Positions 1 through 64,000 of a DNA stretch of 64,000 nt are shown piece by piece (positions within the stretch are counted from its first letter, which is position 1; each line of letters opens with the position of its first letter). Location: contig PHFB01000009.1 in the NCBI GenBank assembly GCA_002841355.1, positions 1 through 64,000 of the forward strand, written 5' to 3'. Below the pieces are notes generated by a model, which made no database searches, was not told the origin of the DNA, and saw only the letters and a program-made list of their open reading frames with translations. Made by a program: the position numbers and the translations under genes. Source of the DNA: Actinobacteria bacterium HGW-Actinobacteria-1 (GTDB taxonomy: Bacteria > Actinomycetota > Coriobacteriia > Anaerosomatales > Anaerosomataceae).

Positions 1-211
1 GCTGTCGTACTCTACCACTGTGGTGGCCCCTTCCAACGTCGGGGCCCCGGGTGCTAACGTCTCGGTCGCTTGCTTTCCGGTCGGTCATGCTCTCGGGGGC
101 CTACAGGACTGTTCACTCGCACGCGAGCGCGCGCAAGCCCTAGGATGATACCACCGTATACCCGCGTTGAACAGGGCGAAGTGTGCAGCGCTGCCCGCGG
201 AATCCGATACG
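1..211. other. left edge without a recognisable gene
   Basis: No reading frame here has a ribosome binding site, a recognisable domain or a plausible continuation off the edge. It is the region downstream of the last gene of the leftward ABC-transporter operon. A GGGGCC-containing inverted repeat around 31-48 could belong to a terminator, but no T-tract follows it. Confidence 0.4.
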
Positions 212-958
212 CTACGACGCCACGTCGGCGCGGTCGACGTACCAGATGAGCCCCACCAAGCCGACAACGAACGTCCCGATCGCGATGACCCACGAACCGG
301 TCGACAGATCGGTTGCCGAGGCACCCTCAAGCTGCATGAACGAGCCGGTGATAGTGGTCGGCATCGCCCATACCAGCCAATCGCCCCATCCCGCGATCCC
401 ACCGATCATCGCGGCCGAGAAGCCCAGCGCCGACAGGATCATCGGGGCGAGCACCCCTCGCGTGATGACGGCGGTGAGCGCGACTACCGGCATCGTGCAC
501 AGCAGCAGCAGTCCCACGCGGAGGGTATCCGAGAGTACCGTCCAGGTGCCCGCTGCATCGAATCCATGCTTCCCCAGCGCCAGCGCCCACGCGCCCTGGA
601 TCACCACCGAGAGTCCCGCCAGTGCGAGGTACCATGCACTGACGATGAGCACCTTCGCCAACACCCAGTACTCGCGGCGCGCGGGAGTCGTAAGCACGTT
701 CGCCACGACACCCTCGGTGTACTCTCGGCCGAACGTGAACGCCGTCATGAGGCCCAATAACAACACGCCATACCAGGTCGAGAGGTTGAGTGGACCGAGG
801 CGCACGTACTGCAGCCAGGTGAGCGAGTCGAACCACGCTCTGTTCGCGCTGCCCATCGTCCCCGTCATCATCGGGGACACGGCTACCACGGCCAGGGTCC
901 ACAGGGGAATCGGCGAATGTCGCAGCTTGTGGAGTTCGACCTCGATGGCTCGGAACAC
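212..958 (-). CDS. ABC-2 type transporter permease
   Basis: A 248-aa integral membrane protein with about six hydrophobic segments. Its short cytoplasmic N-terminus (MFRAIEVELHKLRHS) is typical of ABC-2/BcrB-like permeases that begin with an E-(L/K)-K-L-(R/K) motif. It is the last gene of a leftward run that starts with the response regulator at 4387: regulator, kinase, ATPase, permease, permease. It lies 9 bp after the preceding permease, to which it is related in length and layout, so the two probably form a heterodimeric channel with the ATPase. The context resembles peptide-antibiotic or lantibiotic export/resistance systems. The substrate cannot be read from the sequence. Confidence 0.85.
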   Translation of the reverse strand: MFRAIEVELHKLRHSPIPLWTLAVVAVSPMMTGTMGSANRAWFDSLTWLQYVRLGPLNLSTWYGVLLLGLMTAFTFGREYTEGVVANVLTTPARREYWVLAKVLIVSAWYLALAGLSVVIQGAWALALGKHGFDAAGTWTVLSDTLRVGLLLLCTMPVVALTAVITRGVLAPMILSALGFSAAMIGGIAGWGDWLVWAMPTTITGSFMQLEGASATDLSTGSWVIAIGTFVVGLVGLIWYVDRADVAS

Positions 959-967
959 GACGTCTCC

Positions 968-1768
968 CTAGGCGCTGAGTTCGGCGCGGTTAGCACTCCG
1001 CAGAACGACCGCCATGCCCACGATGAAGACCGCCGCCGCGATCAGCCACGACACGGCGCCCAGCTCGCCTCGCGTCGGCATCCAGGTCACGCCTACACCG
1101 ACGATCGGCATCGCCCAGGGCACGTACGCAGCGGCGTCGAGGCCCACGAGCGTATTGGCCACCATGAACGTCACGAGCGCGAAGAGCATCGGCCGCAGGT
1201 AGCCTTTGCGGGACATGGCGAACCAGCCAACAAGCGGCAGTGTGAGGAAGATCGGCAGACACGCATAGAGTGTCTCGACGAAGGCACGCCCCACGTACGA
1301 CCAGGCGAACGTGTCGAAGCCCATGTAGATGCCGACAACCGCAACGTCGGCGATTACCGCGAGCGCCGAGAGATAGACTGTCCACACCGCGATGACGGCC
1401 ATCTTGGCCACTGCCACGTACTCGCGCCGGATCGGCAGCGTAGCGGTGGCGATGTCGGTGCCCTCGCGAAGCTCGCGTCCGAACACGTACGCGGCAACGA
1501 GGCTGAGCAACATGATTCCCCAGGCGCCCGAGACGCCCATCGGAATGAACTTCATGGCATTCGCCCAGTTCATCTCGGTGATGCCGGCTTTTGCGAACGC
1601 GTCGCCGATGCCGGCTGCGCCCATCGCGATGTCGCCTGCCTGCGCCTTCTTGAGCAGCGGGAAGACCGCCAGCCCGATGGATGTGTAGCCAACAACGACG
1701 AGCGACGTCCACAGAATCATCCGCGACCGCTTGAGCTTGGCGAACTCCGCCGAGAGCGCTCTCATCAT
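968..1768 (-). CDS. ABC-2 type transporter permease
   Basis: A 266-aa protein with an N-terminal amphipathic stretch (MMRALSAEFAKLKRSRM) followed by about six hydrophobic segments, including one near residues 15-40 and paired helices at the C-terminus. It is an ABC-2 family channel subunit. Its start overlaps the stop of the ATPase gene by 4 nt, which suggests translational coupling. Two permeases with one ATPase is the NisFEG/BcrAB-like arrangement. The membrane-channel role is well supported; the exported compound is unknown. Confidence 0.85.
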   Translation of the reverse strand: MMRALSAEFAKLKRSRMILWTSLVVVGYTSIGLAVFPLLKKAQAGDIAMGAAGIGDAFAKAGITEMNWANAMKFIPMGVSGAWGIMLLSLVAAYVFGRELREGTDIATATLPIRREYVAVAKMAVIAVWTVYLSALAVIADVAVVGIYMGFDTFAWSYVGRAFVETLYACLPIFLTLPLVGWFAMSRKGYLRPMLFALVTFMVANTLVGLDAAAYVPWAMPIVGVGVTWMPTRGELGAVSWLIAAAVFIVGMAVVLRSANRAELSA

Positions 1769-2733
1769 GTCCGCTTCCCCCTCCGCCTGCTCGCAGCAGG
1801 CTGTCCGTCGTCTTCGGCTGTTAGTCGCATGAAATGGTCCTCAAGGCGCTCCTCGGACATAGCCGAGCCGAGCACCGACACGCCATCTTCAACGAGTGCC
1901 TTGGTGTACTCCGCCGCCCGCTCGAACCCGCTGAACACGCGCAGCGCACCATCTTCACGCACGACGTAGTCGCGGACGCCGCACCGTTCTTCGAGCGTCC
2001 ACGCGGCACGCTTCAGGTCGGAGACGCGGATCTCCAGATACTCGCGATTGCGCTGCCGGAGCTCCTCGTAGCCGATCTCCTCCAGGAGGCGCCCCTGGTG
2101 GATGATGCCGATCGTGTCGGCCAGCTGCTGGACCTCCGAGAGGATGTGGCTCGACAGGAAGACCGTCGTGCCGCGGTCGTCAGCGAGGTGCTTGAGCAGC
2201 GCTCGCACATCGGCGATGCCGGCCGGGTCGAGCCCGTTGGTCGGCTCGTCAAGGATGAGTATCTCGGGCTTGTTGAGGAGCGCCCGGCCAAGGCCCACGC
2301 GCTGCTTGTTGCCAAGCGAGAGCGTGTCTACCCGCCGATCGAGGTACTCGCCGAGGCCGCAGAGCTCCACGGCCTCATCGACCCACGCACCGCGCCTGAG
2401 TCCGAGCATCTTGCGCTGCAGGTCGAGGTTCTCGCGCACCGTCAGGTTCCCGTACGCGCCCGCTGCTTCCACCATTGAGCCGATGCGCTCGAGCGCCCGC
2501 AGTGCGTTCGGCTCCATGCGGTGCCCGAGGATCTCCACCGAGCCGGAGGTCGGGCGCAGCAGCGCGAGCATGAGCTTGATCGTGGTGGATTTCCCCGCAC
2601 CGTTCCTGCCGAGGAAGGCGTAGATCTCGGCGCGTCTGACCGTGAGATTCAGGTCGCTGACGGCATCCACGTCACCGAATCGCTTGCACAGGCCTTCCGT
2701 GCGGATGACGACTTCACGGCTATCGGCTGACAC
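1765..2733 (-). CDS. ABC transporter ATP-binding protein (BcrA/NisF-like)
   Basis: A 322-aa nucleotide-binding subunit. Walker A is GRNGAGKST near residue 42, the signature is LSLGNKQRVGLG, Walker B is ILILDEPTNGLDPAG, and the switch histidine follows in LSSHIL. The extension of about 100 aa after the ATPase core is characteristic of the BcrA/CcmA-type exporters of lipids and peptide antibiotics. The start is GTG with a purine-rich GAGGGGGTGGGG upstream. It energises the two permeases encoded immediately downstream. The gap to the kinase gene is 61 bp, so it is probably co-transcribed with the two-component genes. Confidence 0.92.
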   Translation of the reverse strand: MSADSREVVIRTEGLCKRFGDVDAVSDLNLTVRRAEIYAFLGRNGAGKSTTIKLMLALLRPTSGSVEILGHRMEPNALRALERIGSMVEAAGAYGNLTVRENLDLQRKMLGLRRGAWVDEAVELCGLGEYLDRRVDTLSLGNKQRVGLGRALLNKPEILILDEPTNGLDPAGIADVRALLKHLADDRGTTVFLSSHILSEVQQLADTIGIIHQGRLLEEIGYEELRQRNREYLEIRVSDLKRAAWTLEERCGVRDYVVREDGALRVFSGFERAAEYTKALVEDGVSVLGSAMSEERLEDHFMRLTAEDDGQPAASRRRGKRT

Positions 2734-2794
2734 AGTGCCCCACCCCCTCGATCACAGTCTGCGATACCGGGCTGAAGGTGGGCTTGCGCGATCC

Positions 2795-3685
2795 TTACGA
2801 TTCCCTGAAGGTCAGCGTGAACGAGACCGTGTCATCTGCGAGCCGCTCCGCCCGCACGACGGCCCCCATCCGATTCGCGAGTTCCCGGGCGATCGCCAGA
2901 CCAAGCCCCGCTCCGCCGCCACCCGCCATGCCGCGCTCGAAGAGCCGTTCGACGTCCGCCGGTAGCGCGGCACCGTCGTTCGTGAGGCGCACCTCTCGGC
3001 GCGCATCATCGCACGCCACCTCAACCGTCATCGTCGTCATGCCTTCGCCATGTCGGATCGCGTTAGAGACGAGGTTCCCGAGGATCCTCGTCACCGCGAG
3101 CCCGTCACCCTCGACCATGCACGCCTCTTCGGGAATCGCGATGTTCACCTGAACGCCGCGGGCCGACAGCTGCGGTTCGAAGCCCAGGATGGCTCTGCGC
3201 ACTGCCTCGGCAAGATCGACCGGGACAGACGCGAGAACCAGGTCGCGTGAATCGAGCCGTGCCTCGTAGAACAGATCGTCGGTGAGTTCAGCGAGCTCGT
3301 CGGTCTTCGTGGCAATCACGGCCAGGTAGCGCGCCGGGTCATCGCCAAGGCCGCGCTGTAGCGCATCGACGTAGCCGCCGATGGAGGCGACAGGCGTGCG
3401 GAGGTCATGCGAGATGTTCGCCAGCAGGCGCCTGCGCGAGTCCTCGCGCGCCTGCGTCGCCTCGTGCTGCGCCTGAAGGTCGTCCGCCCACAGGTTGAGA
3501 TCCTCGGCCATGGCTGCGGCATCGTCGTGCCCTGGGAGGATCACCCGGTGGCCGAGATTGCCCGATGCAAGCTCGTGAACGCCCTGCTGTACCCTGTGGA
3601 CGCGGGCGCGCGATCGTGCACTGAGCGCTAGTCCGACGGCCAGACCGACCGCCAATCCTGCGACCGCAGCTACGAGCCATGTCAC
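2795..3685 (-). CDS. sensor histidine kinase (HAMP-HisKA-HATPase)
   Basis: A 296-aa kinase with a single N-terminal membrane helix (residues 2-21) and essentially no extracellular sensor. It then has a HAMP-like linker, the HisKA phosphoacceptor box ISHDLRTPV (H93), an N-box NLVSNAIRHG and a G-box GLGLAIAREL. Small kinases lacking an external domain usually sense within the membrane or through a partner transporter, and this one precedes an ABC exporter operon. The GTG start directly abuts the TAG stop of the response regulator, so the pair is translationally coupled. Confidence 0.9.
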   Translation of the reverse strand: MTWLVAAVAGLAVGLAVGLALSARSRARVHRVQQGVHELASGNLGHRVILPGHDDAAAMAEDLNLWADDLQAQHEATQAREDSRRRLLANISHDLRTPVASIGGYVDALQRGLGDDPARYLAVIATKTDELAELTDDLFYEARLDSRDLVLASVPVDLAEAVRRAILGFEPQLSARGVQVNIAIPEEACMVEGDGLAVTRILGNLVSNAIRHGEGMTTMTVEVACDDARREVRLTNDGAALPADVERLFERGMAGGGGAGLGLAIARELANRMGAVVRAERLADDTVSFTLTFRES

Positions 3686-4387
3686 CTAGCTGCCCCCCTC
3701 GAAGCGGTAGCCGATGCCCCAGACGGTCGTAACCAGTCGCGGCTCCTCGGGATGCTCCTCGATCTTGGTGCGCAGACGACGCACGTGCACCTGAACGGTC
3801 GACAGATCGCCGAACGACTCAGTACCCCACACTCGCTCGTAGATCTGCGCCTTGGTGAACACCCGCATCGGCTGCTCGACGAGCATCCGCAAGATGTCGA
3901 ACTCTGTGGCCGTCAGCTCCACGTTCACGCCGCGCACCGCGACGGAGCGCCGCAGCACGTCGATGGCGATCGGACCCGCCTCGAGTAGCTGGCCGTGCGC
4001 GACGCTGCCGTGCGGCGCAGTTGCCGTGTACCTGCGCAGGTGCGCCTTCACGCGAGCGACGAGCTCCAGCGGGCTGAACGGCTTCGTCAGGTAATCATCA
4101 GCGCCCACGCCGAGACCGACAGCCTTATCCACGTCGGTATCGCGTGCCGAGAGCATCATGATCGGCAGGTCGGAACTCTCGCGCAGCGCTCGCGCCAGCT
4201 CGAACCCGTCGCCGTCTGGAAGCATGACGTCGAGGATCGCCATGTCGAACCGCCCCCCGGAGAACGCCGCGCGGGCGCGCTCCACGCTCTCGGCGCTCGT
4301 CACGTCGTAGCCCTCGGCTTCGAGATTCAGCCGCACGACCTCACGGATCGCCGCATCATCGTCGACGACCAGGATCCTCCCCCGCAC
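3686..4387 (-). CDS. OmpR-family response regulator
   Basis: A 233-aa two-domain regulator. The receiver has acidic residues D10/D11, the phosphoacceptor D53 in ILDVMLPDGDG, and the conserved lysine in DDYLTKPF. A C-terminal winged-helix DNA-binding domain ends in VWGIGYRFEG. The start is GTG with a GGGAGG Shine-Dalgarno. It is the first gene of the leftward operon that encodes the kinase and the ABC exporter, and it presumably controls them. It lies 22 bp downstream of polA on the same strand, with no evident terminator between. Confidence 0.92.
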   Translation of the reverse strand: MRGRILVVDDDAAIREVVRLNLEAEGYDVTSAESVERARAAFSGGRFDMAILDVMLPDGDGFELARALRESSDLPIMMLSARDTDVDKAVGLGVGADDYLTKPFSPLELVARVKAHLRRYTATAPHGSVAHGQLLEAGPIAIDVLRRSVAVRGVNVELTATEFDILRMLVEQPMRVFTKAQIYERVWGTESFGDLSTVQVHVRRLRTKIEEHPEEPRLVTTVWGIGYRFEGGS

Positions 4388-4409
4388 GCGACCTCCCCCG
4401 TTGACGCTT

Positions 4410-7076
4410 CTACTTCGCGGCTGCCCAGTTGTGCCCCGACCCGATGCTCACCTCAAGTGGCACCGCCAGCTTCGCAACGCCGCTCATGGCCTCGCGCACC
4501 ATTGCCGAGAGACGCTCCAGCTCCCCTGGCACCGCCTCGAAGATGAGTTCGTCGTGCACCTGCAAGACCATGCGGCTGGCGAAGCCCTCGGCACGCAGGC
4601 GCCGGTCGACCTCCACCATCGCGAGCTTCATGATGTCGGCTGCCGTGCCCTGCATCGGGTGGTTCATCGCCGTGCGTTCACCGAAGGACCGCAGGTTGAA
4701 GTTGCTGCTCGCAAGCTCGGGAATCGGACGCCTGCGACCGAACATCGTGACCGCGAACCCCTCGCGGTGTGCGTCGGCCACCGTGCGGTCGAGGAACTCG
4801 CGCACCTGCGGGAACGTCGCGAAGTAGCGGTCGATCATCTCCTGCGCCTCGCCGTAGCCGATCTTGAGCGTCTCACCCAGGCCGTGCGCGCTCTGCCCGT
4901 ACACGATGCCGAAGTTGACGGCTTTCGCGCGGCGGCGCATCTCGGGCGTGACGTCGGTGGTCTCCACTCCGAAGACCCGCGACGCGGTGACGGCGTGGAA
5001 GTCGTGCCCCGACGTGAACGCGTCGACGAGGCCCTGGTCCCCCGAGAGGTGCGCTAGCACGCGCAATTCGATCTGCGAGTAGTCCGCCGAGACCATCAGG
5101 TCCCCTGCCTCGGCGGCGACGAACGCCGCACGAATGCGCAGGCCGAGCGGCGTGCGCACGGGAATGTTCTGCAGGTTGGGGTTGCTGCTGGAGAGTCGAC
5201 CAGTTGCCGCCACGGTCTGATTGAACGACGTGTGGAGCCGGCGATCCTCGCCCACCATCCTCGGCAGGGCGTCGATGTACGTGCTCTTGAGCTTGGTGAG
5301 TTCGCGATACTCCAGCACCTTGCCCGCAATCGGGAAACCGTCGACGAGCGTGCCGAGCACGGATGCATCGGTGGAGTAGCCAGTCTTTGTGCGCTTGCCC
5401 GAGGGCAGCCCGAGCTTCTCGAAGAGCACCTCGCCGAGCTGCTTTGGCGAGTCCACGTTGAAGTCGAAGCCTGCCAGGCTGTGGATCTCGGCCCGGAGGA
5501 GCTCGATCGCAGCGCCCGTCTCGGCTGCAAGCGCCGAGAGGACCGTGCGGTCGAGGCCGACGCCGACCTCCTCCATGCGTACGAGCACGGGGATGAGATC
5601 GACCTCGCAGCGCCGGTAGACGTCGAGCGACTTCGTGCGCGTGAGCTCTGCCTCGAGCAGCGGCGCGATCTCGGCGACCGCGATCGCCGCATCGGCGGCC
5701 GTGGCGCCTTCGGGCAGCCGCCTGCCGAGGAACTCCCCGGCGAGCGTCTGGAGGTCGTAGCTTGAGCGGTTCGATGCGAGCATGTACGCGGCGACCGCGC
5801 AGTCGAAGAGCCGTGCCGGGTCGAGCGACTCGCTCGCGCTGTGCTCGCGGTTCGCGACGCTTCCCGGCGGGCAGTCCGCCTCAACGAGCGCCTTCATGTC
5901 CGCAGCCGCGATCCTGCAGCTGCCGAGAAGCGCGTGCCACACCGCGTCCGCGTCGCTGCCCTTGAGGGTCGCGACCGTGCCGTCGCTCGCAACCGCGAGC
6001 TCGCGCTCGTCGACGAAGAGGCACTCGCCGCTGCTGTCGCCGGCCGCAAGGCCGACCCAGCTCGACGGCGACATCGCTACGAGCGCGTCCGCCCACTCGC
6101 GCGCGGGTCCGCCCTTGAGCGCGCGCCACTCGAGCGCCGCGGGCGCGGGCGCCTCGGCGGGGGTAGCTGCACTCGCTCCGGCCGCGCGGGATGCGCCCAG
6201 GTTCTTCGCGAGCGCGAACACGCGGTCCGCGAGCGACACGAACGCGAAGCTCGTAAAGACCCGCAGGATCTCTTCGGCATCGAATTCGCCGAAGTGCACG
6301 GCGTCGAGGTCGAGCTCGAAGGGAACGTCGCAGCGGATCGTGGCGACCAGGCGGCTGGCAAGCGCGCCGTCGACGTGCTCGCGCAGGTTCTCGCCGAGCT
6401 TGCCCTTGATCTCCGGCGCATGCTCCAGCACGGCTTCGAGCGTGCCGTACTCCTGCAGCAGCTTGGCGGCGGTCTTCTCGCCCACACCGGGCACGCCCGG
6501 GATGTTATCGGAGGTGTCGCCCTTCAGTCCGAGGAAATCCGCGACCTGCTCGGGAGCGATGCCGTAGCGCTCGATGACCGCGTCGCGGTCGTAGATGGCG
6601 ATGTCGGTGATGCCCTTCTTGGTGCTCACAACCTGCACGTTCTCGTTCACCAGCTGCAGCGCGTCCTTGTCGCCGGTGACGAGCAGCACGCGCATGCCCG
6701 CGTCCGAGCCGCGCACCGCAAGCGTGCCGAGAATGTCGTCGCCCTCCCAACCGTCGACCTCCACGATCGGGATGCCAAGCGCGGTGATGACTTCCTTCAC
6801 CATCGGGAACTGCACGCGCAGTTCGTCGGCGGTGGGCGGCCGGTGCACCTTGTAGATCGCGAGCGCCTCGGTCCGAAACGCCGGCTTCCCGCGATCGAAC
6901 GCGACCACCACCGCGTCGGGCTTGAGCTCCGTCGCCATCTTCACCAGCATCGAGGTGAATCCGAAGACGGCGTTGGTGGGCCGTCCGTCCGGTGCCGTCA
7001 TGGTTGGCGGCAGTCCGTGGAAGGCCCGGTGAAGCAAGCTGTTGCCGTCGATGACGGCTAGGGTACGTTTATCCAT
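4410..7076 (-). CDS. polA: DNA polymerase I
   Basis: An 888-aa DNA polymerase I used in Okazaki-fragment maturation and repair. The N-terminal 5'-3' exonuclease/FEN domain (IDGNSLLHRAFHG, TGDKDALQLV, and a helix-hairpin-helix in GLKGDTSDNIPG) occupies about residues 1-290. The C-terminal family A polymerase has motif A (SADYSQIELRVLAH), motif B (RRRAKAVNFGIVYG) and motif C (LQVHDELIFE). The middle 3'-5' exonuclease domain appears degenerate: where DxE is expected there is SSWVGLAAGDSSG, so proofreading is probably absent. The frame stays open 91 codons further upstream, but that stretch overlaps the divergent methyltransferase and has no family similarity. MDKRTLAVIDGN is therefore taken as the start. 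Confidence 0.96.
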   Translation of the reverse strand: MDKRTLAVIDGNSLLHRAFHGLPPTMTAPDGRPTNAVFGFTSMLVKMATELKPDAVVVAFDRGKPAFRTEALAIYKVHRPPTADELRVQFPMVKEVITALGIPIVEVDGWEGDDILGTLAVRGSDAGMRVLLVTGDKDALQLVNENVQVVSTKKGITDIAIYDRDAVIERYGIAPEQVADFLGLKGDTSDNIPGVPGVGEKTAAKLLQEYGTLEAVLEHAPEIKGKLGENLREHVDGALASRLVATIRCDVPFELDLDAVHFGEFDAEEILRVFTSFAFVSLADRVFALAKNLGASRAAGASAATPAEAPAPAALEWRALKGGPAREWADALVAMSPSSWVGLAAGDSSGECLFVDERELAVASDGTVATLKGSDADAVWHALLGSCRIAAADMKALVEADCPPGSVANREHSASESLDPARLFDCAVAAYMLASNRSSYDLQTLAGEFLGRRLPEGATAADAAIAVAEIAPLLEAELTRTKSLDVYRRCEVDLIPVLVRMEEVGVGLDRTVLSALAAETGAAIELLRAEIHSLAGFDFNVDSPKQLGEVLFEKLGLPSGKRTKTGYSTDASVLGTLVDGFPIAGKVLEYRELTKLKSTYIDALPRMVGEDRRLHTSFNQTVAATGRLSSSNPNLQNIPVRTPLGLRIRAAFVAAEAGDLMVSADYSQIELRVLAHLSGDQGLVDAFTSGHDFHAVTASRVFGVETTDVTPEMRRRAKAVNFGIVYGQSAHGLGETLKIGYGEAQEMIDRYFATFPQVREFLDRTVADAHREGFAVTMFGRRRPIPELASSNFNLRSFGERTAMNHPMQGTAADIMKLAMVEVDRRLRAEGFASRMVLQVHDELIFEAVPGELERLSAMVREAMSGVAKLAVPLEVSIGSGHNWAAAK

Positions 7077-7104
7077 ACCGTTGATTCTAGCCGAGAGGAC
7101 CGAC

Positions 7105-7701
7105 ATGGGCTTCTTCAATTGGGCTGCACCGCTCGTACGGCGCTTTGGCGACCGCTTCACGGAGCTTGATGCAGCCGAGATCGCCGGGTGGCTCAAGCCC
7201 GCAGTCGTGCCCGGCGGGCGCATCCTGGACGTTGGCGGCGGCGCCGGGCAGCTCGCGGTACTGCTCGCCGACACCCTGCACGCGTCGGTCACCGTGCTTG
7301 ATCCCACGCCGCAGATGCTCGACCACGTGCCGTCGCGCCCCGGCGTCACCGCGGTCTCAGGAGTAGCGGAGGCGATGCCGTTTGCGGACAGCGAATTCGA
7401 CGCGGTGGTCGTCTCGGACGCGTTCCATCACTTCCGAGACCAACCCGGCTCGGTGAAGGAGTTCTCCCGCGTGGTTCGCAACGGCGGCATCGTGCTTGTG
7501 CTGGAGCTCGACCCGACCGGCCTCATGATGCGGCTCATCGTGCTTGGCGAGAAGCTGCTGGGCGAGCCCGGCGCATTCTTCACCCCCGCCGAGATGTGCG
7601 CGTTCATGGCGCGCGAAGGCATCGCGGGTGAGTGCGAGAGCCTTCGCAAGGCGGACTACCGGTTCCTGGGCGTGGTGCAGAAGTCTGGCGAGGTCGCCTA
7701 G
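7105..7701 (+). CDS. class I SAM-dependent methyltransferase (UbiE/MenG-like)
   Basis: A 198-aa methyltransferase. The SAM-binding motif I is ILDVGGGAGQLA, followed by an acidic residue after strand 2 (VLDPTPQML) and the post-motif block AVVVSDAFHHFRD, all features of the Methyltransf_11/UbiE group. The substrate cannot be deduced; UbiE/MenG relatives methylate quinones, many others do not. The ATG at 7105 has a GAGAGG Shine-Dalgarno 6 nt upstream. An in-frame start at 7042 would overlap polA and is less likely. It is divergent from polA with 28 bp between them. The stop overlaps the 3' end of the convergent glnR-like gene by 4 nt. Confidence 0.88.
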   Translation: MGFFNWAAPLVRRFGDRFTELDAAEIAGWLKPAVVPGGRILDVGGGAGQLAVLLADTLHASVTVLDPTPQMLDHVPSRPGVTAVSGVAEAMPFADSEFDAVVVSDAFHHFRDQPGSVKEFSRVVRNGGIVLVLELDPTGLMMRLIVLGEKLLGEPGAFFTPAEMCAFMAREGIAGECESLRKADYRFLGVVQKSGEVA

Positions 7702-8369
7702 CTCTTCCAGAGGTAGCCGACGTTGCGCACGGTCTCGAGACGGCGGGAGATCTCCGGGCCCAGCTTCGAGCGCACGCGTCGCACGTGCACGTCCACCGTG
7801 CGCGAGCCGCCGAAGTAGTCGCTCCCCCACACACGGCGGAGCAGCACTTCTCGGCTGTAGACACGGTTGGGGTGCGTGACCAGGAACATGAAGAGCGCGT
7901 ACTCGAGGTACGTGAACTCGAGCGCTTCTCCCGAGATGTACGCCTGGTAGGTGGCGAGGTTGAGCGTGAGATCGTCGATGCGGATGACCTCTTGCGACGC
8001 CACCTCTTCGCCCGGCCACATGAGCGCACGCGCCCTGGCGGCGAGCTCAGCTGCCGAGGAGCCCCGCACGAGGAAGTCGCTTGGCACGCGCACCGGCAGC
8101 CGGAGCGAGTCGAGCGCTTCGGGCTCGATGACGAGCAGCAGGTGCGTGTCGCCACCCTCCGCCGCTGCAGATTCTACGATGCCTGCGAGCACCTCGGGCG
8201 ACCGGCCACCATCGACGATGATGAGCTCGGCGTTGTGTGAGGCGAGACGGGCCTTGATGTCGGCAGGAGCGACCTCGAACGTCTCGACATCGAGTCGTAC
8301 GAGGGCCTCCCGCATCCACGCGAGGGTATGAGCATCATCCGATGCAAGCAGTACGCTCTTCATGTGCAT
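7698..8369 (-). CDS. glnR: GlnR-like orphan response regulator (nitrogen regulator)
   Basis: A 223-aa OmpR-type protein with an atypical receiver. The N-terminal acidic pair is D11/D12, the usual phosphorylation site is D53 in ELIIVDGGRSPE, and the usual lysine is arginine (R102 in DFLVRGS). The C-terminal winged helix contains WGSDYFGGSRTVDVHVRR and ends ETVRNVGYLW, which closely matches actinobacterial GlnR. GlnR proteins have atypical receivers, lack partner kinases and control glnA and other nitrogen genes. Here the gene lies immediately downstream of glnA with a terminator between, and no kinase is adjacent. The start MHMK has a GGGAGG site upstream. The GlnR assignment rests on motif similarity and synteny. 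Confidence 0.82.
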   Translation of the reverse strand: MHMKSVLLASDDAHTLAWMREALVRLDVETFEVAPADIKARLASHNAELIIVDGGRSPEVLAGIVESAAAEGGDTHLLLVIEPEALDSLRLPVRVPSDFLVRGSSAAELAARARALMWPGEEVASQEVIRIDDLTLNLATYQAYISGEALEFTYLEYALFMFLVTHPNRVYSREVLLRRVWGSDYFGGSRTVDVHVRRVRSKLGPEISRRLETVRNVGYLWKS

Positions 8370-8404
8370 GATTCTACCGCCTCCCTCGCTGAGTAGGAAC
8401 GCAT

Positions 8405-8434
8405 GGTGCCGGACGGGAACTCCCGCCCGGCACC
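8405..8434 (-). terminator. terminator downstream of glnA
   Basis: GGTGCCGG (8405-8412) pairs perfectly with CCGGCACC (8427-8434), and the stem continues through CGGG/CCCG around a short loop. It lies between the glnA stop and the glnR-like start on the same strand, so the two genes are likely transcribed separately. The T-tract is weak. Confidence 0.7.
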
Positions 8435-8466
8435 ATTGCCGTTCAACAACGTTCGAGCGATCGCAA

Positions 8467-9807
8467 TTAGATGATCGGCAGGTACTTGTCGAGCTCCCAC
8501 TGCGAAACGTCGGTGATGTACTCGGCCCACTCGGCCTTCTTGTTCTCCACGTAGAACGAGTGGATGTGCTCGCCAAGGACTTCCTTCATGAGCTCGGAGC
8601 CCTCGAACAGTGCGATTGCCTCGCCAAGATCCTTCGGCAGGGTCTTGATGCCGGCCTTGGCCAGCTCCGCGTCAGACATGCTGAAGATGTTGTTGCTGGC
8701 CTCGGGCATGAGCTCCAGGCCTTCCTCGATACCCTTCAGGCCAGCGCCGAGCATAACGGCGAAGGCGAGGTACGGGTTGCACGAGGGGTCCGGCGAGCGG
8801 AGCTCGACGCGGGTCGCAGCTTCCTTGCCAGGCTTGTACATCGGCACGCGGACCATGGCCGAGCGGTTGCGGCGGGCCCACGAGACGTAGACCGGAGCCT
8901 CGTAGCCCGGGATCAGGCGCTTGTAGGAGTTCACGAGCGGGTTGGTGATGGCGCAGAACTCAGGCGCGTACTTGAGCAGACCGGCGATGTACTGCTTGCC
9001 GATCGTCGAGAGGTTGTAGCCCTCGGGATCGTTGGCGTCGAACATCGCGTTGCCGTCCTTGGTGAACAGCGACTGGTGCGTGTGCATGCCCGAGCCGTTC
9101 ATGCCCGCAACCGGCTTCGGCATGAAGGTCGCGTACACGCCGTTGGCGTAAGCGACTTCCTTGACCGTGAGGCGGTACGTCATGACAGCGTCAGCCATCG
9201 TGAGAGCATCCTGGTAGCGGAGGTCGATCTCGTGCTGCGACGGGGCAACCTCGTGGTGCGAGTACTCGACCGGAATGCCGAGCTTCTCGAGGGTGAGAAC
9301 CGTCTCGCGGCGAAGGTCAGACGCCACGTCGAGCGGGGTCAGGTCGAAGTAGCCGCCCTGGTCCAGGAACTCGGTGCCGTCGCTGTCTGCGAAGTAGAAG
9401 AACTCAAGCTCCGGACCAACGTACATGGTGTAGCCCATGTCAGAGGCCTTCTTGAGAACGCGCTTGAGCGCATAGCGGGGATCGCCCTCGAACGGGGTGC
9501 CGTCGGGCTTCATGACGTCGCAGAACATGCGGCCGACGCCATCGGTGCCCTGCGGGCGCCACGGAAGCGTCTGGAAGGTGCCCGGGTCGGGGAACGCGAC
9601 CATGTCCGACTCCTGGATGCGGGTGAAACCGTCGATCGAAGAACCGTCGAAGCCCATGCCCTCTTCGAACGCACCCTCAAGCTCGGTGTCGGTGACGGCG
9701 AACGACTTCAGGAAGCCGAGGACGTCGGTGAACCAGAAACGAACGAAGCGGATACCACGCTCTTCAACGCTCTTGAGCACGTAATCCTTATCGAACTGCG
9801 CTGCCAT
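8467..9807 (-). CDS. glnA: glutamine synthetase type I (GSI-alpha)
   Basis: A 446-aa glutamine synthetase that makes glutamine from glutamate, ammonia and ATP. It shows FDGSSIDGFTRIQESDM, the metal and substrate motif YVGPELEFFYF, the HHEVAPSQHEIDLRY block, the ATP-site NGSGMHTHQS, and RVELRSPDPSCNPYLAF. At about 446 aa, and without the adenylylation NLYxLP-type tyrosine near the C-terminus (SMSDAEL is there instead), it is GSI-alpha and should not be controlled by GlnE adenylylation. The ATG at 9807 is preferred over GTG at 9813 because AGGAGG lies 7 nt before it. GAAAC boxes upstream and the neighbouring GlnR-like gene suggest transcriptional control. Confidence 0.96.
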   Translation of the reverse strand: MAAQFDKDYVLKSVEERGIRFVRFWFTDVLGFLKSFAVTDTELEGAFEEGMGFDGSSIDGFTRIQESDMVAFPDPGTFQTLPWRPQGTDGVGRMFCDVMKPDGTPFEGDPRYALKRVLKKASDMGYTMYVGPELEFFYFADSDGTEFLDQGGYFDLTPLDVASDLRRETVLTLEKLGIPVEYSHHEVAPSQHEIDLRYQDALTMADAVMTYRLTVKEVAYANGVYATFMPKPVAGMNGSGMHTHQSLFTKDGNAMFDANDPEGYNLSTIGKQYIAGLLKYAPEFCAITNPLVNSYKRLIPGYEAPVYVSWARRNRSAMVRVPMYKPGKEAATRVELRSPDPSCNPYLAFAVMLGAGLKGIEEGLELMPEASNNIFSMSDAELAKAGIKTLPKDLGEAIALFEGSELMKEVLGEHIHSFYVENKKAEWAEYITDVSQWELDKYLPII

Positions 9808-9900
9808 GCTCACTCCTCCTTGTTAAAGGAACCGACGCGAAGCGGAGGCCCCGTCCCGCGTACACTCTTGGCGCTACGGTGAAGAGCGTACGATGTCTAT

Positions 9901-9930
9901 GTTTCATTCACGTTTCGGACGTGAAATAAC
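9901..9930. promoter_or_regulatory. GlnR-box-like site and inverted repeat between glnA and acetyltransferase gene
   Basis: On the minus strand, two GAAAC pentamers (9916-9912 and 9905-9901) are exactly 11 bp apart, as in the b-boxes of actinobacterial GlnR operators. Overlapping them, TTCACGT (9907-9913) and ACGTGAA (9919-9925) form a perfect 7-bp inverted repeat with a 5-nt spacer. The site lies about 95 bp upstream of the glnA start and about 80 bp upstream of the divergent gene, so it could serve both. Its binding protein is inferred, not shown. Confidence 0.6.
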
Positions 9931-10007
9931 TGCGAGAATCTTCCCCGATGCGGGGGTTCATACACCTGGCGAATTGTGACAGCATGATCGGAACGGATGG
10001 AGGCATC

Positions 10008-10556
10008 ATGCTCAAAGGCGAACTCGTCTACCTGGTACCGCTCGATATCGCGAATGCCGAGACGGCCCGCGCATGGATCAACGACCCCGAGGTCAACCAG
10101 TGGCTTCTCTCGGGACAGAATCCGGTATCGCGCGAAGGCGAGCGCGCCTTCTACCTAGCCGATGAGACGGATCGCGCCGCCGGTTCCGCCTACCGCTTCG
10201 AGATCCATGTAGCCGAGGACGACCGCTACATCGGCAACTGCGGCATCGAGCAGGTCGACCGCACACACAGGCACGCCGAGATCGGCATCTGCATCGGCTC
10301 GCTCCCCGACCAGAACCGCGGTTTTGGCCGAGACACGCTGGTGACGCTCTTGCGCTTCGGCTTCGACACGCTCGGGCTGCACCGCATCGCCATCCTCGCG
10401 AACGCCGAGAATGAGCGCGCCGTTCACCTCTACGGCTCGGTCGGTTTCACGGAAGTTGGCCGCGAGCGCGAAGTCGTGTTCATGCGCGGGAAGTTCCGCG
10501 ACCACGTGGTGCTCGACATGCTCGACCGCGAGTTCCGCGCGCGGTACGGAGAATAG
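10008..10556 (+). CDS. GNAT family N-acetyltransferase (RimJ/RimL-like)
   Basis: A 182-aa acetyltransferase of the Acetyltransf_3 (RimJ/RimL/SpeG) type. It begins LKGELVYLVPLD, has the acetyl-CoA pyrophosphate loop region around LPDQNRGFGRDTL, and ends with the typical HRIAILANAENERAVHLYGSVGFTEVGRER block. The target (protein N-terminus, polyamine or small molecule) cannot be deduced. ATG at 10008 is chosen because GGAGG precedes it and family alignment begins there; the frame is open 20 codons further upstream. It is divergent from glnA and shares its regulatory region. Confidence 0.85.
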   Translation: MLKGELVYLVPLDIANAETARAWINDPEVNQWLLSGQNPVSREGERAFYLADETDRAAGSAYRFEIHVAEDDRYIGNCGIEQVDRTHRHAEIGICIGSLPDQNRGFGRDTLVTLLRFGFDTLGLHRIAILANAENERAVHLYGSVGFTEVGREREVVFMRGKFRDHVVLDMLDREFRARYGE

Positions 10557-10560
10557 CGAC

Positions 10561-10585
10561 GGGGCGGGTCATTGCGACCCGCCCC
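10561..10585. terminator. bidirectional terminator between convergent genes
   Basis: A perfect 10-bp stem GGGGCGGGTC / GACCCGCCCC with a 5-nt loop (ATTGC) lies just after the acetyltransferase stop (10556) and just before the carbonic anhydrase stop on the opposite strand (10612). It can terminate both. Confidence 0.8.
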
Positions 10586-10611
10586 GCATGCACATTGAAC
10601 GAACGCCGAGT

Positions 10612-11352
10612 CTACTCGCCGCCCGCCCAGTCGACCACGCCGGTGTCGAGGATGTACTTCGCTCCCACGACTTTGAGTTCTTTGGCCTTCAAAGCCTCTT
10701 CGATGATCGGGCTCGTCTCGAGCACGCCGATCATCCGGTCCACGTTCATGTCCGCGGCCGTCTCGGCGATCTGAGCATCGGTCTTGGCACCGGATGCCTT
10801 GGCGGCTTTCACCGATGGCAGAAGCATCGCAACGATCGAGCCGATGCTTCCCGGTGCCTTGCCGCCGGCGACAGCCGCCTTCACTGCGCCGCAGCCCTGG
10901 TGGCCCATGACGACCACGAGCGGGCTGCCCAGGTGCTCCACGGCATACTCCACGCTACCGAGCGCGATCGGGTCGATAACGTTGCCGGCAACGCGGATCA
11001 CGAAGATGTCGCCGATGCCCTGGTCGAAGAGCAACTCGGCGGGAACGCGAGAGTCGCTGCACGTCAAGATGACCGCGAACGGCTGCTGGCCCTTGGAGAG
11101 CGTCTGAAGGTTCGCGTCGCTGAAGTCCTTTACCGTGATCTCATCGGCAACGAACCGCTCGTTCCCCTCCTTGAGGAGCGTGAGTGCTTCGTCGGGGGAC
11201 TCAACCTTCGCGGGACGCTCGTACTTTGCGACCGTCTCAACCTCGGCCGAGGACTCACTCTCGGTCTTGGTGCCGCTGCAACCGCTGGTTGCGAGCGCCA
11301 GGCCGAGCACGGCAACCACACCGAGGTACCACGCCTTGCGAAGCTTCATCAT
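10612..11352 (-). CDS. lipoprotein beta-carbonic anhydrase
   Basis: A 246-aa beta-class carbonic anhydrase that interconverts CO2 and bicarbonate. Zinc ligands and the catalytic dyad are visible: C98-x-D100-x-R102 in CSDSRVP, and H151-x2-C154 in GHQGCGAV. The first 25 residues form a lipoprotein signal (KAWYLGVVAVLGLALATSGC, with C25 as the lipidated cysteine), so the enzyme should be anchored outside the membrane. Most bacterial beta-enzymes are cytoplasmic, which makes this unusual. GGGAGG precedes the tandem ATGs. A long perfect palindrome lies upstream (11423-11441). The physiological role may be bicarbonate supply at the surface; that is inference. Confidence 0.9.
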   Translation of the reverse strand: MMKLRKAWYLGVVAVLGLALATSGCSGTKTESESSAEVETVAKYERPAKVESPDEALTLLKEGNERFVADEITVKDFSDANLQTLSKGQQPFAVILTCSDSRVPAELLFDQGIGDIFVIRVAGNVIDPIALGSVEYAVEHLGSPLVVVMGHQGCGAVKAAVAGGKAPGSIGSIVAMLLPSVKAAKASGAKTDAQIAETAADMNVDRMIGVLETSPIIEEALKAKELKVVGAKYILDTGVVDWAGGE

Positions 11353-11422
11353 CCGAACCTCCCGTAGCCGAAACGAATGTCAACGAGGGGGATTCGACCG
11401 GCTTCGCGCAACACCTGCACGG

Positions 11423-11441
11423 TTCGTTCACTATGAACGAA
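11423..11441. promoter_or_regulatory. palindromic operator candidate upstream of carbonic anhydrase
   Basis: TTCGTTCA-CTA-TGAACGAA is a perfect 8-bp-arm inverted repeat located about 70-90 bp upstream of the carbonic anhydrase start, between it and the terminator of the cytochrome gene. Size and symmetry fit a dimeric repressor site. No adjacent regulator gene identifies the binding protein. Confidence 0.5.
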
Positions 11442-11481
11442 GCTGTGCTTCTCCCTGGTAGACGCGCCGCTACGCCCAACG

Positions 11482-11509
11482 CGAGAGGCCCCGTTTCCGG
11501 GGCCTCTCG
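11482..11509 (-). terminator. terminator of the multihaem cytochrome gene
   Basis: A 12-bp perfect stem, CGAGAGGCCCCG (11482-11493) with CGGGGCCTCTCG (11498-11509), and loop TTTC. It lies 24 bp beyond the stop of the leftward cytochrome gene. No strong T-run follows, as with the other stem-loops of this genome. Confidence 0.75.
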
Positions 11510-11533
11510 GTTCGCTCGATGTGCGCGGTATAG

Positions 11534-14308
11534 CTACTGCGTGTAGTTGAGCACCAGTGGTGTCTCGGCATTGCCGAGCTTGTCCACCGAGTAGTACGTG
11601 AGCGTGTGGTTCCCTGGCGTGTCGGCACCCGGCTGGGTGTTCGCGATGCCGGCCGTCGCGTCGGCGGCGGTGTAGGCCACGTACTCTGCGCCGTCGAAGC
11701 TGTAGTACGTCGTCGCCACACCCGCGATGTTGTCGCTCGCATTCAGGCGCCAGCGCAGCGTACCTGCCGAGGATGTGCTCGTAACCGGGGCCGCGTTGTC
11801 CACGTAGAGCTTCGCGTACGTGAGCGGCGTCTGGTTGCCTGTGAAGTCACGGGCGTAGTACTGGATCTCGAACCACGCGTTGCCGCCGCCGGTATCCCAG
11901 ATGGTTCCGCCGTAGGTGGGCCAGAAGCCCGGCGAGCTCTTGGCCTTGGCGAGGAGCTCCATCGGCGCGATGGTGCGGGTGGAATCCCAGGTGGCGTCCT
12001 GCACGTACGAGAAGTCGTTCATCTGCTGGTAGAACGCCTGGTACGGGAACCAGCCCCAGGTGGTCTTGTACGTCTTCACCTCGGTGTGGATGAACGCCAC
12101 GCCGGTATTGAGGCCGCGCACCTTCGGGTCGACGACGACCATGTCCATCGTCTTGGCCACAAACGTATCAGCGCCAAGCGCGATGCCGCTGAAGGTCACA
12201 GTAGGCGCCGTCACGTCAGTGACGTTGTAGTCCGACGTCTTGATGGCTTCGGTGTGATTCGCCGCGTCCACCGAGTAGTACCGCAGCGTGTGCGCGTACG
12301 GCGGCGAGACGTCAGCCGGGTTCGTGATGCCGTTCGCCTGATCAGCAGCGGTGTAGAGCGTGAATGGCGCACCGTCGAAGCTGTAGTAGGTGGCGACCAC
12401 GCCATCCCCCACATCGGTGGCCGTGAGGCGCCACACGATCGGGTCAGTGCCAGAACGCGCGGCGGTCGTCACCGGAGCGAGGTAGTCCACGCTCGTGGCG
12501 GGCCCGACCTGTCCGCCATGGCAACCGAACGGGCTACCGCACTGCCACCGCTCGGGATCGCCGTGGCATGACTGGCACATGCCCTCCGGTTGCTGTCCGA
12601 TGCTCATGAGCGTGTGGTCCATCGCCCTGGTCGGAGCCGGGTGCTGCGCGACCGGCAGGCCGTCAACGGTCTGCCCGCCGGTGTGACACGCGCCGGTCTG
12701 GCAGGTCCTGTCCCACTCGGCAAAGCTGGTAGCGGGACCATCGGTCGCATGGCACATCGCGCAGTTGGTGTAGTCGCTGCCGTGCAGGCCAAGGAGGTTG
12801 CTGCGGTGGCAGCTCAGGCACGGGAGCTTCACGTAACCCACGACCTGGACGCCGTTCGCGCCCCACTGCGGCTCGCCAACGTACGACTTGTAGGTAGCGC
12901 TGGCCTCATGCACGGTGCCGTGAATCGCCACCGGGTTGTGGCACGACGCGCACCGCTTGTCGTTGGCCGCGATCGCCGCGACCACGTTCGCTGCGGCGCT
13001 TGCATGGCAGCCTTCGCACCCGATCGCCGAGTGGACCGCGGTGAGGTCGCCTCCGTTGTGGCAGCCGGTGCCCGAGCACGCCATCGTCGCGTTCGCGTGC
13101 TGCACGGCGTGCGGCGTGGAGTGACATCCCGAGCAGTCCTTGACGCTCGCCGCGACGGCGTCCTTCGCCTGCGCGCGAGCACTGCTGCCGTGACAGATCG
13201 TGCACTGGTACTTCACGGTCGCCGCGCTTGGGTACTGCGCATGCTCGGACACGAGTGCGGTGCCGTGGCAGGGATCGCAGAACGTGCTCGGCGTCGAACC
13301 CGTGTGGGCATCGGCCGTAAGCGCGTCAGTGTGACGCGCGACATTGGGATACGTGGCGCTGTGGCAGCTCACGCACGTGAAGTTGAGCCCGCTACTGGCC
13401 TCGTTGTCGTGGTTGAACTTGTGGCACTCGGAGTACTGCATGCAGCCGGCCACACTCGGTATCTCGCTGCCGTGCTGGCCGACCGGTGCGAGCGCGTGGT
13501 CGTGGCAGCTCGCGCACACATCCAGCGGATGCGCCGCCGGATACGTGGTGTGGCAGCCGGTGCAGTCCCAGGTGGTGGACATCGGCGGCGAGACCTTGAA
13601 GCTCCACGTCTTGCTCGCGCTCCCTACCGAGGCCCGCGCGGTGAACGCGACCGTGTGCACGCCCGCGGCAAGCGGCGCGCCGGGCGTGTGCGTGTACGTC
13701 TTGGTGGCTGCCGAGTAGGTCATCGGAACTGCGACGCCGTCAAGCAGCATCGTGGAGGTGAACGTCGAATACGGCGAGAGGAGCGTGGCGGAGATGGCCG
13801 CGGGCGATGCCGCAAGGACGGCGTCCACTGCGGGAGTCACCGCGCTCACGCTGGTGCCGGTGACGTTATCGAACGTCCACGTGTACGTGGAGGTGCCCGA
13901 GGCGCTTACCACCGTCGCGACGACCGTGTTGGTGCCGGTCAGCATCGTCCACGCGGTCTTGTAGCTCTCCATCCGAACGACCGTCGGGTCGTCGACCACG
14001 TAGACCTGATCCTCAAGGTCCTCGTCGAAGTACCAGTGGCCGATCGGCCGGGTGACCGATGTGAGTGCCGCAACGCCGTTCACCTTGATCGATGCGCTCA
14101 ATACCGGTGAGCTGTCATCGGCGGTGATCGAGATACTCATCGGCTTCACCAGAACGACCGAGCCGACCGCGGGCGTCGGTGCCGAGAAGACAGCCGCTCC
14201 AGCCGCGAATGCGCTTGCAGTGCCACCCGCGAAGACCATGACGACCGCAAGTAGTACCGATGCCGCGAAGAGCCTCCGCGACGGGCGAGTCCCACCCATT
14301 TCGCTCAC
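11534..14308 (-). CDS. secreted multihaem c-type cytochrome
   Basis: A 924-aa exported protein. A basic N-terminus and hydrophobic segment (LFAASVLLAVVMVFAGGTASA) form the signal. Residues about 30-240 are beta-rich Ig-like repeats. Between about 248 and 595 there are eleven CxxCH haem-binding motifs, plus CSGTGCH and CQTGACH (CX4CH) and CMQYSECH and CGSPFGCH (CX5CH). The maximum is therefore about 15 haems. The C-terminal third carries two copies of a repeat containing TYYSFDGA and HTL.YYSVD, an adhesin-like fold. Likely roles are extracellular or cell-wall electron transfer. No haem lyase or quinone oxidase lies adjacent. The GTG start is uncertain; an ATG lies three codons downstream. Confidence 0.9.
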   Translation of the reverse strand: MSEMGGTRPSRRLFAASVLLAVVMVFAGGTASAFAAGAAVFSAPTPAVGSVVLVKPMSISITADDSSPVLSASIKVNGVAALTSVTRPIGHWYFDEDLEDQVYVVDDPTVVRMESYKTAWTMLTGTNTVVATVVSASGTSTYTWTFDNVTGTSVSAVTPAVDAVLAASPAAISATLLSPYSTFTSTMLLDGVAVPMTYSAATKTYTHTPGAPLAAGVHTVAFTARASVGSASKTWSFKVSPPMSTTWDCTGCHTTYPAAHPLDVCASCHDHALAPVGQHGSEIPSVAGCMQYSECHKFNHDNEASSGLNFTCVSCHSATYPNVARHTDALTADAHTGSTPSTFCDPCHGTALVSEHAQYPSAATVKYQCTICHGSSARAQAKDAVAASVKDCSGCHSTPHAVQHANATMACSGTGCHNGGDLTAVHSAIGCEGCHASAAANVVAAIAANDKRCASCHNPVAIHGTVHEASATYKSYVGEPQWGANGVQVVGYVKLPCLSCHRSNLLGLHGSDYTNCAMCHATDGPATSFAEWDRTCQTGACHTGGQTVDGLPVAQHPAPTRAMDHTLMSIGQQPEGMCQSCHGDPERWQCGSPFGCHGGQVGPATSVDYLAPVTTAARSGTDPIVWRLTATDVGDGVVATYYSFDGAPFTLYTAADQANGITNPADVSPPYAHTLRYYSVDAANHTEAIKTSDYNVTDVTAPTVTFSGIALGADTFVAKTMDMVVVDPKVRGLNTGVAFIHTEVKTYKTTWGWFPYQAFYQQMNDFSYVQDATWDSTRTIAPMELLAKAKSSPGFWPTYGGTIWDTGGGNAWFEIQYYARDFTGNQTPLTYAKLYVDNAAPVTSTSSAGTLRWRLNASDNIAGVATTYYSFDGAEYVAYTAADATAGIANTQPGADTPGNHTLTYYSVDKLGNAETPLVLNYTQ

Positions 14309-14430
14309 GCTGCCCCATCCCCGTTGACTGCCTAATGTGAACTACTCTGAATTGCTAGCCGCACTGTATCAGGCTGAACGGACCTTGTCGCGCACTTCCT
14401 CTCTGATTGCGCCGCTTCACTTCGTCTCGG

Positions 14431-14655
14431 TCACTCTGCATCCTTGGGATAGTGGAATACGTCGTCGAGCGGCACGCCGAACACGCCGGCGATCTGGAAT
14501 GCGGTCTCAAGTGACGGCGAGTAGCGGCCTTGCTCTATCGCGATGATGGTCTGTCGGGTCACGTTCACCCGTTTCGCGAGCTCTGCCTGCGTCATCTCGC
14601 CCGCGGCGAATCTAAGCGCACGAATGCTGTTGGAGACTCGGGTCGGCTTGACCAT
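14431..14655 (-). CDS. XRE-family helix-turn-helix regulator
   Basis: A 74-aa single-domain Cro/CI-type protein. The helix-turn-helix reads MTQAELAKRVNVTRQTIIAIEQGRYSPSLETAFQIAGVF, and it ends DVFHYPKDAE. Small XRE proteins of this type commonly follow a multi-TM protein gene, as here: the membrane gene ends 2 bp before this start. The pair probably shares the promoter at 15172-15200, whose repeats may be the operator. Autoregulation is inferred from that arrangement. Confidence 0.88.
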   Translation of the reverse strand: MVKPTRVSNSIRALRFAAGEMTQAELAKRVNVTRQTIIAIEQGRYSPSLETAFQIAGVFGVPLDDVFHYPKDAE

Positions 14656-14657
14656 GG

Positions 14658-15134
14658 CTAGAAGCCCCTACGATAGGCGATCAGCTTGGCCGCCGCGGTG
14701 ACAAGTGCTCCGATCACGAACGACAGGTAGAGCGCATTCGCGATCCAGAATTGGTCGTAGCGCAACATCGCCAGTGCCATCACGCCGACCACGCCTGCCG
14801 ACGAGACATAGTAGCCGATAAGCTCGCCGCGCCGGTTGATGTCCTTGTCCCGTTCGTCGGAGCGGCCGATCTCGCCGACCGAGTCCTCAATCGAGCTCTC
14901 GCCGGTGATCTCGGCGGTCACGGCGGCACCGATCGCTGTGACGATCGCGGTTGCGATCGCGCCGATGATGCTGAGCACGATCAGCGCGCCGATTGCGACG
15001 AGCAGCAGCGGCTGATAGGCGATCTCAGCGACGGGCACCGTCCGCACCTCGCCGAGGACGACCGCGAAGTAGACGGCTGCGACGCCAGTCGACACAACCG
15101 CGCTCACCCACGTGAACTTCTCTTCGAACGACAT
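14658..15134 (-). CDS. four-TM membrane protein paired with XRE regulator
   Basis: A 158-aa protein with four predicted membrane helices (about residues 8-28, 38-68, 107-125 and 130-150) and an acidic loop with ESSIEDSVGEIGRSDERDKD between helices 2 and 3. Function unknown. It resembles the DUF2178-like membrane proteins encoded with small XRE regulators, an assignment made by layout rather than motif. Of the two adjacent ATGs, the second (15134) is better spaced from AGGAGG. It is the promoter-proximal gene of the pair. Confidence 0.75.
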   Translation of the reverse strand: MSFEEKFTWVSAVVSTGVAAVYFAVVLGEVRTVPVAEIAYQPLLLVAIGALIVLSIIGAIATAIVTAIGAAVTAEITGESSIEDSVGEIGRSDERDKDINRRGELIGYYVSSAGVVGVMALAMLRYDQFWIANALYLSFVIGALVTAAAKLIAYRRGF

Positions 15135-15160
15135 CATGACCTCCTAGATGTCAGGTTTCT

Positions 15161-15218
15161 TTTACACCCTCAATGTAAAGCGGTCACGACACCGTGTCAA
15201 GTATTGTTTACACTCAAT
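15161..15218 (-). promoter_or_regulatory. promoter with repeated operator-like elements for the membrane protein/XRE pair
   Basis: Minus-strand -35 TTGACA (15200-15195) and -10 TACATT (15177-15172) are separated by exactly 17 bp. Flanking them are two direct copies of TTTACAC(C)CTCAAT (15161-15174 and 15207-15218). The proximal one also forms the inverted repeat TTTACA-N7-TGTAAA (15161-15179), which covers the -10. This layout fits repression by the XRE protein encoded downstream. Confidence 0.65.
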
Positions 15219-15272
15219 TTCAGTCGGAATCACGCAGGACGCACAACCGAAGGTGATTCACGCAGGCGCTAC

Positions 15273-15431
15273 CTACCTGCTGCGGGAAACCGCCACCAGA
15301 TAGCCAAGCGCGCCGATCACGCCGGCAACGCCGAACAGCACGGCCGCGACAAGCGTTGCCACCGCGAGGATCTGCCCCGATTCCATCTGGCTGATTCGGG
15401 CGAGCGGTGCGCTGGCTTCTGACGTCTCCAT
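15273..15431 (-). CDS. small single-TM membrane protein
   Basis: A 52-aa open frame starting ATG with GGGAG four bases upstream. Residues 21-47 (ILAVATLVAAVLFGVAGVIG onward) form one strong membrane helix, followed by a basic tail. It begins 28 bp after the stop of the metallo-hydrolase gene on the same strand and may be its operon partner. No homology is recognised; support is the ribosome binding site and clean membrane topology. Confidence 0.5.
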   Translation of the reverse strand: METSEASAPLARISQMESGQILAVATLVAAVLFGVAGVIGALGYLVAVSRSR

Positions 15432-15459
15432 GGGGCTCCCGTCATGCGATCTCGGTCGG

Positions 15460-16296
15460 TTACAGCTCAATCGAAGCTCCCGCGCCCGCGTACGCGATGC
15501 CCGGCCCGTAGGCCTGTCGCAGCGTCTCGTAGCCCTTGCGGGTCGTGCAGTGCATTGTGATGATCTGCGGGATCTCCATTGCGCGCAGGCGCCTGGCAAC
15601 CTCCTCGATTGCCGCGTCGCTATCGCCGAGGAGCCCTGCGATGGGAATCCCCATGAAGTGAAAGCCGCCGATGAGCGCTTTGACCGACTGCCCGGGAAAC
15701 GCACGCCGGACGGACTCCACGATGTTGAGCACGCCATGATGGCTGCAGCCGGTGAACACCACAAGCCCGCCCTCATCCTCGATGACGAGCGCCAGCTCGT
15801 GACCGAAGTCGTCGGGCACGAGCCGCCCGCCCTCCTCGCGCATGAGGACGCGATTCCCTTTGGGCGCGGGTTGGTCGCTCGAGATGTCGGTGAGCAGATG
15901 CACACCGGGCACCACTTCGGTGTCGCGCTCCACAAAACGGAAGCGGTCGGCGTTGTCGGCCACCACGTCGGCGTCGATCCCCACGCGCTTGCGGATGGGG
16001 CCCAGCTTCATGAACAGGTCGGGCGTCATGCCCGCGCGCGCCCACACTGGCGCCTCCGTGTCCGAGAGGAACCGGGCCAGTCCGCCCCCGTGGTCAAGGT
16101 GCGAGTGCGACACCACCGCGAACTCGACGTCTTCGATCGGCACGCCGAGGGTGCGCGCGTTATCCGCGAACAGCCCCGACGTACCTGTATCGAAGAGGAT
16201 CGAGTGCTCCCGCCAGCGGATATGGATGCTGGCTCCCCACTCCGTGCCGACGGTGTCACTACTTGCCTCGTGATCGATGAGCACCGTGATCTTCAC
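15460..16296 (-). CDS. MBL-fold metallo-hydrolase (COG1237-like)
   Basis: A 278-aa metallo-beta-lactamase-fold protein. The metal motif is VVSHSHLDHGGGL, followed by the family blocks VVFTGCSHHGVLNIV and ALIGGFHFMG and a C-terminal IITMHCTT. This set matches COG1237, the group around the 7,8-dihydropterin-6-methyl-4-(beta-D-ribofuranosyl)aminobenzene-5'-phosphate synthase. Members in bacteria without methanopterin have uncharacterised hydrolase roles, so the precise reaction is open. The GTG start at 16296 (VKITVLIDHE) has GGGGGG upstream. The frame stays open 90 codons further, but that stretch is not family-like. Confidence 0.85.
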   Translation of the reverse strand: MKITVLIDHEASSDTVGTEWGASIHIRWREHSILFDTGTSGLFADNARTLGVPIEDVEFAVVSHSHLDHGGGLARFLSDTEAPVWARAGMTPDLFMKLGPIRKRVGIDADVVADNADRFRFVERDTEVVPGVHLLTDISSDQPAPKGNRVLMREEGGRLVPDDFGHELALVIEDEGGLVVFTGCSHHGVLNIVESVRRAFPGQSVKALIGGFHFMGIPIAGLLGDSDAAIEEVARRLRAMEIPQIITMHCTTRKGYETLRQAYGPGIAYAGAGASIEL

Positions 16297-16399
16297 TGGA
16301 TCCCCCCAGTCTGCCCCGAGTAAGGCCGACGACTTCGCCGACCACCTGCACGACGATAGGGCTTCTGCCGACGCAAGCAAACACCCGCAGCGGAACCCG

Positions 16400-16843
16400 C
16401 TACGCTCCGGCACCCACACCCACGGCGGCGATCGCGGCGACGGGCTCACGCCAGCGCCACGCGTACCCGATGATCGCCAGCGCGCAGCCGACTTCCAGCA
16501 CCGAGAAGAAGATGCCGTGCGGATAGGTGGAGCTGCCGCCAGCGACGTACGCGATGGTGACCACACCCGCGACGATGTTCGCCCAGCGGTTCGCGCGTGG
16601 CTTAAGCACGCGGGAGAGCACGATCATCGCGATGGGGATCTCGGTCAGCACCGCCGCCAGCAGCAGGAAACTCGGGGTGATCACCACGCCGCCGGCATGG
16701 CCGCTCATGACCTCGCTCAGGAATCCGGGATACATGAACGACAGAATGTCCGCGAACACCATGTTGAACATGATGAAGACCCACAACAGCGAGAGCCGCA
16801 CCTGCATGCTCATCGCTTCCGAACCCCGCTCGTTCGCACTCAT
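16400..16843 (-). CDS. small membrane protein (DUF6326-like)
   Basis: A 147-aa protein with four membrane segments. The phrase LSLLWVFIMFNMVFADILSF near the N-terminus and IPIAMIVLSRVLKPRANRWANI in the middle match my recollection of the DUF6326 family. Function unknown. Its ATG overlaps the TGA of the preceding membrane-protein gene by 4 nt, so it is translationally coupled and under the same TetR-type control region at 17592-17647. A longer open frame through this position is not real upstream of the ATG. Confidence 0.78.
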   Translation of the reverse strand: MSANERGSEAMSMQVRLSLLWVFIMFNMVFADILSFMYPGFLSEVMSGHAGGVVITPSFLLLAAVLTEIPIAMIVLSRVLKPRANRWANIVAGVVTIAYVAGGSSTYPHGIFFSVLEVGCALAIIGYAWRWREPVAAIAAVGVGAGA

Positions 16844-17535
16844 TTCTGACTCCCTTCCAACGATGCGGTCGCCTTCGTGCGCATGAGCGACACGCCGACC
16901 CATACGAACCACACGATCTGCAGCAGCCCGAACAGGTACGCAGCCGCGTTCAGCGCCGGCACCACCGAGACGATCCCGGCCGCACCGATGATGAGGCCGA
17001 GCACGCACACGGCCTTCGGCAGCGCACGACCACGCAGCGCGATTCCGCTCACGAGCAGCACCCACAGCCCGCCGAGGATCTCGCCGCCGGCACCGCCGAG
17101 CCCCTGCGCGACCGGCTCGATCCCTTGCCACACAAGTTGGGCGCTGGCCACGTCGGTCTTGGCGAGCGAAACGACGGTGGTCATCCCGTAGTTGAAGACC
17201 ATCCCGCTCGTTACGAGCGCGACCACCCACAGCAGGCCGACCGTGGTAGCCGCGCGCGCGGCGGCGGGTGCGGTCGCCTTGAGGCGGTCGTAGAGCGAAA
17301 GCGCGAGGGCGCCCAGCGCGAGCCCGAACACCACGTACGTGACGAGGTACATCGCGTACATGCTTGAGTAGTTGGCAACGACCAGCGCGACCTTCTGAGC
17401 CGCGGTGGTCGCACCCTGATAGTCGACCACCAGCAGGAAGAACGGCATCGCTGCTATGTACGCGAGCGCGAGGTAGATCGCCGCCATGCCTCCGACCCTT
17501 TGCTGCCTGCTGACCTCGCGAGTTGACGCTTCCAT
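16840..17535 (-). CDS. membrane protein (DUF4386-like)
   Basis: A 231-aa protein with six hydrophobic helices. It starts with a charged N-terminus (MEASTREVSRQQRVGG), has AAIYLALAYIAAMPFFLLVV as helix 1, and a conserved-looking central block VWQGIEPVAQGLGGAGGEI. The layout matches DUF4386 family proteins, which lack a known function. It is divergent from the TetR regulator gene. One of the two palindromic operators overlaps its predicted promoter, so it is very likely the regulated target. Confidence 0.78.
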   Translation of the reverse strand: MEASTREVSRQQRVGGMAAIYLALAYIAAMPFFLLVVDYQGATTAAQKVALVVANYSSMYAMYLVTYVVFGLALGALALSLYDRLKATAPAAARAATTVGLLWVVALVTSGMVFNYGMTTVVSLAKTDVASAQLVWQGIEPVAQGLGGAGGEILGGLWVLLVSGIALRGRALPKAVCVLGLIIGAAGIVSVVPALNAAAYLFGLLQIVWFVWVGVSLMRTKATASLEGSQK

Positions 17536-17591
17536 TCCAGTCCCCTCCTTGTCGGGCCGAGGCGCCCTTGCGCGTCGTCCCCTGAACGGTA

Positions 17592-17647
17592 TACTTACTT
17601 AGTAAGTAAGCGACGTCAGTATCACACTTACTAAGTAAGTCTGTCAA
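17592..17647. promoter_or_regulatory. twin TetR-type operators in divergent promoter region
   Basis: Two palindromes share the core ACTTACT-N-AGTAAGT. The first, TACTTACT-T-AGTAAGTA (17592-17608), is centred on 17600. The second, ACTTACT-A-AGTAAGT (17626-17640), is centred on 17633. Centres are 33 bp (three helical turns) apart, on one DNA face. A minus-strand -35 TTGACA (17647-17642) precedes the second palindrome, which would lie between -35 and -10, so binding should block transcription of the membrane-protein pair. Confidence 0.75.
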
Positions 17648-17662
17648 CACCCTGGAGGGACC

Positions 17663-18343
17663 ATGGCCAAGAAAGCTGCTAGAGCAGCCGATACGACCGG
17701 ACCGCGCCCTCCCCTGAACCGGGATCGCGTGCTTGCCGCGGCGATGGAGATCGCCGACGAGCGCGGCGTGGGCGCCCTCACCATGCGCGAGGTCGCGTCG
17801 CGCCTCGGCGTGGAAGCGATGTCGCTCTACAACCACGTGGCGAACAAAGACGACATCCTCGACGGCATGGCCGATCGCGTGGCCGAGCAGTTTGACCTCC
17901 CGGAGGACGCCAGCAGCTGGCGCGAAGCGATGCGCCGCCGAGCGGTCTCCGCGCACAAGGTCTTCGCCGAGCACCCCTGGGCGCCGATGCTCTTCGACTC
18001 GCGCGGATCGAGCGGCCCGTCCGCGCTGCGCTACTACGACTGGGTGCTTGGCACGCTCGTGCGCGCCGGCTTCTCGCTGGAGGGCGCCGCGCGCGCGTTC
18101 TCGCTCCTCGACAGCTACATCTACGGCTTCGGCATCCAGCAGTTCAACTTCTCGGCCGCCGACGACGACATGTCCCCCGAGGAACGTGCCGAGATGATGC
18201 TGGCCTTCATCCCTCCCGAGCAGTACCCGTACCTGCACCGGATGGCGACCCACGCGATGCAGACCGGCTACGACGCCGAGGCCGACTTCGAGTTCGGGCT
18301 GGAGATCGTGCTGGACGGGCTGGAGAGGGTGCTGGGCTCGTAG
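17663..18343 (+). CDS. TetR/AcrR-family transcriptional regulator
   Basis: A 226-aa regulator. A basic N-terminal tail is followed by the helix-turn-helix (GALTMREVASRLGVEAMSLYNHV). The larger C-terminal domain contains DSYIYGFGIQQFNF and ends with an acidic FEFGLEIVLDGLERV, as in the TetR_C_11-type ligand-binding domain. GGAGGG precedes the ATG. Divergent from the DUF4386/DUF6326-like pair, it presumably represses that pair and itself through the twin palindromes at 17592-17640. The inducer is unknown. Confidence 0.92.
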   Translation: MAKKAARAADTTGPRPPLNRDRVLAAAMEIADERGVGALTMREVASRLGVEAMSLYNHVANKDDILDGMADRVAEQFDLPEDASSWREAMRRRAVSAHKVFAEHPWAPMLFDSRGSSGPSALRYYDWVLGTLVRAGFSLEGAARAFSLLDSYIYGFGIQQFNFSAADDDMSPEERAEMMLAFIPPEQYPYLHRMATHAMQTGYDAEADFEFGLEIVLDGLERVLGS

Positions 18344-18356
18344 GCCGAGCAGTGAT

Positions 18357-18592
18357 TCCGTCACCGAAGTGCCACAGGCCCACCAACTGTCGGGAGTATC
18401 ACGGCTCCCACATGGATATGGCCGCTTGTCGGTCTCCTACTGTTGCCATGGACGACCGTCGCGTTCGTCTTCGTCTCGCCAGGCGGGCTCACCGTGCTTG
18501 AATGGGTCGTGCTTGGAATCGCCCTACTGATGGACCTAGGCACGCATGGCGGGAGCGGCCGCGAATACCGAAGGCGCCGGTCAGGGGCGTAG
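18357..18592 (+). pseudogene. start-less hydrophobic ORF (possible membrane-protein remnant)
   Basis: A 78-codon open frame on the plus strand with a clearly protein-like, hydrophobic translation: ITAPTWIWPLVGLLLLPWTT, then a second segment around LEWVVLGIALLMDLG, then a basic tail GREYRRRRSG. It has no ATG, GTG or TTG upstream of the first membrane helix before the TGA at 18354. It is therefore probably a decayed gene, or one starting at an unusual codon. It sits at the left edge of the cassette-like island. No family name is claimed. Confidence 0.4.
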
Positions 18593-18635
18593 GACGGGCG
18601 TCGGCGAGAACACGCTTGGCCATCTGTATGCGCGG

Positions 18636-18642
18636 GTTAGTC
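18636..18642. repeat. cassette-boundary core half-site (left end)
   Basis: GTTAGTC, preceded by GCGCGG. The 13-mer GCGCGGGTTAGTC (18630-18642) recurs identically at 19132-19144, so the membrane-protein block between is flanked by direct repeats. A weak partner arm (ACGCAT near 18542) suggests a degenerate full attC of about 105 nt, but its interior is not convincingly palindromic. Confidence 0.5.
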
Positions 18643-19008
18643 AGACGCCTGGGACTCGCATTCCGATGATTCCAGCGCTTCCACCACGGTGGAGTGACAG
18701 ACCGAACGTGCGAGGAAGAAGCCGACGGACAAGCAGGCGCCCGCCGCCAAGAACGTCCAGAGCTGGAAGAACGCACCGACGCCAAATGGAATCGCACACG
18801 CGACTAGGACTGTCGCCGCCGGCTCACGTGTCCGCCCGATGTACCAGCCTCCGAGCCCGGCACACACGCCCGTCAAGGTCGTTGCAGCCTGAACCGAGAA
18901 GCTCGAGTCTCCGAAGGCGAGACTGGTGAGAAGCTGCAGCATGAAAGCGCCCAGGAGCAGTGGCTGCATCAGAAGAAACCCCCGGATGGTCGCATTCGTG
19001 TGACTCAC
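18637..19008 (-). CDS. four-TM membrane protein of cassette 1
   Basis: A 123-aa hydrophobic protein with four predicted helices, starting near LLMQPLLLGAFMLQLLTSLAF and ending in a polar tail ECESQASD. Function not recognised. The start is GTG; an AGGAGG lies 13 nt upstream, rather far. The TAA stop lies inside the GTTAG core of the left boundary, typical of tightly packed cassette genes. It fills one cassette-like unit of about 0.5 kb on its own. Confidence 0.6.
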   Translation of the reverse strand: MSHTNATIRGFLLMQPLLLGAFMLQLLTSLAFGDSSFSVQAATTLTGVCAGLGGWYIGRTREPAATVLVACAIPFGVGAFFQLWTFLAAGACLSVGFFLARSVCHSTVVEALESSECESQASD

Positions 19009-19048
19009 GCGTCGAATCGTGCCTCCTGATTCGCGGACAGTAGGTTCT

Positions 19049-19144
19049 GGGTAACGTGTTTGCGCTTTGGCTGCGGCTTCCGCGCGCTTCTTGCCCGAGT
19101 CTACCTGACTCGGGCGCGCTTTCCGCTGGAAGCGCGGGTTAGTC
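19049..19144. repeat. attC-like site A
   Basis: A 96-nt imperfect palindrome. It runs GGGTAAC inverse core, GTGTTT, arm GCGCTT, an interior with the perfect hairpin GCCCGAGTC / GACTCGGGC, then arm AAGCGC, GG and core GTTAGTC (19138-19144). It separates the membrane-protein block from the CBASS block. The same spacer lengths (6 and 2) and the GTNTTT/GG elements recur in sites B and C, which argues against coincidence. Confidence 0.65.
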
Positions 19145-19253
19145 GGGCACTGCCTCTCCGAAGAGCGTCTCGTCCCAGCGCGTGTCCCAGCCGTGTCAGA
19201 GCCCAGTGCTAGACTGGCACGCGGAATGAGAAATAGGGATACGAGGTGGGACT

Positions 19254-20312
19254 TTGGCGCTATCCACGAATCATCAGAAGAGCCGGTCAGACCAGGCGTT
19301 CGCCCGTGATCAAGTTGTTCAGGTCTTGGCGCTTGACGGAGGTGGGCTGAAGGGGCTGTTCTCCGCCGCAGTCATCGAATCTCTGGAGGAGCAGCTCGGT
19401 CATCCGCTACCAGATCATTTCGACATCATCTGTGGTACGTCAACTGGTGGTCTGATCGCGCTTGCACTCGGAATCGGGAAGTCTGGAAGTGAGATTGTCG
19501 ACTTCTATCGAGACGATGGCCCGACGATCTTCCCGAACCGTGGCATCCGACGTGTTCTGGGGTACTGCCGTAGTTGGCTCTGGAGCAAGTACTCCTCGCG
19601 GACTCTGAAGGCGACGCTGAAGAGACTCTTCGCTAATGAAGGAACCGGGGACGAGCTACTTCTGCGAGACAGCCGCAAACGTCTCATCATCCCAACTCTC
19701 TATGCTGCTTCCTCGCAGCCACGTCTCCTCAAAACGCCGCATGACCGGCGGTATCGACTTGACTGGAAGCTTCCTCTCTGGGCTGTTGCCATGGCCACTG
19801 CTGCCGCGCCGACCTTCCTGCCGAGTTTTCGCTTCCGAGGTAACACCTATCTTGACGGAGGACTCTGGGCAAACAACCCATCCCTGGTCGGGGTTGTGGA
19901 AGCGCTCGAAATGGGCGCGCAACTGGAGAACATCCGCGTCCTGAACATCTCAACCACGTCGTCTACGTCCGATTGCCTAGCATTCAAGGCGCCGTTGGTG
20001 CGCCTGAAGATCTCCGCTGCCCGCCTTGGGAAGCTGCCCTGGGCTTCGAGGATTCTTCCCCTGGTGATGCAGGCGAACAGCTACTCCACAACGCACATGT
20101 ACCTGAAGCAGATGCTCGCACCGGGCAATCTCGCTGCAATCGATGAACGGATGAATGAGGGCCATGCAGCTCTCGACGACATCAACTACGAGGAGTTCTA
20201 CACGCGAGGCAGAAGTGCCGGAGAGCAGGCATTTGCCGGATTGAGCGAGTACTTCGAGCACTTTGCCGCAGACTACACTCCAAGCAGGGAGGCTTTGGCC
20301 GATGGAAGCTAG
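19254..20312 (+). CDS. capV: patatin-like phospholipase, CapV-type CBASS effector
   Basis: A 352-aa patatin-fold phospholipase. The oxyanion loop is GGGLKG (residues 29-34), the nucleophile elbow is GTSTG with Ser63, and the catalytic aspartate is Asp201 in YLDGGLWANNP. In CBASS systems, CapV is activated by a cyclic dinucleotide made by the adjacent cyclase and degrades the membrane of phage-infected cells. Here the next gene is a DncV-type nucleotidyltransferase and overlaps by 11 nt, so the pair is a minimal two-gene CBASS. The start is TTG with GAGGTGGG upstream. GC content is visibly lower than in flanking chromosomal genes. Confidence 0.88.
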   Translation: MALSTNHQKSRSDQAFARDQVVQVLALDGGGLKGLFSAAVIESLEEQLGHPLPDHFDIICGTSTGGLIALALGIGKSGSEIVDFYRDDGPTIFPNRGIRRVLGYCRSWLWSKYSSRTLKATLKRLFANEGTGDELLLRDSRKRLIIPTLYAASSQPRLLKTPHDRRYRLDWKLPLWAVAMATAAAPTFLPSFRFRGNTYLDGGLWANNPSLVGVVEALEMGAQLENIRVLNISTTSSTSDCLAFKAPLVRLKISAARLGKLPWASRILPLVMQANSYSTTHMYLKQMLAPGNLAAIDERMNEGHAALDDINYEEFYTRGRSAGEQAFAGLSEYFEHFAADYTPSREALADGS

Positions 20313-21813
20313 TAGCAGGGCAAGCATGCTCGACAATATGGTCGCCAGTCTGGACATATCCCCCACCGACTACGAGACGGCACGAAGTCGCTACCGAGCA
20401 GTCGGAGAGTGGCTGGGGAACGGCGACTACGGTCTCGGGACAAGTGTTGACGTGTATCTTCAGGGTTCCTTCCGCCTTGGAACCGTGGTGCGACCCTATG
20501 CAGACGGTCAGGATGCTGACTATGACATTGATCAGGTGTGCGAGATCGCAGGAGGCGGGGGCGAACCCCGTGGTCTGAAGCACGAGGTTGGCGATCGGCT
20601 CAAGGAACACTCTGACTACAACCGCATGCTCGATGATGAGGGACGGCGTTGCTGGACGCTGGAGTACGCGCCCGAAGATGGCCGACCAGGATTCCATCTG
20701 GACGTGCTTCCATCGCGTCCGGCAGACGCGATCAGCACTCAGATACGCATCACGCACAAGGAAGACGGAGTCTACTCATGGCGCTCGAGCAATCCGAAAG
20801 GCTACTATCGCTGGTTCTCTGAGAGGAACACCGTGAGTCCAGCTGTACTGGATGAGCAGATGCGTTCGATCTTCTCCGCGAACCGAGAGCTGTACGCATC
20901 TGTGGACGACGTGCCAAAGCAACTTGCCAGAACCTCACTCCAGCGTGCGATTCAGGCGATGAAGCGCCACCGAGACGTCTGTTTCAACGGTCGGGAAGGT
21001 GCCCCCATCTCCATCATCGTAACGACGATTTGCGCTCACAAATACAGCGGTCGCGACGTGCTCGGTACCATCCGAGACTTCACCGAATACGTTGCTGGTC
21101 GGTTTGGGGCTGCACAAGTGGGACAGACGCTGCCCGTGGACGGTGTCCTCGACTACCACGACGAGGCATGGTTGATCAAGAACCCGGCAGATGACAGAGA
21201 GAACTTCGCGGACAAATGGATCGAGGATCCCGAACTTGCCAAGAACTTCTTCGCGTGGGTGTACCAACTGCGCAGAGATCTGGACGCATTCGAGGACTCG
21301 GGAGACCCACCGGATCTTGGACTTGCCGTCCGCGGTATCCAGACGAGAGAAACCCCATACGGCGAGAGGCTTCTCGAGAGCATGAGCATAGGTCCTGTGG
21401 GTAGCAGCCAACGCTTCCTGGATCTGATCCACCAAGGAATCGAGGGTCGGATTCCATGGAGTGCCGTGCGGGAGGTTGCTGTTCGCAATGTTGACCTGGA
21501 GGATGACGCGAAGGGAAAGGACACCGCGTGGGTGAACTACTACCAGGTCAAGATCCACTCAGGTGCTGGCCTCACAGCGGACGATCGACAGGGCGTGCAG
21601 TCGATTCTTCGACGACACGCCTCCGAGCCAGACTTCATCTTCTGCTGCAATGTCCTTCTGGGTACCGCTACTGCAGACATGTTGCGTGCTTGCGTGAAGG
21701 AGCGAGGGGAAGACGCTCTCAGGTGGCCGATCACCCGTCTCGCTTCGAATCAGATTGCGAGGCACTCCAGCACGATGGTCCCAGCGCGCAAGTTCGCCTA
21801 CGAGAGTCGATGA
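20302..21813 (+). CDS. CD-NTase (DncV-like cyclic dinucleotide synthase) of CBASS
   Basis: A 503-aa SMODS-type nucleotidyltransferase. Motifs are GS at residues 55-56 (LQGSFRLGT), the metal-binding pair D75-x-D77 in DADYDID, and the third acidic residue D134 in FHLDVLP. It presumably makes the cyclic dinucleotide that activates the phospholipase encoded upstream. The last 130-150 residues (about 365-503) go beyond the DncV-sized core and may be the sensor domain often fused to SMODS proteins; this is inferred from position and length. ATG at 20302 has GGGAGG 9 nt upstream, inside the capV 3' end. No Cap2/Cap3 partners are present. Confidence 0.85.
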   Translation: MEASSRASMLDNMVASLDISPTDYETARSRYRAVGEWLGNGDYGLGTSVDVYLQGSFRLGTVVRPYADGQDADYDIDQVCEIAGGGGEPRGLKHEVGDRLKEHSDYNRMLDDEGRRCWTLEYAPEDGRPGFHLDVLPSRPADAISTQIRITHKEDGVYSWRSSNPKGYYRWFSERNTVSPAVLDEQMRSIFSANRELYASVDDVPKQLARTSLQRAIQAMKRHRDVCFNGREGAPISIIVTTICAHKYSGRDVLGTIRDFTEYVAGRFGAAQVGQTLPVDGVLDYHDEAWLIKNPADDRENFADKWIEDPELAKNFFAWVYQLRRDLDAFEDSGDPPDLGLAVRGIQTRETPYGERLLESMSIGPVGSSQRFLDLIHQGIEGRIPWSAVREVAVRNVDLEDDAKGKDTAWVNYYQVKIHSGAGLTADDRQGVQSILRRHASEPDFIFCCNVLLGTATADMLRACVKERGEDALRWPITRLASNQIARHSSTMVPARKFAYESR

Positions 21814-21879
21814 GAATACCAGCGAACAGTCATCGATGTCGGGCGGCGGTTGCTGAGTCGACGAGCGTTCCAGTGCTCT

Positions 21880-21940
21880 GGCCAACGTCTTTGCGGATAG
21901 CCTGCGAGCGAAGCGAGTCAGGTTAATCCGCGGGTTAGGC
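21880..21940. repeat. attC-like site B
   Basis: A 61-nt site between the convergent CBASS and nuclease blocks. It runs GGCCAAC inverse core, GTCTTT, arm GCGGAT, a short interior with AGCCTG/CAGGTT pairing, arm ATCCGC, GG and core GTTAGGC (21934-21940), which is a perfect match to the integron consensus GTTRRRY. One extrahelical base interrupts the stem beyond the first arm, as in site C. It starts 66 nt after the CBASS stop and ends 22 nt before the stop of the opposing gene. Confidence 0.7.
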
Positions 21941-21962
21941 GGACCTCTGTCGGCCACAAGGC

Positions 21963-22361
21963 CTACTCGTCGAAGTCATCTTCGTCCTCGTAGTCCGCGT
22001 TTTCCGCAATCCATTCCTGCGTGGCCCAGATGCTCGTGTAGCCGACCGTCCTGTGATGTCGCTTGCTGAAGTTGTCCATCGCGGCTCGGAACTGCCCCAG
22101 CACGAGCACAGCGTCGCTGTTCTGGGGCAGTTGCTCTTCCGAAAGAAGGTCGAGATACGCGACGCTCTCTTCGTTGGCGAGTATCTCTTTGATCTCAGTG
22201 AGCAGGCGATTGAGAATCTTGATTTTCATCTCTCCCACTATGCCGTCCTGCTTCTTCTTCGAGAACTCACGCATCTCACTTAGAGCCGAGTCAAGCATGG
22301 GAGAGAGGAACCCGAACCGCTTGACTTGAGCGTCACTCGGGGCAGTGGCTTCGTCTGTCAT
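21963..22361 (-). CDS. small acidic partner protein of the nuclease-like gene
   Basis: A 132-aa protein. The N-terminal half is helical and charged (SEMREFSKKKQDGIVGEMKIKILNRL is part of it), and the C-terminus ends in an acidic run (ADYEDEDDFDE). No family is recognised. It follows the nuclease-like gene with a 4-nt ATGA overlap at an alternative start (22373). The ATG at 22361 is preferred because GAGG lies 6 nt upstream. As the second gene of a two-gene cassette it may be a regulator, inhibitor or co-effector; that is inference from position only. Confidence 0.65.
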   Translation of the reverse strand: MTDEATAPSDAQVKRFGFLSPMLDSALSEMREFSKKKQDGIVGEMKIKILNRLLTEIKEILANEESVAYLDLLSEEQLPQNSDAVLVLGQFRAAMDNFSKRHHRTVGYTSIWATQEWIAENADYEDEDDFDE

Positions 22362-22369
22362 GTGGGGCC

Positions 22370-23809
22370 TCATTTCGGTAGCAGCCTGGTGAACTCAATG
22401 AACTTCTTCTTCAGGACGTCTGCGGGACTGCGCCCCGAATCGGCCATAGCAAGCATCAATTCGAGATCCCTATCGTCCAGACATAGAACAGTGACCCTTT
22501 TCGACGAGTGCAGATCTACCGCATTTCGCTGGACTGACTTGGGGGTCGGATTGCGCGTGACGAGTATCCCAAGTCTTCCGAACTCCTTGTCCAGATAGCG
22601 GTACAGCTGGTTCACGTGTTCCGTCTCAAGAGTGCGGACGTTCTTCAGTTCGAACACAGGCTGACGCGCCTCATAGCGGTCACGAAGGTCTCTCCAGAAG
22701 TCCGTCTTGGCGTCGTTGTAGAAGATGAGATCTCGAATGTGCGCTCCTGACGCGGTGCGAACACGGCTCTCCGCGAATTCGAGAGTCGGATACAGCAAGG
22801 AGCACAGAATATCGTGCACCAAGTCCTCGTACTCACGATCTGCCCCATCCGCAGACCCAGAGGGAAGTGCGAGGAGTTTCTTCAATCGCGACTTCAACAC
22901 CGAGAGGGAGAGTGGTTGGAAGAGAGGGTCCGGTTTGCACTGTGCACCCAAGCGCTCTCGTTCAGTCACATAGCGCTCAACCTCGACGTAGTTTCGCGCA
23001 TTGAACTGGAGAACGGCCTCCTTCGCGACGCGTGCATCGCGCTTGCTGGGCGGCAACACACGCGTCGAGAACGAGGAGCGATAGTAGTGCTCGTAGTTGA
23101 TCCATGGGAGGTGTCGGAGCAGGTCAAGCGGGACCAGGAGGATGGGCGTGTCATCAACCGGATTGAACGGGAGTTGCGCTTCCGGGGCAGGTACCCACAT
23201 CTTGTGTTTGGGGCTGTATATGTTGCCCAGCCTCACCTTTCGCGTAGGAATTCCGTGTGCCTTGCATTGCCGATGGGTGTAATCGATGAAGAAGTCCTTG
23301 ACTATGGAGCTGGCCGTGTCGCTCAGGCGATCCTCCGCGAACTTGGGAACCACCAGCTGCATTTCCTCAAGATGACGGATTCCACCGTCAAGCAGCTGTG
23401 GGATCGCCTCGTGTGCCGCGAGTATGGATGCAATCAGCCCTGGGCCAATATTGTTTCCGCGCCTTGAACTCGCCGTGTAGCCCAGACCCATCGCTTGGGG
23501 TTCGTGGCACCCAGCAAGTAGCTGCGCGGCAGACACGGCGTCTCCATTCCGCACGTGCCCACTCACCAGTCGGAAGAAGTCCAGTACCCGCGCATGCAGG
23601 CTCTGGTACTCGGGATCACCTGAGACCCAGAGCAGGAAGGGATCGACGTACAGCGGGATGTCCTCATGAAGCTTCGGGACTGCGAATCCCACATCCTCCT
23701 GAGTGAACTCAGCGCCAAACACGTCAATCAGCCTTGGGTTCGCGATGGTCGAATCCGACGACGACGCGTTGTTGTCGTCACCCGCACGAGGCTTCACGCC
23801 GCCGGCCAT
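22370..23809 (-). CDS. PD-(D/E)XK nuclease-like protein, probable defence gene
   Basis: A 479-aa protein. The C-terminal part has the signature of a restriction-endonuclease-like fold: a preceding helix YEDLVHDILCSLL, D360 in HIRDLIFYN and E387-x-K389 in VFELKN, followed by LGILVTRNP. The first 300 residues are of unrecognised type, with LHEDIPLYVDPFLLWVSGD near residue 47. Its cassette-like boundaries, low-GC look and small co-translated partner suggest a phage-defence or other selfish-element role, but there is no direct match to a named system. The start lies about 20 nt from the boundary site at 23828, typical for integron cassettes. Confidence 0.7.
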   Translation of the reverse strand: MAGGVKPRAGDDNNASSSDSTIANPRLIDVFGAEFTQEDVGFAVPKLHEDIPLYVDPFLLWVSGDPEYQSLHARVLDFFRLVSGHVRNGDAVSAAQLLAGCHEPQAMGLGYTASSRRGNNIGPGLIASILAAHEAIPQLLDGGIRHLEEMQLVVPKFAEDRLSDTASSIVKDFFIDYTHRQCKAHGIPTRKVRLGNIYSPKHKMWVPAPEAQLPFNPVDDTPILLVPLDLLRHLPWINYEHYYRSSFSTRVLPPSKRDARVAKEAVLQFNARNYVEVERYVTERERLGAQCKPDPLFQPLSLSVLKSRLKKLLALPSGSADGADREYEDLVHDILCSLLYPTLEFAESRVRTASGAHIRDLIFYNDAKTDFWRDLRDRYEARQPVFELKNVRTLETEHVNQLYRYLDKEFGRLGILVTRNPTPKSVQRNAVDLHSSKRVTVLCLDDRDLELMLAMADSGRSPADVLKKKFIEFTRLLPK

Positions 23810-23827
23810 CGAGACCCCCCTCGTTCC

Positions 23828-23913
23828 GCCTAGCGTATTTGGGCATCAGCTGTGCGCCAATGCCTCTCAATCAGTCTAGCGCTTGTCGCATCTGCTGAAT
23901 GCCCGGGTTAGAA
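23828..23913. repeat. attC-like site C
   Basis: An 86-nt site: GCCTAGC inverse core, GTATTT, arm GGGCAT, second stem CAGC with GCTG and one extra base between, then arm ATGCCC, GG and core GTTAGAA (23907-23913). It separates the nuclease block from the DUF6602 block. GGGTTAGAAC at its right edge is repeated in inverse orientation at 25207-25216, bounding the DUF6602 unit. Confidence 0.65.
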
Positions 23914-23921
23914 CTTCGGGC

Positions 23922-25190
23922 CTATGCACCCGATGCCCTGTTCTCCATGTATTGTCCAATCCAGCGCGTAAACTGACCAGCTTCATCGTCCGCCGCAGCG
24001 AATCGTCCATCAGGGAGGACGGCACACATACACTTGCGAGTGAGCAAGACGAACCGTCCATCTTGAAGTACCGCAAGTCCGGGCTTCTGCAGTGCGCGCG
24101 AGAAGCTTGCGGGTGAGTATCCGTGCTTCTCAAGGTACGCGGTGAGTTCCGAATCAACAGAGACATCGGTGCCTGCCGCAAGTCGCGAGACGATGGTGAA
24201 TTGAGCCACATCAAGGATGGCAGGCTGCCACTTCTTGGGGACCATCGGCCGATCTGCATCCTTCCGCGACGCGGGAGAGATGCGGTACTCCCACCCGCCT
24301 TTGCACGGACGGGCGTCGATCAGCCTGTGCATTGGCTGCGTTTCGTCATCATCATCAAACACTGATCCAGACATCTTGTCGTCGTACACAAGCCGGGTCC
24401 ATACAACCTCAAGCAACAAACGCAGCGGGTTGCCTGTAGTCGATCCGTACACGGGCCAGTACCCGTCGTCATCGAACGGGGTGCAGAAGGGTGCGCCATT
24501 TGCCTTCGCAAGACTGTGCTCCCCACAGCAAATCAAAGTTGGCAGCTTGTGGATTCCAAGACCCGGGATGACCCCCGATGGCAGCCTCTGCGACTCCAGG
24601 TGCGCGATGAAGGACTTGCGGAGGGCAGACTGGGACTTGAAGCCGTTGTAGCCGAAAATGATACGGGCCGGGTAGTACAGCTCCATGGCCAGTGTGTAGT
24701 ACACCATCTGGAGATTATGCGGCAGGCTCCGCCAGTCATCCACGCTCGGAACCGGCAGTTGCGTGGTTGCTTGATATGCATCCCGAAATAGCGGGCCGTG
24801 CCTATCTCGAGAGGGCTGAATCTCATTTACGGATGCAAGATTCTCGAAGCCACTTCTGAGGTCGCCTGAGTACAGGTTCTTCTTCACCTGAACGACTGCT
24901 ACCACATCATCGATGTGAAAGACCTGCTTGTCGGTATATGGCACCTTGGTGCCGGGGGCCGTTACAACGAGACAGTCAAGCTCATGGCTTAAGGCGCCAG
25001 AGTCATCAGTGATGAAGCCGGCGGAGACTTCGATACCTGACTCTACCGGCAAGGCCCGGTCAAGCAGCTCTTGAGTCAACCCCTCATACATGTCTCCGAT
25101 GGTGGGCCGGTGAGTGATGTTCTGGGCCTGCAGGGCATCGTGCTCTGCCTCTCTCAGGCGCTCAAGAAACTCAGAAACTGTCTTGATCAA
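23922..25190 (-). CDS. DUF6602 domain protein (nuclease-fold, probable defence gene)
   Basis: A 422-aa protein. The N-terminal third matches DUF6602: THRPTIGDMYEGLTQELLDRALP, then SHELDCLVV (D72), then DDVVAVVQVKKNL. The D...(E/Q)xK arrangement is that of a PD-(D/E)XK fold, but the usual glutamate before V-K is glutamine (Q101), so catalysis may be altered. The C-terminal 250 residues are unrecognised. It occupies a whole cassette-like unit: the stop is 8 nt from site C and the start 17 nt from the inverted half-site. Proteins with this domain turn up in defence contexts; the activity here is unproven. Confidence 0.7.
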   Translation of the reverse strand: MIKTVSEFLERLREAEHDALQAQNITHRPTIGDMYEGLTQELLDRALPVESGIEVSAGFITDDSGALSHELDCLVVTAPGTKVPYTDKQVFHIDDVVAVVQVKKNLYSGDLRSGFENLASVNEIQPSRDRHGPLFRDAYQATTQLPVPSVDDWRSLPHNLQMVYYTLAMELYYPARIIFGYNGFKSQSALRKSFIAHLESQRLPSGVIPGLGIHKLPTLICCGEHSLAKANGAPFCTPFDDDGYWPVYGSTTGNPLRLLLEVVWTRLVYDDKMSGSVFDDDDETQPMHRLIDARPCKGGWEYRISPASRKDADRPMVPKKWQPAILDVAQFTIVSRLAAGTDVSVDSELTAYLEKHGYSPASFSRALQKPGLAVLQDGRFVLLTRKCMCAVLPDGRFAAADDEAGQFTRWIGQYMENRASGA

Positions 25191-25206
25191 GCGGAAACCC
25201 CCGTTG

Positions 25207-25216
25207 GTTCTAACCC
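25207..25216. repeat. inverted half-site closing the cassette array (right end)
   Basis: GTTCTAACCC is the exact reverse complement of GGGTTAGAAC at 23905-23914. In integrons, a cassette's first core is complementary to the inverse core of its own attC, so this match marks the other edge of the DUF6602 unit. No full palindrome follows to the right. Either an attachment site is decayed or this was the attI side; no integrase is seen. Confidence 0.55.
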
Positions 25217-25316
25217 TACATCAGCAGACTGTTTGCGCAGCGTACACGGTCAGCGTGTGACCCGAAGTCCCCCTCGAGCCTTTCCATCATATCCCACACT
25301 TCGCGCCACACAAGAA

Positions 25317-25341
25317 GGGCGGGCCCTTCTCGGACCCGCCC
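25317..25341 (-). terminator. terminator after the duplicated gltB end
   Basis: GGGCGGG (25317-25323) pairs with CCCGCCC (25335-25341), with an inner CC/GG pair and a TTCTC loop. It lies downstream, on the minus strand, of the partial GXGXG-gene copy at 25381-25470, so it likely ends transcription of the permease unit. Confidence 0.65.
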
Positions 25342-25380
25342 CTTACGCAGTCTGTGTAAGCGCATAGCACCAGCACCCGC

Positions 25381-25470
25381 GCGCCACCTCACATCGGCGC
25401 GTACATCTTTCTGCACGGCCGGTAGCTGAACGGCGCGAACTTGGTGAACGGCCCCGAGAGCACCTCGCCC
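25381..25470 (-). pseudogene. truncated duplicate of the 3' end of the GXGXG glutamate synthase gene
   Basis: This stretch aligns base by base (roughly 85 % by eye) with 26752-26840, the 3' end of the intact GXGXG subunit gene. Its minus-strand translation ends GPFTKFAPFSYRPCRKMYAPM, against VPFTKLAPFSHRPYGKMYAPM in the intact gene, with the same stop position. Only about the last 25 codons are present, so it is a gene scrap. Together with the intact copy it flanks the permease gene as a direct repeat, evidence of a duplication or insertion event. Confidence 0.8.
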
Positions 25471-25479
25471 CCGCCCCCC

Positions 25480-26637
25480 TCACCCCAACAGCGGCGTCAC
25501 CGCGTTGATGAACAGCCCAATCGCAATGCTCCCAAAGAAGAACGACGCCACGATCCACGGGGTTGCCTTCTTGCCGAAGAGTGGCACCAGGAGCGCGATC
25601 GACGAGAGGCAGATGCCGTTGCCGGCGATGGTGAGCGCGATCGTGTGGCCCATCGGCAGACCCATCTGCACGAGCGGGGCGAGGATGAGCACATCTTCGC
25701 CCGAGCACAGGAAGATGGGCACTCCGGCACCGGCGGCAAGCACGAGGCCGAAGAAGCTCGATGAGAGGTACTTGCCTACGATGTACGGCGGCAGGTACAC
25801 CGTGAACGCCGCGCCCACTAGCATGCCGATGATGATGTACGGTGACAGGTACACCACGAGCATGTACGCCGCATCCCACCACGACTCGGCCTGCGAGAGC
25901 TTCACGCCACCGGAGGAGCATCCCTTGCAGGTGGTGCAGCCCTCCTCGGGCATCTCGGGATCGAGCTGTCCGGTGAAGCGTTCCACGATCACGCCGGTCA
26001 CCATGCCAAGGACGAAGATCGAGACGATGCGCCAGAAGACGTACGTCCAGCCCAGCACACCGCCCGCGAACACGATCACGAACGGATTGAGCACCGGCAC
26101 CACCATCATGAAGGTGATGACGGCCCTCAGCGGTATGCGCTTGGTCATCATGAGGCTGTAGGAGAACGGGACCGCCGCGCAGCTGCAGATGGGCAGGATC
26201 GATGCGAACACGCCGGCGCCAAGCATACTCTTGGGCAGCCAGCGCGAGTCTCGCCGAACGAACCGCTCGATCACGGCGGAGAGCACGCACCCGGCGATGA
26301 AGTACGGGAACGTCTTGAGCGAGTACGACACGAGGATGTGCAGGAACTTCGCGTCGTGGCCGGCCTTCTCGGTGATGGACTTGCCGCAGTAGACGCAGTA
26401 GAGATAGGCAACGGCCGCGAAGATGCTCAGGCCGATGACCCATGCGCGCCTCGCCTTGGCGGATGGCCGCAGGTGGAAGCGGTCGAACCAGCCGTTGCTC
26501 ATCTGCTTGAACCGCGCGCTCTTCCGGCGCAAGGTCCACATCACGATGGTGATCACGTACGCTGCGAGAACGGGAATGCCGATGATACCGAATGTCCTCT
26601 CTACCTGAGCAATTGCTTCTCGCAGATCCACGCGCAT
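25480..26637 (-). CDS. permease, SO_0444-type Cu/Zn efflux transporter (ArsP_1 fold)
   Basis: A 385-aa protein with about ten membrane helices and the permease hallmark ICSCAAVPFSYSLMMTKRIP in the first half and GAGVPIFLCSGEDVLILAP in the second, as in PF03773 (ArsP_1) proteins. A loop in the middle carries CTTCKGCSSGG, a possible soft-metal binding cluster typical of the SO_0444 group. It likely exports a metal such as Cu or Zn, or an arsenical; the substrate is inferred. It lies downstream of the glutamate synthase operon but is flanked by duplicated gltB ends, so it looks like a later insertion. Confidence 0.82.
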   Translation of the reverse strand: MRVDLREAIAQVERTFGIIGIPVLAAYVITIVMWTLRRKSARFKQMSNGWFDRFHLRPSAKARRAWVIGLSIFAAVAYLYCVYCGKSITEKAGHDAKFLHILVSYSLKTFPYFIAGCVLSAVIERFVRRDSRWLPKSMLGAGVFASILPICSCAAVPFSYSLMMTKRIPLRAVITFMMVVPVLNPFVIVFAGGVLGWTYVFWRIVSIFVLGMVTGVIVERFTGQLDPEMPEEGCTTCKGCSSGGVKLSQAESWWDAAYMLVVYLSPYIIIGMLVGAAFTVYLPPYIVGKYLSSSFFGLVLAAGAGVPIFLCSGEDVLILAPLVQMGLPMGHTIALTIAGNGICLSSIALLVPLFGKKATPWIVASFFFGSIAIGLFINAVTPLLG

Positions 26638-26708
26638 TCCCCCGTCTTAAGCGACCCCCGTCACTTCGTGATTTGTTCACGATATCAGAGGGTCGTCAGA
26701 CAACAAGA

Positions 26709-26734
26709 CCCCGCCGCGACGGATCGCAGCGGGG
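26709..26734 (-). terminator. terminator of the glutamate synthase operon
   Basis: CCCCGC (26709-26714) pairs with GCGGGG (26729-26734), with further partial pairing inside. It lies 25 bp beyond the stop of the GXGXG subunit gene. It differs in sequence from the stem-loop after the duplicated copy at 25317. Confidence 0.6.
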
Positions 26735-26758
26735 CCTCGTCAACTGGGTTAGCGCCAC

Positions 26759-27580
26759 CTACATGGGCGCGTACATCTTGCCGTACGGGCGGTGGCTGAA
26801 CGGCGCGAGCTTGGTGAACGGCACCGAGAGTACCTCGGCCAGGTCCATGCCCTGCGCGTCGCAGTAGTCAGCCAGGGTCGGCTTGAGCGCAGCCATGTCT
26901 TCCTCGGTGGCCTCGGTGATGCCAACTTCCTTGCCGCACTGCCAGGACTCGACCGTGCCGCGCAGATAGATGACGCCGCCGTGCATGCCGGCGCCCACGA
27001 ACGAGCCCACCAGCGGCTGCTCGGCGAACTGGGTGTTCATGCCCAGGAGTACCAGGATGCCGCCGGCCATGTACTCGCCGAAGAAGTCGCGCGCGTTGCC
27101 GCCGCACACCATGATCGGGATGAGCGACTCGTACGCCTTCATGTGAATGCCCACGCGGTAGCCCACGTCGCCCTTCACGTACACGGCGCCGCCGCGCATG
27201 CCGTAGCCAAGCACGTCGCCCGCGTCGCCATGCACGATCACCTTGCCGGCGTTCATCGTGTTGCCAACGCCGTCCTGCGCCGCGCCGAAGACTTCGATCG
27301 TGGGGCCGTCCATGAACATCGCCATGTCGTTGCCCGCCGTACCGTGGACCTCGATGGTCACGCCCTTGGCCTTCACGCCGGTGCCGATGTAGCGCTGGCC
27401 GTTCACGTTGTTGAGCACAACGCGCGTCGCACCCTCGGCGATCGCACCGCGAATCGCCTCATTGAGCTGACGGTAGTAGATACCGGTCGCGTCGATGGTG
27501 GCCGTGTCGCCGTCGCGCACAACCGTCGGCGCGACTTTGAGGTAGCCTTCCGTGACTCCTGGAGCCATCTGTCGTGGCAT
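26759..27580 (-). CDS. glutamate synthase GXGXG subunit (GltB domain 3)
   Basis: A 273-aa right-handed beta-helix protein equivalent to the C-terminal domain of GltB. It shows the G-x-x-G-x-x-x-G repeats of the family, e.g. GVTIEVHGTAGNDMAMFMDG, VIVHGDAGDVLGYGMRGG and IPIMVCGGNARDFFGEYMAGG. In the split archaeal-type glutamate synthase, this scaffold subunit joins the amidotransferase and FMN subunits. It is the third gltB-type gene of the operon, 10 bp after the FMN subunit. Its last 25 codons are duplicated at 25381-25470. Confidence 0.92.
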   Translation of the reverse strand: MPRQMAPGVTEGYLKVAPTVVRDGDTATIDATGIYYRQLNEAIRGAIAEGATRVVLNNVNGQRYIGTGVKAKGVTIEVHGTAGNDMAMFMDGPTIEVFGAAQDGVGNTMNAGKVIVHGDAGDVLGYGMRGGAVYVKGDVGYRVGIHMKAYESLIPIMVCGGNARDFFGEYMAGGILVLLGMNTQFAEQPLVGSFVGAGMHGGVIYLRGTVESWQCGKEVGITEATEEDMAALKPTLADYCDAQGMDLAEVLSVPFTKLAPFSHRPYGKMYAPM

Positions 27581-27590
27581 CGTGCCTCCC

Positions 27591-29102
27591 CTACATCCCC
27601 GCCGGCTTGACGCCGAGGACCTTGTTCATCTGCTCGTCCAGGCCAATCGAGCGCAGGCGCTCGCGCGAGCCGCGAAGCGACTCCACCGCGTTCACGCCAA
27701 GCGCGCCGAGGATCTCCTGCAGCTCGTGGCTCCACGCGTGCACGAGGTTGGTGAGCTGCTCGGCACCCCACTCGGGATCGATGCGGCGCGTGAGCTCCGG
27801 CTTCTGCGTGGTGATGCCCCAGCTGCAGCTACCGGTGTGGCAGCTCTGGCAGAGGTGGCAGCCAAGCGCCATAAGCGACGCCGAGCCGATCGCGACAGCG
27901 TCGGCGCCAAGCGCGATCGCCTTGGCGACATCTGCCGAGGAGCGGATCGAGCCTGCGGCGATAACCGACGCCCAGTTGCGGATGCCTTCGTCGCGCAGGC
28001 GCTGGTCCACGGCCGCGATGGCAATCTCGATCGGGATACCGATGTGGTCGCGGATGACCTGCGGCGCCGCGCCGGTGCCGCCCTTGAAGCCGTCGAGGTA
28101 CACGTAGTCGGCACCCGCGCGCACGATACCGCTCGCGATGGCAGCCACGTTGTGCACGGCGGCGATCTTCACGCCAACCGGCTTGTAGCCGCTTGCTTCC
28201 TTGAGCGCGTAGATGAGCTGGCGCAGGTCTTCGATGGAGTAGATGTCGTGGTGCGGCGCCGGGCTGATCGCGTCGGTCCCCTGCGGGATCATGCGCGTGC
28301 CCGAGACTTCCTTGTTGATCTTCTCGCCCGGCAGGTGGCCACCGATGCCCGGCTTGGCGCCCTGGCCGATCTTGATCTCGATTGCAGCACCGCGGTTGAG
28401 GTAATCCGGGTTCACGCCGAAGCGGCCGGATGCCACCTGGACGATGACGTTGTCCTGGTACGGATACAGATCCGCGTGCAGACCGCCTTCGCCGGTGTTC
28501 ATGAACGTCCCCAGGCGCTGCGCGGCCATCGCGAGCGACTTGTGGACGTTCAAGGAGACCGAGCCGTAGCTCATCGGCGAGAACAGGATCGGCGTGTCGA
28601 GCTTGAGGTTGTTCTTCATGCCCTCGCCCTCGGCAAGGCGGAAGCCGCCCTGGCCGTCGGACTCAACGCCAACGCTGTCCGGCTTGTGGCCGATGAACGT
28701 GCGGAGCTCCATCGGCTCGCGGAGCGGGTCGATGGAGGGGTTCGTGACCTGGCACGCATCGAGGACCAGGTGGTCGAAGATGCGCGTATACGGCAGCGGG
28801 TTGCCCATGGAGGTGAGGAGCACGCCGCCCGTCTCGGCCTGACGCCAGACGGCCTTGCGCGCCGCGGGCGACCAGTTGTCGTTGTCGCGGTACGCAAGCT
28901 GGTTCTTCTCGATGGAGATGCAGTGCGCCGGGCAGTACGTCACGCAGCGGTGACAGGCGCGGCACTTCGCGTCGTCCGGGATGGGACGCTCGTTGAAGTT
29001 GTAGACGCCCCAGCCGCACTGCTGCACGCAGCGACCGCACTTGTGGCACTTGTCGTAATCGATCTTGACCTTGAACTCAGGCTGGATGAATGACGTTGGC
29101 AT
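27591..29102 (-). CDS. glutamate synthase FMN/4Fe-4S subunit (GltB domain 2, archaeal type)
   Basis: A 503-aa protein combining an N-terminal ferredoxin-like region with the FMN-dependent glutamate synthase barrel. CHKCGRCVQQC and CRACHRCVTYC, near residues 19-65, bind two 4Fe-4S clusters. The barrel has MSYGSVSLNVHKSLAMAA, GEGGLHADLYPY, GQGAKPGIGGHLPG and KAIALGADAVAIGSA. A cysteine set near residue 425 (CHLCQSCHTGSC) is the 3Fe-4S type cluster of glutamate synthases. It turns 2-oxoglutarate plus ammonia, channelled from the amidotransferase subunit, into glutamate. The fused ferredoxin domain suggests a reduced ferredoxin or HdrBC-type donor instead of a GltD subunit. Confidence 0.94.
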   Translation of the reverse strand: MPTSFIQPEFKVKIDYDKCHKCGRCVQQCGWGVYNFNERPIPDDAKCRACHRCVTYCPAHCISIEKNQLAYRDNDNWSPAARKAVWRQAETGGVLLTSMGNPLPYTRIFDHLVLDACQVTNPSIDPLREPMELRTFIGHKPDSVGVESDGQGGFRLAEGEGMKNNLKLDTPILFSPMSYGSVSLNVHKSLAMAAQRLGTFMNTGEGGLHADLYPYQDNVIVQVASGRFGVNPDYLNRGAAIEIKIGQGAKPGIGGHLPGEKINKEVSGTRMIPQGTDAISPAPHHDIYSIEDLRQLIYALKEASGYKPVGVKIAAVHNVAAIASGIVRAGADYVYLDGFKGGTGAAPQVIRDHIGIPIEIAIAAVDQRLRDEGIRNWASVIAAGSIRSSADVAKAIALGADAVAIGSASLMALGCHLCQSCHTGSCSWGITTQKPELTRRIDPEWGAEQLTNLVHAWSHELQEILGALGVNAVESLRGSRERLRSIGLDEQMNKVLGVKPAGM

Positions 29103-29103
29103 C

Positions 29104-30309
29104 TTACGCGTTCACCTCCACGGTGTCGCAGGAGACTTCGGTACCGGTGACCGCGCAGGAGATGTCCGAGGGCGACAGGTGCAAGTCGCCGTGGATCGGC
29201 CACTCCATGCCCTGCACACGGGCGACGGTGGGCTCGCCGGCCTTCGGCATCCAGATGGAGTCCGGCTCGGGGATAACGGCGCGGATCGCGCTCTCTTCCG
29301 AGGCGACCATCAGGATCGAGCCCTTGCGCGCCGCGACCAGCGGACGCAGCTTGATGCGGTCGTTCAGGGCAACCATGCCGCCGTTGAAGCCGAGCACGAT
29401 CGCGAACGGGCCGTTGAGCATGCCGGGTCCGTACACCGCACGCAGCGAGCGCATGACGGCCTGCTCGGCCTCGGGCATGCGGTCGATCTCGTCCCACAGC
29501 GGCGAGGCAAGCGCCTTGCACGCGAGCTCCATCGGGAGCTTGTGGCGGCGAAGCATGAGGTCGAAGAGGTACGCGGCGACCTCGGTGTCGGTCCCCAGCG
29601 TGCACTTGTAGCCGAACTGCTCCAGATAGCGGCTGTTGATGCCGTAGCTGGAGATCTCGCCGTTGTGCACGATCGTCCAGTCCAGCAGCGCGAACGGGTG
29701 CGCGCCGCCCCACCAGCCCGGGGTGTTCGTCGGGAAGCGGTTGTGACCGGTCCACGTGTGGCCTTCGTACTCTTCCAGGCGGAAGTAGTGGCCGATCTCC
29801 TCGGGATAGCCAACGCCCTTGAAGACGCCCATGTTCTTGCCCGAGGAGGCCACGAACGCGCCGTCAACCGACGAGTTGATCTGCATGACGGCCTTCACCA
29901 CGTAGTCCTCGGCGGAAAGCTCCGACTCTTCGAGCTTGTTGGGATACGGGTTGAGGAAGTAGCGCCACAGAAGCGGCGCGTCGGCGATGCCCTTGACCGG
30001 ACGGGTCGGCATCGGCTCGGCCAGGTCGACCAGGAAGTACTGGTCGAAGAGCGCCTCGGCCTCTTCTTTGGCCTGGATGTCGTGGTACATCATGTGGAAC
30101 GCGAAGTGATCCGGGAACTCGGGGTAGATGCCGTAACCGGCGAATCCACCGCCCAGGCCGTTGCCACGGTCGTGCTGGACGGCCATCGCAAGGATGGCGT
30201 CCTCGCCGCTCATAAGCTTTCCGCTCTCATCGCAGATGCCCATGAGACCGCAGCCGCCGTGGATCTTGTACGACGCCTCTTCGGCGTAGCGCGGGCGCGC
30301 CGTGGTCAT
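29104..30309 (-). CDS. glutamate synthase glutaminase subunit (GltB domain 1)
   Basis: A 401-aa class II glutamine amidotransferase. The nucleophile is Cys20 in HGGCGLMGI, after a 19-residue propeptide that must be cleaved to free the N-terminal cysteine. Downstream blocks are FPTNTPGWWGGAHPF, SSYGINSRYL and DTEVAAYLFD. It supplies ammonia from glutamine to the FMN subunit. The start MTTARPRY at 30309 is chosen because the longer frame overlaps the upstream gene. It begins 2 bp after the hdrBC-like stop and is followed with 1 bp spacing by the FMN subunit, so it forms a tight operon. Confidence 0.93.
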   Translation of the reverse strand: MTTARPRYAEEASYKIHGGCGLMGICDESGKLMSGEDAILAMAVQHDRGNGLGGGFAGYGIYPEFPDHFAFHMMYHDIQAKEEAEALFDQYFLVDLAEPMPTRPVKGIADAPLLWRYFLNPYPNKLEESELSAEDYVVKAVMQINSSVDGAFVASSGKNMGVFKGVGYPEEIGHYFRLEEYEGHTWTGHNRFPTNTPGWWGGAHPFALLDWTIVHNGEISSYGINSRYLEQFGYKCTLGTDTEVAAYLFDLMLRRHKLPMELACKALASPLWDEIDRMPEAEQAVMRSLRAVYGPGMLNGPFAIVLGFNGGMVALNDRIKLRPLVAARKGSILMVASEESAIRAVIPEPDSIWMPKAGEPTVARVQGMEWPIHGDLHLSPSDISCAVTGTEVSCDTVEVNA

Positions 30310-30310
30310 G

Positions 30311-31645
30311 CTACTCAACTCCCTCGTCGTTATCAGCAAGCAGGCGCGAGAGCGCCTCGCCACCCGATGCGGGCAGCGGTGATAGTCCAAGCTTCTTGCG
30401 GGTGGACTCTCTCGGCGCACCGAGCATGCCCGTCTTGCGGAAGGTGTCATACGCCGAGCCGACCTGCTCCGGCGCGGTGCCGGCCTCAACGGCGAGCTCC
30501 TTGAGCTTGCGGAACGCGTCGGCCATGCCGATGCGGCTGGGGCAGAGCTCCTGGCACGTGTAGCACTCCAGGCACTTCCAGACCTGCGGGTCGGCGAGCA
30601 CTTCGTCGATCTCGCCCTTGAGCAGGCGCTCGATGATCTCGGTGGGCTGGTAGTTGGTGTCGACCTTGCACACCGGGCAGTCGTCCTTGCACGCCTGGCA
30701 GTTCACGCACTTGGAGAGGAGCGACACGTCGAAGAGCGTGGCAAGCCGCGCCTTATCGGCCTGGCGGTCGTCCCACTTCTCCAGGAACGGATCGACCGAC
30801 ACGCGGTGCATGTCCAGGCCGATCTCGTCCGGCGCATGTCCCATCCCCAGCGCGATCAGCTCCGAGAGGTACAGCACCGGAACGTTCACGTCCTCCTTGG
30901 CGCGCTGGAGTGCGGCCTGATTGAGGTCGAACTGCTGGAAGCAGCTGGGGCAGACCACCACAAGCGCGTCGACGTCGTTCTTCATGAGGTCCATGAGCTT
31001 GCGACGCGCGAATGCGAGCGAACCCTCGCGCTCGCCCACGCGGTCGAGCGCGTTGCCGCAGCACTGCATCTTGGTGGTGTAATCCACGACCGTGGCGCCA
31101 AGGCCGGCGATGAGCGCCTCGACCTTGGTCGGGTTGAGCGGGTCGTCCCAGCGCACGGCCGGGCTCGGGCGCAGCAGGTGGCAGCCGTAGTGCACGGCGA
31201 TGCGCATGCCCCAGAACGGCTTCTTGAGCTTGGAGGCGATGAGTCCCGCACCCATATCTTCCGAGAGCCACTCGGCGAAGTGCGTGACCTGCACACGGCC
31301 GTCGTAGTGGAGATCCTGGGCGGCGAGCTTCTCGTTGATCGCGTCTTTCAGGCGCCAGTCGGTGGTGAGGTGGCTCTGCGCCTCCTTGAAGGTGGAGTAG
31401 CAGCCGTTGCACGGCGTCACCACGCCAAGACCCGCCTTCTCGACAAGCGCGAGGTTGCGCGCCGCGGTCGAGTAGAACGCATTCTCGTCGTTGGCCTTAA
31501 CGAGCACACCCTCGGGGCAGCACGTGTGGCCCTCGAGTTCATGCACGGTCGCGCCCAGGTCATCGAAGACAAGCCGAGTGGCCTTCTCGATGAACGGGAA
31601 CCGCGCGGGGATGGTGCATCCCCAGAAGACTGCGAATTCCTTCAT
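30311..31645 (-). CDS. HdrBC-like fusion protein (CCG domains plus 4Fe-4S ferredoxin domain)
   Basis: A 444-aa protein that fuses an HdrB-type N-terminus to an HdrC-type C-terminus. The N-terminal part starts EFAVFWGCTIPARFPFIEKA and has cysteine-rich HTCCPEGVL and MQCCGNALDRVG (CCG-type motifs for non-cubane Fe-S clusters). The C-terminal part has CVNCQACKDDCPVC and CLECYTCQELCP, giving two 4Fe-4S clusters. HdrBC proteins carry electrons to and from disulfides or ferredoxins. As the first gene of the glutamate synthase operon, it is plausibly the electron donor module. The start at MKEF is chosen over an upstream ATG because of the AGGTG ribosome site. Confidence 0.85.
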   Translation of the reverse strand: MKEFAVFWGCTIPARFPFIEKATRLVFDDLGATVHELEGHTCCPEGVLVKANDENAFYSTAARNLALVEKAGLGVVTPCNGCYSTFKEAQSHLTTDWRLKDAINEKLAAQDLHYDGRVQVTHFAEWLSEDMGAGLIASKLKKPFWGMRIAVHYGCHLLRPSPAVRWDDPLNPTKVEALIAGLGATVVDYTTKMQCCGNALDRVGEREGSLAFARRKLMDLMKNDVDALVVVCPSCFQQFDLNQAALQRAKEDVNVPVLYLSELIALGMGHAPDEIGLDMHRVSVDPFLEKWDDRQADKARLATLFDVSLLSKCVNCQACKDDCPVCKVDTNYQPTEIIERLLKGEIDEVLADPQVWKCLECYTCQELCPSRIGMADAFRKLKELAVEAGTAPEQVGSAYDTFRKTGMLGAPRESTRKKLGLSPLPASGGEALSRLLADNDEGVE

Positions 31646-31767
31646 GCGCACCTGCCGATCGTCATCGGTCCCTGACAAAACCAAAACGCCCACCACCGGC
31701 CTCTTGGCCGAGGTGAGCGCCATTGCTCACGAAAACTATGACAGCACGCCGTTGTGCTGGTTCGGGG

Positions 31768-31809
31768 AGTATAGCACGCGTCGTGCCGAGCGCGAAACCC
31801 TGCGGAAAC
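31768..31809 (-). promoter_or_regulatory. promoter and GlnR-box-like site of the hdrBC-gltB operon
   Basis: Minus-strand TATACT (31773-31768) is a good -10, about 123 bp upstream of the hdrBC start. Just upstream, at the -35 position, plus-strand GAAAC at 31794-31798 and GAAAC at 31805-31809 lie exactly 11 bp apart, the same pairing seen upstream of glnA. This suggests control by the GlnR-like protein. The -35 itself is weak, consistent with an activated promoter. Confidence 0.5.
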
Positions 31810-31858
31810 ACGGATTTCAGGCGACGGTGGGGTGGGAACGCCGGTTGTACACCGTTTC

Positions 31859-32929
31859 CTAGAATCGTCGCCCCATGATGGTGAAACCGTCGGGACCCTG
31901 ACGGACCTCAAGGCCACCGTGGTCGAGCAATCGGTTCGGCCTGCTCGGCATATGACGAACCCGCCAGAATCGCGCACTGTCGAGCACGGGCTTCACTGAG
32001 TCGACGAGACCACGCAGAGGAATACCGAGTTCTCGAGCAGCATAGAGAACTGCGGCAATTGACCGCACTGCTTCGTCCGGCCCGCCTCCGGGCAGCTCGC
32101 CCAAGGATGCGGCGAGAAGCGCGAACGGAAGGACAGAGCCATCCTGCTGACGCACCGAGAGCATCGCCATGCGCACGGCGAAGAGCCCGGCTGCGCCCAC
32201 CTGTACAGAACCCGCACTCTGCGCCAAAGCGCTAAATGTCTCCGGCGTGTCGATGGTTCGCATCAGGCGCTCTATGCGCTTGTCGCGACCGCTGGGGATC
32301 GGCAAGAGACCGACTCTCGACTGGGACACATCGATATCGAGGGCGTCCCGGTCGTCGGCCTCACCGCTGATGGCCTCCATCTCATCCGACAGGGCCGTCA
32401 CCGGATCGAAGGACACCCACCTCCCCGAACTGCCCTCGCAGAAGAGCCAACCCCAACCCTGCGCGCGGGATCGGGAGTCCGTCATCCACAGTTGAGCGAA
32501 TTGCCGCCACCCCGGCGGAGTGCCGAAGGTCACGAGCTGTTCCATTGCGGCCTCAGTGCCACCGCTCACGCGATCTCGAACCTCATGCACGAGCGCCGGG
32601 ATCGCCATTGCCATCGCGAACACGAGATCGAGAGTGGCGATGTGGAGTACGTCGCCTAGCGCACCAGCGTCGTCTTGTCGCAGCGCACGATCGCTCGACA
32701 GTGCAACCGCGGCACGGAGCGCCTGATCGATCAGAAAGGGGTCACGCTGGTGCGCGTCCTTCAGCTCGCGACTAAGTTCGTCCCTCGGCACGGACTGCGT
32801 CAACTCCGCTAGCTCACCGCACAGACGTCGTATCAGGTCGTCGGCTGGCTCAACTGTGAGAGACACCTCGGACAGCTCAAGCAGCAGCGAATGCAGTACC
32901 TCGTCTAGTGAACGATTCTCAGCGAGCAC
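31859..32929 (-). CDS. unknown protein downstream of yefM-yoeB
   Basis: A 356-aa soluble protein of no recognised family. It is helical and acidic at the N-terminus (LHSLLLELSEVSLTVEPADDLIRRL), has a central segment GWRQFAQLWMTDSRSRAQGWGWLFCEG, and ends GGLEVRQGPDGFTIMGRRF. The GTG start lies 12 bp after the yoeB stop, so it is probably the third gene of the toxin-antitoxin transcript. No transmembrane helix or signal peptide is evident. A role linked to the toxin cannot be concluded from position alone. Confidence 0.6.
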   Translation of the reverse strand: MLAENRSLDEVLHSLLLELSEVSLTVEPADDLIRRLCGELAELTQSVPRDELSRELKDAHQRDPFLIDQALRAAVALSSDRALRQDDAGALGDVLHIATLDLVFAMAMAIPALVHEVRDRVSGGTEAAMEQLVTFGTPPGWRQFAQLWMTDSRSRAQGWGWLFCEGSSGRWVSFDPVTALSDEMEAISGEADDRDALDIDVSQSRVGLLPIPSGRDKRIERLMRTIDTPETFSALAQSAGSVQVGAAGLFAVRMAMLSVRQQDGSVLPFALLAASLGELPGGGPDEAVRSIAAVLYAARELGIPLRGLVDSVKPVLDSARFWRVRHMPSRPNRLLDHGGLEVRQGPDGFTIMGRRF

Positions 32930-32941
32930 TCCGCCGGCCCC

Positions 32942-33205
32942 CTACTCGTAGTGACTCCACATCCGCAGCACCTTCACCGCGTGCTCGTCCTCAATCACTT
33001 GATACACCAGCCGATGGTGGATGTTGATGCGCCGCGAACACGCCCCGCTCAGGTCACCCGCAAGTCTCTCGAACGGCGGGGGCGATTGGTACGGGTTCTC
33101 GGCCAGAACAGCAAGGAGCGCCTCGGCTTTCGGCTTGAGTCCGGCAGCGGCCAGATGCGCAGCATCCTTCTGCGCTGCCTTCGTGTAGACCAGACGCCAG
33201 CTCAC
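32942..33205 (-). CDS. yoeB: YoeB-type toxin (RelE/ParE superfamily)
   Basis: An 87-aa mRNA interferase-like toxin. It shows the YoeB features PFERLAGDLSGACSRRIN, HRLVYQV and the C-terminal MWSHYE, where the Glu, the Arg and the terminal His-Tyr match the catalytic positions of YoeB. It would cleave mRNA at the ribosome when unbound by its antitoxin. Its start overlaps the stop of the YefM-like gene by 4 nt. Confidence 0.9.
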   Translation of the reverse strand: MSWRLVYTKAAQKDAAHLAAAGLKPKAEALLAVLAENPYQSPPPFERLAGDLSGACSRRINIHHRLVYQVIEDEHAVKVLRMWSHYE

Positions 33206-33444
33206 CAGTCGAGGTCGCTCTCAAGCTCGTCGACCGGCGTGCCCATGCCGTCGAGTATCGACTCGCGCATGCCCGGCACCGAGACGAGGTAGAGCGTCTC
33301 CTGCACCGCACGCCAGTCGTCCTCGGAAACAAGAACGGCGCTGCCCCGCTTGCCGGTGATCCAGACAGGTTCGTGCGATTCCTGGACGCGATCGACAAGG
33401 CTGTAGAGCTGCTTGCGGGCCTCGGTCGCACTGATGGTGTCCAT
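33202..33444 (-). CDS. yefM: YefM/Phd-type antitoxin
   Basis: An 80-aa antitoxin with the Phd/YefM N-terminal DNA-binding fold (MDTISATEARKQLYSLVDRV), the VWITGKRGSAVLVSEDDW block and an acidic C-terminus (DELESDLDW) that would wrap the toxin. It precedes and overlaps yoeB, the usual order. Autoregulation through the CGTACG repeats upstream (33460-33477) is likely. Confidence 0.9.
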   Translation of the reverse strand: MDTISATEARKQLYSLVDRVQESHEPVWITGKRGSAVLVSEDDWRAVQETLYLVSVPGMRESILDGMGTPVDELESDLDW

Positions 33445-33459
33445 GGGTCACTCCCTTCA

Positions 33460-33477
33460 CGTACGCTATACCGTACG
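33460..33477. promoter_or_regulatory. repeat in the yefM promoter region
   Basis: Two copies of the self-complementary hexamer CGTACG are separated by 6 bp (CTATAC). They lie 16 bp upstream of the yefM start and overlap the likely promoter (TATAGC on the minus strand). YefM-YoeB complexes bind short palindromic hexamers arranged in tandem, so this is a good operator candidate. Confidence 0.5.
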
Positions 33478-33537
33478 CCGACGCTCTTTGGGGGTCAACG
33501 ATCCTTGCTGCCGCCGCAACGTGGGTATAGAGTCAAT

Positions 33538-33554
33538 GTGTACTCTGTCTACAC
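33538..33554. promoter_or_regulatory. inverted repeat upstream of the vapB-like gene
   Basis: GTGTA (33538-33542) and TACAC (33550-33554) are separated by 7 nt, 18 bp before the antitoxin start. TATAGA just upstream (33526-33531) could be the -10. The placement suits operator binding by the RHH antitoxin. Confidence 0.45.
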
Positions 33555-33571
33555 ACTTGGAGTGTGCGCTC

Positions 33572-33838
33572 ATGGCTCGAATCAACATCACCATCCCCGA
33601 CGGTCTGCTGGAAGACGTCGACCGGACAGCCGAGAGTCTCGGCACCTCGCGAAGCGCGTTTCTTCAGGAGGCCGGCGCCTGCTACATCGCCCGAATCGCC
33701 GAGGAACGCGAACGCGAGCAGCGCACCCGGGACATCGACGCCGCAATCGCACACGCCCGTACGGTTGGCGCACACGTTACACCCGGGTACGACGCGGTCT
33801 CGCAGATCCGCCAGGACCGGGAGCGTGACGGGAAGTGA
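33572..33838 (+). CDS. ribbon-helix-helix antitoxin (VapB-like)
   Basis: An 88-aa protein that begins with a CopG-type ribbon-helix-helix (MARINITIPDGLLEDVDRTAESLGTSRSAFLQEA). A long charged helix (EEREREQRTRDIDAAIAHAR) would contact the toxin. The stop overlaps the GTG start of the PIN-domain toxin gene (GTGA). The start at 33572 has GGAG 9 nt upstream; an upstream in-frame start would run through the operator and is unlikely. Confidence 0.85.
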   Translation: MARINITIPDGLLEDVDRTAESLGTSRSAFLQEAGACYIARIAEEREREQRTRDIDAAIAHARTVGAHVTPGYDAVSQIRQDRERDGK

Positions 33839-34251
33839 GCGTCTCGGTCTGCGTTGACTCGTGCGTCGCGTTCAAGTGGTTCGCGCCCGCGGATGAACCC
33901 GGGCTGGAAGAGGCTCTAGCGCTCCTACGTGCGCATCGCGACGGCGAGATAGCCCTGGTGGCCCCATCGCTCCTGCGCGCCGAGGTCACGAATTCGCTGC
34001 GCTACTCCGGCTGCGGGCTCGATGCGCTCCAAGGCGCGGTCCAGGACCTTACGCGCTTCCACATCGAGTTCGTGGAGCCCGACGACGGCATCCTCTCGCA
34101 CGCGGCTGCTCTTGCGCTTGAGCACGGAATCAGCGTCTACGACGCCATCTTCCTCGCGGTAGCCATCCAGCGGAAGTGTGCGCTGGTCTCGGCAGATCGC
34201 AAGGCGTTCGGTCGCATCACTCCGTCGGTCTGCGAGATCAAGCTGCTGTAG
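33835..34251 (+). CDS. PIN-domain toxin (VapC-like RNase)
   Basis: A 138-aa PIN-domain ribonuclease. Conserved acidic residues are D8 (VCVDSCVAFKWF), the Glu in LLRAEVTNSL, the Asp in YDAIFLAVA and the Asp in SADRKAFG, forming the metal site. It would cleave specific RNAs such as tRNA when released from its RHH antitoxin partner. It is translationally coupled to the antitoxin gene. Confidence 0.88.
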   Translation: MSVSVCVDSCVAFKWFAPADEPGLEEALALLRAHRDGEIALVAPSLLRAEVTNSLRYSGCGLDALQGAVQDLTRFHIEFVEPDDGILSHAAALALEHGISVYDAIFLAVAIQRKCALVSADRKAFGRITPSVCEIKLL

Positions 34252-34270
34252 ACCGCCGCAGGTCGCGCTC

Positions 34271-34906
34271 CTACCCTGCGATTCCCGCGACGATCGCGAT
34301 CACCCCGAAGACCGCCACCAGCGCGCCCGACACGCGGCTTACGCCCGCGAGCACGCCATCGCCCACGCGCGCCCGCGCGACCGACGTCACCGTCACGAGC
34401 GCGATCCACCACGCGAGCGAACCGCTCGCAACGCCGGCTGTGGCGACCGCGGCGGTTGCGATGCCGGGCTGCGCGGCAAGCCCAGCGCTTGCGAAAACCG
34501 CGCCGAACGCCATGATCGTCATCGGATTCGTGAGCGTGAGCCCTATCGACGACGCGTAGAGCGCGGCAAGTCCTCGGCCATCGAGCGCCTCGGGCGACTC
34601 ACACGCCGCGGAGCGCGGCTTCGTGAGCATCGCGCGCACTCCCAGGTACACGAGCACCGCGCCGCCCACAAGCCGCAGCGGCGTCTGCCACGCAACGAGC
34701 GCGCTCGAGAGCGCCGAGAGCCCGAAGGCCGCGATCGCGGCGTACGTGCCGTCGGCGGTGGCGATCCCCAGGCCGGTCGCGAGCCCCGCCCGCGCTCCTC
34801 GGCCAAGCGTGCGCTGGATGCAGAGCACGCCCATGGCGCCGACTGGCGCGGCCACCAGGATGCCGATGACGAAGGTGCGCGCGTAAAGCGCGAAGCCGGA
34901 GGGCAC
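34271..34906 (-). CDS. LysE/RhtB-family amino acid exporter
   Basis: A 211-aa membrane protein with six helices and the LysE hallmark GILVAAPVGAMGVLCIQRTL, followed by GLATGLGIATADGTYA and later SSIGLTLTNPMTIMAF. It exports an amino acid or related metabolite. It follows the Lrp-type gene with a 1-nt gap, so the regulator probably responds to the exported amino acid, as LysG or Lrp do for their exporters. The GTG start VPSGFALYART is chosen because it abuts the regulator stop. Confidence 0.88.
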   Translation of the reverse strand: MPSGFALYARTFVIGILVAAPVGAMGVLCIQRTLGRGARAGLATGLGIATADGTYAAIAAFGLSALSSALVAWQTPLRLVGGAVLVYLGVRAMLTKPRSAACESPEALDGRGLAALYASSIGLTLTNPMTIMAFGAVFASAGLAAQPGIATAAVATAGVASGSLAWWIALVTVTSVARARVGDGVLAGVSRVSGALVAVFGVIAIVAGIAG

Positions 34907-34907
34907 G

Positions 34908-35357
34908 TCAGACCTCGAGCGAGAGCGCGCGTTCGAATGCCGAGGAGAGCACGATCGTTGTACGCGTGCGCACAACGCCCGCGATGGCCTTGACCACATC
35001 GCTCACGAACGACTCCAGCCCTGCGGTTCCGGCGCATCGGACTTTAAGCAGGTAGTCGTGGTCGCCGGCGATGTGGTGGCACTCGACGATGTGGGGCTCG
35101 TTCGCGACGGCTGCCAGGAACACGTCGCGATGTTTCGGCGCATCAAGCGTCACCTCAACGAACGCCGTGAGGTCGAGGCCGAGCGCATCGGGGGAGATCT
35201 GCGCGTGGTAGCCGCGGATGACGCCGCGCTCTTCAAGCCGACGGACGCGGTCGGCAGTGGACGGCCCCGAGAGCCCTACCTGCTCCGCGATGTCCGAGAA
35301 CGTCGTGCGCGCGTCACGCGCGAGGATGCCAACGATAGTGAGGTCGATTGCGTCCAC
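34908..35357 (-). CDS. Lrp/AsnC-family regulator
   Basis: A 149-aa regulator. It has an N-terminal winged helix (LSGPSTADRVRRLEERGVIRGYHA) and a C-terminal RAM/AsnC effector domain (VANEPHIVECHHIAGDHDYLLKV). It is encoded directly upstream of the LysE-type exporter on the same strand, suggesting amino-acid-responsive control of export. The start ATG lies at 35357. Confidence 0.9.
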   Translation of the reverse strand: MDAIDLTIVGILARDARTTFSDIAEQVGLSGPSTADRVRRLEERGVIRGYHAQISPDALGLDLTAFVEVTLDAPKHRDVFLAAVANEPHIVECHHIAGDHDYLLKVRCAGTAGLESFVSDVVKAIAGVVRTRTTIVLSSAFERALSLEV

Positions 35358-35443
35358 GATACGCTCCTTGAAAGGCTACTGATACTCATAGCCTAGCAAG
35401 TCTGTGTCTCATGCGCAATACGCCTTGCTTGCCGAGGTCGCGT

Positions 35444-36013
35444 CTACTTCTCGGCTTCGCTTGCGAGGATGACGGCCTCGGCGATGGCCTTGAGCGGACG
35501 GCGCTTGTCCATCGCGAGTCGCTGGAGGCGCTTGAACGCCTCGGGCTCGGTCATCCCCTTCGCCATGAGCACGCCCTTCGCGCGATCGAGCACCTTGCGG
35601 GTCTCGAGGCGCTCGGTGAGGTCGCTCACTTCGTTCTCAAGCGCGCTTGTCTCGGCAAAGCGGGAAACGGCGACGTGCATCGCCGGGAGGATGTCGCGCT
35701 TGGTGAACGGCTTGATGAGGTACGCCATGGCGCCAGCGGCTGCAGCCTGCTCGACGTACGACGACTGCGAGAACGCGGTCACCATCACGATGGGAGCGAC
35801 CCGCTCGGCGGCAAGCACACCCGCGGCCTCGATGCCGTCCATGCCGGGCATCTTCACGTCCATGAAGATCACATCGGGCACAAGCTCGCGCGCGAGTTCG
35901 ATCGCCTCGGCACCGTCGCGAGCTTCGCCAACGACGTCGTGGCCTTCTTCGATGAGCATCTCTCGCAAGTCCATGCGGATGAGTGCTTCGTCTTCCGCGA
36001 TCAGCACGCGCAT
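35444..36013 (-). CDS. pdtaR: ANTAR-domain response regulator (PdtaR-like)
   Basis: A 189-aa regulator: receiver (D8, phosphoacceptor D52 in IFMDVKMPGMDG, lysine in MAYLIKPF) followed by an ANTAR RNA-binding domain (LDRAKGVLMAKGMTEPEAFKRLQRLAMDKRR). ANTAR proteins act by binding twin stem-loops in leader RNAs and preventing termination. It is encoded immediately after the HisKA_2 kinase gene, its likely partner, as in the mycobacterial PdtaS/PdtaR pair. The ATG at 36013 has AGGAGG 12 nt upstream, inside the kinase stop region. Confidence 0.9.
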   Translation of the reverse strand: MRVLIAEDEALIRMDLREMLIEEGHDVVGEARDGAEAIELARELVPDVIFMDVKMPGMDGIEAAGVLAAERVAPIVMVTAFSQSSYVEQAAAAGAMAYLIKPFTKRDILPAMHVAVSRFAETSALENEVSDLTERLETRKVLDRAKGVLMAKGMTEPEAFKRLQRLAMDKRRPLKAIAEAVILASEAEK

Positions 36014-36020
36014 CTGCGGC

Positions 36021-37445
36021 TCACGCCTCCTTGGCATGGTCGGGCACGGGTACGCGAATGGTCACCGTGGTGCCACGCGCGCTGGAGAACGAGAGTGTAC
36101 CGCGAAGATCGTCATTCACAACGGTGTTCACGATCGCCAGCCCGAGATTCGCTGACGACTCGAGGTTGAACGAGTCCGAGAGGCCTGCCCCGTCGTCGCG
36201 AACCACCAGGTGCAGCTCGCCGGGCAGCCGACGCATGCTCACTGTGACGCTGCCGCTCTCGCGATCGCCGATCCCGTGCTCGATCGCGTTGTGGACGAGC
36301 TCGGCGCACACAAGCGCAAGCGACGTCGCTACCGAGGCGGGTACAAGTCCCGTCTCCCCTTCCACCTTCACGACGATCTGCGAGCCCTCGTGCGCGATGC
36401 TCTGCCGCACCATATCCACGACAGTCCGCGCCGCCGCCGAGAAGTCCACGGACTCCTCGGTCGATGCCGCAAGCATCTCATGTACGACCGCCATCGAGGA
36501 CACGCGCTCGACCGCCTCGGCAAGTGCGCGGGCGGCCTCGTCGCTATCGGTGCGACGCGCCTGGATGCGCAGGAGCGACGCGATCGTCTGCAGGTTGTTC
36601 TTCACGCGATGGTGGACCTCGCGGATGGTAGCTTCTTTGACGCGCAGCTCCTGCTCGCGCCGCGTCACGTCGGTGACGTCTTCGACGAGCACGAGCGCGC
36701 CCGGTGCGAAGCCGATTGTGCGGTAGAGCAGCGACCGGTCCGCGACTTCGATGGTGACCGCGCGGGCCCCCTGGCTGCGGACGACGGGCTTGATGGCGGT
36801 CGAGCCGCCCGGCAGGGTCGCTGCACTGCGGCCGGTCACGCCGCCCTCCACGCCCGCCAGACGCATGATGTTCACGGCGTTCGGGCTTGCGTAGGTGACA
36901 ACGTCGGTCGCGTCGATCTCCATCACGCCGTCGCCGGCACGGCGGTACGTCCAGAACGGCTCGCCGGTGTCGACATCAAGGAGCGGTCCACGCTCGAGGA
37001 TCTCGAAGACGTGCTCGGCAAGCGCCATGAAGGCGACTTCCATCTTGCCGGGCGCCTCGATCACCTGCTGAGCGACATCGCGAATGACCACGCCATACGC
37101 CGAGCCGGGAACCCCGATCGGTCGAGCGGACGTGGAGTACGAGATGCCGCGGGTCGTACGGCGGCGGGTGCCGGGATCGGCGGCAGCTGTGCCCTCAAAG
37201 GCCGCATAAGCCTCGGGCTCCTCGGCACGGGACAGCAGCTGTCCAACGCGCGATGTCACGACGGCCGCGACTGCGGTCATCGGACGTGCATCGGCAACGA
37301 CGCGGAGACCGTCGTCGTCCTCGACCGCGAGCGCGACGTCGCCGTAGCCGAGGTCCGCAACGAGCTGCAGGTTGCAGGCGACGTTCGTCAGGTGCAGGAC
37401 GACGTCTGCGGGTAGCGGTATCGGCAGTGTGAGGTTGGTATCCAT
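36021..37445 (-). CDS. pdtaS: HisKA_2 sensor kinase (PdtaS-like)
   Basis: A 474-aa cytoplasmic kinase. An N-terminal GAF-like domain (about 1-150) and a PAS domain (about 170-265, with TYASPNAVNIMRLAG) precede the HisKA_2 box TIREVHHRVKNNLQTIASLL (H278) and a HATPase domain (CAELVHNAIEHGIG, DDGAGL). Domain order and motifs match mycobacterial PdtaS. The start is uncertain: ATG at 37445 lacks a Shine-Dalgarno but lies 7 nt downstream of a TATACT sequence, which would suit a leaderless transcript. A TTG at 37493 is the alternative. Confidence 0.88.
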   Translation of the reverse strand: MDTNLTLPIPLPADVVLHLTNVACNLQLVADLGYGDVALAVEDDDGLRVVADARPMTAVAAVVTSRVGQLLSRAEEPEAYAAFEGTAAADPGTRRRTTRGISYSTSARPIGVPGSAYGVVIRDVAQQVIEAPGKMEVAFMALAEHVFEILERGPLLDVDTGEPFWTYRRAGDGVMEIDATDVVTYASPNAVNIMRLAGVEGGVTGRSAATLPGGSTAIKPVVRSQGARAVTIEVADRSLLYRTIGFAPGALVLVEDVTDVTRREQELRVKEATIREVHHRVKNNLQTIASLLRIQARRTDSDEAARALAEAVERVSSMAVVHEMLAASTEESVDFSAAARTVVDMVRQSIAHEGSQIVVKVEGETGLVPASVATSLALVCAELVHNAIEHGIGDRESGSVTVSMRRLPGELHLVVRDDGAGLSDSFNLESSANLGLAIVNTVVNDDLRGTLSFSSARGTTVTIRVPVPDHAKEA

Positions 37446-37644
37446 AGCTGAAGTATACGTGACGAACGGCAGCGAGGCCTCGCCGAAAACCAAGCCGAAC
37501 CATCAACGCCGTTCATCACGTAATCACCGCCATATGCGGTGACTCCAAACTCAGTACTACCGTTCGTCACTCTTCTATAACCTTTCGTCGGAGGCTGACC
37601 GATAGGACAAGAGACGGGAACGGCGTACAAGGGGGCAACGGGCA
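37446..37644. other. divergent intergenic region between pdtaS and the HD-GYP gene
   Basis: 199 bp with no gene. On the minus strand, TATACT near 37453-37458 is a likely -10 for pdtaS. On the plus strand, TATAAC near 37575 could serve the HD-GYP gene. No operator-like repeat stands out. Confidence 0.4.
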
Positions 37645-38967
37645 ATGGATCACGAACTAAGCAGGGTCATCAAGCGCGAAGGGCAGCTCAATCTCCTCGC
37701 CTACATCGTGATCCTCGTCCTCATCTCCCTCACGGGGGTTCTCTTGTTCTCGGCGCTGGCGGGCGTCGATCTGCCGGACATCTGGCTGCTGCGCAGCGAC
37801 ATCGTGCGAGCGGTCTTCCCTGGGCTCCTACTGATGGTGATCCTCTACATGGTCGATCAGCACGGCCGCCTTCGTCAGCAACTCGTGAGCATCCACGAGG
37901 ATCTCGAGACCGCAAAGGTCGAGCTCCAGGGTGCGTACGACAGACTGTCGTTCGCACACCGAACGGCAGAGCTCATGGCCTCCCTCACACATGAGAGCGG
38001 CATCGACCACGTGCTTGAGGAGTCGGTCGCCTACTTCGGCGCGGACGCCGCAGCGGTCGTTGGCGACGATGTGCGCATGTTCGCTCCGGATTCTGTCCCG
38101 AGAGGCGACGCCCAGCGCGCGATCATGCAGGTCGCGTTGGACGCCGTCCGAGCGGGTCAGCCGATAACCGTGCAGGCATCCGGGATGAACTCGGCGGCCA
38201 TCGCGGTTCCCCTGCGCGTCAAAGGCCGCCTCGACCGAGTCTGCTGCCTGTGGCGTCGCGACGGGGCGTTCTCCGACGATCAGCTCGAAGGGCTGCAGCT
38301 TGTCGCCCGCATCCTCGAGATGAGCCTTGAGAACCGCGTGCTCCTCGATGAGGTCCGCGAGCAACTGCAAGGCACGCTCATGGCGCTCTCCAACCTCGTT
38401 GAGCTCCGTCAGCCCGACTACATCAACCACTCCAGCCGCGTCGCCGACCTGTGCGTTGGCGTTGGCGTAGCACTCGGACTCGACGCCCAGGAGGTCGCGG
38501 ACCTCAAGCTATCTGCGATCCTCCACGATGTAGGCATGCTCGAGGTTCCGCTCGACATCGTCGCCGCACGCCGCCCGCTTACCGCCGAGGAAGACCTTCT
38601 CGTGAAGCGTCATCCCGTGGCCGGTGCCCGAATCGTGCGAACCGCCCGATTCAACGACAACATCCAGCAGGCGGTGCTGGCCCACCACGAGCGCATGGAC
38701 GGCACTGGGTACCCCAATGGGATCCGCGGCGACCGCATCTCGCTGCCCGCCCGGATCATCGCGGTGTGCGATGCGTACAACGCGATGATCAGCAACCGCC
38801 CACACCGGCCGGCACTCACCCAGACCGCTGCAATCGCCGAGCTCCGCGCAGGTAGCGGCCGCGCATACGACGCCAATGTGGTCCAGGCACTGCAAACCGT
38901 CACCGGACATGGCGGCGCCACGGCCGAGTCGGCGGATGTCGCGCGCATGCTCGAACAGGTCTCTTAA
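37645..38967 (+). CDS. membrane HD-GYP domain protein (probable c-di-GMP phosphodiesterase)
   Basis: A 440-aa protein with two N-terminal membrane helices (about 18-40 and 50-70), a coiled-coil segment, a GAF-like region (about 105-230) and a C-terminal HD-GYP domain. That domain carries the LSAILHDVGMLEVP HD pair and the HHERMDGTGYPNG signature, which marks cyclic-di-GMP hydrolases. The GAF-like part is predicted from position and helix pattern only. ATG at 37645 is divergent from pdtaS. Confidence 0.88.
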   Translation: MDHELSRVIKREGQLNLLAYIVILVLISLTGVLLFSALAGVDLPDIWLLRSDIVRAVFPGLLLMVILYMVDQHGRLRQQLVSIHEDLETAKVELQGAYDRLSFAHRTAELMASLTHESGIDHVLEESVAYFGADAAAVVGDDVRMFAPDSVPRGDAQRAIMQVALDAVRAGQPITVQASGMNSAAIAVPLRVKGRLDRVCCLWRRDGAFSDDQLEGLQLVARILEMSLENRVLLDEVREQLQGTLMALSNLVELRQPDYINHSSRVADLCVGVGVALGLDAQEVADLKLSAILHDVGMLEVPLDIVAARRPLTAEEDLLVKRHPVAGARIVRTARFNDNIQQAVLAHHERMDGTGYPNGIRGDRISLPARIIAVCDAYNAMISNRPHRPALTQTAAIAELRAGSGRAYDANVVQALQTVTGHGGATAESADVARMLEQVS

Positions 38968-39072
38968 GACTCGATGCTCTCAACTCTGGTCGTTGGCCTC
39001 AGATACCGTTATCATCGACTCGTGCCGTGAGCGGTTGGGCTCATTGGGCCCTGGAGGGACCGGGAGGCCTCG

Positions 39073-39651
39073 GTGACGCTATCTTCGTCATCAACCTACA
39101 TTTACACATACGTGATCTTTGCCGTCGTCTACCTGGCATCGAGCGTAGCCTTCGTCGTGAACGCGGTTCGTGTCAGCACGGCTCTTTCGCGTGCACACGA
39201 ACTGACCGACAACCCCGAGCAGCGCCGAATCGAGCGGTCCACTCCCGCTGTCGGTGAGGTCATCTCGCACTCGCAGCGGCTCGTCGACTACACCCAGCTT
39301 GCCACGCTGCTACCACTCGTCTACGTGGTTGGCAGCATGTTCCTGGGCTCGCTCATCCTTGGCGGAACGCATCATGCAAGTGTCAACATCGGTTGGGTCA
39401 CGCTGACCGTCGCTGCCACGGCCGCTTCCGTCACCTTCGTGGTGCTTGGACTGCGCGAATCTGCGAAGCTCAACCATCTCGAGGATCTTGCCGGAGCAAC
39501 CGGCAATGCGGCCGATGCGCTGCAGCGAATCGGACTCCGCCTCGGCGTGAGCGCAGCGCTCCTGCTTCTCGTTGCCGTCTTCATGACGCTCAACCTGTAT
39601 TCCATCCTGTCGGGCATTCAGGGTTTGCTCGGCGTTCAGTTTCTTATCTAG
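39073..39651 (+). CDS. membrane protein of unknown function
   Basis: A 192-aa protein with four membrane helices (about 8-30, 75-95, 105-125 and 155-180), GTG start and GGGAGG just upstream. The central cytoplasmic loops carry QRRIERSTPAVGEVISHSQRL and LRESAKLNHLEDLAGATG. No family recognised. It lies between the HD-GYP gene and the tRNA-Leu; a promoter in the 105-bp gap upstream is possible. Confidence 0.7.
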   Translation: MTLSSSSTYIYTYVIFAVVYLASSVAFVVNAVRVSTALSRAHELTDNPEQRRIERSTPAVGEVISHSQRLVDYTQLATLLPLVYVVGSMFLGSLILGGTHHASVNIGWVTLTVAATAASVTFVVLGLRESAKLNHLEDLAGATGNAADALQRIGLRLGVSAALLLLVAVFMTLNLYSILSGIQGLLGVQFLI

Positions 39652-39665
39652 CGCCGCCGCGCTGG

Positions 39666-39671
39666 TATAAT
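39666..39671 (+). promoter_or_regulatory. -10 box of tRNA-Leu
   Basis: Consensus TATAAT lies 20 bp upstream of the tRNA 5' end. The -35 region is weak. Confidence 0.55.
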
Positions 39672-39690
39672 CCGCAGGCGGCCCCCTCCA

Positions 39691-39777
39691 GCCCGGGTGG
39701 CGGAACAGGCAGACGCGCCGGTCTCAAAAACCGGTGATGGAAACATCGTGCGGGTTCGATCCCCGCCCCGGGCACCA
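39691..39777 (+). tRNA. tRNA-Leu (anticodon CAA)
   Basis: An 87-nt class II tRNA. The acceptor stem GCCCGGG (39691-39697) pairs with CCCGGGC (39767-39773), with discriminator A and encoded CCA. The anticodon stem CCGGT/ACCGG encloses the loop CTCAAAA, so the anticodon is CAA, reading UUG. A long variable arm (GATG/CATC) and a TGC-GGGTTCGAT-CC T-arm complete the cloverleaf. Confidence 0.95.
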
Positions 39778-39822
39778 CTTCTCACCTCTCACGGTTTCCA
39801 GGGTTTATGATGCTCTGGATGC

Positions 39823-39838
39823 GCATACGTTCGTATGC
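39823..39838. repeat. short palindrome upstream of the first CWB2 gene
   Basis: GCATACG-TT-CGTATGC, a perfect 7-bp-arm inverted repeat, lies 25 bp before the start codon and in front of the GGGAGGAG ribosome site. It could be a regulator site or a 5' UTR hairpin. Confidence 0.45.
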
Positions 39839-39863
39839 ACCGCCGGATCTGGGAGGAGATTCC

Positions 39864-41579
39864 ATGCGAGTACGGCAACGATGGGCCGCAATCGCGGCAG
39901 TTGTGGCGCTGAGCGCAGCGCTGGTACCGACAGGGGCAGTAGCGAAGAGCGGGGACAGCGAGAAAGTCGACAAGGGCCTTCACCCGCTCGCTACAAGTTA
40001 CGCCGCTGACACGTACGAAGCGGGCGCGGGAGACGACACCCCGGCGACCGCCCGCGACCTCACGGCACTCATTGGTGACTACGACAGCGCATACGTTGAG
40101 GCCCACTCGATCGACGCCGTCGATCTCACCACGAGCGACGTCGACTGGATCAAGTTCACGGTCACCGACGATGACGTGAACCTCGACCAGACCTCGTACC
40201 TCCTGCAGTCGATGGTCACCGGCTCCAATGTGGACACCGTCATCGAGGTATACGGTCCAAGCGCGGTGTCCTCGTTCAGCTACACCGCCGCCGCAGACTC
40301 TGAAAACGGGGACACGCTGAGCATCGCGTCGAACGACGACGGGCCGTGGGCATACGACCTGTACAGCTCGGCGCTCGTGTTCCGTCCCACCGAGGCCGGA
40401 ACGTACTATGCCCGCATCCGTCCGTACGCGTGGGTCGGCGCGTTCGACGCCGATGCAGGCGCGTATGAGCTCCGCGTGAAGCGTGGCTTCATCGACCGGT
40501 TGGCGGGTACCGACCGCATCAAGACCGCGATCGCGGTGAGCAAGGCGATGTTCCCCGACGCACCGGGCGCTGCAACGACCCACATGAGCCTGGTCGTTGC
40601 GAACGCGTTCAACTACCCTGACGCGCTCGGAGCCGCAAGTCTGGCCGGCACCGACGGCGGCCCACTGCTGCTCACGTCGCCATCGAGTCTGTCGCCGGGT
40701 GTCGCCGCAGAGATCGAGCGTCTTGGCACGGACACCGTGTACGTGATCGGGAGCAGCGCGGCAGTGTCTGACACTGTGCTCGGTCAGATCGAGGCCATCG
40801 ATCCCGCCATCGACGTGATTCGCGTAGGCGGAGACAACCGCATCGAGACGGCTGCCATGGTGGCCGACGAGACCGCATGGGTTGTGGCCGACAACGGCGG
40901 CACGCCCTCCAGCGTTGCGATCATCGCCTATGCCTACAACTACCCTGACGCCCTGGCCGCAACCCCGCTCGCGGCGAGCCAGTCTGTTCCGATCCTGCTA
41001 ACCGGCACGGCGTCGCTTGCGGCTGACACCGACGCAGCGCTCGACAGCCTTGGTGTGACCGATGTCGTCCTCATGGGCAGCACCTCGGTCATCTCAAGCG
41101 GCATCGAGTCGTATCTCACCACCAAACTGGGCGCGGGTCATGTGATTCGTATGGCCGGGAGTACCCGCTACGAGACCGCGAAGCTGTTCGCATCGTGGGC
41201 GTGCGACCTGACCGCACCGGGAATTCCCGACACCGGCCTCATCGGCACGCCGGCAAACCCCGACGCACTTGGATCTCTCACCCCCACGAGCATCGGCATC
41301 GCTTCAGGCGCGACATATGCAGACGCACTGCCCGGTGGCGTGGCGTGCGGTCTGAACGGGCATCCGCTGCTGCTCACGCAGCCCACCTCGCCATACGGCT
41401 ACATCATGGCCGAGTACGACGGTGCGCTGCCGCCTGGTGACACCGACTTCGTGACCGACTACGTTGATTGGTACGCCGCTCCATTCGACGCAAGCGTCAT
41501 CTTCGGAGGGACCGCAGCGGTTTCTCGCTCGACCGGCGCTGTGCTCGACAACAACCTCATGCAGGTGAACGCGTTCTAG
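39864..41579 (+). CDS. secreted protein with cell-wall-binding repeat 2 (CWB2) domains
   Basis: A 571-aa exported protein. The signal peptide is MRVRQRWAAIAAVVALSAAL with cleavage probably after GAVA. About 170 residues follow that resemble a bacterial pre-peptidase-type beta domain. Then come three CWB2 repeats with the pattern RLAGTDRI.TAIAVS, NYPDALGA, GPLLLTSPSSLS and VIGSSAAVSD. CWB2 domains bind anionic wall polymers and anchor S-layer proteins in Gram-positive cells. ATG at 39864 has GGGAGGAG 6 nt upstream. It sits in a block of surface genes ending at 47918. Confidence 0.9.
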   Translation: MRVRQRWAAIAAVVALSAALVPTGAVAKSGDSEKVDKGLHPLATSYAADTYEAGAGDDTPATARDLTALIGDYDSAYVEAHSIDAVDLTTSDVDWIKFTVTDDDVNLDQTSYLLQSMVTGSNVDTVIEVYGPSAVSSFSYTAAADSENGDTLSIASNDDGPWAYDLYSSALVFRPTEAGTYYARIRPYAWVGAFDADAGAYELRVKRGFIDRLAGTDRIKTAIAVSKAMFPDAPGAATTHMSLVVANAFNYPDALGAASLAGTDGGPLLLTSPSSLSPGVAAEIERLGTDTVYVIGSSAAVSDTVLGQIEAIDPAIDVIRVGGDNRIETAAMVADETAWVVADNGGTPSSVAIIAYAYNYPDALAATPLAASQSVPILLTGTASLAADTDAALDSLGVTDVVLMGSTSVISSGIESYLTTKLGAGHVIRMAGSTRYETAKLFASWACDLTAPGIPDTGLIGTPANPDALGSLTPTSIGIASGATYADALPGGVACGLNGHPLLLTQPTSPYGYIMAEYDGALPPGDTDFVTDYVDWYAAPFDASVIFGGTAAVSRSTGAVLDNNLMQVNAF

Positions 41580-41599
41580 TCTCACCCGCACGCGTGTGC

Positions 41600-41627
41600 A
41601 AGGGCCTCGCCTTCGGGCGGGGCCCTT
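41600..41627. terminator. bidirectional terminator
   Basis: AAGGGCC-T-CGCC, loop TTCG, GGCG-G-GGCCCTT between the convergent stops at 41579 and 41631. The stem is strong and interrupted by one mismatch; a short T-rich tail follows on the plus strand. Confidence 0.75.
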
Positions 41628-41630
41628 CTG

Positions 41631-43514
41631 CTATCTGGTGGTTTGCGCGCGGTCTCGCGCAGCCTGAGCAGCGGCGGTGTCTCCCGAGGCGTCATAGACG
41701 GCGGCTAGGTTCTCCCACGCGTCCGAGAACCGCGGCGCCAGCTCCAGCGACGCTCGCATCGAGTCCGCCGCCGCCGTCAGATCGCCGAGACCCGCCTGCG
41801 CGACACCTCGCCCCAGCCAGGCACGTGGATCGAGCGGTGCAAGCACGAGCGCCTGCTCGTACACTTCCAGGGCGGATGACCAGTCCCCGCTCCCCGCCCC
41901 CACTGACGACGCGATGTACAGGTCGCCGAGATCGCGAAGGGGCCGAGCGTCCCCGGGCATCCGGTCGATGGCGGTGCGCAACGCCCTCACTCCGTACGCC
42001 CGCGCCCGAGGATCGCTCATCGCGGGGCCGGTGGAAGCACGCCCCGTCGCCCACAAGATCGCAGGCTCCCATGGCGCGAGCCAGCTGGCAGAGTCGAATG
42101 CGGCGGTCGCGTTGTCCCACTCGCCCTCCTCGGCACGCGCGAAACCTTCTCGGACATACGCGTCGGCGGCGACGAGGCCCACAGCCGCAACGGCGAGCGC
42201 CAGAAACGTGAGCCCGAGTACCAGCCACAGTGCGCGGCCACCGGCCTCGACTTCAACGGCCTCCCCGATCTCCACGCCCACGACTGCGCCGAGCACAATG
42301 GCGAGTGCGGCCCCCGTATCGAGCGTCACGAAATGGAACTGCAGAGCGACGAATCCACCGGCCAGGGCAGCGGCGAGTACCGGCGACCAACCGTCGTCGG
42401 TACTGTGCGATTTGAGAAGCGCACTCACGGACAGCCCCACGATCGCGAGCAGAGCCAGCACGCCGGGGACGCCGCAGCTTGTCGCCACCGACAGCACGAG
42501 GTTGTGCGGGTCATCGAGCGCCTCGACCCGCCCGCGCGGGTCGACCTCGGCCGGTGTCATATATGCCGTGTGCGCGATGCCGAACCCCGACGGCCCCCAT
42601 CCTAGAAATGGTCGCTCGGCGATCATCGGCAGTGTCGCTGACCAGACCGCAAGCCGTCCAGCAACAGTCGCGGCACCCGTGCCACCTCCTGTTACGCGCG
42701 CGGCCGCGACGGGCGTGAACGCGATCGAGAGGGCGAGCACGACGACGACCGCCGCAAGCGCGACGCGACGTTGTATCTGGCGGGCTCGCACGGACGATAC
42801 TGCCGCTACGAGCATACCGACCCCGAGCCCCGCCCATGCGCCGCGCGAACCGGAGAATCCGGCTGCGGCTGCTCCGAGCACGAGCGCAGCCCAGCCGAGC
42901 AGGCGCCATGCACGATGTTGCTCAGCGAGAGCTCGATCCATTGCGAGCGGCAGCGCTAGCGCGATGAAGACCCCCAGGTTCGCAGCGTTGCCGAGGGTCG
43001 ATGCGGCCCGCCCCGAATCGAACGCCGCCGATGCGGGCATCGGGTCGAAGCCGAAGCGCTGCGAGGCCGCATAGAGGCCGACTGCAACCAACGAGAGTGC
43101 CACACCCCGTCCCAGCGTCTGTCGAAGCTCATCGCGGGGAGTCGCAGTGGCGGCGAGTCCGAGCATGATCCACGCCGCAATAGTCGTGAGTCCTGTGTAG
43201 TTCGGGTACGCGCCGAGAATCGACAGGCGCATGTCCCGCGTGGTCACGAGCGCAAGCACCGAGAGAACCATGAGCGCCCCAAGCGCCCATACGATGCGCG
43301 AACCGGTGAGTTGTCTGAGTCGGCTCCGCGCGGCCGGATTGAACGCAACGGCCGCGCAAGCGCATGCAGCAAGTCCCAGCGTCACGAACAGCTTCACCGG
43401 CCCGAACGGGTTGAGTCCCGGCGGGAACACCGCCACCGCCACGCCTGCGAATGCGAGCGTTGCAACTACCCCGGACGGCGCGATGCGCCGCCTCCTAGAG
43501 ACCTGAACCGACAT
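41631..43514 (-). CDS. O-antigen ligase/polymerase-like membrane protein with C-terminal TPR
   Basis: A 627-aa protein. About 12 membrane helices form the first 460 residues, with the Wzy_C signature around LGWGPSGFGIAHTAYM, an EALDDPHNLVLSVATSCGVPG loop and GFSGSRGAWAG. The C-terminal 130 residues are TPR-type helices (LEVYEQALVLAPLDPRAWLGRGVAQAGLG). It likely ligates or polymerises cell-surface glycans, e.g. a secondary wall polymer or S-layer glycan. The ATG at 43514 overlaps the end of the upstream gene by 20 nt. Fusion to TPR is common in Gram-positive O-antigen ligase homologues. Confidence 0.82.
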   Translation of the reverse strand: MSVQVSRRRRIAPSGVVATLAFAGVAVAVFPPGLNPFGPVKLFVTLGLAACACAAVAFNPAARSRLRQLTGSRIVWALGALMVLSVLALVTTRDMRLSILGAYPNYTGLTTIAAWIMLGLAATATPRDELRQTLGRGVALSLVAVGLYAASQRFGFDPMPASAAFDSGRAASTLGNAANLGVFIALALPLAMDRALAEQHRAWRLLGWAALVLGAAAAGFSGSRGAWAGLGVGMLVAAVSSVRARQIQRRVALAAVVVVLALSIAFTPVAAARVTGGGTGAATVAGRLAVWSATLPMIAERPFLGWGPSGFGIAHTAYMTPAEVDPRGRVEALDDPHNLVLSVATSCGVPGVLALLAIVGLSVSALLKSHSTDDGWSPVLAAALAGGFVALQFHFVTLDTGAALAIVLGAVVGVEIGEAVEVEAGGRALWLVLGLTFLALAVAAVGLVAADAYVREGFARAEEGEWDNATAAFDSASWLAPWEPAILWATGRASTGPAMSDPRARAYGVRALRTAIDRMPGDARPLRDLGDLYIASSVGAGSGDWSSALEVYEQALVLAPLDPRAWLGRGVAQAGLGDLTAAADSMRASLELAPRFSDAWENLAAVYDASGDTAAAQAARDRAQTTR

Positions 43515-44127
43515 CGCCGAGCCACGGCACGAGGGTGTCTCCGGATTGTCGCAGCGTGATGATGCCCGAGTAGGTACCGCCGCGCGTGAGCGCCCCGGCC
43601 GCACTCGGATCGAGGCGAACCAGCACGTTGCGACCGTTGAAGTCGAACGGCTTCGCTGGCTCGCCCTCAACGACGCTCTTCGACACAAGGATGACCGCGG
43701 TCTTGACCGATCCGGTATTCGGCCCGAAACCGTAGACGCTGAACGTCACGCGGTACGTCGAACCCGCGCTGGCAGTATCGGTGCTCAGCATGGAGAGCGT
43801 CTTGGCGGGCGGCTGTGTGACGGTTGTGAGCTCGGATCCGTCGACCGCAAGCTTGACGGCATCGGCCGTCTTGCTTGCTGCAACGCTCTGCTGCGTGCGG
43901 TCCTTGCCGATCACCGTTGAGGTGCCGATCACCGAGCCGGAACTCTCTGCCGAGGGCGCGCTCGCGGTAGCGCTTGGCTCGGTGCCTGGCAGACCGTCCC
44001 CGTTGCCCGCAGGCCCGGTGTCACCCGTCCGTGCACTGAGCAGCGCTGCGCCGACAAGCAGCGCACCAACCGCGACGGCAGCCGCGATAAGGCGCGCCTT
44101 CTTGCTCATTCCTTCGGGACGCAGCAC
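43495..44127 (-). CDS. exported protein of unknown function
   Basis: A 210-aa protein with a single N-terminal membrane anchor or signal (ARLIAAAVAVGALLVGAALL), a low-complexity linker rich in S, A, P, T and G, and a beta-rich C-terminal domain (STYRVTFSVYGFGPNTGSVK). No family is recognised. GTG at 44127 has GGAGG 4 nt upstream; ATG six codons later is an alternative. It is upstream of and overlapping the O-antigen-ligase-like gene, and both may act in surface glycan assembly. Confidence 0.65.
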   Translation of the reverse strand: MLRPEGMSKKARLIAAAVAVGALLVGAALLSARTGDTGPAGNGDGLPGTEPSATASAPSAESSGSVIGTSTVIGKDRTQQSVAASKTADAVKLAVDGSELTTVTQPPAKTLSMLSTDTASAGSTYRVTFSVYGFGPNTGSVKTAVILVSKSVVEGEPAKPFDFNGRNVLVRLDPSAAGALTRGGTYSGIITLRQSGDTLVPWLGDVGSGL

Positions 44128-44173
44128 GTGACCTCCAAATCCGCTCCAGACTCAACGATACCGCAAGCAGAAC

Positions 44174-44206
44174 CCGGCGGGGCTCCAGGCAATGGAACCC
44201 CGCCGG
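44174..44206 (-). terminator. terminator of the large CWB2 protein gene
   Basis: CCGGCGGGG (44174-44182) pairs with CCCCGCCGG (44198-44206), plus an inner TCC/GGA, in the 98-bp gap after the 1230-aa protein gene. Confidence 0.75.
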
Positions 44207-44225
44207 CAATCAGACAGCGCCCGTG

Positions 44226-47200
44226 TTACTTCAGGATCTGCTGCACCGCAGTGCGCACTGCAGGCGCCACCGCGTTCGTACTCCCGAGGTACCTGACCTC
44301 GGTAATCGTGTCCTTCTCGGCCGCAAGCTTGGCCGCAACCGCCGCGTGTAGCGTGCTCGTCGGCGTGAGCAGCATGACCGAGCCGCTCTGGCCTTGCAGC
44401 ACGCCGCCGGCCAGTGCGTCAGGGTAGTTCTCACCCGTCGCAATGGCCACGCCGTTCCAGCCAAGACCGTAGACGTGGTCGACACCGTACTGCGCGATCA
44501 CCGCGGCAGTCTCGTAGCGATTCGTGCCTTGCAGACGGGTCGTATGACTACTGCCGCCCAGCGCCGTGTTCAGCGACGTCTGCACGCCGCTCGACACCGC
44601 CCGGGTGCTTCCCAGGATGAGCGCGTTGGTCACACCTTGAGCCTTCATCGATGAGAGGCTTGCGGGCGTGAGCGAATCAGCTGCCGTGAGATAAATCGGC
44701 CAGTTCGCCGCTGCGGCAAGTGGTGAGGCCCCCAACGCGTCCGGGAAGTTCTCGCCTGTTGCCACGAAGGCGGTCCCGTCGTAGGCGTCTCCTAGACGGT
44801 CGATGGTCGCCTCGGCGACCGCTACGGCAGTCTCGTACCGGTTTCTGCCCTGCAGCCGGCGCACATGCGCGGTCCCGAGCCCCCGCTTGAGCGTGTCCTC
44901 CACGGCAGTGCTCACCGCCGCCGAGCTGCCGAGGATGATCGCATCGGTTGCTCCCAGGCGGTCGATCTCCGACTGGACCTGCCTGGGCAAGTCGGTCGGA
45001 CTCGTGAGCAGGATCGGCCCGTCGTACGCGCCGGCGAGCGCCGCGCCTCCAAGCGCATCCGGCCAGTTGAACGCGGTGGCGATCACCACGGTCTTCGCGC
45101 CATCCGGGAACGCCAGTTCCGAAGCGCTGACCGCAGTGTCGAGGCGGGTAAGCCCGTACACCGGCAGGTAGTTGGTGCTGACCGAGACGACCGTCTGCGT
45201 GATCACCTTTGACTCACCGTGCGCGAGCGGCACCGATACCGCAGTGGCCGACATCGGCACGTTCTTGTACCAGCTGTCCTCGTACAAGTAGTTCGTGTCG
45301 TCGATGAACTCGAGGAAGTACTCTCCCGCCGAGAACTGCGCGAACTCGAAGTCACCATCGTTGTACGTGTACGTGGAGTTGATCAATGCCCAGTCGCCCG
45401 CGGGGTCGTCCCACCAGAGCTTCACGTGCACGCCGGTGACGCGCTTGGAGTCACCGTCGGTGACTGAGCCCCGAAGCATCACAGCGGGCGTCAGCGTCAT
45501 GTCGTAGCCGCCGTGACCCGTGGCTGCGCCGCTCAGGGTGATGGCGTCGGCCTGGTCGACGCTTTGTGCCTCTCCGGAGGCCTTCCATCCCTTGGAGCCG
45601 AGGTTGTTCTCCCAGCCGTACGCCATGAGCTTGTATGTTCCGTTCGGCAGCCCGCCGAGCGTGTACGTTCCATTCGCGGCGGTGAAGGCGTTCGTGGCGC
45701 CGTCGTAGGTAACCGGCTCCCACACGTCCCAGTCAGCGTTGTAGCGCAGTGCCGAGACGTACACGCCCCCGATGCCCGCGCCGCTGCCATCCCGAATGGT
45801 TCCGCTGATGGTGTGCGCGTAGTTAAGGCCGATCTGCACAAGGCTTGTGTACGAGTAGGCAGTCACATTCACGGTCGTAGCAGCAGTGATCGTGCTTGCG
45901 TTGTTGTAGAACTCGGACGCGTAGAGCATGGTCGGGCCGGCCTCCACCTTGTAGGCCCCCGCCTGCGAAGGGATCTCGAACCAGCCCGCGGAGTCCGCGA
46001 TCATCTGGTGATCCCACCACCACTCGCCTGCGCCCGAGTCGTACAGATACGTGGTGACCGGCACGGCAGCGATGTTTCCGGAGGTCACCTCGTCACGCGC
46101 CTTCCCCCACATAGTGCCGAGGGGATTGCCTGACATATCCTCGGTGGCCGGGTTGAGATAGAACGCCCCCGTCCACGACGTCGAAGCGACCGTGTACTGA
46201 GTCGAATAGGTCCCCCAACGGTCGTTCCAATCCCACGCGCTCGAATCGTTCGCGCGGATGCGTATCAGCGTTCCCATGGGGATGTAGGGGAACTCGACAC
46301 GTCCCGTGTATCGCGTGCTGCCGGTGTGGTACTCGGTCCAGCTGCCGCCATCGCTATCCCAGTAGTCCACCGCGACCGGTATCGCCGAGAGCTCGCTCCC
46401 GTAGGGGCCGGTCACGCGCACGCCGATTCGTCCCCAGTTCGATGTCGCCGCAAGCGTTGTATTGACCGGCGTTCCATACGTTCCGGTGGAGAGCGTGAGA
46501 ACGGTGGCGCTGGCGGTCGTGGTGGCGGAGGAGTAGAACCTGCGCCCGTAGTACCAGCCCAGATCGCCAGTGTCGCTCGGATAGTAGCCTTCGTGATACT
46601 CGGGACCCGCGAAGTCGAAACGCACCTTGTACGTTCCGGCCAGCACGTTGCCGAGGCTGTAGTCGCCGTTCTCGTCTGTCTGCGTCATGCCCTTCTTGGT
46701 GCCGGTCGCCGAGTCGATGATCGTGACGTCGGTCCACGGTACCGGGCCGAACGAGTCCTGCACGTTGCCGATGATGCGCGCACCTAGCGCCAGCTGCGCA
46801 TCGATACCCGTCCGCACTTCGCCCGAGGCAAGCACGATGTTCGTGGCGCCGCCAAGCGCTGCCGCTTCGTACGGGTTCATCGCAGGAGCACTGATGTTGT
46901 TGTAGACCTCCTGGATGTACTCGCCGTCGGGATCCCAGAAGACGACGCGATAGGTGCCTGCGGGAAGACCCGCGTAGTCGTAGTAGCCGTTCGCGTCCGT
47001 CGGCTTCTGGTGCGATCCCTCGGCGATCTCGGTCCAGCCGCCGCCGGAGCTCATGAACACCTGGCCATAGACGCCTTCAATCGGCACGCCGCCGGGTCCC
47101 GTCACGCGTCCCTTGATGTGCCCGTAGCGCACCATGCTCGCATTCAGGTTCGCGACGGTGTGCATGGGAGCGATCGTCACCCACGGTGCCGAGTCGATGT

Positions 47201-47918
47201 CAGACCCACCGCCGTACCACTGCGAACGGTAGCGGTAGTACTCCCAGTCGCTGAACTCAAGCTTGTACTGCCCCACGGGAACCTGCGTGACGCTCCAATC
47301 GCCCATGCTCAGCGAGGTCGATCCCCACGTTGCATCCCAGTTCCAGTTGCCGAAGCCGTCATCGGCATACGCCATTGCCTGGACGCCCCATACTTTGGAG
47401 CCGTCGGTGGCGTCAGTGATGAGGCCCGCAGCGGAACCGTGCTCCCACAGGTCCAGCGTCATGTTCGCGGTCGTCGTGCCGCCGTCAGTGACAACGACGT
47501 TGCCTGCGCCCGCAACCGTGTAGCTACTGGGGTAGAACTCCTCTCGGTAGCCGGACGCCGAGTACTGGTTGAACCAGTCGTAGAACCGAAGCTTGTACGT
47601 ACCCTCCGGCAAGTCGAATGCGAACGTGCCGTCGTTGTAGTCGACCTGGAAGTCGTTGCCGTACTCGTCGGCGTAGATCTGGTACCAGCCCTCGTCGTAC
47701 TGCCAGACCTGCACCATGATCACGTAGTCGGAGTCGAAGCTGCCCGTGATCGGGACACCGTACGTGTCCTTCACGATGCCGGTGACCGTACCCCAGCCGG
47801 GGTCGGCGGTCGGCGTGACCGCAGCGGATGCCGGCGCGGGCGCTACGAACAGCGAGTACGCCACCGCAACCACTACCAAAGCCCCAAAGCACCTACGCAG
47901 GATCGCTGCCCCTCGCAT
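44226..47918 (-). CDS. large surface protein: carboxypeptidase-regulatory-like repeats plus three CWB2 repeats
   Basis: A 1230-aa exported protein. The signal peptide is RCFGALVVVAVAYSLFVAPAPASA. About eight to nine Ig-like, carboxypeptidase-regulatory-type repeats follow. They share G.V.D..G.PI.G at the start and Y.L.GLP.GTYK(L/V).F at the end, with aromatic, acidic surfaces (e.g. TYKLRFYDWFNQYSASGY). Three CWB2 repeats end the protein from about residue 930 (RLDTAVSASELAF, NWPDALGGAALAG, ILGSSAAVS). It is a wall-anchored stalk or adhesin-like protein. It is the second CWB2 protein in this 8-kb surface block. Confidence 0.9.
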   Translation of the reverse strand: MRGAAILRRCFGALVVVAVAYSLFVAPAPASAAVTPTADPGWGTVTGIVKDTYGVPITGSFDSDYVIMVQVWQYDEGWYQIYADEYGNDFQVDYNDGTFAFDLPEGTYKLRFYDWFNQYSASGYREEFYPSSYTVAGAGNVVVTDGGTTTANMTLDLWEHGSAAGLITDATDGSKVWGVQAMAYADDGFGNWNWDATWGSTSLSMGDWSVTQVPVGQYKLEFSDWEYYRYRSQWYGGGSDIDSAPWVTIAPMHTVANLNASMVRYGHIKGRVTGPGGVPIEGVYGQVFMSSGGGWTEIAEGSHQKPTDANGYYDYAGLPAGTYRVVFWDPDGEYIQEVYNNISAPAMNPYEAAALGGATNIVLASGEVRTGIDAQLALGARIIGNVQDSFGPVPWTDVTIIDSATGTKKGMTQTDENGDYSLGNVLAGTYKVRFDFAGPEYHEGYYPSDTGDLGWYYGRRFYSSATTTASATVLTLSTGTYGTPVNTTLAATSNWGRIGVRVTGPYGSELSAIPVAVDYWDSDGGSWTEYHTGSTRYTGRVEFPYIPMGTLIRIRANDSSAWDWNDRWGTYSTQYTVASTSWTGAFYLNPATEDMSGNPLGTMWGKARDEVTSGNIAAVPVTTYLYDSGAGEWWWDHQMIADSAGWFEIPSQAGAYKVEAGPTMLYASEFYNNASTITAATTVNVTAYSYTSLVQIGLNYAHTISGTIRDGSGAGIGGVYVSALRYNADWDVWEPVTYDGATNAFTAANGTYTLGGLPNGTYKLMAYGWENNLGSKGWKASGEAQSVDQADAITLSGAATGHGGYDMTLTPAVMLRGSVTDGDSKRVTGVHVKLWWDDPAGDWALINSTYTYNDGDFEFAQFSAGEYFLEFIDDTNYLYEDSWYKNVPMSATAVSVPLAHGESKVITQTVVSVSTNYLPVYGLTRLDTAVSASELAFPDGAKTVVIATAFNWPDALGGAALAGAYDGPILLTSPTDLPRQVQSEIDRLGATDAIILGSSAAVSTAVEDTLKRGLGTAHVRRLQGRNRYETAVAVAEATIDRLGDAYDGTAFVATGENFPDALGASPLAAAANWPIYLTAADSLTPASLSSMKAQGVTNALILGSTRAVSSGVQTSLNTALGGSSHTTRLQGTNRYETAAVIAQYGVDHVYGLGWNGVAIATGENYPDALAGGVLQGQSGSVMLLTPTSTLHAAVAAKLAAEKDTITEVRYLGSTNAVAPAVRTAVQQILK

Positions 47919-48035
47919 TGCACGACCTCCCCTACATGCGGCGCGGCGACTGGTGCCGCCTCACGCCGGAACCGCTCCCCATAGCGGACCTCACATGATT
48001 GTGCGCTCGCGATTCACGCTCGGCAATATGGCGTT

Positions 48036-49310
48036 CTACGGCCTGTCCTCCGCGTCTTCGCCATGCCCTGCCGAACGGTAGAGCGGGACGCTCAGCAGCA
48101 TCACGACAGCGCCGATAAGCCAGCTGATCGGTATCGACCACGCCTTCGCCATCCAGCCCAGCACCGGCTGCCCGCCGGCGCCCCCCACATCCCCGAAGAA
48201 CGCGTCCAGCGAAAGCACGGTCGCGCGCTGCGCGGAGGGCACGTGCTCGTTCAGGTATGCCTGCCGGATGGGACCGACGACACCGAAGACGATGCCCCAA
48301 CCCATCCACAGCGCCGATGCGACCAGGAGCGGCACGACACCGGGCGTCTTGGTGAGCAGCCCGACCGCACCGATCGCCGCAACGAAGCCGGCCAGCAGCG
48401 CCGAGCACACGGCCAACACCCGCCACGCCTTGCGGCGCTGCTCCCCAGTGCGCATGATTCGCGACACGAGCATGTTGCCGACGATGCTCGCGAGCGCCGC
48501 GGCGGCGGCGAGCATGCCTGACACCCAGATGAACTCCTTGCCGAGCAGATCGAGCGCGAAACGCTGCCACGAGTAGAAGCCGTACATGCCGAAGATCCCG
48601 CCCACGAGCGAGACGAACAGCAGTGGTCGCACGACGCGGTTTCTCCATCCGTAGCGCACGCCCGCGTCGAAAATCGTGCGAGTCTCCTCGCCGAATCGCG
48701 AGAACTTGAGCGGTCGCGGCTCGAAACCGAGGTCCTGCATCATGAGCGACGCTGCAACGAAGCACCCGATGAGCAGCACTGCGCGAACCACATACGGCCA
48801 CGCCAGATCTATCTGGCCGAGAAACCCTCCCGCGAGCGTCCCCACCAGCATGGTGGAGCCCGAAAGCATGCCAGCCCAGGAGAACACACGCTCGCGAGCG
48901 CCTTCGTAGCCGGTGTGGTCGAGCGCGTCGACAAGCCAGGCGTCGACCGCGCCCGTCTGGAACGTGAATCCGAGGCCGATAATCACCGATGCACCGGCGA
49001 ACGCCCAGAAGCCCCAACCGAACCGGGCCGAGGCAACGTACAGCAGCGTGGAGATGAAGAGCGTGAGATTGCCAAGCAAGAACGAGAACTTGCGACCGAT
49101 GGTATCGGCGACCACGCCGGTGGGGATCTCGAAGATGATCTGACCCACCGTGAACGCCGTGTTCACGAGCATCACCTGCAGGATGTCCAGGCCGGCCCCC
49201 ATGAGGAAGAGCGTGTTGACGCCCCAGATGAGCGAGGCCGCGAGGGTGAAGAGCGCGCTCGTGGTGAGGTACGCGCCGATGACTCCCCGCGACGTTCTGA
49301 CGGCGGCTAT
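48036..49310 (-). CDS. MFS transporter, apparently starting at a non-standard ATA codon
   Basis: A 424-aa, 12-helix major facilitator. FEIPTGVVADTIGRKFSFLLGNL is the loop 2-3 motif, and it ends in a charged tail. The first ATG (49202) falls after helix 1: the 36 codons before it are open and encode a typical family N-terminus, GAYLTTSALFTLAASLIWGV. No ATG, GTG, TTG or CTG occurs in that stretch, but AGGAGG lies exactly 6 nt before an ATA codon at 49310. The substrate is unknown. Automated annotation may use 49202 instead. Confidence 0.8.
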   Translation of the reverse strand: MAAVRTSRGVIGAYLTTSALFTLAASLIWGVNTLFLMGAGLDILQVMLVNTAFTVGQIIFEIPTGVVADTIGRKFSFLLGNLTLFISTLLYVASARFGWGFWAFAGASVIIGLGFTFQTGAVDAWLVDALDHTGYEGARERVFSWAGMLSGSTMLVGTLAGGFLGQIDLAWPYVVRAVLLIGCFVAASLMMQDLGFEPRPLKFSRFGEETRTIFDAGVRYGWRNRVVRPLLFVSLVGGIFGMYGFYSWQRFALDLLGKEFIWVSGMLAAAAALASIVGNMLVSRIMRTGEQRRKAWRVLAVCSALLAGFVAAIGAVGLLTKTPGVVPLLVASALWMGWGIVFGVVGPIRQAYLNEHVPSAQRATVLSLDAFFGDVGGAGGQPVLGWMAKAWSIPISWLIGAVVMLLSVPLYRSAGHGEDAEDRP

Positions 49311-49363
49311 GTGGGACCTCCTCGGCGCGAAGGGGTAGGTGCATAATCAGATGCACGTAGTAG

Positions 49364-49383
49364 GTTCCCCGATATGGGGGAAC
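49364..49383 (+). repeat. inverted repeat in the 5' leader of the deaminase gene
   Basis: GTTCCCC (49364-49370) and GGGGAAC (49377-49383) surround a 6-nt loop, 19 nt before the deaminase start. CATAAT at 49342-49347 may be the -10, so this hairpin would lie in the mRNA leader. It could be a regulatory stem or an operator. Confidence 0.4.
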
Positions 49384-49402
49384 ACGACGCCAAGGGGGCG
49401 GG

Positions 49403-50425
49403 ATGCAGGATCGAGCCGGCTTCAGGGAGTTCGTCAGACAGCTGCCGAAAGCTGAACTCCATCTGCATCTTGAGGGCACGCTGGAACCCGAGCTCATGCT
49501 GGCGCTCGCCGAGCGAAACGGCATGCCGCTACCGTTCCCCGATGTGGCCGCTGCGCGGGCGGCATACGCCTTCGACGACCTGCAGTCATTCCTTGACCTG
49601 TACTACGCCGGTGCTGCCGTGCTCCAGACCGAGCAAGACTTCTACGACCTCACCCGCGCCTATACGGTTCGCGCAGCGCAGGAGAACATACGTCACATCG
49701 AACCGTTCTTCGACCCGCAAACGCACATAAGCCGCGGCATTCCCTTCGGCATCGCGATCGCCGGGATCCTGCTCGCGCTGGAAGACGCCCAGGAGGACTT
49801 CGGCATCACATCACGCCTTATCATGTGCTTCCTGCGCGACCTCTCGGCCGATGACGCGATGCACACGCTTCAGACCGCCAAGCTCTACCACTCGCGTATC
49901 GCGGGCGTGGGACTCGACTCCGCCGAGGTGGGCAACCCGCCCGAGAAGTTCGTGACGGTTTTCGAGGAAGCAGGCATGCTCGGCTTCCATCGGGTCGCGC
50001 ATGCGGGTGAAGAAGGACCCGCATCCTACATCACCGACTCCCTCGACATGCTCGGCGTGGAGCGCATCGACCACGGCGTGCGCTGTCTGGAGGACCCGGG
50101 TGTTGTGGCCAGGCTCGTCCGCGAACGCATCCCGCTCACGGTCTGTCCGCTCTCGAACGTCAAGCTCCGCGTCTTCCCCGAAATGGCCGAGCATCCCTTG
50201 CGGCGCATGCTCGATGCGGGACTGCTCGTGACGATCAACTCGGACGACCCGGCGTACTTCGGCGGGTACCTCACCGACAACTACGTTGCCGTTGCCGATG
50301 CGCTCGACCTCACTCCCGTGGACGCCGTGACACTGGCGCGCAACTCCTTCGAAGCGTCGTTCCTGGAAACGCAGGAGAAAGACGCCTACCTGGCCGAGAT
50401 CGACGCGTTCATAGCCGGTTCCTGA
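49403..50425 (+). CDS. adenosine deaminase-family protein, probably adenine deaminase
   Basis: A 340-aa amidohydrolase. Metal ligands are H20/H22 (HLHLEG), H200 and the catalytic E203 in HAGEEGP, H224 in RIDHGVRCL and D281-D282 in NSDDP. The block RHIEPFFDPQTHISRG is characteristic of the adenine deaminase subgroup of the family, in contrast to adenosine deaminase, so conversion of adenine to hypoxanthine is the likelier reaction. The distinction rests on this one block. It is a purine-salvage enzyme divergent from the MFS gene. Confidence 0.85.
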   Translation: MQDRAGFREFVRQLPKAELHLHLEGTLEPELMLALAERNGMPLPFPDVAAARAAYAFDDLQSFLDLYYAGAAVLQTEQDFYDLTRAYTVRAAQENIRHIEPFFDPQTHISRGIPFGIAIAGILLALEDAQEDFGITSRLIMCFLRDLSADDAMHTLQTAKLYHSRIAGVGLDSAEVGNPPEKFVTVFEEAGMLGFHRVAHAGEEGPASYITDSLDMLGVERIDHGVRCLEDPGVVARLVRERIPLTVCPLSNVKLRVFPEMAEHPLRRMLDAGLLVTINSDDPAYFGGYLTDNYVAVADALDLTPVDAVTLARNSFEASFLETQEKDAYLAEIDAFIAGS

Positions 50426-50441
50426 GCACGACTGCGTCTAT

Positions 50442-50455
50442 CGAACGTTTGTTCG
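50442..50455. promoter_or_regulatory. LexA (SOS) box upstream of the helicase gene
   Basis: CGAAC-GTTT-GTTCG fits the Gram-positive and actinobacterial LexA consensus CGAACRNRYGTTYG with one mismatch. It lies 60-73 bp before the helicase start, suggesting DNA-damage induction. Confidence 0.65.
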
Positions 50456-50514
50456 CTTTTGTGCGTGAAGGCTGCTAGACTTCTCATCGTGGAACCCGTC
50501 TCCCGGAGGTCACG

Positions 50515-52593
50515 ATGCCACAGAAGACCGCACCCGCAGCGCTCTCCTCTACCGCAGAGTTGGTGCTCGGCGATCTCAATGCCGAGCAGCGAGCGGCAGC
50601 ATCGCATGGAACCGCGCCGCTCCTCATCGTGGCCGGTGCGGGAACCGGTAAGACGAACACGCTCGCGCACCGCGTGGCGTATCTCATCGCGAGCGGCACC
50701 GACCCGAGCCGCATCCTGCTGCTCACATTCTCCAGGCGTGCCGCGCAGGAGATGGTGCGTCGAGTCGACGGATTACTGCGGCAGGTGAATGCGGGTAGCT
50801 CGGCACCGGGCGGCAAGAAGGTGTGGGGCGGCACCTTCCACGCAGTCGCCGCGCGGTTGCTGCGCGTGCACGGCCGCGACATCGGTCTGGAACCGAACTT
50901 CACGATTCTCGATCGGGCCGACTCCGAGGACCTCATGCACCTGGCACGCACCGAGCTCGACCTTGGCAAGAAGGGACGCCGCTTCCCGCAGAAGGGCACC
51001 TGCCTGGACATCTACTCGCGCTGCGTGAACGCGCAGCTGCCGCTGGAGGATGTGCTCAAGACGGCGTTCCCGTGGTGCAAGGACGATGCCGAGGACCTGA
51101 AGCGGCTCTTCGTGGCGTACACGGACGCGAAAGAGGCGCAGCAGATCCTCGACTACGACGACCTGCTGCTCTTCTGGCGTGGGCTGCTCGACTCCCCTGC
51201 CGGCGACCGCGTGCGGGAGCGATTCGACGCCGTGCTGGTGGACGAGTACCAGGACACGAACGCACTCCAGGCCGACATCGTGGCGATGCTCCGCCCGGAT
51301 GGCACCGGCATCACGGCGGTTGGCGACGATGCGCAGGCGATCTACTCCTTTCGCGCTGCGACCATCAGGAACATCCTCGAGTTCCCCGAGCGATTCGACA
51401 ACGCCACCGTGCTCACCCTCGAGCAGAACTACCGCAGCACGCAGCCGGTGCTCGATGCCACCAACGCGATCATCGCCGCCGCCGAGGAACGCTTCGACAA
51501 GGCGCTTTGGACCGAGCGCGAAGGCGGTGCACGTCCCGCGCTCGTCACGTGCCGGGACGAGGTCGAGCAGACCGACTACGTGATCGAGCGCATCCTCGGC
51601 CACCGCGAGGAAGGGCTCGCCCTCAAGCGCCAGGCGGTGCTCTTCCGGGCGGCGCACCACTCGGCGGCCCTTGAGCTCGAGCTCTCGCGCCGCAACATCC
51701 CGTTCTACAAGTACGGCGGGCTCAAGTTCGTGGAGATGGCGCACGTGAAGGACCTCTCGAGCTTCCTGCGCCTTGCCGAGAACCCCCTCGACTCGATGGC
51801 GGGCCTGCGCGTGCTGCAGCTGGTTCCGGGCATCGGGCCGAGGACCGCGAGCGAGCTCATGGGCGCGCTGCACCAGAGTGGCGGCGACTTCGACTCGTGG
51901 GTGTCGTGGCGTGCGCCTGAGGCCGCCGCGGGGACGTGGCCGGAGTTCGTGACGCTCATGCGCAACCTCGCGCATGCACCCGCCAGCGACGTCTCGGCGC
52001 AGCTGCACGCGGCGCGCACCTTCTATGCGCCGCTCGCCGAGGTGCGCTACGACAACGCGACGGCGCGTCTCGCCGACCTCGAGCAGGTGGAGCGCCTCGG
52101 CTCGCGCTTCCCGGACCGCACGCGCTTCCTTGCCGAGATGACGCTTGACGCCCCCAACTGGACCGGCGACTTCGCACAGCCGCCTACGCTTGACGAGGAC
52201 TACCTCATCCTCTCGACGATTCACTCGGCGAAAGGGCTTGAGTGGGACTCGGTGTACGTCATCCACGCGGCGGACGGAAACATCCCCGCGGACCTCGCGT
52301 GCGGCAGCCCCGAGGAGATCGAGGAGGAGCGGCGGCTCTTCTACGTGGCGTGCACGCGCGCCAAGGAGCACCTCTACGTGACGCACCCGCTCCGCTACTA
52401 CGCGGCGGGACGGGGCTTCTCGGACAGCTACGGCTACGCGCAGAGGACGCGCTTCATCCCCGACACGCTCCGGCCGCTCTTCGCCGAGGTGCAGGCGCGC
52501 CCTGAAGCCGAGAACGACAACACAGCCAGCAGTGGCGCCGCACGAGCGACGACCGCGAGCATCCGTGCCGGCGTGAAATCGATGTGGGGCTAG
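50515..52593 (+). CDS. UvrD/PcrA-family ATP-dependent DNA helicase
   Basis: A 692-aa superfamily 1A helicase. Motif Q/I is LNAEQRAAASHG and VAGAGTGKT, motif II is VDEYQDTNALQ, motif III is VGDDAQAIYSFRAA, motif IV is LEQNYRST, motif V is STIHSAKGLEWDSVYVI, and motif VI is RRLFYVACTRAKEHLYV. It is shorter than PcrA and lacks its usual Tudor-like C-terminus, having instead a 100-residue tail with few motifs. It probably acts in DNA repair, supported by the upstream LexA box. ATG at 50515 has GGAGG upstream. Confidence 0.93.
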   Translation: MPQKTAPAALSSTAELVLGDLNAEQRAAASHGTAPLLIVAGAGTGKTNTLAHRVAYLIASGTDPSRILLLTFSRRAAQEMVRRVDGLLRQVNAGSSAPGGKKVWGGTFHAVAARLLRVHGRDIGLEPNFTILDRADSEDLMHLARTELDLGKKGRRFPQKGTCLDIYSRCVNAQLPLEDVLKTAFPWCKDDAEDLKRLFVAYTDAKEAQQILDYDDLLLFWRGLLDSPAGDRVRERFDAVLVDEYQDTNALQADIVAMLRPDGTGITAVGDDAQAIYSFRAATIRNILEFPERFDNATVLTLEQNYRSTQPVLDATNAIIAAAEERFDKALWTEREGGARPALVTCRDEVEQTDYVIERILGHREEGLALKRQAVLFRAAHHSAALELELSRRNIPFYKYGGLKFVEMAHVKDLSSFLRLAENPLDSMAGLRVLQLVPGIGPRTASELMGALHQSGGDFDSWVSWRAPEAAAGTWPEFVTLMRNLAHAPASDVSAQLHAARTFYAPLAEVRYDNATARLADLEQVERLGSRFPDRTRFLAEMTLDAPNWTGDFAQPPTLDEDYLILSTIHSAKGLEWDSVYVIHAADGNIPADLACGSPEEIEEERRLFYVACTRAKEHLYVTHPLRYYAAGRGFSDSYGYAQRTRFIPDTLRPLFAEVQARPEAENDNTASSGAARATTASIRAGVKSMWG

Positions 52594-53156
52594 CGGCGAG
52601 CGTCGGCCAGATCGAGGATCTTCGCGCTCGCCTCAAGGCAGCTCACGTGGTAGAACGCCTCTTCGAGCGTGGCACCCTTCGCGAAGGGCCCGTGCGTTTT
52701 GAGCACGGCGACCTTCTTCTCCACGAGCGCTGCCGAGAGCACCTCGGCCGCCTCGGGTGACGCGATCGTCTGCGTGGCAGAGACCACGGGCACGTCGCCG
52801 AGAATCGCCTTGCTCTCAGAATCGAGCGCCGAGATGACGTCGCTCACGAGGGAGCGGTGGATCGTGTGCACCGTGTGTGCGTGCACGATCGCGCGCGCGT
52901 CGGTCGCCTGATAGATGGCGCGGTGCACCACAAGCTCCCGGCTGCAGCCCTCATCCTCGGAGCAGGCGTTGATGTCGGTCTCGAGGATGTCGGCACGCGT
53001 GAGTCGCCCGAGCATCGAGCCGCTCTTCGTGATGAGGATGCGGTCGCCCACCCGCACGCTCATGTTGCCACCGTGGCTCGAGATCGCTCCGGTGAGGAAC
53101 AGGTCGCGGCCGGTGTCGCGGAACGACGCGAACAGCTCGTCGGAGATCATGATCAT
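52590..53156 (-). CDS. class II aldolase/adducin family protein
   Basis: A 188-aa protein of the fuculose/rhamnulose-phosphate aldolase type. It has an N-terminal GNMSVRVGDRILITKSG phosphate-binding block, metal-ligand histidines in AIVHAHTVHTIHRSL, and a late H in VLKTHGPFA. The substrate cannot be assigned; many such short members act on aldose phosphates. Its ATG overlaps the pfkA stop, so it is the last gene of the accDA-pfkA operon. The 3' end overlaps the convergent helicase gene by 4 nt. Confidence 0.85.
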   Translation of the reverse strand: MIMISDELFASFRDTGRDLFLTGAISSHGGNMSVRVGDRILITKSGSMLGRLTRADILETDINACSEDEGCSRELVVHRAIYQATDARAIVHAHTVHTIHRSLVSDVISALDSESKAILGDVPVVSATQTIASPEAAEVLSAALVEKKVAVLKTHGPFAKGATLEEAFYHVSCLEASAKILDLADARR

Positions 53157-54121
53157 CGGGCAAGCACCATCGCAAGGTCGTAGATGTGCCGCTTCATCTC
53201 GTGGTGGTGGCTGTAGCACTTCGCGAGTTCCTCCAGCGCCATGTCGGCGTTCTGGAGGCAGACGGCCTTGCCGCTCTCGCCGTCGAGCAGCGCCTCGACC
53301 GCCGCTGCGCCCATACGGCTCGCGAGCGTCCGGTCGAACGCAGACGGCGACCCGCCGCGTTGTATGTGGCCGAGCACTACAGCGCGCACCTGGTGCCCAC
53401 ACGCTTTCGTAAGGTCCTCGGCCAGGCCGAACGCATGCGCGGCACCCTCGGACACCACGATGATGGAGTGCTTCTTGCCACGGGCGATGCCCTGGCTCAC
53501 CGAGGCGCATATGTCCTCGATCCGCCACGGAACCTCCGGCACGAGGATGCAGTCGGCGCCTGCGGCAAGGCCCGCGTAGAGCGCGAGCATGCCACACGAG
53601 CGACCCATGACCTCGATGATGAACGTGCGCTCGTGACTGGAGGCCGTGTCGCGAACCTTGGAGGTCGCATCGCAGATGGTGTTCTGTGCGGTGTCGAATC
53701 CAATGGTGGTGTCAGTGGCATTGATGTCGTTGTCGATGGTTCCGGGCACCCCGATGACCTTCACGCCCCGGCGATGGAGTTCCTCGGCGGCGCGATACGT
53801 ACCATCCCCACCGATGACGATGAGACCGGTCACGCCCTGCTCGGCCAGCACCGCAGCCGAGTGGTCGAGACCTTCCTCCGTGAACATGCGCTCGGAGCGT
53901 GACGTGCCGATGAAGGTGCCGCCGCGATCGAGGATCCCGCCGACGCTGCCAAGCGTCATGGGCACGAAATCGTTGTCGAGCAGCCCTTCGTACCCGTGAC
54001 GAATGGCGACCGCCTCGGCACCGTTGGCCATGGCAGTACGAACGACGGAGCGGACGGCGGCGTTCATGCCCGGCGCGTCGCCCCCGCTGGTGAGAACCGC
54101 GATGCGAGCAGTACCGGTCAT
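53153..54121 (-). CDS. pfkA: 6-phosphofructokinase (ATP-type)
   Basis: A 322-aa phosphofructokinase. TSGGDAPGMN (residues 11-20) and IGGDGTYRAA (104-108) form the phosphate-donor site; the glycine after GGD favours ATP over pyrophosphate. PGTIDND (126-132) holds the catalytic base, and EVMGRSCGMLAL and GHIQRGGSPSAFDR bind the sugar phosphate. It commits fructose 6-phosphate to glycolysis. It follows accA with 3 bp between, an unusual link of glycolysis to lipid synthesis genes, though such clusters are seen in other Gram-positives. Confidence 0.94.
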   Translation of the reverse strand: MTGTARIAVLTSGGDAPGMNAAVRSVVRTAMANGAEAVAIRHGYEGLLDNDFVPMTLGSVGGILDRGGTFIGTSRSERMFTEEGLDHSAAVLAEQGVTGLIVIGGDGTYRAAEELHRRGVKVIGVPGTIDNDINATDTTIGFDTAQNTICDATSKVRDTASSHERTFIIEVMGRSCGMLALYAGLAAGADCILVPEVPWRIEDICASVSQGIARGKKHSIIVVSEGAAHAFGLAEDLTKACGHQVRAVVLGHIQRGGSPSAFDRTLASRMGAAAVEALLDGESGKAVCLQNADMALEELAKCYSHHHEMKRHIYDLAMVLAR

Positions 54122-54124
54122 GAC

Positions 54125-55087
54125 CTACTCCCCTTCCGTGAACACCCCGATGGCCGATATCCTCTCGAAACGCTTCTCCACGAGCTCCCCGACTTCCTGC
54201 CCGCAGAGCGAATCCAGCGCCGAGGAGATGGCGCGCTCCACCGCAGCGTAGACCATGCCGGGATCGCGATGCGCACCGCCAAGCGGCTCGGGAACGATCT
54301 CATCCGCGATACCGTGCCGCACGAGATCAGCGGCGGTCATCTGCAGACACGCCGAGGTCTCGGGCGCGCGTGATGCGTCCTTGTAGAGGATCGACGCGCA
54401 CGCCTCGGGACTGATCACCGAGTAGTACGCGTTCTCAAGCATGATGAGGCGGTCGCCGAAGCCGATGGCAAGCGCGCCACCGCTGCCGCCTTCGCCGATA
54501 CCGACGGCCACGACCGGCACGCGCAATGCCGCCAAGGTGGCGAGGTTCTCGGCAATCGCCCAGCCCTGACCGCGCTCCTCGGCTTCAAGACCGGGATGCG
54601 CTCCCTGCGTGTCTACGAAGGTGACAAGCGGCAGACCGAACTTCTCGGCGAGCTGCATAGCGCGGCGCGCCTTGCGGAGACCCTCGGGATGCGGGCTGCC
54701 GAAGTTGCGACGGATGTTCTCTTTGGTGTTCCTGCCTTTGCGATGGCCGAGCACAACGCACCGCCGGCCCGCGATGGTGACGAGCCCTGCGAAGATCGCC
54801 TCGTCGTCGCCGTACGTCCGGTCGCCACGAAGTTCGAACACGTCGCTGCCGAGCATCTCGACGTAGTCCTGCGTCTTGGGTCGCTCGGGATGGCGCGACA
54901 CCTGCACGCGCTCCCACGGAGAGAGCGCCTGGTAGAGCGTCACACGAAGCTGTTCGACCTCGGCCTCAAGCTCCGCGATCTCCTGGTCGAGATGCAGCTC
55001 CGCCGCCGCGTCGAGCGCCTTGAGCTCGGTGAGCTTTGCCTCGAGCTCGGCAAGCGGGCGCTCGAATTCCATCACGAAGCGCGCCAT
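54125..55087 (-). CDS. accA: acetyl-CoA carboxylase carboxyltransferase subunit alpha
   Basis: A 320-aa carboxyltransferase alpha subunit. It starts with the helical MEFERPLAELEAKLTELKAL segment, followed by SRHPERPKTQDYVEML, GDRTYGDDEAI, GHRKGRNTKENIRRNFG and the oxyanion region IGEGGSGGALAIG. With AccD it transfers carboxyl from biotin to acetyl-CoA, making malonyl-CoA. The ATG immediately follows the accD stop. The biotin carrier and carboxylase genes are not in this window. Confidence 0.95.
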   Translation of the reverse strand: MARFVMEFERPLAELEAKLTELKALDAAAELHLDQEIAELEAEVEQLRVTLYQALSPWERVQVSRHPERPKTQDYVEMLGSDVFELRGDRTYGDDEAIFAGLVTIAGRRCVVLGHRKGRNTKENIRRNFGSPHPEGLRKARRAMQLAEKFGLPLVTFVDTQGAHPGLEAEERGQGWAIAENLATLAALRVPVVAVGIGEGGSGGALAIGFGDRLIMLENAYYSVISPEACASILYKDASRAPETSACLQMTAADLVRHGIADEIVPEPLGGAHRDPGMVYAAVERAISSALDSLCGQEVGELVEKRFERISAIGVFTEGE

Positions 55088-56011
55088 CTATTCCTCACCG
55101 CCTTCGGTCGGCACCGCACACGCGGCACCGGCAGCGGCTTCAGGCACGTCGCGGACACAGAGGTAGTCCAGGATTCTGCCAACTGTGTCCCGGAGCTCGG
55201 GCCGCGGCACGACACCGTCGATCATCCCGTGCTCCACGAGGAACTCGGCGGTCTGAAAGCCCTTAGGTAGGCTCTGCCGGATGGTCTGCTCGATGACGCG
55301 TGGACCCGTGAAGCCGATGAGCGCACCCGGCTCTGCGAGGATGACGTCGGCAAGCACCGGGAAGCTTGCGGTGACGCCGCCGTACGTGGGGTTGGTGAGA
55401 ATCGAGATGTACGGCACGCCTGCTCGGGAGAGTCGCTCGGCGGCGGCAGAGGTCTTCGCCATCTGCATGAGCGAGAGCATGCCCTCTTGCATGCGTGCGC
55501 CACCGGATGCGATCGCGAGCACGAGCGCGCGGTCCTCGGCCTGTGCGAGCGCGAACGCACGGGCGATCTTCTCGCCCACCGCCGAGCCCATCGATGCGCC
55601 GATGAAGCGGAAGTCCATGGCGCCGAGCACGACCGGATGTCCGCCGAGCAGTGCCCGGCCGGTGATCATCGCCTCGGCAAGGCCGGTCTTCTCCTTCGCG
55701 CTCGACAGACTCGTCGAGTACGGCTTCGCGGCCGAGAAGCGCAACGGGTCGAGCGAGGAAATCGTCGCCTCGGTCTCTTCGAACGTATCCGCATCGGCAA
55801 GCGCGAGCACGCGATCGTACGCGGGCATGTCGAAGTGGTGACCGCAATGCGGACACACCGAGAGGTTGTCGTTGAGCGCGCCCTGATACAGGGTGTGCTT
55901 GCACGAGGGACACTTCAGCCAGACGCCGTCGGGAAGATCGGCGCTCTTGTCGGCAGACGCCACCGTGTAGCGGCGTCCCTCGCGTGCCTTGAACCAATCC
56001 GAGATGGGCAT
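55088..56011 (-). CDS. accD: acetyl-CoA carboxylase carboxyltransferase subunit beta
   Basis: A 307-aa beta subunit. The N-terminal zinc ribbon is CPSC...CPHC near residues 34-56, followed by the carboxyltransferase fold: FMGGSMGSAVGEKI-like FIGASMGSAVGEKIA, ASGGARMQEG and LTNPTYGGVTASF. It forms the carboxyltransferase with AccA encoded next. MPISDW at 56011 is the start, with GGGAG upstream. It is the first gene of accD-accA-pfkA-aldolase. Confidence 0.95.
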   Translation of the reverse strand: MPISDWFKAREGRRYTVASADKSADLPDGVWLKCPSCKHTLYQGALNDNLSVCPHCGHHFDMPAYDRVLALADADTFEETEATISSLDPLRFSAAKPYSTSLSSAKEKTGLAEAMITGRALLGGHPVVLGAMDFRFIGASMGSAVGEKIARAFALAQAEDRALVLAIASGGARMQEGMLSLMQMAKTSAAAERLSRAGVPYISILTNPTYGGVTASFPVLADVILAEPGALIGFTGPRVIEQTIRQSLPKGFQTAEFLVEHGMIDGVVPRPELRDTVGRILDYLCVRDVPEAAAGAACAVPTEGGEE

Positions 56012-56088
56012 GAGGCTCCCAGGTCGGTCGCTTGCGGGTCTCACGCGCCGGCCGGCGACCGGTCGCGTCACGTGCAAGTGTATAGGAT

Positions 56089-56121
56089 AGCGCGGCACCG
56101 CCATCAAGGCGATGCCGCGCT
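56089..56121 (-). terminator. terminator of the aldolase gene
   Basis: AGCGCGGCA (56089-56097) pairs with TGCCGCGCT (56113-56121), with an inner CGCC/GGCG. It lies between the fba stop (56152) and the accD start (56011), separating the two transcripts. Confidence 0.7.
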
Positions 56122-56151
56122 AGTATACCCGTCGTTCGCCTCGGCGAACGG

Positions 56152-57111
56152 TTAGATCGAAAAGTCCTTCTCGCCGTTGAAGACCGCGAGCGCATCCTCG
56201 GCGCTCCAGTCGGCCAGCGTGATGGCCGAGATGGCCTTCGTGAGGCGGACGGCCTCGTCGAGCGAACGCTGGTGGATGTTGCGGCCCGTGGCGTTCCCCT
56301 TGGCCCCACCGACGTGGATCTGCTCCCAGAGCTGCGTCAGGAAGACATCTGCGGCAACCGTGGAGCCGCCGGCGCACACGAGGCTGCAGCGGCCGGATGC
56401 CTTCGAAGCCTGCACGATCTTCTGGGCCGAGCTCTCGGTGGCGTCGCCCTTGGGCGGGTTCACCTTCACGAAGTCAGCACCGAGGCAGAGCGCGGTTCCC
56501 GCCGCACCGGCGATGAGGTTCGCGTCCTTCTCATCCACAACGGCCTTGCCGCGCGGATAGATCCACAGCACGACGAGCAGTCCGAGCGAGTGCGCGTCGG
56601 CGATCAGCTGACCCGCTTCCTGCATCATGGTCGACTCGTACTCGCTGCCGAGGTAGATCGTGTAGCCGATACCCACCGTGTTGACACCGTTGTCGCGCAG
56701 GTCGAGCACGGTCTGGATGTCGTACATCTGCGGCGAGTACGGGTCGTCCTGGTGCTTCGCCGGATCCGTCGCCGACGTCTTGATGAGGTGGGTCTTGGAG
56801 TTCATCTTCACGAGGTAGTTGATCTCCGGGTAGTCCGCCGCGTACTGCGCGACAAGACCGCGCTGCGCGGCGAGGACACCACAGACGCCCTGCGAGCCAA
56901 TGCGGAACAGGTGCTCCGGCTCGTTGTCCTCCGGCGAGATACCCTCGCCGTAGAAGTCCTCGTTGAGGTGCTCGATCTTCTGGTCGCAGGCGAACAGCAT
57001 GAGCCTGCCGGTGCCGCGCGTGGCGGCCATGTAGTTGTCGATGTAGGTCTCGCGCGCGGCGGCGGGTACATCCGCAGGCACGTGGACCTGGTCACGGGTG
57101 ATGCTTGGCAT
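56152..57111 (-). CDS. archaeal-type class I fructose-bisphosphate aldolase
   Basis: A 319-aa Schiff-base aldolase of the DhnA/COG1830 type. FACDQKIEHLNEDFYGEG, GVNTVGIGYTIYLGSEYE, VLWIYPRGKAV and the lysine in GADFVKVNPPKGD (the Schiff-base position) define the family. It splits fructose 1,6-bisphosphate in glycolysis, or works in the reverse direction. The start MPSITRDQ at 57111 has GAGGAGGG 9 nt upstream. It lies near pfkA, so consecutive glycolytic steps are encoded within 4 kb. Confidence 0.93.
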   Translation of the reverse strand: MPSITRDQVHVPADVPAAARETYIDNYMAATRGTGRLMLFACDQKIEHLNEDFYGEGISPEDNEPEHLFRIGSQGVCGVLAAQRGLVAQYAADYPEINYLVKMNSKTHLIKTSATDPAKHQDDPYSPQMYDIQTVLDLRDNGVNTVGIGYTIYLGSEYESTMMQEAGQLIADAHSLGLLVVLWIYPRGKAVVDEKDANLIAGAAGTALCLGADFVKVNPPKGDATESSAQKIVQASKASGRCSLVCAGGSTVAADVFLTQLWEQIHVGGAKGNATGRNIHQRSLDEAVRLTKAISAITLADWSAEDALAVFNGEKDFSI

Positions 57112-57179
57112 GGGTGAGTCCCTCCTCAACTGACAGTGCAACAACCACGAAACACAGTAGGCGAACGGAGCCGGTTCCG

Positions 57180-57749
57180 CTAGACGGCCCCGCTATCCCC
57201 ACGCTTCCTATCCTGCCCGGGCAGCGGCGACTCAACACTCGCCGAGGGCGCCGAAGGCCTCGGACCTGCGCCGACTGCAACACCGGCCATCGCCGGGGGC
57301 TCCTCGGCAGGACCGGCCGCCTCGATGTGCCTCAGAGCCCGGTACCCCGCGACGATCGCCACCATCGCGACCAGGTGGAAGAGCGCGGGAAGCACGTCCC
57401 CGAACGCCAGGAAGATGCCACCGTCGATAGCGTACAGGATGAGACCCACAAGGAACGCCCACTTCTGACGCTTGCGGGCGAAGACGCCGAACAGAGCGAA
57501 GATGCCGGCTATGACGAGCGCCGCCAGCATGGCGAACACCTTGCCGACTCCGCCGAATGCTCCAAGGTATGCCACGGCCATCAGGCTGGACGAGAGGCCG
57601 ACAAGCATGGAGTACTTCGCGCCCAACACGTACACGGTGGAGTTGACCACCGACAGGATCGCGACCCAGAAGAACCAATTGGCTCCGCTCGTGATGAGCG
57701 CCTCCTGCCGGAACCGCGCCACCTGATCGGACTCGATGCTCTCAGTCAT
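57180..57749 (-). CDS. membrane protein of unknown function
   Basis: A 189-aa protein with four to five membrane helices between residues 22 and 145 (GANWFFWVAILSVVNSTVYV is the first), a cytoplasmic N-terminus and a proline- and charge-rich tail. No family name is certain. ATG at 57749 has AGAGGAGG upstream; the longer frame starts inside the neighbouring acetyltransferase gene and lacks a site. Its start overlaps that gene's end by 8 nt. Confidence 0.7.
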   Translation of the reverse strand: MTESIESDQVARFRQEALITSGANWFFWVAILSVVNSTVYVLGAKYSMLVGLSSSLMAVAYLGAFGGVGKVFAMLAALVIAGIFALFGVFARKRQKWAFLVGLILYAIDGGIFLAFGDVLPALFHLVAMVAIVAGYRALRHIEAAGPAEEPPAMAGVAVGAGPRPSAPSASVESPLPGQDRKRGDSGAV

Positions 57750-58191
57750 CGCCGCCTCCTCTGATCTCCATGCGAACATGCGGCTGGCCGGTGCGTCCGT
57801 ACGGGAACGGCGTTTCGCTTGCCGTTACGAAGCCAAGACGCTGATAGAACGTCTCGGCACGGGTCCTGGCGTGCAGGAACACCGGATCGAGCCCAAGTTC
57901 GCGCGCTTTGGTGACGGTCTCCGCAAGCATCGCACTGCCGATGCCGGCACGCTGCCGGTCGAACGCGACGACGACCTGCCGTATCTGTCCGGCACCGCCG
58001 TCCTCGATGAGCCGCGAGTAGCCGATGACCCTGCCGTCCTCGACCGCGACAAGATGATGCGAGTGCGGGTCGTCGTCATGCCAGTTGTCGTCCCGCGAGA
58101 CGCCGAATGGAGCCATCAGCACTTCCCACCGAAGGTCGGTGACGTCGCGCATGCACGGATCCTCGTGGGTGACCCACCTGAGCTCGATCAC
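57742..58191 (-). CDS. GNAT family N-acetyltransferase
   Basis: A 149-aa acetyltransferase. The start is GTG (VIELRWVTHEDPCMRD), then DGRVIGYSRLIEDG, then the acetyl-CoA loop FDRQRAGIGSAMLAE and HARTRAETFYQRLGF, matching ElaA-like GNAT proteins. Function is not predictable beyond acetylation. It starts 1 nt after the nadE stop and overlaps the downstream membrane-protein gene, so the three form one transcript. Confidence 0.85.
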   Translation of the reverse strand: MIELRWVTHEDPCMRDVTDLRWEVLMAPFGVSRDDNWHDDDPHSHHLVAVEDGRVIGYSRLIEDGGAGQIRQVVVAFDRQRAGIGSAMLAETVTKARELGLDPVFLHARTRAETFYQRLGFVTASETPFPYGRTGQPHVRMEIRGGGDD

Positions 58192-58192
58192 G

Positions 58193-59794
58193 TCAGCCGC
58201 CGAACCGGTTGGTGATGGGCATGCGCCGATCCTTTCCGAACGCCTTCGGCGTGATCTTGATGCCGATCGGGCCCTGGCGCCGCTTGTACTCCGCGGCGTC
58301 CACCAGGCCGATGACCTTCCGAACGACCTTCTCGTCCTGCCCGGAGGCGATGATCTCTCGTGCCGAGTGATCCTGCTCCACGTACGAGACGAGGATCGCG
58401 TCGAGCACATCGTACGGCGGAAGCGAGTCCTGGTCGGTCTGATCCGGTCGCAGCTCTGCGCTCGGCGGCTTCTCGATCGTGGCGACAGGAATGACCTGGC
58501 CGTGCTGGTTTCGCCATCGTGCAAGGTCGTAGACCTTGGTCTTGAACACGTCCTTGATGGGCGCGAAGCCACCCACCATGTCGCCATAGAGCGTGCTGTA
58601 CCCCACCGAAAGCTCGCTCTTGTTGCCGGTGGCAAGCACGAGCCAGTTGAACTTGTTGCTGAGCGCCATGAGAAGCACGCCGCGTATACGCGCCTGCAGG
58701 TTCTCTTCTGTGACGTCCTCAGGCAAGTCGCCGAACGTCGGCGCCAAGACCTGCTCGATTGCCGCGAACGGCTCCTCGATCGGAATCGTCAAGATGTCGA
58801 TGCCCGTAAGCTCCGCCAGCTCCTCGGCGTCGGCAACGCTCCCCTCCGAGGAGAACCGCGACGGCATGAGTACACCGTGAACATGCTCGGCGCCAAGCGC
58901 GTCGACGGCAAGCACCGCCGTCAGCGCGGAGTCGATGCCGCCGGAGAGCCCGATCACCACGTCGCTGAAGCCGTTCTTCCTGATGTAGTCGCGAAGCCCA
59001 AGCCTGAGAGCGTCGTACATCTCCTCGACCTCGGACTCGATCGGCTCGAGGCGCGTGACGGGCATCTTTGTGGCTCCCGGATCGATGTCCACGACCAGGA
59101 AATCCTCGGCGAAGGCACGGGCCCGGGCGATGACGCCACCATTGGGGGCGATGACGACCGAGCGGCCGTCGAAGACGAGCTCGTCTTGCCCGCCCGCGAC
59201 ATTGCAGTACGCGAACCACAGGTTGTTGCTCGCAGCGCGGTCGCGCAGCATGCTCTCGCGCGAACGGCCCTTGCCCACGTGGAACGGCGATGCCGAGATG
59301 TTCAGCAGGACCTGGGCGCCACTCTGCGCCACGCGCGCAGCAGGCTCGGGGAACCACGCATCTTCACAGACGGTGATGCCGCACCACACGCCGACGATCT
59401 CCACAACCACATCCTCAAGCCCGGGTTCGAAGTACCGTTCTTCATCGAAGACGCCGTAGTTGGGAAGCAGCTGTTTGCGGTACAGGCGCTCGATCACGCC
59501 GCCGCGACAGAATGCTGCGGCGTTGAAGGTCCCTTTGGAGTCGCGGAAGGCGAATCCGACGAGCGCGGGACACGGAGTCAGCCGCGCGAACGTCTCGGCG
59601 GCCTCCATGGAACGCTCCATGAAGTGCGGCTTGGCGAGCAAGTCCTCGGGCGGATAGCCGAGAAGCGCAAGCTCGGGCAAGAGCAAGATGTCCGCATGGG
59701 CTGCGGCCGCCTGGTCTGCGGCGTTCAGGCAGAGAGCAAGGTTGCCGTCGATATCGCCGACGGTTGAATCGATCTGTGCGAGTGCGATACGCAT
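58193..59794 (-). CDS. nadE: glutamine-dependent NAD+ synthetase
   Basis: A 533-aa two-domain enzyme. The N-terminal nitrilase/glutaminase domain has E41 (LLLPELALLGYPP), K108 (YRKQLLPNYGVFDE) and C143 (TVCEDAWFPE). The C-terminal NAD synthetase domain has SGGIDS at 284-289 and later ATGNKSELSVGYSTLYGD. It makes NAD+ from nicotinic acid adenine dinucleotide with glutamine-derived ammonia. ATG at 59794 is the start. It is divergent from the hsp20 gene. Confidence 0.95.
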   Translation of the reverse strand: MRIALAQIDSTVGDIDGNLALCLNAADQAAAAHADILLLPELALLGYPPEDLLAKPHFMERSMEAAETFARLTPCPALVGFAFRDSKGTFNAAAFCRGGVIERLYRKQLLPNYGVFDEERYFEPGLEDVVVEIVGVWCGITVCEDAWFPEPAARVAQSGAQVLLNISASPFHVGKGRSRESMLRDRAASNNLWFAYCNVAGGQDELVFDGRSVVIAPNGGVIARARAFAEDFLVVDIDPGATKMPVTRLEPIESEVEEMYDALRLGLRDYIRKNGFSDVVIGLSGGIDSALTAVLAVDALGAEHVHGVLMPSRFSSEGSVADAEELAELTGIDILTIPIEEPFAAIEQVLAPTFGDLPEDVTEENLQARIRGVLLMALSNKFNWLVLATGNKSELSVGYSTLYGDMVGGFAPIKDVFKTKVYDLARWRNQHGQVIPVATIEKPPSAELRPDQTDQDSLPPYDVLDAILVSYVEQDHSAREIIASGQDEKVVRKVIGLVDAAEYKRRQGPIGIKITPKAFGKDRRMPITNRFGG

Positions 59795-59865
59795 GCGTGT
59801 CCTACCGGTGAGTGTCCTGCCCCCTGACACGTTCAGTTTAGCGCACGATGACCCGCAAAGGCGGG

Positions 59866-59935
59866 TATATACCGATTCGAATGACGGCGAGACCCCGGGT
59901 GAGATCGAGCCGGGGTCTCATTGGTTCTTGGAGGT
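59866..59935 (+). promoter_or_regulatory. leader region of hsp20 with strong hairpin
   Basis: TATATA at 59866-59871 is a likely -10. Downstream, GAGACCCCGG (59889-59898) pairs perfectly with CCGGGGTCTC (59910-59919) around an 11-nt loop. The GGAGG ribosome site lies 11 nt further on. The hairpin sits in the mRNA leader and may tune translation or transcription of the heat-shock gene. No HAIR or CIRCE element is visible. Confidence 0.5.
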
Positions 59936-59942
59936 GAGAACG

Positions 59943-60410
59943 ATGGCATCGCTCATGCGGTGGGATCCGTTCGGCGACCTCCTCGCTCTACCGCGAGAGG
60001 TCGATCGGTTCTTCGACTGGACAACCCCGATGCGCACTACGCGTGGTGAGGTCGAATCGAAGATGCTGGTGCCGACGATGGACGTGCTGAGCCGGGGTGA
60101 CGACATGGTCATCCGGGTCGAGCTGCCCGGAATCGACCCGTCCGCAGTGGACATCTCGGTGACGGAAGGTGTGCTGGCGATCAGCGGCGAGCGCACCGAG
60201 GAGCACGAGACCACGGACGAGAATTACATGCTCCGCGAGTCCAGCTGGGGGCGGTTCGAGCGCAGGATGACGCTTCCCAAGGGCGTGGATCCCGATTCGC
60301 TCCACGCGGAGTTCAAAGACGGCTTGCTCGAGATCACGGTTCCTCGTGGGATCGCGATGGAGGAGCCCAAGACACACCACATCGCGATCGGCGGCGGCAC
60401 GAAGCACTAG
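59943..60410 (+). CDS. Hsp20/alpha-crystallin small heat-shock protein
   Basis: A 155-aa small heat-shock protein: N-terminal MRWDPFGDLLALPREVDRFF, an alpha-crystallin domain with VIRVELPGIDPSAVDISVTEGVLAISGER in part, the A-x-x-x-n-G-L motif (AEFKDGLLEITVPR), and a short tail. It holds unfolded proteins in solution. GGAGG precedes ATG at 59943. A longer upstream frame runs through the divergent nadE gene and is not real. Confidence 0.93.
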   Translation: MASLMRWDPFGDLLALPREVDRFFDWTTPMRTTRGEVESKMLVPTMDVLSRGDDMVIRVELPGIDPSAVDISVTEGVLAISGERTEEHETTDENYMLRESSWGRFERRMTLPKGVDPDSLHAEFKDGLLEITVPRGIAMEEPKTHHIAIGGGTKH

Positions 60411-60421
60411 CCGCACGATGA

Positions 60422-60451
60422 CGAAGGGCCCCGGATATCCGGGGCCCTTCG
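60422..60451. terminator. bidirectional terminator
   Basis: A 30-nt near-perfect palindrome: CGAAGGGCCCCGG, then ATAT, then CCGGGGCCCTTCG. It lies between the convergent hsp20 and lipoprotein genes. Confidence 0.8.
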
Positions 60452-60470
60452 TATGATCGCGATGACGCTC

Positions 60471-60980
60471 CTACGAAGCAGGCTTCGTGCCCACGAGAAT
60501 GGCTATCTCGGTCTCACCGTCGGGTGCGGCGATCGTGACCGTCAGTGACAGGTTGTCAAGCTCTGCGCTGTAGGCGACCGTACGATCCGAACCGGATGAC
60601 GAGTCCATGTCGAACGTGATCTTCCAGCCCTCGGCCTCAAGTCGCTGAGCATAGAACGCCTTCACGTCGTCGACGCTGTCCGGTGTCGTGATGCTCGCGG
60701 TCCACTGACTCACGCCACCACTCGAGAACGAGGTGGAGTCCGAGACCGTGCCGTCATAGACGGGGACGCTATCCGGGAAGTCCTCGGCTAGCTGACCATC
60801 CTCGGTATTGATAGTGGACTCGGAGCCGTCGTCGCCCTTGATGGTGACCGACCCGCCATCCTCATCGACCTTCACGCCCGTTGCGCTCTCCACAGCCTTC
60901 TTCGCGATCGTGCCGCACCCCCCGGTCACGAGCGCAACGGCGATGAGCGCTACCACCAGAACGATTGCCCAGAACCTCAT
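60471..60980 (-). CDS. lipoprotein of unknown function
   Basis: A 169-aa lipoprotein. The signal VVALIAVALVTGGC has a lipobox, with the cysteine near position 22. The mature part has an acidic linker (VKVDEDGGSVTIKGDDGSE) and a C-terminal domain with VYDGTVSDSTSFSSGG and VDDVKAFYAQRLEAEGW, the latter block common in small secreted actinobacterial proteins. Function not known. Promoter not located. Confidence 0.75.
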   Translation of the reverse strand: MRFWAIVLVVALIAVALVTGGCGTIAKKAVESATGVKVDEDGGSVTIKGDDGSESTINTEDGQLAEDFPDSVPVYDGTVSDSTSFSSGGVSQWTASITTPDSVDDVKAFYAQRLEAEGWKITFDMDSSSGSDRTVAYSAELDNLSLTVTIAAPDGETEIAILVGTKPAS

Positions 60981-61077
60981 GATGTCCCCCGATCTCCCCG
61001 GCGGGTGAACCCCCGCTCACCGACTCGGATACTACACCTGTGTGTGCTATGTTCGGAAGGTCGATGGAGGGGGCACC

Positions 61078-61692
61078 ATGGATATTCAGACGCCGAATGG
61101 CACCGAGTTCTCCGCGGCCGCAAAGGTCTACCTGTGCGCTGGGAGGCTGATGGCGCCCGGAGGCGGGATGTACTTCGGCTACCTGACGCCACAAGGGACG
61201 AAGGTCGACGTCAAGGCGCTCGCGAAAGGCATCTGCCTGGTGACGGTGGAGTCGCTCGAGTCCAGCGGATTCGCAACATTCTCCCCCGCCGAGACGAAGT
61301 TCGGCTTCACGCGCCTGCAGACACTCCTCGTGCATGCCGTGTACTCGGGGGCACCTGGCTTCTCGGGACGCTTCCTCGAGGCGACACAGTGGGTCGACAC
61401 CGACCTGGTGACGATCTTCGACCGACTCATGAGTCGCGAAGAGGCGCCGATCGAGGGATTCCTCAGGCGCGCGTCACACGAATTTGTCGATGCGGGTATC
61501 TTCACTCCGGGTAGGAATGGCGGGGTGGGCGCGCTGTGGAACGCCGAGTGGCTCACCTACCTTCAAGAGGCCTGGATGCCCGAAACGTACGAGACTTGGC
61601 AGCGCGCGTGGGCGCGCCCTGACCAAGAAGCGATCACGCGAAGCTTCATGACCGCTGTCGCGACCAATCAGCACACCGAGCGCGACGACTGA
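61078..61692 (+). CDS. protein of unknown function
   Basis: A 204-aa cytoplasmic protein with no signal or membrane helix. Blocks FGYLTPQGTKVDVKALAKG and TRLQTLLVHAVYSG stand out; no domain family is recognised. ATG at 61078 has GGAGGGGG upstream. It is followed 19 bp later by the DUF2207 gene on the same strand, so a shared transcript is possible. Confidence 0.65.
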   Translation: MDIQTPNGTEFSAAAKVYLCAGRLMAPGGGMYFGYLTPQGTKVDVKALAKGICLVTVESLESSGFATFSPAETKFGFTRLQTLLVHAVYSGAPGFSGRFLEATQWVDTDLVTIFDRLMSREEAPIEGFLRRASHEFVDAGIFTPGRNGGVGALWNAEWLTYLQEAWMPETYETWQRAWARPDQEAITRSFMTAVATNQHTERDD

Positions 61693-61711
61693 CTCGCCGA
61701 GGAGGAGACCG

Positions 61712-63565
61712 ATGACCCGCATTCGCCTCACCAGAACGCTCACCGTAGCGGTGCTGCTCGCCCTGGTGCTCGCGTTGGCGCTCGTAATGCCCGCCTCGGC
61801 CGAGGCCAAGTCGTACACGATACCGTCGGTGAACATCACGGCCACGATCGATGACGCCGGCATGCTGCATGTCCGCGAAGAGCGTACGTTCGACTTCAGC
61901 GGCTCATTCAGCTTCGTCTACTGGGAGCTCGACACGTTCGCAAGCGACCCGGCGATGGCATTTGGACCGATCACCGTCACGGGTATGAGCGGACCCGGTG
62001 GAGCGTTCACGCTCACGGATGGCGGCGACCGCACGCCGGGAACCTACACCGTCGTCGATCAGGGCAGCACGATTCGCGTCGACGCATTCCACGCGACGAC
62101 CGACTCGGAAGCCACCTTCGTGCTCGAGTACACCGTGACGGACGCGGCGAAGGCGTGGGATGACACCGGCGAGTTCTACTGGAAGTTCATCGGTGACCGC
62201 TGGGACCACGACGTGGACAACGTACACATTGATGTGGCGTTCCCGGGCAACCTCTCCGCAGACGATCTCAGGGTGTGGGCGCATGGTCCCCTGAACGGGG
62301 TTGTGGCCAAGAGCGCCGGGCACATGACGCTCGATGTGAGGCGCCTGCCTGAGTACACGTTCGTGGAAGGACGCGCACTGTTCCCGCGCGCCGCGCTTGC
62401 GAACGCGATTCCCACACCCGGCGCACGCGAGGCGACGGTCCTCGCCGAAGAGGGACGGCTCGCAGACGAGGCCAACGCAACGCGGCGCTCGGCGCAAGCC
62501 GCCGTGGCGGGCGGGATGACCGTGGGCATCGCGGTCCCGCTCGCAGGACTCGGTCTTGCCCTCTGGCTGTTCTTCAAGCACGGCAAAGAACGCAAGTCGA
62601 GCTACCCCGGCGGCTACTTCCGCGAACTGCCGAGCGACCTGCCACCCGCGATCGTCGGCGCTCTATGGCGCTTCGGCACGATCGGTGATGCCGAGACCGT
62701 CGCGACGCTCATGGACCTCGCGAACCGCGGGATCATCAGCGTGCGGCCAACCACCGAGACGAAAGTCGGTCTGTTCGGAAACAAGACCGAGAGCACGTAC
62801 GAGCTGAAGCTCGATACGGCGCGGTGGTCCGACCTCGCACGCTTCGAGCAGGAGCTGCTCTCGTTCCTGTTCACCACGATCGCGCACGGCACGACGCTCA
62901 CCATCAACGAGCTCAAGGCGGAGGCCAAGTCGCGGCCGGAGACCTTCGCCAAGGGCATGACGGATTGGAAGAACGCCGTGGAAGCCGACGCGCAGCAGCG
63001 TGGCTTCTTCGAGAAGACCGGCAACACGCTCAAGTGGGTGCTCATCGTGGTCTCGATGGCCGTGGCATTCGCAGGCATCATGGGTTCGAGCATCGCCGAG
63101 AGCGGCTGGGGCGTGCTCTTCGGGTTCCCCTGCGCGATCGCGATCATCGTCATCGCGTTCCAGATGCCAAGACGAACTCCGGAAGCGAACGAGCTCTACG
63201 CGAAGTACCGCGGCCTTCGCGACTACCTTCGCGACTTCAGCCGCCTCGATGAGGCCCCTCCCACGCACGTGATCCTCTGGGAGCATTTCCTCATCATGGC
63301 GGTCGTCTTCGGTATCGCCGAGCAGGTCATAGCAGCCATGCGCGTCAAGATCCCGCAGATACTGGATGACCCGGGGCTCGCGCACACCGTCTGGTGGATG
63401 TCTTCAGGGCCGGGCTATGCATCGCCGGCATCGGCGTTCACGAGCGGGTTCGCCTCGGCGGCAAGCATCGCGAGCAGTCAGATGTCGAGTTCGAGCGGTG
63501 GCGGTGGCGGCTTCTCGGGCGGTGGCGGTGGCGGTGGCGGAGGCGGAGGCGGTGGCGCCGGGTAA
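61712..63565 (+). CDS. DUF2207 domain membrane protein
   Basis: A 617-aa protein. The signal peptide (LTVAVLLALVLALALVMPASA) is followed by the extracellular DUF2207 beta domain (LHVREERTFDFSGSFSFVYWELDTF in part). A first transmembrane helix lies near residue 270 (VGIAVPLAGLGLALWLFF), then a cytoplasmic region, two more helices near 440-490, and a glycine/serine-rich tail (SSGGGGGFSGGGGG). This topology is the DUF2207 pattern; the function is unknown in the family. It is preceded by an adequate Shine-Dalgarno (GAGGAG). Confidence 0.88.
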   Translation: MTRIRLTRTLTVAVLLALVLALALVMPASAEAKSYTIPSVNITATIDDAGMLHVREERTFDFSGSFSFVYWELDTFASDPAMAFGPITVTGMSGPGGAFTLTDGGDRTPGTYTVVDQGSTIRVDAFHATTDSEATFVLEYTVTDAAKAWDDTGEFYWKFIGDRWDHDVDNVHIDVAFPGNLSADDLRVWAHGPLNGVVAKSAGHMTLDVRRLPEYTFVEGRALFPRAALANAIPTPGAREATVLAEEGRLADEANATRRSAQAAVAGGMTVGIAVPLAGLGLALWLFFKHGKERKSSYPGGYFRELPSDLPPAIVGALWRFGTIGDAETVATLMDLANRGIISVRPTTETKVGLFGNKTESTYELKLDTARWSDLARFEQELLSFLFTTIAHGTTLTINELKAEAKSRPETFAKGMTDWKNAVEADAQQRGFFEKTGNTLKWVLIVVSMAVAFAGIMGSSIAESGWGVLFGFPCAIAIIVIAFQMPRRTPEANELYAKYRGLRDYLRDFSRLDEAPPTHVILWEHFLIMAVVFGIAEQVIAAMRVKIPQILDDPGLAHTVWWMSSGPGYASPASAFTSGFASAASIASSQMSSSSGGGGGFSGGGGGGGGGGGGGAG

Positions 63566-63632
63566 GACACGCGTCCGCGCCTTCGCGATTTGTCGATAAT
63601 GTGGGAACACACTCCCTTAGGGGGTGTTCATC

Positions 63633-64000
63633 ATGAAGCGCACTGACGTTTTCACAAAAGCGCTCGCGATCGCCGGAACCGTGCTGGTCCTCGTCCCGAT
63701 CGCGGCACCGATCGTCTTCTCTGTAGCGAGCCTGATACAAGGCGAGGGGTTGCGATTCGACTGGCTGATGCCCGCGGAACTTGGAAGCGTGGCGCTCGTA
63801 GGCGGCGTGCTGGTCCTGATCGCGGCTCTGCGCGCACATGACCGGCGACTGCTTGTCGGCGTCACGGCGGGCATCGCCGTTGCTGCGCCTGTGGCAGGCG
63901 CGGTAATCGCCAACCTGACGGGTCTCGCGAACGGTGAGGTCGAACCGGGCGGATGGGAGTCGGCCGTCGTGTTGGTGTTCTTCGCGCTATTCGCTGGGGC
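63633..64000 (+). CDS. membrane protein, truncated by the window edge
   Basis: An open frame from ATG at 63633 (MKRTDVFTKALAIAGTVLVLV) running past the edge, so the C-terminus is not visible. At least three hydrophobic helices are seen: residues about 9-33, 49-66 and 75-95. No family recognised. A purine-rich GGGGGTG lies 8-14 nt upstream. Confidence 0.6.
   Translation, partial: MKRTDVFTKALAIAGTVLVLVPIAAPIVFSVASLIQGEGLRFDWLMPAELGSVALVGGVLVLIAALRAHDRRLLVGVTAGIAVAAPVAGAVIANLTGLANGEVEPGGWESAVVLVFFALFAG

Follow-up and report, generated by a model that had tools for sequence, protein, structure and literature searches.

The gene that occupies positions 11534 to 14308 on the minus strand of the window (the whole stretch of 64,000 nucleotides analysed here) probably encodes a secreted, modular c-type cytochrome with 15 haems, which would serve as an electron carrier on the cell surface or beyond it in a Gram-positive member of the class Coriobacteriia, probably of the order Anaerosomatales. 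The haem-attachment motifs, the full accounting of the cysteines, the conserved histidines of distal type and the haem-lyase genes of the genome are established in the sequence itself. Counting by CXXCH would miss 4 of the 15 haem sites of this protein, since these belong to longer motifs; of greater interest than the long motifs themselves is a haem site whose homologues in relatives appear to carry a freely varying loop.

Architecture and modular origin of the cytochrome

The 924-residue product carries eleven CX2CH motifs (starting at residues 249, 265, 312, 344, 369, 392, 431, 453, 497, 516 and 578), two CX4CH motifs and two CX5CH motifs, an inventory that matches exactly the motif tally given, with exact coordinates, in a preliminary description of this DNA. 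All 30 cysteines of the protein fall inside these 15 motifs and none elsewhere, and residues 249-597 hold 15 histidines outside the motifs, as many as 15 bis-histidine haems would require; this suggests such ligation, although the equality may in part be coincidence. In 20,000 shuffles of the haem region the mean number of CXnCH motifs (n = 2-5) was 0.64 and the maximum 5, against the 15 observed, and when the four leftover cysteines were placed at random, just 1 trial in 200,000 gave each 'CH' outside the CX2CH motifs a partner at a distance of 3-6 residues. Chance origin is excluded for the 15-motif set as a whole. The features of the gene, in window coordinates, are as follows.

11534..14308, minus strand: multihaem c-type cytochrome gene, 924 residues, GTG start
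14201..14308, minus strand: putative Sec signal peptide, about residues 1-36, read by eye from the translation
13589..14200, minus strand: N-terminal beta-rich, possibly Ig/CopC-like region, residues 37-240, from weak CopC matches and the alignment with L034
12518..13564, minus strand: whole haem region, residues 249-597, with 15 motifs and 15 further histidines
13325..13582, minus strand: four-haem module, residues 243-328, whose third-site spacing differs among relatives
13421..13444, minus strand: CX5CH (CMQYSECH), residues 289-296, replaced by CX11CH in the nearest relatives of the N-terminal half
13058..13078, minus strand: CX4CH (CSGTGCH), residues 411-417, retained in 2 of 2 orthologues
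12683..12703, minus strand: CX4CH (CQTGACH), residues 536-542, within a W..TC.QG.CH signature recurrent across the order
12518..12541, minus strand: CX5CH (CGSPFGCH), residues 590-597, retained in 2 of 2 orthologues
12209..12496, minus strand: first OmpL47-type repeat, about residues 605-700, one of the two NF047446 stretches, the repeat being visible in the translation
11864..12208, minus strand: rare middle domain, residues 701-815, present in 3 of 69 genomes of the order
11537..11863, minus strand: second OmpL47-type repeat, about residues 816-924, with the best NF047446 stretch at residues 854-917

The protein had been taken for an exported multihaem cytochrome with genuine long-spaced motifs; the motifs are verified, and membership of the cytochrome c3/c7-like multihaem proteins is indicated by profile matches to Cytochrom_c3_2 (PF14537, 46.2 bits against a cut-off of 25) and Cytochrome_C7 (PF14522, 43.7 bits against 24.8) together with the presence of several CXnCH motifs, export being read by eye only. 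These were the only two Pfam matches at E up to 1, with no SLH, S-layer or other anchor domain and none in the N-terminal 240 residues, and by eye no LPXTG sorting signal is present, the C-terminus reading LVLNYTQ. The two C-terminal TYYSFDGA-type repeats described earlier correspond to two stretches matched by the NCBIfam OmpL47-type domain NF047446 (68.4 bits, cut-off 40); the OmpL47 equivalog NF047441 scores far under its own cut-off (21.1 bits against 250), and the OmpL47 label is the sole footing of the term 'adhesin-like' formerly applied to these repeats. The label Ig-like once given to the N-terminal repeats is weakly supported: no Ig domain was matched in Pfam, and CopC chains match residues 155-239 weakly in a PDB search (E 0.0012 and above), a marginal likeness that fits a beta-sandwich. 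Further large proteins of the order also contain the OmpL47-type repeat, such as that of a 1627-codon open frame on contig C8 of the same genome. A scan of four more large cytochromes from this genome showed the domain only in a 1643-codon one (L134:6084-11015, contig C21), which has 23 motifs and four CX4CH sites.

A search of 61 genomes (the own genome and 60 relatives) gave matches in 38 at E up to 1e-5, mainly to single domains. The C-terminal half has close relatives, at about 60% identity, in G041 and G050 only, and a scan of genome contigs returned two loci, both on the contigs of these genomes already found. The N-terminal half resembles distinct proteins of G041 (L034, 48% over residues 13-457) and of G049; because the matches to the two halves lie on different genes of G041, the window protein joins two halves that are separate in that genome. 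The C-half orthologue of G050 has another N-terminal half, and the C-half gene of G041 runs off its contig. In the former protein (L037:1724-4690) the differing N-terminal half is haem-rich and includes a long haem-free stretch, an arrangement that points to module shuffling. The cytochrome is most likely built from shuffled modules. The middle domain, in its 3 of 69 genomes, is spread over two families, and congeners show no collinearity at the locus; horizontal transfer was considered, and these patchy patterns would fit gain and loss while proving neither.

The cytochrome gene is surrounded by genes for a carbonic anhydrase, a glutamine synthetase, a protein of metallo-beta-lactamase fold and a hypothetical protein, with no operon partner beside it or beside its relatives and no conserved neighbourhood found in the latter. 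In the congener G003, a homologue of the carbonic anhydrase lies near sequence matching window positions 26694-31738, which indicates that the locus has been rearranged. The adjoining carbonic anhydrase itself (window 10612-11352) has a lipoprotein-like N-terminus.

A homologous haem site of variable spacing

The CX5CH motif at residue 289 is the third site of the four-haem module. When the window protein is aligned with L034 of G041, the lone gap in this region is one of 6 residues and falls precisely between the two cysteines of this site, with conserved flanks on either side (PS/TVAGCM before, CHxFxH after). Ten genomes of the order supplied 16 distinct modules for a wider comparison; these were fetched as loci similar to the protein or to the module and are hence no census. 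They were counted by a pattern in which sites 1 and 2 were free and the rest unconstrained, from 18 seeds of which L134 and L006 were dropped as not being the module, and the 16 do not include one more case, with n = 3, on L047 of genome G004, which the pattern missed. Sites 1, 2 and 4 are CX2CH in all 16 modules, and the number of residues between the cysteines of site 3 is 5 in four modules, 2 or 11 in three each, 3 or 4 in two each, and 6 or 13 in one each. In each of the 13 modules with n other than 2, both cysteines and the histidine have survived the insertions or deletions between them. An alignment of six modules, in which the row of L043 is misaligned around site 3, places four non-motif histidines in register (window-module positions 18, 37, 58 and 84), which again would provide two axial ligands per haem in the module.

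The CX4CH motif at residue 536 belongs to a recurrent signature, W-x-x-T/S-C-x-x-x-x-CH. Among 43 tryptophan-proximal motifs in the loci collected, 25 have n = 4, 17 have n = 2 and one has n = 3, the n = 2 cases mostly falling outside the signature. Read together with the length series at site 3, this indicates one long site that is fixed in length and another that is free; in the N-terminal module the loop at haem 3 would be free to vary, with a spacing that may be evolutionarily tunable, while another site keeps its CX4CH. The preliminary description held that a lack of conservation in orthologues would speak against the spaced motifs; those at residues 411, 536 and 590 are retained in both C-half orthologues (L036/L050 and L037/L051), conservation evidence that is thin because just these 2 are known. 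At residue 431, where the window protein has CEGCH, the same two orthologues (L050:33-1814, L051:445-3405) have CGCH, an apparent CX1CH that arises by a one-residue deletion amid conserved sequence.

The long spacings had also been called rare, which is wrong locally. In a set of 32 multihaem open reading frames of the own genome (frames with three or more CX2CH motifs from the Cytochrom_c3_2 search, and from stretches around its matches), 397 motifs comprise 367 with n = 2, 13 with n = 4, 10 with n = 3, three with n = 1, two with n = 5, one with n = 7 and one with n = 12. CX3CH and CX4CH, at 23 of 397, are therefore routine rather than exotic in this genome, and the CX4CH signature recurs across the order. 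Both n = 5 motifs of the set lie in the window cytochrome, to which this spacing is special within the set.

A literature search by motif spelling (CX5CH, CX11CH, CXXXXXCH) returned none among the matches listed, and within the searches run we know of no prior description of the site-3 length series. The module offers such a series for a single homologous haem, and the organisms concerned have System I and System II genes together; this makes the spacing tolerance of haem lyase directly testable. A tentative further step, to which we attach less than even weight, is that this one inter-cysteine segment is, throughout the order, an exposed loop that evolves freely (n = 2, 3, 4, 5, 6, 11 and 13) and tunes contact with an acceptor or partner cytochrome, and that the haem lyases of the hosts take almost any spacing, including the apparent CX1CH of two orthologues. 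If so, the 'CXXCH rule' would be a default rather than a requirement, and CXXCH-based haem counts would be systematically low here.

Haem maturation, cell envelope and competing readings

The maturation system and the further cytochromes whose presence had been suggested as a check were found in the form of System I, two ResB-CcsA pairs and the 32 multihaem frames. Contig C23 carries a CcmE-CcmF-CcmB-CcmC run, in which CcmE, CcmF and CcmB are called by Pfam and CcmC by an NCBIfam match of 113 bits that is under the curated cut-off of 186, and a second CcmF lies on contig C21. Cytochrom_C_asm is matched in 69 of 69 genomes of the order and ResB in 57 of 69. The window cytochrome gene has no maturation genes beside it, and the list of such genes permits no pairing of lyase to motif. 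The CcmE-like protein of the run (L077:7366-8085), adjoining CcmF and CcmB, has two CcmE stretches per chain, which is unusual for System I. On contig C28 (L075:6484-15210), a 1087-codon open frame lies between the two ResB-CcsA pairs; it has 19 CX2CH motifs and matches to MtrC/MtrF-like domains. An open frame of 2301 codons on contig C22 (L131:1494-8399) contains 17 CH motifs, leaves six cysteines spare, and matches Paired_CXXCH and, below threshold, a purple-acid-phosphatase N-terminal domain.

Attachment of haem at all 15 sites is judged very likely. Each would be held by bis-histidine ligation, the haems would form a chain, and the extra residues of the CX4CH and CX5CH motifs would bulge away from the haem site in the manner of the CX14CH loop of OmcZ. 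The opposing reading, in which haem is bound at CX2CH (perhaps at CX4CH too) and the CX5CH motifs are disulfides or empty remnants, would leave 11-13 haems; it draws on the dedicated lyases described for CX15CH (PMC3601427, PMC10663686), in accounts that also cover machinery reserved for CXXCK. A remnant would be expected to lose a cysteine or the histidine, and the retention of all three at site 3 through changes in length, together with that of CX5CH 590 in both orthologues, argues against this reading, which we regard as improbable.

The genome yielded no Omp85 in a search with positive controls and gave two sortase matches, which together indicate a single-membrane Gram-positive envelope, a conclusion that is well supported by these gene contents. 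The proposal of a conduit through a thick Gram-positive wall keeps this envelope type, but passage through the wall finds no LPXTG signal, SLH or other anchor domain in the protein to lean on, and we consider it unlikely that the window cytochrome crosses the wall by itself. A role in electron transfer at the surface or outside the cell is favoured, if not strongly, and the beta-rich N- and C-terminal repeats may hold the cytochrome on the envelope, on mineral or on partner cytochromes. The protein could instead be a store or carrier of electrons in a periplasm-like wall space, or a soluble secreted reductase: its signal-like N-terminus comes with no anchor, many other large cytochromes could cross the wall, and the reported tendency of motif variations to occur in enzymatic multihaem proteins (PMC4429474) slightly favours a reductase. 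The flanking beta-rich repeats, which further large proteins of the order carry as well, suit an envelope or surface role, and we hold this alternative to be rather unlikely. Least probable is a filament-forming nanowire of the OmcZ, OmcS or OmcE kind; the reported place of the looped long motif of OmcZ at a filament interface (PMC9473688) speaks for it, but the window cytochrome shows no sequence kinship to these solved filament cytochromes, with 0 cytochrome chains among 9 PDB matches at E up to 1, and carries large flanking beta domains, the AlphaFold2 models from three-row alignments being unusable (mean pLDDT 29.8 for the whole protein and 34.8 for residues 600-924).

Comparison with known systems

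The reading of a surface or extracellular electron carrier places the window cytochrome beside several known systems. Cultured members of OPB41/Anaerosomatales are reported to be Gram-positive, to couple H2 or formate to Fe(III), thiosulfate or sulfur, and to encode 17-18 multihaem proteins (PMC9686372). Like the window cytochrome as read here, the multihaem proteins of Anaerosomatales, Thermincola and Carboxydothermus are secreted by Gram-positive cells, and they have been proposed to serve Fe(III) reduction (PMC9686372, PMC7829351); no named sequence homologue is established among them, and the spacing series is undescribed in the portions of these accounts available. The cytochrome enlarges the set of proteins available to Gram-positive Coriobacteriia for extracellular electron transfer, a set of which little is known. 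With OmpL47-type domain proteins it shares a domain that is matched twice, but not the match to the OmpL47 equivalog. The large MHC-A/B/C proteins of ANME likewise combine numerous haems with surface domains of non-haem type, in organisms that lack an outer membrane (PMC9012536), but are archaeal, have 20-86 haems and bear S-layer or pectin-lyase domains, the S-layer match being absent from the window cytochrome.

In spacing, two systems come closest. MmcA of Methanosarcina acetivorans similarly sets non-CX2CH sites (CX3CH and CX4CH) among CX2CH ones, and haem on its CXXXCH and CXXXXCH motifs is reported from mass spectrometry (PMC11024163); it differs in having seven haems, an archaeal Rnf partner and no CX5CH, and flanking repeats of OmpL47 type are unreported in the part of that account available. 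OmcZ of Geobacter sulfurreducens (CX14CH) also has a long inter-cysteine loop among CX2CH haems, a 14-residue segment reported to lie at a subunit interface and to have a role with soluble acceptors (PMC9473688, PMC11208441), and some Borg OmcZ proteins are reported to be without the long motif (PMC11208441). OmcZ has 8 haems, a single long motif and no sequence match to the window cytochrome, whereas the latter has four long motifs, and, as against the one long motif of OmcZ, the homologous module site in relatives of the window cytochrome takes at least seven lengths.
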